Assembly: GCA_002887195.1 (NCBI GenBank)
Contig: PJAB01001007.1
Span: 1 to 18,236 of the forward strand
DNA from: Chrysochromulina parva
Lineage: Eukaryota; Haptophyta; Prymnesiales; Chrysochromulinaceae
Direction: 5' to 3'
DNA length: 18,236 nt
Under the pieces are notes generated by a model. The model worked only from the letters and a program-made list of their open reading frames with translations, was not told where the DNA came from and made no database searches. The translations under genes and the position numbers were made by a program. This document shows positions 1 to 18,236 of the stretch, in pieces (positions within the stretch are counted from its first letter, which is position 1; the number at the start of each line of letters is the position of its first letter).

Positions 1-516
1 TCGCGTCCGTTGCCGTTTGCTCTTGGGGGTGTTCTTGCGCCGGCGCGCACAGAAGTTCTTGTGCTTCGAGTGACGTCTGCGCGGGTCGGGATAGGGTCAG
101 CAGCACAGGAGGGACGTGCCACGCACGCGCAGGGTCGAAAATTTACGGCATGGGGCTCGCACCACGACGGCCGGGACGAGAGAGGGCAGTACAATAACTG
201 TGACGGCCTCCCCGCACCCGTGTATGTCAAAACTTGTCCGAGTATGGGACCCCGAAGCAATACGTGAGAAGAGACTGTTTCGGGAGGGGGGATGAAAGCC
301 CGCACGCGCTCAAAAGGGTGTGAGTCGGCGGGCGCGCGATTCCGCAGGGCTTCGCGGTCCCCGGGGGCCGCCCGAGGACGTCCGTACAATTGTACCTCCG
401 TAGTCTTCTAGACGAACATGATTCGAGAACATGAGCGTGTGCGTCTGGACACGAGGGGACTTTCTGGTGTCAGTACGTGCTGAGTTTTTGGCATCTGATA
501 TGAGTAGCAAGCAAGC
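1..516. other. No recognisable gene; left flank
   Basis: Open frames here are short, overlap on both strands, and encode no recognisable domain. I see no tRNA or rRNA. The stretch most likely holds the upstream flank of the alarmone synthetase gene and possibly the end of a gene lying outside the window. Nothing more can be supported. Confidence 0.4.
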
Positions 517-520
517 TTGA

Positions 521-528
521 TACCGGTA
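521..528. promoter_or_regulatory. Palindromic octamer TACCGGTA upstream of the alarmone synthetase
   Basis: The palindrome TACCGGTA lies about 70 bases before the chosen ATG at 592. The same octamer, again followed by AA on the plus strand, lies at 7849-7856 upstream of the methyltransferase gene, and a third copy is at 6522-6529. It may be a core promoter element or factor site. This rests only on recurrence and position. Confidence 0.25.
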
Positions 529-591
529 AAGAGTTGGTTACGGCGTCGCTTGATTTCCGCTCGAAGTTTTTGTGATTGTCTTCATCAACAA

Positions 592-1662
592 ATGCGCGCG
601 CCTGGACCCAAAAAGAGATTCGGTTGGTTCGTCCAGGACTCACTCCGGATGGCGGCGCTTTTGATAGCGGGCTTGCCGTTGCTCGCGTTCGTAGGCGGGG
701 CGTCCTTCAGTTCGCGCGTTGCACTGGCACCGACGGCAACCGCCGCACTGCAATTGGAAACGTTGCCCTCGATCTCGGTGCGCCCAAGGCCCCACCCCTT
801 TGCGCCGCCGCCCCCCTTCACGTTTCAGCAACAATCCAAGCGCCCCACTTTGGCTGAGACGCGCACGCCCCCACGTGCTCTCGCTGTGCAGGCAACCTTC
901 CCTTCGCTGCTGCTCCACGAGACGTCCAGGCGTTTGAAGTCGTCCGCCGTTGCCTTGAGGCTCAAGCACTCGATGCTCCAGCTCCAAAACATCCCTGCGG
1001 ACGACATCATGCTGGCGCTCGTCTCGCCCGAGGCGTACTGGCTGCTGCGTGAGTGGCGGATGCAGGCCTTCGGCGCGCAGGAGGCTATGAAGGCGTGCCT
1101 CGAGTCCACCAAGCAGCAGATCCGCGCCATGGGCAACGAGCATCCCGTGCTCCGGCACGCTGCTGTGGCCGTGCGCTCAAAGGGTTTGTGGAGCACGTTC
1201 CACAAGGCGACGGTGCGTCAGAAGACGGTTCACGACGTGCTGGCCGTGCGCGTGGTCGTGCGCGGTGAGGACGCCGCCGACGTCTACGAAGCCCTCGCGG
1301 CCATCCGCCATCTTTACCCTTCGGTGGGCGAGGGGCGCTTCAAGGACTACGTGCGGAGACCCAAACCCAACGGCTACCAGGGGCTCCATGACACCCTGCG
1401 GCTCCCGAACGGGCAGCTGTTTGAGATCCAAGTCCGCACCGAGCGCATGCACGAGCACGCGATGTGGGGCGGCGCCGCCCATCGCAAGTACAAGAGTGGC
1501 CCTATGTGGCTCTCGCAGCGCATGCTCTCCGGCGTCGCTTCCGGCGTCGCATCGGGTGTGGCCGCGGCAGTGCCGGGCGCGCGCGGCCAGGTGACGCAGC
1601 TGCGCTGGCCACTGCACGGTCAGACCGCGCTCACGCTCGCGAGCCGGGTGGCCGGGTCATGA
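592..1662 (+). CDS. Plastid-type RelA/SpoT homologue, (p)ppGpp synthetase domain only
   Basis: This is a 356-residue protein with a clear RelA/SpoT nucleotidyltransferase domain, which transfers pyrophosphate from ATP to GDP/GTP to make the alarmone (p)ppGpp. Visible motifs are the basic loop RSKGLWSTFHK (195-205), DVLAVRVVV with the metal-binding Asp215, KDYVRRPKPNGYQGLH (251-266), EIQVRT with the expected catalytic Glu278, and MHEHAMWGGAAHRKYK (286-301). No HD hydrolase domain lies upstream, and no TGS or ACT domain follows. The N-terminus has a hydrophobic leader (MAALLIAGLPLLAFVGGASF) followed by a Ser/Arg/Pro-rich stretch, which suggests a bipartite plastid presequence with an ASF-like cleavage motif. 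The frame stays open upstream to a TTG at 517, but ATG592 is the first in-frame ATG; ATG649 would place the leader exactly at the N-terminus. The domain call is firm; the start and the plastid location are inferred. No introns are needed. Confidence 0.9.
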   Translation: MRAPGPKKRFGWFVQDSLRMAALLIAGLPLLAFVGGASFSSRVALAPTATAALQLETLPSISVRPRPHPFAPPPPFTFQQQSKRPTLAETRTPPRALAVQATFPSLLLHETSRRLKSSAVALRLKHSMLQLQNIPADDIMLALVSPEAYWLLREWRMQAFGAQEAMKACLESTKQQIRAMGNEHPVLRHAAVAVRSKGLWSTFHKATVRQKTVHDVLAVRVVVRGEDAADVYEALAAIRHLYPSVGEGRFKDYVRRPKPNGYQGLHDTLRLPNGQLFEIQVRTERMHEHAMWGGAAHRKYKSGPMWLSQRMLSGVASGVASGVAAAVPGARGQVTQLRWPLHGQTALTLASRVAGS

Positions 1663-2095
1663 ACCCACCATCTTGCTCGACAACCTCCTCCCCCCTGTAC
1701 AATCCGACCCCGACCTCAAAGAGCTCCAACCTGTGCAATTGCTTCATCCTGTGACTGTCATGTGCCTCTTGCTGTACGCTTCCGACTTCCCGGCTACGTG
1801 TCTCGAGACCCCGCTCGACGACCCCCGGGTGTAACCTTTCCTTGCCACGCTTCGTGTTCCTACTCGTTGTTGCCTCTCCGCTCTCGACGCGGTCCGCGTT
1901 GACCTTTTTCAGTCTGCCGCAGCAATTGTCAGGTCTCAGCTGCTGTACAGTGTGCTACAATGTACAACATCTCGAACAATCGTCGCTGCGACATAACAGC
2001 ACTTGACCCGAGCACTTTCATAGCTCATTCATCTCAGACTCCTCGGCTTCGTCATTCTTTGTACCTCGGTAGGGTACAACGCGCTTTGGAAAAAA
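1663..2095. other. Intergenic region, 433 bases
   Basis: No coding signal is recognised. The right end is the 5' flank of the DOMON gene and finishes in a short A run directly before its ATG at 2096. The overlapping minus-strand open frames are shadows of that gene. I see no repeat or RNA gene. Confidence 0.5.
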
Positions 2096-4854
2096 ATGCG
2101 TCGCACCTTGTGCTTGTCGCTGGGCCTCTCCCTCGTCGTGGCAACCACCGCACAAGGGCCGAAGGCGGAGAACATGAATGGCGACTATCCGCTCTCGGCA
2201 ACCCCCGGTGCGGACAAGTCCGGGTCCAAGTTCCCCAAGCGCTTCTCGGACTACCCAGGAGACGTGGAATTCTTCGACGTGTACTCGCCGATGATCCGGT
2301 CGACATACGGTGAGGTTTTCTGGACGCTGCTTGACCCGGTGCCGCTCCCGCAAGCCATCGTCGCCAAATACGCCGGAAAGGGCATGGCGGTCGTCGGCTT
2401 TGAGACCAACCAGGTGCGGCGCACGGCCACTGGCGAGGAGGTCTCGGTGCCGATCAACGTGGCGTACAACCACCACTTTGAGAGCACCATGACGGGAAAC
2501 AAGTCGGTCTTGGAGAAGGTCAAGCTTGGCGGCCCCGACGACCCTCGGCGTCACGGGCATGGGCACGGCTCTACTACCGCGGACTATGCATGGGTCGTAC
2601 GCGAGCTTGCGCCCGGCATCAAGGTGGGGGGCAAGACCCTTCCGACCTCGCAGGACTTTGGCGGCGCCAATGGCGGGGAGTACCGCAAGAGTTTCCACGG
2701 GTACGCCCCCGGATATGTTCAGGTCATCGAGTCGCCAACGACGTGGCATATCACGCCAATGCAAATCGACACGTGGAACAGAGAGCTTATGTCACTGGAT
2801 GGGTCCACCCCCTTCGTGCCGGGGCCGCTGCCCGCGTCGGCGCTCTCTCCCGGCTCGCGCAACGTGCCCCCCAAGTCCCCCTCCGACATCCTGTACAGCG
2901 GCCTTCTAGAGTGCCCAGTGACCTCTCGGATCATCAAGCATGTACAGGCGGGCTACGTGCCGCTCAGCTCTGGGCAAGTCGGTGGCTGCGAGGGGGCTGT
3001 GGGGAGTCCGAAGAGCGCGGCCGAGTGCTTCGCGGCGGCCAAGGGTCTTGGCTCCTCTCTGTGCGGCGCCTCGATGCCGACTCACAGTGTGGAGTCAAAT
3101 GATGGCTTCTGATGGCGTCCGATTGCCTCCCTCATCAGTCCGATTGCCTCCCTCATCAGTCTGATTGCCTCCCTCATCAGTCCGATTGCCTCCCTCATCA
3201 GTCCGATTGCCTCCCTCATCAGGTGTGGCGCCTCGATGACGACTCACAGTGTGGAGTCGAAGACGGTCCCCGCCGGATGCGCCCTGACGCTGACGCCGAG
3301 CGCTGCCACGGGCGCTGCCTCGGGCGCTGCCACGGGCGCTGCCACGGGCGCAGTGTCGTGCGCTGCCACATGGAATTCCGCACCGCCCGAGTCTCCTACG
3401 AGTCCATGTGGCGGCAAAGCCAAGGACCATGCCGGCAAGCGGCGCGCGGCCGGCGTCGTCAGCGCCCTCTCCGGCTGGCACCTTGAAGTGAGCCTGTCGG
3501 AGCCCAACCAGACAGCTACCCTGACCATCACCGGCCCGGCCGACGAGTGGTTTGGCGTCGGGTTCAATGCGACTACGATGGGAGGTGGTGCCCCTGGAGA
3601 CCCGACCGGCCCGTACGCGATCCTCGTGGGCGGGGGCGATGGGGAGGTGAGTGAGCGTCGGCTGTACAACCATGCCGCCGGAGAGCTCCTTGAACCCTCG
3701 ATCAAGGTGCTCTCGAGCGCTGTGCTCGATGGGAAGCGAACCCTCGTCCTCGAGCGTCCACTCAACGGCACGACGCCACAGCACTTTTCGTTCCGCTTGG
3801 AGGACGACGCTCAGGGCGACGCGTCCCTGCTGAGCATCATCAGCGCGATCGGGAGTGGCCCGACGTTTGGGCTCGACCACCATAGTCAGAAGACCACCAC
3901 GACCCTTGCGCTGCTCCAACTCGAGGCCCCAATGTGCATCTGCCCCGCGCCCGAGCCCGCCTTTGGCTTTGCCAAGGGCACGCTCGAGTACATTGACCCC
4001 GTGACCAATAGTAGCAAAGGCAAGGTCGGGTTCGACAACACCTGCGCGCCGCCGCCCCGGATGGATACCCTCGCCGAGAAAAACCCCGCGTGCGATCTGC
4101 GCACATACGCTGGCGGCCAGATTGCCTGCCATCATGAGTGGGTCCTCCTCGACGCGGACCAACCCACGCCGTGGGCTGACCAGCCTCTCGAGTACCAGCT
4201 CAAGTTCCGCTACTGGGTGCAGCCGTACGACCCGAGCTTCCACACCAACGTGTAAGCTCCCGCAACCAGGGCCCGGCCTTGCTGATGGCTCCCGCAATCA
4301 GGGCTCGGCCTCGTTGATGGTACCTGAGTGCCACCTGATGGCACCTGATTGCCTCCCTGATCAGGTACCGGAATACATGGGGACTCGGATCGCCGGTCGA
4401 GTACGACGTCGCGCAGTGCGCACCTGGCACGCCAACAGCCCAGTGCAACCACACGATCACCGGCCTGGGCATCTTCCAACCGAAGCCGTCGGCCACGTCG
4501 CCCCACCAACGGCTTGTCAAGGCCAACTTCCACTGCCATGCGCCCACATGTCTCGCGATCTCGCTCTACACGTGCGACCCAGCCGTGCACACGAGCTGCC
4601 AGAACAAGACGCTCCTGTGCGAGGAGCGCCCCATCTACGGCGGCCGGGGCGACCCTCGCCTCGCGGGGACGGTCTATGATGAGCCCGGCTACATTGCCCA
4701 GCCCCCGTGCGTCTGGGGGCGGAGTGAGCACGGTCTCGAGCCGCCACCGCTCATCAGCGGCGTCAACCTGTACGCGGAGGCGACCACCAACAACACCTAC
4801 GGCCATCACGGCGAAATGGCCTGGCTGCAGGTCTACTACCTTGAGGAGGACTAG
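2096..4854 (+). CDS. Secreted DOMON-domain protein, three exons
   Basis: Exons are 2096-3060, 3223-4251 and 4365-4854, giving 827 residues; all phases match (2 and 2). The protein opens with a signal peptide (MRRTLCLSLGLSLVVATTAQ). An N-terminal region carries NVAYNHHFESTMTG, a His-rich HGHGHG run and YSGLLECPVTSRI. A DOMON-like beta-sandwich follows at about residues 400-560 (EWFGVGFNATTM, GPYAILVGGG, RTLVLERPLNG, FGLDHH). Then comes a Cys/His-rich segment (CICP, NPACDLRTYAGG, CHHEWVLLDADQ) and a C-terminal region with FHCHAPTC, IYGGRGDPRL and YGHHGEMAWLQVYY. DOMON domains bind heme or sugars and occur in secreted or membrane redox proteins. The clustered His and Cys residues would suit metal binding, but I assign no enzyme activity. 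I recognise the architecture as one seen in algae and oomycetes but cannot name it. Expected to be extracellular or in the endomembrane system. Confidence 0.82.
3061..3222 (+). other. Intron 1 of the DOMON gene, with exon-head duplication
   Basis: The intron is GTGCGG...CATCAG, 162 bases, phase 2. Its first 38 bases (3061-3098) nearly repeat the start of the next exon (3223-3260), with about three mismatches. If retained, the frame stops at 3110-3112. The rest of the intron is a 21-base tandem array. The donor GT thus has a twin directly after the acceptor. Confidence 0.8.
3118..3222 (+). repeat. Five tandem 21-base units inside intron 1
   Basis: There are five copies of a 21-base unit with core GATTGCCTCCCTCATCAG. 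One copy has CTGATT in place of CCGATT. Each unit ends in CAG, and the last CAG is the predicted acceptor at 3221-3222, so the array offers five stacked acceptor candidates. Confidence 0.95.
4252..4364 (+). other. Intron 2 of the DOMON gene
   Basis: The intron is GTAAGC...TGATCAG, 113 bases, phase 2. Splicing joins HTNV to YRNTWGLGSP and avoids the immediate TAA at 4253. It holds a 32-base direct tandem duplication (4256-4287 and 4288-4319) and ends with the GATTGCCTCCCTGATCAG module. Unlike several others it has no obvious copy of the next exon's head. Confidence 0.85.
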
Positions 4855-5166
4855 AACTCGTTTCTGATTAGAAATGGCCACGAAGTGTGGAACTCTAGAG
4901 CGTGACGGATGAGTACGTTTCGGAACAGTTTCGGAATACCGTTGCAGACATTATTGCGCGAAACCTGGCCCCTAAACAACCGTGGCCTAAGTGTCCACAC
5001 AATTTGAAACCACCAAGAGAAGTGCGTCCCGCAAGACACTTACCATGGCTGTGAGAGCACTTCTGCATCCGCGGGCTGTGGGAAGACGAGATGTTTGCTC
5101 GACAGGCGCGAAACGACAATCCAGAGCGAGCATCCGGCCACTTTCCTGCTACGATCGGACGACCAG
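4855..5166. other. Intergenic region between two plus-strand genes
   Basis: This stretch is less GC-rich than the neighbouring exons. I see no convincing coding signal, RNA gene or repeat beyond small inverted motifs such as TTTCTGATTAGAAA at 4860. It must contain the 3' end of the DOMON transcript and the promoter of the SKP1-like gene. Confidence 0.4.
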
Positions 5167-6408
5167 ATGGCCACTTGTCTCACCCGCGCCGGTCCGCTTC
5201 GGATGCTGTCAACGTACACAGACTCGACGCCGCTGACCGTCACGCATGACAGCGTGGAAGTCATCTCATCAGATGGGAAGATCGTGCGTCTATCGCGCGC
5301 CACGGCATCGCTCTCTGATGCTCCGATGTATCCTTCGGCGCCTTGCGTGCATGTGGCCGCCCCGGCCCAGACACTCGTCGATCTCGTCGCAGTCGCCGAC
5401 GCGCTTGTGTCGCGCTTCTTCACCTCCAGACCGACGACGGCCTCTCTTTCTGCCCTTGATAAGCTGCGGAGGCTGTCGCTGCCGCGTCGGATGGCCGTGC
5501 TGCGTGCCTCCCAGCTCTTGGAGTTTCGTTCGGTCGCGCGCATGGCGACCATCGCCATCAGCGAAGTGCTCCGAGGCAAATCCTGTCAAGTGCTTCAGAT
5601 CATATTAGAGGCTGAAGATGACTTGACTCCACAGGAGCGAGCGCAGGCGCTCGCCGAGCCGTTGTTCACGCCGCCGACTGCTGAGGACGAAGTCGAGGTG
5701 GACACTGCCGATGGCCTCGTGAGGTCCGACGCCGACTGCTGGGGCGCCTGCCTGGCTGACCTCGACGCGCGCTCCCTGCGCAACCTCAAGGCCGTCTCCC
5801 GTCTGTGGCGAGCCCGTGCCCGCCGCGTGCTCGGCGACGCGTGCTCGGCGTGGCGAGCGAATCCGGAGTGGTCGGCTGGAACCTGGGCGGTCGATTGGTT
5901 CGTGCCGCGACTGTCGTCTGACGACGAGACGATGCGCAAGCGCGCTCTGCTCGCCTTGGACTCGCTCGAGGCCACGGTCGAGCTGCCGTACTTTGTACCG
6001 GATCTAATGCAGTGCCTTCATGCGCAGAGCCGCTCGAGCGCTCGCGCTCTTGCCCTTCGTGCGCTGAGCCGCATGGAGCCTCTCACCCTCGAACTCGACG
6101 GCGACGCCCTGCGCGACGCCCTCGAGCACAATCTGGAGCCTCACGAGATCGCGTCCGAGCGCACGCGCACTCTGATGACCAAACTTGGAATGCGTCTGCC
6201 TACGACAGGCGATCCCGGTGCGACCGGTGCGGCGGCATGTGCGGCGGCATGTGCGGACGAGGCCAATCTGGGCGACGTGCGCGAGCCGCGGCTGGGAGTG
6301 GCCGCGAGGGCCGCTAAGAAACGTCCCCACCGCAACGAGGAGCCCTTACCACCCGATGACCTGCGTCGGAAGCTCATGAGGGGCGCGTGCACGCAACGGA
6401 GTTTGTAG
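5167..6408 (+). CDS. SKP1-like domain fused to an F-box-like segment and helical repeats
   Basis: Translation from ATG5167 gives 413 residues; the open frame extends to a TTG at 5095, but 5167 is the first in-frame ATG. Residues 27-165 resemble SKP1. VEVISSDGKIVRLSRATASLS matches the SKP1 N-terminal BTB/POZ strand, and residues 112-160 (LRASQLLEFRSVARMATIAI, then EVLRGKSCQVLQIILEAEDD, then LTPQERAQ) match its C-terminal F-box-binding helices. Residues 187-226 (WGACLADLDARSLRNLKAVS then RLWRARAR) look like an F-box. Residues 238-341 are Leu/Ala-rich paired helices of HEAT/ARM character. The C-terminal tail is basic (AAKKRPHRNEE). In SCF ubiquitin ligases SKP1 and F-box proteins are separate partners, so having both in one chain is unusual. 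The SKP1-like part is divergent; the function is inferred. No introns are needed. Confidence 0.7.
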   Translation: MATCLTRAGPLRMLSTYTDSTPLTVTHDSVEVISSDGKIVRLSRATASLSDAPMYPSAPCVHVAAPAQTLVDLVAVADALVSRFFTSRPTTASLSALDKLRRLSLPRRMAVLRASQLLEFRSVARMATIAISEVLRGKSCQVLQIILEAEDDLTPQERAQALAEPLFTPPTAEDEVEVDTADGLVRSDADCWGACLADLDARSLRNLKAVSRLWRARARRVLGDACSAWRANPEWSAGTWAVDWFVPRLSSDDETMRKRALLALDSLEATVELPYFVPDLMQCLHAQSRSSARALALRALSRMEPLTLELDGDALRDALEHNLEPHEIASERTRTLMTKLGMRLPTTGDPGATGAAACAAACADEANLGDVREPRLGVAARAAKKRPHRNEEPLPPDDLRRKLMRGACTQRSL

Positions 6409-6521
6409 AGAGGCGGTCAGCGGTGCGCGCTGCGCCAAAGTGTCTGAAAAGTAACAACGAAGGGAACCAGCGTCGAAGGGTAACTCGAGCTGTTAGCCGA
6501 AAATCTCTCCACATCATTCGG

Positions 6522-6529
6522 TACCGGTA
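6522..6529. promoter_or_regulatory. TACCGGTA octamer between convergent genes
   Basis: This is a third copy of the palindrome seen at 521 and 7849. It sits in the 169-base gap where the SKP1-like gene (+) and the methyltransferase gene (-) converge, so it is not upstream of either. That weakens a simple promoter reading. Confidence 0.15.
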
Positions 6530-6577
6530 TGCGTCTTTCCCCCGCTCGCTGCCTGACCTGTCACTGGTGTCCTCCTC

Positions 6578-7756
6578 TCAACACATACCGAGACATGTAT
6601 TGGCCGAATGACGGTTCGCGCCGAAGATGCTGGCGCCGCGAAATTGCATGCGCCCCATGGCCGCGGAGTGGTACACGTCGAAGACACGCGCGCTCGCGTT
6701 GCGCACCACATTGAAGCCATGCCGTTCCAGGGTGCTGACCACATGCTCCGAGATGTGGTCAGCATGGCCTTCGATGTGCACGCGGCGCACGCGGCGCAGG
6801 GCGTCGGAATCGGCAGCGCTCTGCACCAAGAACATTTCGCCTCGTTGCGCATCCATGTCGAGAAAGTCGACGTGCTCGAGGCCACGTAAAGTTTCGTTGA
6901 GTGTGACGCCTCGGGGCGCGCGGTCGAATGGTGCTTGAATGACCCGGTACGTATCGGGCCCGAACCCATTCATGGCAAAGTGCTGCCTCAGCCACGTGAC
7001 ATGTAGCGCCTCCGGCTCGACCACAACGGCAAACCAGGAGCGCGAGCGGCCCAAGATTCGGGCCGCGGTCATGGCACGCACTGCCCACGGCGCGTAACGG
7101 GCTCCAACCTCGACGACGATGAATTTGCCTCCAATGTCAGCCGATGCGACGGCCATCATGGCGTCCGCGAGCTCAAAGTACTCCTCATCGACAGTCGGTA
7201 AATCCACGCCGCGTGGCGAGTCGCCACGCAAGCAGTCCACGGCGCGGCTTGGCACGTTCGCCGCGTATGGAGCCGTGTAAGTGTTGGCCTCGCAGTCCCA
7301 GCTCCAGGGCCGGGCATTGCCGAGCCACTCTCTGATGAGCTCTGGTTGGGATCGAACATGTGGGGATTCAGAGCGCGCGGCTGATGCGAAGAGCTGGAAT
7401 ACAGGCAGATGCTTTTGGCATGCAACATCCTCTGTGAGTGCGAACGCGTTAAACGCCAGACCCTCCGGACATAACGGAAGACCAGTCGCACGCACGCGTG
7501 CCGTGGTGTTTGCAACCGCCATAAACACAGACTCCTCCTCTTCTGCACGTCGTGATTTCGGGTATGTGGGCACGTGCCGAAACATGGGGTGGGATGCCTT
7601 GCAAACACAATGCCAACCCTCGTCGGACGTGGCGGAATGGCTGATTGCACGTGATGTGCATGGCGTTGAAGTTTTCCACGGAAACGGACGTCTGTGCCCC
7701 AGACTGTGTACCTCGCCCAGAGGAGCGAGGATCTCCGTCCAATTGTGGAGTCGCAT
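6578..7756 (-). CDS. FkbM-like SAM-dependent methyltransferase
   Basis: From ATG7756 this is a 392-residue protein. The C-terminal half has a Rossmann methyltransferase pattern: FIVVEVGARYAPWAVRA (about 213-228) as the SAM-binding loop, VVVEPE (244-249) as the acidic end of strand 2, VDFLDMDAQRGE (296-307) and RRVHIEGHADHISEH (324-338). This order is typical of FkbM-family O-methyltransferases and their algal relatives. The substrate is unknown. The first 110 or so residues show no domain and are poorly supported. The frame stays open upstream to a TTG at 7861, and an internal ATG (MAVANTT) is another possible start. It converges on the SKP1-like gene and lies downstream of the SET gene on the same strand. 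The fold is well supported; the start is weak. Confidence 0.68.
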   Translation of the reverse strand: MRLHNWTEILAPLGEVHSLGHRRPFPWKTSTPCTSRAISHSATSDEGWHCVCKASHPMFRHVPTYPKSRRAEEEESVFMAVANTTARVRATGLPLCPEGLAFNAFALTEDVACQKHLPVFQLFASAARSESPHVRSQPELIREWLGNARPWSWDCEANTYTAPYAANVPSRAVDCLRGDSPRGVDLPTVDEEYFELADAMMAVASADIGGKFIVVEVGARYAPWAVRAMTAARILGRSRSWFAVVVEPEALHVTWLRQHFAMNGFGPDTYRVIQAPFDRAPRGVTLNETLRGLEHVDFLDMDAQRGEMFLVQSAADSDALRRVRRVHIEGHADHISEHVVSTLERHGFNVVRNASARVFDVYHSAAMGRMQFRGASIFGANRHSANTCLGMC

Positions 7757-7848
7757 CGATTGTCCCCGACTCCAAGTGGTCCGAAGAAACCATTTTGGCT
7801 GTGAAACTGTGCTGCGCAAGAACGCATGTCGCAACGCGCGAAAATTAG

Positions 7849-7856
7849 TACCGGTA
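7849..7856. promoter_or_regulatory. Palindromic octamer TACCGGTA upstream of the methyltransferase
   Basis: It lies about 95 bases upstream of ATG7756, in the short gap after the SET gene's stop codon. The copy at 521 sits at a similar distance from its gene. Function is inferred from recurrence only. Confidence 0.25.
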
Positions 7857-7898
7857 AACAATATTACTTTTCTTGGAAGGTCGCCACGAACGGCTCAG

Positions 7899-9736
7899 TT
7901 ACGTTTGCGTTTGTGCTGCACGATTCAGTCGCATCTCGGGTGTGGTGAACATCCTCTCGGCGACATCTCCATGCGCTAGCCGTTCGAGGACGAGCACTTC
8001 CGCCTCGCGCACCTCGCGTGCCAGCCGAACGCACGCCTCCCGTGGTGCTGGTGCTCCGCCAGCCTCCCTCGCCGTCATCATCGCCTGGGATAACCGCCCA
8101 TGCGGCTCGTGGCACGCGGCCAGCCGCTCCCTCGCGGCTTCCCTGAGCAACGAGGCCGCTAACCAGTCGTTCTCGGCCGAGAGCCGCCCATCTTCCGAGT
8201 CGAGGAGTTGACGAAACATGGCCTCGAGCTGTTCGTTCGGGTCGGTCTGCTGGCCGCCGACGGCCTCGAGGGTCCTCCCATCGAGCGCGCACAGCCGCGC
8301 ACAAACCACGAGCGCCGCCGCGCCGTACTGGTTCGACGGCAAGCGGCCAATCTCGGCCTCGGAAATTGCAATCTCGATGAGCTCGTCGCTCACGAAGAAG
8401 GTGAGCTCGGGCAGCCTCATCCACAGCGCAGCATCTGCGAGCACATGGGCCAAGAATGTGTGCCCATCTTCCACTTCGATCGGCGCCGGCTCCGTCCCGC
8501 TCCCTCCCTGGTAGGCATCGTCGTCGTGCGCATCGAAGTTGTCAGGCGTCCAGTCGTCCGAAAGCTCGAGCGCACGCGACTGCGCGGCCAAGGCGATGGC
8601 GGGGCCCATCGTCCTGCCCATCTTCGCCGCGACGCCCTCGAGGTTCAGGACGCACGTCGCCATTTGGTGCACGCCTGCAGGCACGCCTGCAGGCACACCG
8701 ACCTTTGGCACAAATCCGTAGTGCATCGCAAACACAAAATGTGGGTGGTCTCCATAAAAGTTGAGTAGTTCCTCACCTGATGAGGGAGGCAATCAGCATG
8801 CACTCAGAGAGGTCATCAGGGAGGCTCAGGGTGGTCGCCAAAAAAGATGAGCTCACCTGCGGCTACAGGTGACCGCGTGCGAGCGACGAGACAGGGCTCT
8901 GAGAGAGCCGCCTCCTCCCACTCATCTCTTCCATCCTCATCAGCCCACTCCGTCCAATTCACGGGCTGTTCAAAGTCCACGGACCCCTTCGTTCGATGTT
9001 GAACGGACGGCGGCTTGCCGTGCTGCAGCACGTCGAGGAGAGGGATCATCTCCCGCGCGCCAAAGTCGCTCAGGTCGTCAAACGAGCGGCTGAGCACCGC
9101 GGCGTGTGCGCGGCGGACGCACGTCGCGATCCTCTCCTCGACTACCGCCGCGTCCATCGGTACACCTCGCGCCGATAGGTCCTGATGCACACACCACCGG
9201 AGGGAATCCAGACTGAGCGCAAACCTGACGACGTCCTCGGCCTCGGCCCGCACGTCCAAAGCGATCTGGTACGCGGCGGTGCCGGAGAGCAGATCCACCT
9301 CCTCCTCGGTCCAGAACTGCACATAGTCGGGATTTGCGACGGTCAAGTCCAGGGTGTCGATGTACGGTTTGAAGGCTCCGTCGCTGCACAAGGCCTCTTT
9401 GGCCAGAAACGCGCACAGCACGCCGAGAGCATTGCCATCCTCGACGCGAGATTCAAACTCTGCGCCGCAGCTTGGGTCAGCTAATGCTGCCTTCAAGCCC
9501 ACGTGCAATCGTTTCGGCACGGCAAACACCATTTCCCCGAGTGCAATGTCGCGTTCCGCGAAAACACCGACGCCGCCGAGAGTCGAGGGCACAATGCAAA
9601 CGGGTCCAAGGCGTAGCCCCTGCTGGCGAGCCCAGGTGAGGAACACCTCGTGCCTGGTCAAGCTCGCGGCGGCAGGCCAGATGGCATGTCCAAGGAGGAG
9701 AGCAGCCGCAAGCACGACACCTATCGGCATTAACAC
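7899..9736 (-). CDS. SET-domain protein of the Rubisco LSMT/SETD type, two exons
   Basis: Exons are 8857-9736 and 7899-8776, phase 1, 585 residues. A hydrophobic leader (MLMPIGVVLAAALLLGHAIW, cleavage near PAAAS) suggests entry into the secretory or plastid route. The SET domain opens with GGVGVFAERDIALGEMVFAV (54-73), has a long inserted helical region including QFWTEEEVDLLSGTAAYQ, then IPLLDVLQHG (231-240), and closes with AAGEELLNFYGDHP across the splice site (292-305). The C-terminal half is helical and fits an LSMT-type substrate-binding domain. Such enzymes methylate Lys or His side chains of proteins using SAM; the substrate here is unknown. The usual Asn-His pair of the SET core reads Gln-His (LQH) in this protein. 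ATG9736 is the natural start because it places the leader at the N-terminus. Confidence 0.82.
8777..8856 (-). other. Intron of the SET gene, with decayed exon-head duplication
   Basis: The intron is GTGAGC...CTCATCAG, 80 bases, phase 1, ending with the GATTGCCTCCCTCATCAG module. Its first bases would encode GELIFFGDHP, while the next exon opens with GEELLNFYGDHP. The intron start is therefore an older, diverged copy of the exon start, now with indels. Retention would stop the frame at 8816. Confidence 0.82.
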
Positions 9737-10332
9737 CTCCGGACAGACTTAACACCTTTTTTTAAACACACTTTTCAGTCAAGTCAAGTCAAGTCAAGTA
9801 CTGAAGTTAGGCTTTCGTACGGTCGTCTGTTGTTCATGTATTGGCTTGACTTGACACGTTTCACACCTCGTAGACGTTCTCACTCGTTTCATTTCAGTCC
9901 CGTCCATGTATACTGTTTGGCACACTTCGAAAACCCACATTATAGGCATCGACCGGTGGTGTTGCCGTATGCAACAAACTCAACTCGCATGCATCATCCT
10001 TCCGTCTAGATCCCGTCCGCTCATGGCTCATGAGTCAGGTGACAGGTCTCTCAAGGACAAGGTGCAAGGTGCACGGCTGCACGCTCCCCCGGACGGCACA
10101 TCCGGCCGTGCGGCGTTCCGTTTACGTTCCCTTCGGGTGTGCGGGTTAGGTGTGTGGTACAGTACACGATGCATCTCATACTCAATGCCTGCCTAAACTC
10201 TACTACGTACTACGTAACGTACGACCTGCTTGCGGTGCCCCGCGGAATGCCTCAGGCCGGATTAGTGCGCGGCAAGGGCATCTTCTTGCTGCTTGCAGGC
10301 TTCATAGACGATGCTCGGGGAGCGCTGCCGCC
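9737..10332. other. Intergenic region, promoter side of the SET gene
   Basis: This 596-base region lies between two minus-strand genes: upstream of the SET gene and downstream of the GTPase-Hsp20 gene. It contains a GTCAA repeat at 9778-9799 with an inverted match at 9845-9855, the repeated word TTAACACCT near 9730 and 9750, and a run of overlapping TACGTA palindromes near 10201-10222. I see no gene. Confidence 0.45.
9778..9799. repeat. Pentanucleotide GTCAA repeat with an inverted partner
   Basis: There are about 4.4 copies of GTCAA. The inverse sequence CTTGACTTGAC is at 9845-9855, so an 11-base stem with a loop of roughly 45-65 bases could form. It lies 40-120 bases upstream of the SET gene's ATG. 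Confidence 0.75.
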
Positions 10333-12607
10333 CTATGCAATAGGATTAACTTCGCCCTTGCCCTCCTCCTCCTCCTCGTCCTTGAGGTATCTGATTCGCA
10401 GCACGCCATTCTCCATGTCGGCCGACTCCCATCGTCTCTGTTGCTCCTCGGGGATCCGAAAGGTCAGTGGCAATCAGAGACCATCAGAGGCAATCAGAGA
10501 CAATCAGAGGCAATCTCACCTGGTACTCCTCGGGGATCCGAAAGGCCAGTGGCAATCTGAGACCATCAGAGGCAATCTCACCTGGTACTCCTCGGGGATC
10601 CGAAAGGTCAGTGGCAATCAGAGACAATCAGAGGCAATCTCACCTGGTACTCCTCGGGGATCCGAAAGGCCAGTGGCAATCAGAGGCAATCAGAGGCAAT
10701 CTCACCTGATACTCCTCGGGGATCCGAAAGGTCATCGTGAACTCTCCTGCCTTGCGCTCCTGGCGCGTGACCGAGGTTGCGATCTCGCGGTCTGACAGAC
10801 CACTTTCGCGGGTACCCTTGACGATGGTCACCACGTTTTGGCGGGAGAGCTTCACCTGTGGGGAAGAGGGCGGGCGCCGCGGTGAGCACCTGCATGCAGC
10901 TCGACGGCCTTGACGATGGTCACCACGTTTGGCGGGAGAGCTTCACCTGATCACGCGTCATGCCGGGCAGGTCCATGTAGATGTTGTACGCGTCCGGCTC
11001 TCGCACGATGTCGACAGGCGGCAGGTACGAGTCCGGACGCGCCAGCATGATGCCGGAAGCATCGACAGACAGCTGATGAAGCCGCAATCGCTCCGGAGCC
11101 TCCGAGTGCGAGCGGATGTACCAGACGCGCCCTTCTGTACCTGCCTCTTCTGTGTGCGTGAGCGCCAGCTGCGGGTGCGTCTTGAAGTGCGTGGCGAGCT
11201 TCTGATTCGAATAGTGCACCACCGCGTCGACGACCGAGAAATCGCGAGCGACGGGGATGAAGACGCCTATGGGGCGATCGGTGGCGCTCAGCGGCCATCG
11301 GAGGTCATCAGCGGCCATCAGCTGCCATCAACGACCATCGGAGCTCATCAGCGCTCATCAGCAGCTCACTCTTGAGCCAGTAGCGCAGCAAGGAGAAGGC
11401 CCACGGGTTGAGATTCTCTCCGAGATCGGAGTCTGAGTTCGCGAGGAGCACGTGGCGGGAAAAGGGCGTCTTGAACCAGCCCACGGCTTTCTCAACGAGG
11501 GTGTTCGTGGCCGGGTCGGTCGCGGCTACAAGCGTCGTCTGCGGCGTGCCGCTGCCATAGATGGCAGTCACCTGCGTCTCCCACACGTATCGGAGTGTAT
11601 CCTCGTCAATGACCTCCTTACAGTTGTGTACCACGATCACCTCGCGAAAGTCCTTTTTGGAGTTTTGGAGATTGCGTGTCAACTTGTCGAGATAGCGCTG
11701 GTCAAGCGAGGTGAAGTCGTTGACGACGCACCTGCAGTCGATCGGTGGCATTCCATCTCAATCAGAGGCAATCAGAGGTCATCCGATGCAATCAGCGGCA
11801 AGGAGAAGCACTCGTCGTAATCAGAGGCCATCAGAGGTAAACAGAGGCAATCACACACAATCAGACGCAATCAGACGCCATCAGACGCCATCAGACGCCA
11901 TCAGACGCCATCAGACGCAATCCGTCGCACAGGAAGTAATCCGACATCTCGAAGATGAGCTCCTGTAGGAAGAGCTCTGTGGCCTCCTTCTCGACGACCG
12001 AGAGCTCATTCGAAACCTTGACCGGTGAGAACGAGCCCTCAGAGTCGAGCAGGATGAACTTGGTGCCGCCGGACACCTCTACGTGCTTGAAGGAGAGGCC
12101 CTTGGTCGCCACCTTCTTGCCCGAGGGCAGCTTCGCGTTCGAGATGTTGTTGAGCACGAAGGTCTTGCCCTTGTCGTACAGGCCGAGCACGGCGACGATG
12201 GCACCGCGCCACGCGGACGCCGGCGGCTGCCCGAAGCCATCCGTGCTCTGTGCGCCGTCCTCGGCAGTCCACTTGCCTTGCGAGAGCACCTGTGCGCGCT
12301 CGGCCTTGTCAAGGCCGGCGAGGAATTCGCCCGAGAACTGGACCTTCCAGCCCTGTTTGGACACGTCGGAAAGCAGCTGGATGTCCACGATCCAATCGTA
12401 CGCGTCCGAAAACAGATTCGCGGACGCCATCTCGTGGTGGCGGCGTTCCTCGAGGTCGAGCGTGTGCTGCAGCCGGCGGTTCTCCATCTCGAGCGAGATG
12501 TTCTGCTTGCGCAGGTCCTCATTATCGGCGAGCAGCGCCGCGAGGATCTTTTGCTTGCTATCGTCGAAGCTCAGCTGCGCCGAAAGCCGGCGCTCGAGGC
12601 TCAGCAT
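10333..12607 (-). CDS. P-loop GTPase fused to an Hsp20/alpha-crystallin domain, five exons
   Basis: Exons are 11931-12607, 11370-11731, 10947-11266, 10706-10855 and 10333-10437; phases 2, 1, 0 and 0 all match, giving 537 residues. Residues about 15-60 are a coiled coil. GLYDKGKT (142-149) is a P-loop. LLDSEGSF (186-193) is a Walker B/G3-like DxxG variant, and VIVVHN (257-262) may be the base-recognition strand. The N-terminal half therefore resembles a large GTPase of the atlastin/GBP-like group, though the nucleotide is inferred. The C-terminal part is an Hsp20 domain: REPDAYNIYMDLPG, then VKLSRQNVVTIVKGTRES, RQERKAGEFTMTFRIPEEYQ and MENGVLRIRY, ending in an acidic tail. Small heat-shock domains bind unfolding proteins. 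The fusion suggests a GTP-driven scaffold or chaperone, but its role is not known. It sits head-to-head with the lumen-protein gene. The third splice pair (11267-11369) is the least certain. Confidence 0.82.
10438..10705 (-). other. Intron 4 of the GTPase-Hsp20 gene, built from copies of the exon tail
   Basis: The intron is GTGAGA...CAACAG, 268 bases, phase 0, joining RIPEEYQ to RRWESADMENG. It contains four further copies of the end of the preceding exon, three of them followed by the GTGAG donor and a GATTGCC-type filler. The last copy supplies the acceptor CAG. Without splicing the frame stops inside the array. Confidence 0.85.
10444..10734 (-). repeat. Tandem array of exon tail plus donor, 62-base period
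   Basis: The exon-tail word (plus strand CTCCTCGGGGATCCGAAAGG) begins at 10444, 10526, 10588, 10650 and 10712. Spacings are 82, 62, 62 and 62 bases; the 82 is 62 plus a 20-base insertion of filler units. The copy at 10712 is the true exon 4 end. Confidence 0.95.
10856..10946 (-). other. Intron 3 of the GTPase-Hsp20 gene, near-perfect exon-head copy, type B tail
   Basis: The intron is GTGAAG...CCCACAG, 91 bases, phase 0. Its first 39 bases match the first 40 bases of the next exon apart from one deleted A in a run of four. That deletion shifts the frame of the intron copy, which confirms that the downstream copy is the coding one. The 3' end (GTGCTCACC...TTCCCCACAG) resembles two introns of the modular gene. 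Confidence 0.9.
11267..11369 (-). other. Intron 2 of the GTPase-Hsp20 gene (least certain)
   Basis: The proposed intron is GTGAGC...CCATAG, 103 bases, phase 1, joining RYWLKS to VFIPVARDF. It is filled with imperfect GCTGATG/GATGGC decamers. It is the only nearby GT-AG pair I found that keeps both flanking frames open. No exon-head copy is evident. Confidence 0.6.
11732..11930 (-). other. Intron 1 of the GTPase-Hsp20 gene, with decamer array
   Basis: The intron is GTGCGA...CTGCAG, 199 bases, phase 2, joining EMSDYFLC to VVNDFTSLDQ. Intron and next exon both begin GTGCG, perhaps the remnant of a head copy. The body is a long 10-base ladder. Confidence 0.82.
11861..11920 (-). repeat. Six tandem decamers in intron 1 of the GTPase-Hsp20 gene
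   Basis: The plus-strand unit is TCAGACGCMA, six copies in a row, with degenerate related units extending left to about 11758. In the transcript it reads as repeated CTGATKGCGT. Confidence 0.92.
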
Positions 12608-12775
12608 TTCCGCCCTGTCAGACCTGTCTGCTGGGCCGGAGGGGGATGACCATCTTTGGTCGACTTCGAGAAAGGTACGTTCGTGATGCTTTCTTGTCTC
12701 CGTACTCCGCTACTACCCGCAACCCACCACCATCCGATTTCGTCAGTCCGACCCGAGATTTCAGCGAGCTACATC
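12608..12775. promoter_or_regulatory. Short head-to-head promoter region
   Basis: Only 168 bases separate the ATG of the GTPase-Hsp20 gene (-) from the ATG of the lumen-protein gene (+), so the two probably share a bidirectional promoter. I see no clear TATA box or known element. Confidence 0.5.
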
Positions 12776-13507
12776 ATGCGCACTACGTTCGGACTTTTGG
12801 TCGTGATCGGCACTGCCATGGGCCTGCAGCTTGGCGTCGGCCGACGCGCCGCCATAGGCGGATGCATCGCAGCCCTCGCCCCCATCGCACCATCGTTTGC
12901 AATCGTCAATCCTCTCGATCGAGGGGAGGTGCAGGTGTGTCCGCCTTCTGGAGCATGCACATGAAGGCATGCATGGAAACAGCGGTCCCGGACCCAGCCT
13001 CTGAAGCCTACTGCCAGTGAAACCTTCTGTCAGCGAGCCCTTTCTGCAAAGGAATATGCCAGCTGCCACTCCGGTGAACACACTCATTGTCCATGGGTCC
13101 CGACACGCTTCGCCTCCTCTGCTCTTCTGCAGTTCAAGAAACGCAACTATGGGGACATGGAGCCGCCCGGCTCGAAGCCGGCGTCGCCCGTGGCGGGTTG
13201 CAAAAAGCTGAAGCCGGACGGCTTCGGCGGCAAGGTGTGTCGAGACGAGGAGGTGAAGCCGCTGCTGGCGAAGGTGCTCTCCGGTGACGAGCCAGCAACG
13301 GCTCCGGTGGCCGTCGCGGCCGCGCCCCGAAAGAGTGTAGGCGAGTCGACACGCTCCTCGTCCGTGTCGGAGGCGCCGCTCACGCTCGAAGGCCTGATAG
13401 AGGCCTCGATTAAGAACAAAGAGGAGGTCCTCGGGCGTGAGCTTGATGCCGAGGAGAAGATGGAGATTGCCTCAAAGGTGACGAGGCTGTTGGCCGCCAA
13501 GAAGTGA
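12776..13507 (+). CDS. Predicted thylakoid-lumen protein, two exons
   Basis: Exons are 12776-12934 and 13133-13507, phase 0, about 177 residues. The N-terminus has a signal peptide (MRTTFGLLVVIGTAMGLQLG), then a twin-arginine segment VGRRAAIGGCIAALAPIA with Ala-rich cleavage site PSFA. This layout is typical of lumen proteins in complex plastids. The mature part (FKKRNYGDMEPPGSKPASP, then CKKLKPDGFGGKVC with two Cys) leads into a low-complexity Ala/Val/Ser linker and a C-terminal helix (LTLEGLIEASIKNKEEVLGR then ELDAEEKMEIASKVTRLLAA). I do not recognise the family. An in-frame ATG at 12656 exists, but 12776 puts the signal peptide first. Donor choice is GTGTGT at 12935 or GTGCAG at 12929, differing by two residues. 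Confidence 0.65.
12935..13132 (+). other. Intron of the lumen-protein gene
   Basis: The intron is GTGTGT...TTCTGCAG, 198 bases, phase 0. It has neither the GATTGCCTC ladder nor an exon-head copy, and it is the only intron here without such filler. A donor six bases earlier (GTGCAG) is also possible. Confidence 0.65.
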
Positions 13508-13563
13508 GACACATCGGGAGATTGCCTCAACGGTGACGAGGCTTAAGAGCGCCAGAAGTGAGA
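13463..13563 (+). repeat. Direct duplication of the lumen gene's 3' coding end
   Basis: The stretch from 13463, which contains the last codons and the stop, is repeated from 13518 at a 55-base offset with several substitutions and a small indel. The second copy lies in the 3' untranslated region. Its core again contains GATTGCCTC. Confidence 0.85.
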
Positions 13564-13986
13564 GCTCCACACCGCCTTGACCCCTGTGGGATCGCCTTGC
13601 CCGAAAAGGCGCTTCCCGCCCTCTCGGCGTCGTCTGTCAGCGAAGTATCTTCAAGTCCGTCGGTCAGTCGCGCGGTCTGACTCTGTCGGACCTACGAACA
13701 CGGCGCCGCGTCGCGCGAACCTTGCGATCCGGTGCGTGCCGAGTTTCACGCATTGGTTTCACGTCGTGCGGGGTGTCGCGCCAAATAGCCATATTTCGCA
13801 AAGGCAATGACCAATGTTTAAAAGCGCATTGCACCAAATAAGCAGTTTGCGGGTCCTCTTATGCGTGCTATGTATACGTTACAAGTAACTGCACGGTTTT
13901 CCCACCAAGCACCTCCTTGTGCCTTCTGTGCCCATTACGGCGCAAAATCTAAGTTAGGAAGTTCATGGAAAGTCGAGCGAACAGCG
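13508..13986. other. Intergenic region, 5' flank of the F-box-like gene
   Basis: After the 3' duplication there is no coding signal. GCGCCAAA at 13778-13785 matches an E2F-type core site and ACCAATG near 13810 resembles a CCAAT box, but both are short and could be chance. An in-frame ATG at 13861 could extend the next gene. Confidence 0.35.
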
Positions 13987-15207
13987 ATGTCGGCGCCTGC
14001 GTTCGCTGCGCCGTGGGATAGCCTGTCGGAGGATCTGCAGCGACAAATCATCATACACTGCAGCTTTGATCAGCTTCGGGCTCTCAAAGCTATTTCTTGG
14101 GCTATGTGCCGCCTGGGGCGTGCTGTCCTAGTCAGCGAATGGAGCGTCGCGTGCGCTGTGGCGGCTGCTGAAGATGACTACGTGAAATCAGACTTGCTTA
14201 TTCAGGAGCAAACACACAGATGGGGCACGTGCCCCAAGTTGCTGCAGCGCTTCAAGCCGCTCTGGAAGCGCGACCCGATGCAGTTCATGCTGGGCCTCGA
14301 ATTCTGGCACAAAGCAAACATGGCGGGCCACTTTCTCATAGCCATGGCCTCACGATTCAAGGACCGGTACGGGGAGCGGCAGGAAGAGGTCCACTATCTG
14401 TTCAGGCGCAACATGAAGTACACGCGCCGCCTCAAATCGATCGTTTGCGGCCTACAGCGCTGGCGCAACGTCGAGGCGGCCGGCCGCGTGCTCTATGTAT
14501 GGACGAGTTTTCGACCCTGGCCCTCAACCCTGGAAATCGAGCGTGACATGCGGACCCTGGAGCGGGTTCTGGCTGCTCTCGTCCAGCTCTGGCGGGAGGA
14601 GAACATGCAGAAGGCGGTCGCACTTGTGGATGTTTGGCTCTCTTGGCATCGGGAGAGTATCCCGGAAACTACTGCACATATAGGAAGCGCTCGTATAGGG
14701 GATACTCTGTTCGCACTAACTCGTATCAGCGACACGGTTAGTGCGAACAGGCGCGCTTTCATGGCCGCTTTGCCTTTTGGACCGTTGACTACTCCAAGGC
14801 GGCGAGATTGGGAGGGGACTGGGAATGATGATGATCGATGGGCCGTCGATGCTCTGCGCCCAGAAGAGGAGGAGGATGATGATCATGAGTCCGATGCGAG
14901 CGCTCTGTCAGCGTCGGAGGCATCGGCTTCGGAAGGCGAGGATGAGGCAGAGGACGATGAGGAGGTTGATGACGATGAGGAGGGTGAGGAGGAGGGGGGG
15001 GAGGACGACGAGGATGGGGAGGACGACGAGGAGGGTGAGGACGATCGCGATGGCGGTGAAGGCGGCGACGGCGAGGGCGGCAGCGGCAAGGGCGGCGGCG
15101 GCGAGGGCGGCGGCGGTCGATCGACTCGCAGAATATTCGCGCACTGCGCAGCGGCTTCGCGCTCGGCGAAACGCCACGAGGACGAGGATGAGCAGGGCAG
15201 AGGCTAG
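13987..15207 (+). CDS. F-box-like protein with acidic and glycine-rich tail
   Basis: From ATG13987 this gives 406 residues. WDSLSEDLQRQIIIHCSFDQ then LRALKAISWAMCRLGRAVL near the N-terminus fits an F-box (Leu at the start of helix 1, then the LRALKAIS helix). The middle is helical and Trp/Arg-rich (about residues 75-250) with no named domain. From about residue 290 the chain becomes a long Asp/Glu tract, then a Gly/Glu stretch, then a short basic end (RSTRRIFAHCAAASRSAKRH). F-box proteins bring substrates to SKP1 in SCF ubiquitin ligases, and another F-box-like protein lies at 5167. The frame is open to ATG13861, which would add 42 residues of unlike composition; I prefer 13987. A perfect 14-base inverted repeat lies within the coding region. 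No introns are needed. Confidence 0.65.
   Translation: MSAPAFAAPWDSLSEDLQRQIIIHCSFDQLRALKAISWAMCRLGRAVLVSEWSVACAVAAAEDDYVKSDLLIQEQTHRWGTCPKLLQRFKPLWKRDPMQFMLGLEFWHKANMAGHFLIAMASRFKDRYGERQEEVHYLFRRNMKYTRRLKSIVCGLQRWRNVEAAGRVLYVWTSFRPWPSTLEIERDMRTLERVLAALVQLWREENMQKAVALVDVWLSWHRESIPETTAHIGSARIGDTLFALTRISDTVSANRRAFMAALPFGPLTTPRRRDWEGTGNDDDRWAVDALRPEEEEDDDHESDASALSASEASASEGEDEAEDDEEVDDDEEGEEEGGEDDEDGEDDEEGEDDRDGGEGGDGEGGSGKGGGGEGGGGRSTRRIFAHCAAASRSAKRHEDEDEQGRG
14707..14750. repeat. Perfect 14-base inverted repeat inside coding sequence
   Basis: CTGTTCGCACTAAC (14707-14720) pairs exactly with GTTAGTGCGAACAG (14737-14750) across a 16-base loop. It lies in the F-box-like gene and encodes part of LFALTRISDTVSANR. 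Confidence 0.95.
14862..15120 (+). repeat. Low-complexity coding tract (Asp/Glu, then Gly)
   Basis: GAGGAGGAT/GACGAC-type triplets encode the acidic tail, followed by GGCGGC repeats. They keep frame with the F-box-like gene. The mirror open frames on other strands (Ser/Pro- or Arg-rich) are artefacts of this tract. Confidence 0.85.
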
Positions 15208-15758
15208 GCTAAGAGAGTGAGCGAACCTGATGGTTTGTGAGAGAGCGGTTGATACAATAGTCATGTGCCAAGTTGACATTGAAGCGTTGTCGTATGCGAG
15301 CCGGAGGTTGACACAGACCCTGTAGTACTCACAAATCAGTACTTAGATCGACGGAGCGAGGACGAGCAGTACGGACTCTAGCACCATTTGCAGAAATAGG
15401 GTCGCCCCGAAGAGTGTATTTTGTGTGACAATGTGCACGAACGCAATGCACACCCGCACCGACCGCATGACCGACCGGTCCGGGCACCATGGTCTATGGT
15501 CCATGCACGCCATGCTTCGACTCGACGGCTTATCGTAAACGTACTCGTAGTGCTACCGCTAGAGCTCGCGCTATTAGACGAACAAACATAGATATCATCC
15601 AGGCATAACGCAATCATCCAGGCATCGTTCCACATGGTTGCGTCACAAAGGCGGCGAGTTCGCGGCGCCGCTCTCTCACAACTGCCCCGGCGCCGCGGGT
15701 TCCGGCTCGAGCAATTAAGAGGCAATTAGGAGGCGATTCGGAGGCAATTAGGAGGCAA
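15208..15758. other. Intergenic region between convergent genes
   Basis: This 551-base stretch holds the 3' flanks of the F-box-like gene (+) and the modular gene (-). Its right part contains a GAGGCAATTA-type array (about 15711-15761) that belongs to the insertion at the 3' end of the modular gene. Left of that I see only small palindromes such as AGTACT near 15324 and 15340. Confidence 0.4.
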
Positions 15759-15774
15759 TTAGGGTTCCGGCTCG
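15697..15774 (-). repeat. Duplication-plus-filler insertion at the end of the modular gene, without GT
   Basis: GGGTTCCGGCTCGRGCA occurs at 15697-15713 and 15762-15778 with one mismatch. The filler between them is the CTAATTGCCTCC ladder in the gene's sense direction. There is no GT at the left edge in transcript sense, so it should not splice as a GT-AG intron, and its TAA at 15759-15761 ends the current reading frame. Confidence 0.8.
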
Positions 15775-18156
15775 GGCAGCAGCGGCGGCATGGCACGCGG
15801 CGGGTACCCGTCGGCCGAGCGCGGCCCCCAGACCTCGAGATCATCGAGGAGGATGACACCTGCTGCTCGGCCAAGTTGTAACGCCACCTGGAGGCAATTA
15901 GGAGGCAATTAGGAGGCAATTAGGAGGCAATTAGGAGGCAATTAGGGTTCTCTGCTGCTCGGCTAAGTTGTAACGCCACCTCGATCTTATGGCCCACCCG
16001 ACTCGCGCCCAAGTGGATGGAGACCTCGAAGCGCTGCCACGTGGTGCTCAGCCGGAAGTCATCGGCTAACCCGAGGTAGCGCCAGCCGTCACTCGCATCC
16101 AAAAAGTCCACTGCCAGGCGCGGCGCCGGATGCCGTTCGGGCGTTCGCGCCCAAAAGGCAACCTTGAGGGCGCCCGGCATGGCGCTGACGACGGTGCAGA
16201 TGGCCAAGCGCGCCGTCGCGGGCGCGCCGACCGGTTCGAGCACGTTGAACATCGCGCCGGCGACCCCGGTGCGGGCGGCGTGTGGGGAACTCAGCTGCAC
16301 GCGCACCTGATGAAGGAGGCGATCAGAGGGCAATCAGAGGCAATCAGAGGCAATCAAGGGGCGATCAGAGGTGATCAGAGGCCATCAGAGGCCATCAATA
16401 AGGCAAACAAAGGTCATCAGAGCTCAGCTGCAAGCGTACATGGGGGCCACCTCCGAGGATGGTAGGGGTGCCAGGGGTGCCCCCCGAGTAGATGACGCCA
16501 ATGTGTCGCGTGCTTGCCACATCATCGAAGCCGACGCTCAGCGCCTTGACCGGTACGCCGGCGCCCACGAGCGAAGGGGCGGCGATGACGATGTCGTCGA
16601 GCAGTATCCCCGGTGTCGCAGCTCCCACTACCAGCGCCACGTCGAGCGAATGGCCGGCACGAGAGGTGGGAATGGGAATGATGGCTTCGATGCGCACCCA
16701 TTCGGAGGCGCTGATGGCGAACGTCATCCACGCGCCGAGCCACTCGAAGTCCGCAGTTTCGTCAAGGACCTCGATCTTGACGTATGGACCGGACGGCGCC
16801 GCCCCGGGCGCCGACCCGCCGCCCTTGCCGCCCTTGCCGGCGCTGGTGCCGCCGCTCGCCGTTGCCAGCAGCTCGCGCCCGTCGCTGGCAAATGAGCCTG
16901 AAGACGAGCTGTGGGAGCTTGATGACGAGCTGTGGGAGCTTGATGACGAGCTCTTTTTCTTCTTCGAAGCTGCACTGCTGCCGCTGCCCGTGCTGCCGCT
17001 GCTGCTACTGCCGCTGCTGCCGCTGCTGCTACCGCCGCTGCTGCTGCCAGTCTCGCTGCTGTCGCTGCCGCCACTGCTGATGAGCCGGGCTACAGAGGAC
17101 GCGTCCGCCAGCTTCACCCACAGGGAGACGTTGAGGATGCCCGGAACGGCGCTCACCCTGATGAGGCGTAATTTGGCATCGCTCGGGTTGACGAAGCGCT
17201 GAGAGACGCCCAGCACGGCGCCGTGGGCCGACGAGCGCCCGGCGCCGGCGATGGGCGCGTCGAGCGTGAGCGCCGTGCGAAGCGCGTCGTATTGGGCGCC
17301 CGCGGCGACGCGCGGGGCGAGGGTCACTGCGTCGCTCGTCTCGAACGTCACGTTGAGGATTGTGGACAGCGCGCGCTCCGGGCACGTGATCTCGAGGTCA
17401 TCGAGATCGTAATTGCCCCCGCCCCCAAACGTGAGGGACACGTCAAGCAGGTGTCCATCGACCGATTCGGCCACGTCCACTTCCATACTGAGCTTCTTCC
17501 ACGCGCTGCCCACAGGCGCCGTCGTGGCGCTCCCGAGCCAGCGGAATTCGTCAGTTTCGTCAAGCACCTCGAGGCCGAGCGCGAGGTCCTTGGCGGTGGC
17601 GCTCGCGACGGCGCCCGCCCTCACCCAAACCGCCACACGCAACGTGCCCGCGACCGCGTGAAACTTGCCCAGCGCGAGCAGCGGCTTGCGTGCGCCGACG
17701 CCGCCCGCCGCCGGCGGAAGCATCGGCACGCGCACCTGTGGGGAACACCGAGCGCCGTGATGAGCACATGCATGCTCAGAGTCTGCTGGTGCGGGGAGTG
17801 GCGCGCCGGCACGCGCACCTGCGCGCCCGCCTTGCTCCCGTGCCGTGCATGCGCCGCGTCGGCGGCATGCAAGTCGGCATGCATGCCCGCGGCTATCGCC
17901 GACCCCCCATCGGACATGCGCGCCTCGAGATGCGCACCTGTGGGGAACACCGGGCGCCGTGGTGAGCATATGCATGCATGCATGCATGCATGCACATGCG
18001 CGCCTCGAGATGCGCACCGTAGGCGAGCGGCTTGGGCGGCCTTGCGGCGGTTTCGAAGCCTTCGGACAGGAGCACATACGAGCGGCTCGCGGCGGCGCTG
18101 CTCGAACGAGAGCGCTGCTCGACGGCGAGATCATCGACGAGATACGAGGCGCGTAC
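15759..18156 (-). CDS. Modular protein with repeated carbohydrate-binding-like units (5' end outside window)
   Basis: Visible exons are 18018-18156, 17819-17937, 16440-17735, 15980-16306 and 15759-15887, with phases 1, 0, 0 and 0 matching, for 669 residues; at least one more exon lies to the right. The protein repeats a beta-sandwich-like unit of roughly 130-200 residues. Landmarks recur in each unit: LDETDEFRWLGSA, LDETADFEWLGAW and LDASDGWRYLGLA; GTLRVAVWVRAG, GILNVSLWVKLA and GALKVAFWART; and YDLDDLEITCP, GILLDDIVIAAP and GVILLDDLEVWGP. This pattern resembles CBM4/9-type or similar jelly-roll carbohydrate-binding modules, but I cannot confirm the family. A Ser/Gly linker with a KKKK core is inserted in the middle unit. 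No catalytic domain is visible. The protein is probably a surface or secreted multi-domain binder; its signal peptide, if any, is off the window. Confidence 0.72.
15888..15979 (-). other. Intron of the modular gene with a 27/28 exon-head copy
   Basis: The intron is GTGGCG...CTCCAG, 92 bases, phase 0. Its first 28 bases match the next exon's first 28 with one mismatch. The filler is a CTAATTGCCTC ladder. Retention stops the frame (...NCLLIAS then stop). Confidence 0.9.
16307..16439 (-). other. Intron of the modular gene with a 17/20 exon-head copy
   Basis: The intron is GTACGC...TTCATCAG, 133 bases, phase 0. The intron start would encode VRLQLSS and the next exon starts VRVQLSS. The filler is type A decamers (GATTGCCTCT). 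Retention stops the frame at 16395. Confidence 0.88.
16878..17092 (-). repeat. Ser/Gly-rich coding microsatellite tract
   Basis: AGCAGC/GGCAGC-type codons encode a Ser/Gly linker with a KKKK core and SSSSHSSSS runs, inserted inside one beta-sandwich unit of the modular protein between LADASSVARL and GPYVKIEVLD. It is in frame and probably forms a flexible surface loop. Confidence 0.85.
17736..17818 (-). other. Intron of the modular gene, type B tail
   Basis: The intron is GTGCGC...CCCACAG, 83 bases, phase 0. Its first 12 bases equal the next exon's first 12. The 3' half (GCATGCATGTGCTCATC... CGGTGTTCCCCACAG) is shared with the intron at 17938 and, more distantly, with one in the GTPase-Hsp20 gene. 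Confidence 0.88.
17938..18017 (-). other. Intron of the modular gene with a perfect 24-base exon-head copy, type B tail
   Basis: The intron is GTGCGC...CCCACAG, 80 bases, phase 1. Its first 24 bases are identical to the first 24 of the next exon. It contains a TGCA microsatellite and ends in CGGTGTTCCCCACAG. Confidence 0.9.
17971..17994. repeat. TGCA microsatellite, six copies
   Basis: Six copies of the self-complementary tetramer TGCA lie inside the type B intron; the related intron at 17736-17818 has only a short GCATGCATG remnant. It could extrude as a hairpin. Confidence 0.95.
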
Positions 18157-18236
18157 CTGATGAGGGAGGCAATCAGAGGTCATCAGAGCTCATCAGAGCT
18201 CGACGGCGAGATCATCGACGAGATACGAGGCGCGTA
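18157..18236 (-). other. Intron of the modular gene, cut by the window edge, perfect 39-base exon-head copy
   Basis: The acceptor is CCCTCATCAG at 18157-18166. The 39 bases at 18198-18236 are identical to 18117-18155, the start of the next exon. The predicted donor G would be the first base beyond the window. The filler between copies is type A (GATTGCCTCCCTCATCAG). Confidence 0.85.

Follow-up and report, generated by a model that had tools for sequence, protein, structure and literature searches.

Introns headed by copies of the downstream exon, and direct duplications around unrelated fillers, in the genome of Chrysochromulina parva

How introns originate in bulk is an old open question. 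Tandem duplication across an AGGT motif is a known route of intron birth, and in Daphnia intron gain through break repair has been proposed for new introns flanked by short direct repeats, which are shorter than those described here and whose fillers are not known to be shared. In plants, paired nicks give rise to tandem duplications some tens of bases long, in part of the cases with filler; we know of no link between these duplications and intron birth.

A large survey points to transposons as the source of introns in bulk (Gozashti et al., 2022, PMC9860276). In the parts of that paper drawn on here, the flanking repeats of previously characterised introners measure 3–9 bp, many families have inverted ends, and the acceptor comes from the element and the donor from the duplication in some families, with the reverse arrangement in others. 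Internal duplication is also named there among the routes of intron birth, and the screen itself demanded that introns resemble one another close to each boundary and discarded families of low complexity. For mammals, the covered parts of Nergadze et al. (2007, PMC2246262) describe interstitial telomeric repeats as short arrays at double-strand breaks, sometimes with a target duplication, which was present at 6 of 130 rodent and 4 of 25 primate loci. The introns described below share features with each of these systems, and the duplications that flank them are found around at least three unrelated fillers.

Head copies and reading frames in the window

The window analysed here is the whole of contig C1007 (18,236 bases), taken from a fragmented draft assembly of 45.07 Mb in 2,199 contigs; the G+C content was 0.61–0.67 in 20 sampled 10-kb stretches of the genome, whose introns and gene content mark it as eukaryotic. 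The initial annotation had listed eight introns whose heads copy the head of the downstream exon, and copies were found in all eight. On the plus strand, the phase 2 intron at 3061..3222 carries a copy, at 3061–3099, of 3223–3261 (36/39, where about 35/38 had been given), and its filler is a 21-bp tandem repeat that ends in CTCATCAG. The others lie on the minus strand. The phase 1 intron of a SET-domain-like gene (8777..8856) has a decayed, offset head copy with a best local stretch of 20/23, and a phase 0 intron within an HSP20 domain (10856..10946) has a copy of 39/39 with one 1-base gap, together with a filler of the 45-nt-motif kind (CCCCACAG). The 45-nt motif is also the filler of the introns at 17938..18017 (phase 1, copy 24/24) and 17736..17818 (phase 0, copy 12/12), whereas the phase 0 introns at 16307..16439 (17/20) and 15888..15979 (27/28) are filled by a 10-mer and by an 11-bp repeat (CTAATTGCCTC) respectively. 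The intron at 18157..18236, with a head copy of 39/39 and a 10-mer filler, is cut by the contig end; its donor G would fall at 18237, beyond the contig, and the end of the contig inside the repeat copy could be an assembly effect.

The copies are 12–45-nt pieces at mixed phases, and exon shuffling, a reading that had already been judged unlikely, is rejected on that ground. Plain tandem duplication without filler is likewise rejected, because filler was found in all eight window cases.

When intron heads were compared with exon heads, 6 of the 11 delineated window introns scored at least 30 against their own exon, and none of the 110 wrong intron–exon pairs reached that score (best wrong pair, 27). 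The introns at 16307 (score 25) and 17736 (score 24) fall under the best wrong pair, and both of their copies begin exactly at the donor. A head copy is absent from three of the 11 delineated introns, namely 11732–11930, 11267–11369 and 4252–4364.

A mirror form had been overlooked in the initial annotation. In the minus-strand intron at 10438..10705, which also lies within the HSP20 domain, the intron end is a copy of the upstream exon tail (27/30), so that the acceptor comes from the duplication, and the intron has undergone expansion in 62-bp units. At the end of the minus-strand gene 18156–15760, an insertion of the 11-bp repeat lies between 17-nt copies (16/17; 15697..15778, minus strand); an in-frame TAA stop lies inside the filler, and this insertion is therefore apparently not spliced.

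The predicted splice points in the window are supported by the reading frames and by the HSP20 domain, and weakly by SET alignments. When spliced, the 18156–15760 gene has no stop, and keeping any one of its four inner introns introduces 1 to 13 stops. In the HSP20 gene, 2 to 11 stops appear when any one of four introns is retained. Intron 3061–3222 yields one stop when kept and none when spliced, and 8777–8856 yields 11 when kept and a single, terminal one when spliced. The HSP20 domain (Pfam, 1e-13) runs over the junctions of both 10856–10946 and 10438–10705, and its matches among solved structures also span the two junctions. At 8777–8856 the SET Pfam match scores 18.9 bits, below the cut-off of 22.4, and the SETD6 alignment crosses the junction with no gap in a second segment of low score.

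Direct duplications around three unrelated fillers

The window introns had been attributed to intron gain through duplication plus filler, a reading that is supported here, and such events recur across the genome. The 3' end GATTGCCTCCCTCATCAG has 815 exact copies in the genome, 523 of which are then followed by GT, and reversed controls of this sequence gave no occurrences in the genome. Flanks were read for 40 of the 523 sites. An ungapped head copy scoring at least 11 was found in 23 of these 40 introns versus 3 of 1560 mispaired controls, so that the excess of intron-head/exon-head identity extends beyond the window for introns with this one common 3' end. In a gapped comparison, 20 of the 40 lay above the 99th percentile of controls, as did 11 of 20 introns filled by the 45-nt unit. 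For 15 of the 40, no ungapped copy reaches a score of 8, and some of these copy-less introns look like old copies with gaps. The first bases of each copy-bearing intron are a local exon copy that is private to that intron. Because this set was picked with GT adjoining the filler, it is unfit for testing splice-site enrichment.

Fillers were also selected by motifs that contain no splice boundary. These were the 10-mer stretch (43 in the genome, 27 read), the core of the 45-nt unit AAGTGCTCACCACGGCGC (402 exact copies in the genome, 31 read), and CCCTAA repeats, arrays of which lie on 27 contigs and were read at 22 loci; the arrays on C85, C939, C1328 and C2078, at or near contig ends, were left out. 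A flanking direct duplication with a score of at least 14 was present at 15/27 loci for the 10-mer, 20/31 for the 45-nt motif and 9/22 for the telomere repeat, against 2/400, 0/400 and 1/400 mispaired controls. The 10-mer controls are from a recomputed set, since they are inflated when array loci are included (25/200). At this score, 13 of the 22 telomere loci and 11 of the 31 45-nt-motif loci had no duplication. A further telomere duplication came from a 200-kb sample (L026 7976). Arrays of the hexamer TTCACA, a candidate fourth filler, were located at 18 places, one being the L027 case. The target duplication is thus independent of the filler sequence and is common to three unrelated fillers, a point that is new beyond the initial annotation. 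The earlier idea of one intron family does not hold, given that at least three unrelated fillers act alike and one of them consists of telomeric repeats.

Duplications scoring below 13 were excluded, and arrays, remote or filler-made matches and short ones (L080, L081, L089, L091, L093, L099, L100, L106, L132, L135 and L136) were removed before counting, which left 42 duplications: 10 at telomere repeats, 18 at the 45-nt unit and 14 at the 10-mer. Their lengths range from 13 to 45 nt, with medians of 29 (telomere), 28 (45-nt unit) and 22.5 nt (10-mer), and no length difference between the fillers was detected in these small sets (Kruskal–Wallis p = 0.74, 42 duplications).

These lengths bear on a DNA-transposon origin, in which a transposase would insert an element with inverted ends and generate a target duplication of fixed length. 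According to the covered parts of PMC9860276, algae commonly contain introners of this type, some of which take their donor from the target duplication. The duplications found here vary between 13 and 45 nt, far from the 3–9 bp of that source, and a transposon with a fixed short duplication is rejected on this ground. Moreover, no inverted ends were seen by eye on the 45-nt unit, and telomere repeats act alike. A DNA-transposon introner is disfavoured and regarded here as very improbable.

Frames and domains reappear once the insert is omitted. Ten of the 42 resulting empty-site peptides were picked for their likeness to known proteins, and in nine of these ten a Pfam domain spans the insertion point. 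Telomere-repeat inserts lie in PfkB (L073), protein kinase (L077), IFT140/172 TPR (L079) and TTL (L082) domains, 10-mer inserts in Aminotran_5 (L102), 3HCDH_N (L112), ABC_membrane (L094) and Tudor-knot (L105) domains, and an insert of the 45-nt unit in a Gelsolin domain (L141). In the tenth peptide (Arm, L149) the domain starts just downstream of the insertion point. The telomere insert in the kinase gene (L077), with 96 bases, and that of L149, with 63, would also be read through in frame, and are only putative introns. Of the 14 loci with the 10-mer, 10 lack any reading frame that stays open through the insert and its 100-base flanks, and all 14 have at least one when the insert is omitted. 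The high G+C content makes open frames common, and the open-frame test therefore says little for the 45-nt and telomere fillers.

That the copies were made by collapsed or mis-joined repeats in the assembly is scarcely credible. The draft does consist of many contigs, with 18157–18236 at a contig end, but the mispaired controls are near zero, the numbers of mismatches between copies are graded, and omitting the insert brings back both frames and domains. A search for a second allele of window positions 15980–18156 gave 93 matches, none of them a near-full-length copy.

Splice logic and possible origin of the inserts

The removable unit of copy plus filler is bounded by GT..AG in 24 of the 42 duplications, as against 3.4 expected from 4-mer frequencies in a 200-kb sample. 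This seven-fold excess is the highest of all dinucleotide pairs among the 42; GG..CA also occurs in 24 of 42 (5.2-fold), and represents the same CAG|GT in a shifted register. The donor stands at the copy start in 14 of the 24 GT..AG cases, AG|GT lies within the copy in 6, and the acceptor stands at the copy end in 4. The initial annotation had proposed that duplication creates the donor, which is borne out for the donor itself, but elsewhere the duplication provides both splice sites, or the acceptor only. Four more of the 42 have GC-AG on the same strand, and antisense GT-AG was counted 9 times versus 3.4 expected. Among the 10 telomere duplications, whose filler does not contribute an acceptor, GT-AG is present on the strand shown in 5 and exclusively on the opposite strand in 2 others. 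Neither GT-AG nor GC-AG is present on either strand in 7 of 42, and two of these (L118 and L145) have no open frame around them with the insert present or absent; it therefore appears that the introns are those products of a wider insertion process that can be spliced. Among 67 duplications from the 200-kb sample, GT-AG was found 9 times against a mean of 2.6 over all pairs, with four other pairs at 9–13, a weak test because paralogous and low-complexity repeats are included.

The 10-mer and 45-nt fillers contain CTGAT, CTAAT or CTCAC, which resemble a branch point, then pyrimidines and CAG, and they have no donor. They resemble the 3' halves of introns, and the donor would come from the duplication. 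The 45-nt filler ends in ACAG in 7/7 donor-at-start cases, whereas this end is missing in 7 of the 11 remaining 45-nt insertions, these seven being truncated or changed at differing positions. The pattern points to a requirement of splicing, and not to the insertion step, as what preserves the end. A search with the 75-nt intron of L122 gave a 3' boundary of the 45-nt unit common to nearly all of 50 matches, and a start at query base 22–33 in most of the 50, the exceptions being C1667 (bases 5–75 at 82%) and C1602 (16–75 at 85%). An intron with the 45-nt filler might carry the head of a parent intron as its 5' part.

Judged from sequence, there is about an even chance that these introns are the spliceable, retained products of staggered-break repair that captures filler. 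A gene would be opened by a break, or by two nicks, with an offset of about 15–40 nt, and a short filler (10-mer minisatellite, 45-nt motif, telomeric repeats or other) would be captured between the ends, presumably by end joining. Copying of the overhangs would flank the filler on each side with the sequence that had lain between the nicks, so that removal of one copy plus the filler at matching points would restore the original gene. Such an insert would be spliceable if the filler ends in AG and the duplicated stretch begins with GT, if AG|GT (or AG|GC) lies inside the duplicated stretch, or if the duplicated stretch ends in AG and the filler starts with GT. In the living cell the spliceosome would remove such inserts and the insertion would survive as an intron, with selection acting as the filter; other insertions would persist only outside coding sequence or where the frame is preserved. 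Counting in favour of this account are the duplications around three fillers with no detected length difference, the GT..AG excess, seen also where the filler has no acceptor, the loss of ACAG away from donor-at-start cases, the Pfam domains across insertion points, the seven duplications with no cut, and the nested target copies and possible microhomology described below.

Several observations count against break repair. The 10-mer and 45-nt fillers occur in hundreds of copies, the 3' boundary of the 45-nt unit is common to its copies as that of a mobile unit would be, duplications are lacking at 13/22 telomere and 11/31 motif loci, and a LINE-like element is present. In addition, the telomere register is 0, 0, 1 and 2 nt at only four evaluable right ends (0, 0, 0, 1 and 1 nt at five left ends, likewise few), which gives no sign of telomerase priming. 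With the exception of the 45-nt-motif loci that lack a copy, these same points make LINE copying the main rival, albeit one that we consider unlikely. The 10-mer and 45-nt units would be SINE-like introners, copied from RNA by target-primed reverse transcription with target duplications of variable length; the unit would have the branch point, pyrimidine tract and acceptor, the target copy would give the donor, and telomere repeats would be another template. The LINE-like locus (L154) has Exo_endo_phos (6.5e-10) and RVT_1 (2.2e-6) matches in neighbouring frames, and five RVT_1 matches were found in the genome. The RVT_1 match of L154 is below its curated cut-off, on a cut frame. A fixed RNA 3' end would not lead one to expect the loss of that end in 7 of the 11 45-nt insertions without a donor at the copy start, however, and the same duplications occur at telomere repeats. 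A nick motif at the copy starts was not apparent by eye.

Replication template switching, in which a stalled fork jumps to a repeat, copies the filler and returns upstream of its point of departure, duplicating the target, would need no staggered break and predicts the same product. It fits the tandem expansions (window 10438–10705, L091 and L093), the further partial target copies nested inside the fillers of L074 and L152, and a possible microhomology of 6–7 bases common to the filler continuation and the target at L131 and L145, these last two features having been noted by eye and after the fact. The fairly similar duplication lengths across fillers are not specifically predicted by it, which is a weak point. 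We regard template switching as improbable, and the present data do not separate it from staggered-break repair.

The wider form of the staggered-break account is put forward tentatively, at somewhat below even probability: such repair would mass-produce introns whatever the filler, with telomeric repeats as introns in conserved domains, and what propagates would be the result of repair rather than a mobile element. The abundance of the 10-mer and 45-nt fillers would then stem from their suitability as intron 3' halves.

Comparison with known systems

The target-copy scar, mostly 15–40 nt, is readable at many loci and common to unrelated fillers, which makes the insertion step separable from its cargo. 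Intron birth by break repair would have a specific and testable mark in the telomere-repeat insertions with target duplications that lie within kinase, TTL, IFT and PfkB genes.

As in the break repair proposed for Daphnia, the insertions are flanked by direct repeats, but the repeats here measure 13–45 nt and the fillers recur hundreds of times. The 6 of 42 cases with AG|GT inside the copy use the splice logic of AGGT tandem duplication, with the difference that a foreign filler lies between the copies. Plant paired-nick products share the duplications of tens of bases and, sometimes, the filler, and the offset nicks that produce them there are proposed here as well.

The mammalian telomeric insertions of PMC2246262 are likewise short arrays at single sites. 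There, duplication is found in a minority of loci, whereas here it accompanies 9 of 22 telomere loci plus L026, and introns are not reported in the covered parts of that paper. The likeness to the introners of PMC9860276 lies in repeated sequences that create introns in bulk at many sites. The copies are longer than the 3–9 bp flanking repeats given in the covered parts of that paper, as the initial annotation had maintained. Moreover, the intron head is here a private target copy, one filler is telomeric, and similarity does not reach both boundaries. The present introns would thus probably fail the screen as described in those parts, which suggests why a search demanding similarity at both ends would overlook introns of this kind.

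Duplications and genes within the window

At its end, the minus-strand gene carries an 11-bp-repeat insertion (window 15697-15778) lying between 17-nt copies that are identical at 16 of 17 positions. The in-frame stop codon of this gene, TAA, falls inside the filler, the short repeat DNA between the two target copies, so the insertion appears to have shortened the protein. A frame on the plus strand also carries a direct duplication at its 3' end (window 13462-13554), with copies of 27-38 nt containing at least one mismatch and a start-to-start distance of 55; no GT-AG cut matching this duplication was found. The minus-strand gene at window 10340-12604 encodes a C-terminal HSP20 domain together with a weakly matching GTPase-like part, for which the MMR_HSR1 and GBP matches each lie slightly below their cut-offs.

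In-frame inserts and candidate GC donors elsewhere in the genome

In two other stretches of the genome, L077 and L149, the inserts (96 and 63 bases, respectively) would be read through in frame, so they may be coding insertions instead of introns. In L077, the telomere DNA would encode threonine-leucine repeats within a kinase domain. At the cuts in L149 and in stretches L090, L091 and L109, GC replaces GT as the donor (AG|GC within the duplicated target), and these sequences suggest that GC-AG introns may be usable in this genome.

Genomic distribution

At a LINE-like locus (L154, C324:3600-8600), overlapping frames encode an Exo_endo_phos domain and an RVT_1 domain; the genome contains only five matches to RVT_1, each of them weak. 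The duplications were unevenly distributed in the 200-kb sample, with 42 of the 67 located in four of the 20 stretches (L023, L024, L026 and L027). All four come from shorter contigs, and repeats may have broken the assembly at these positions.
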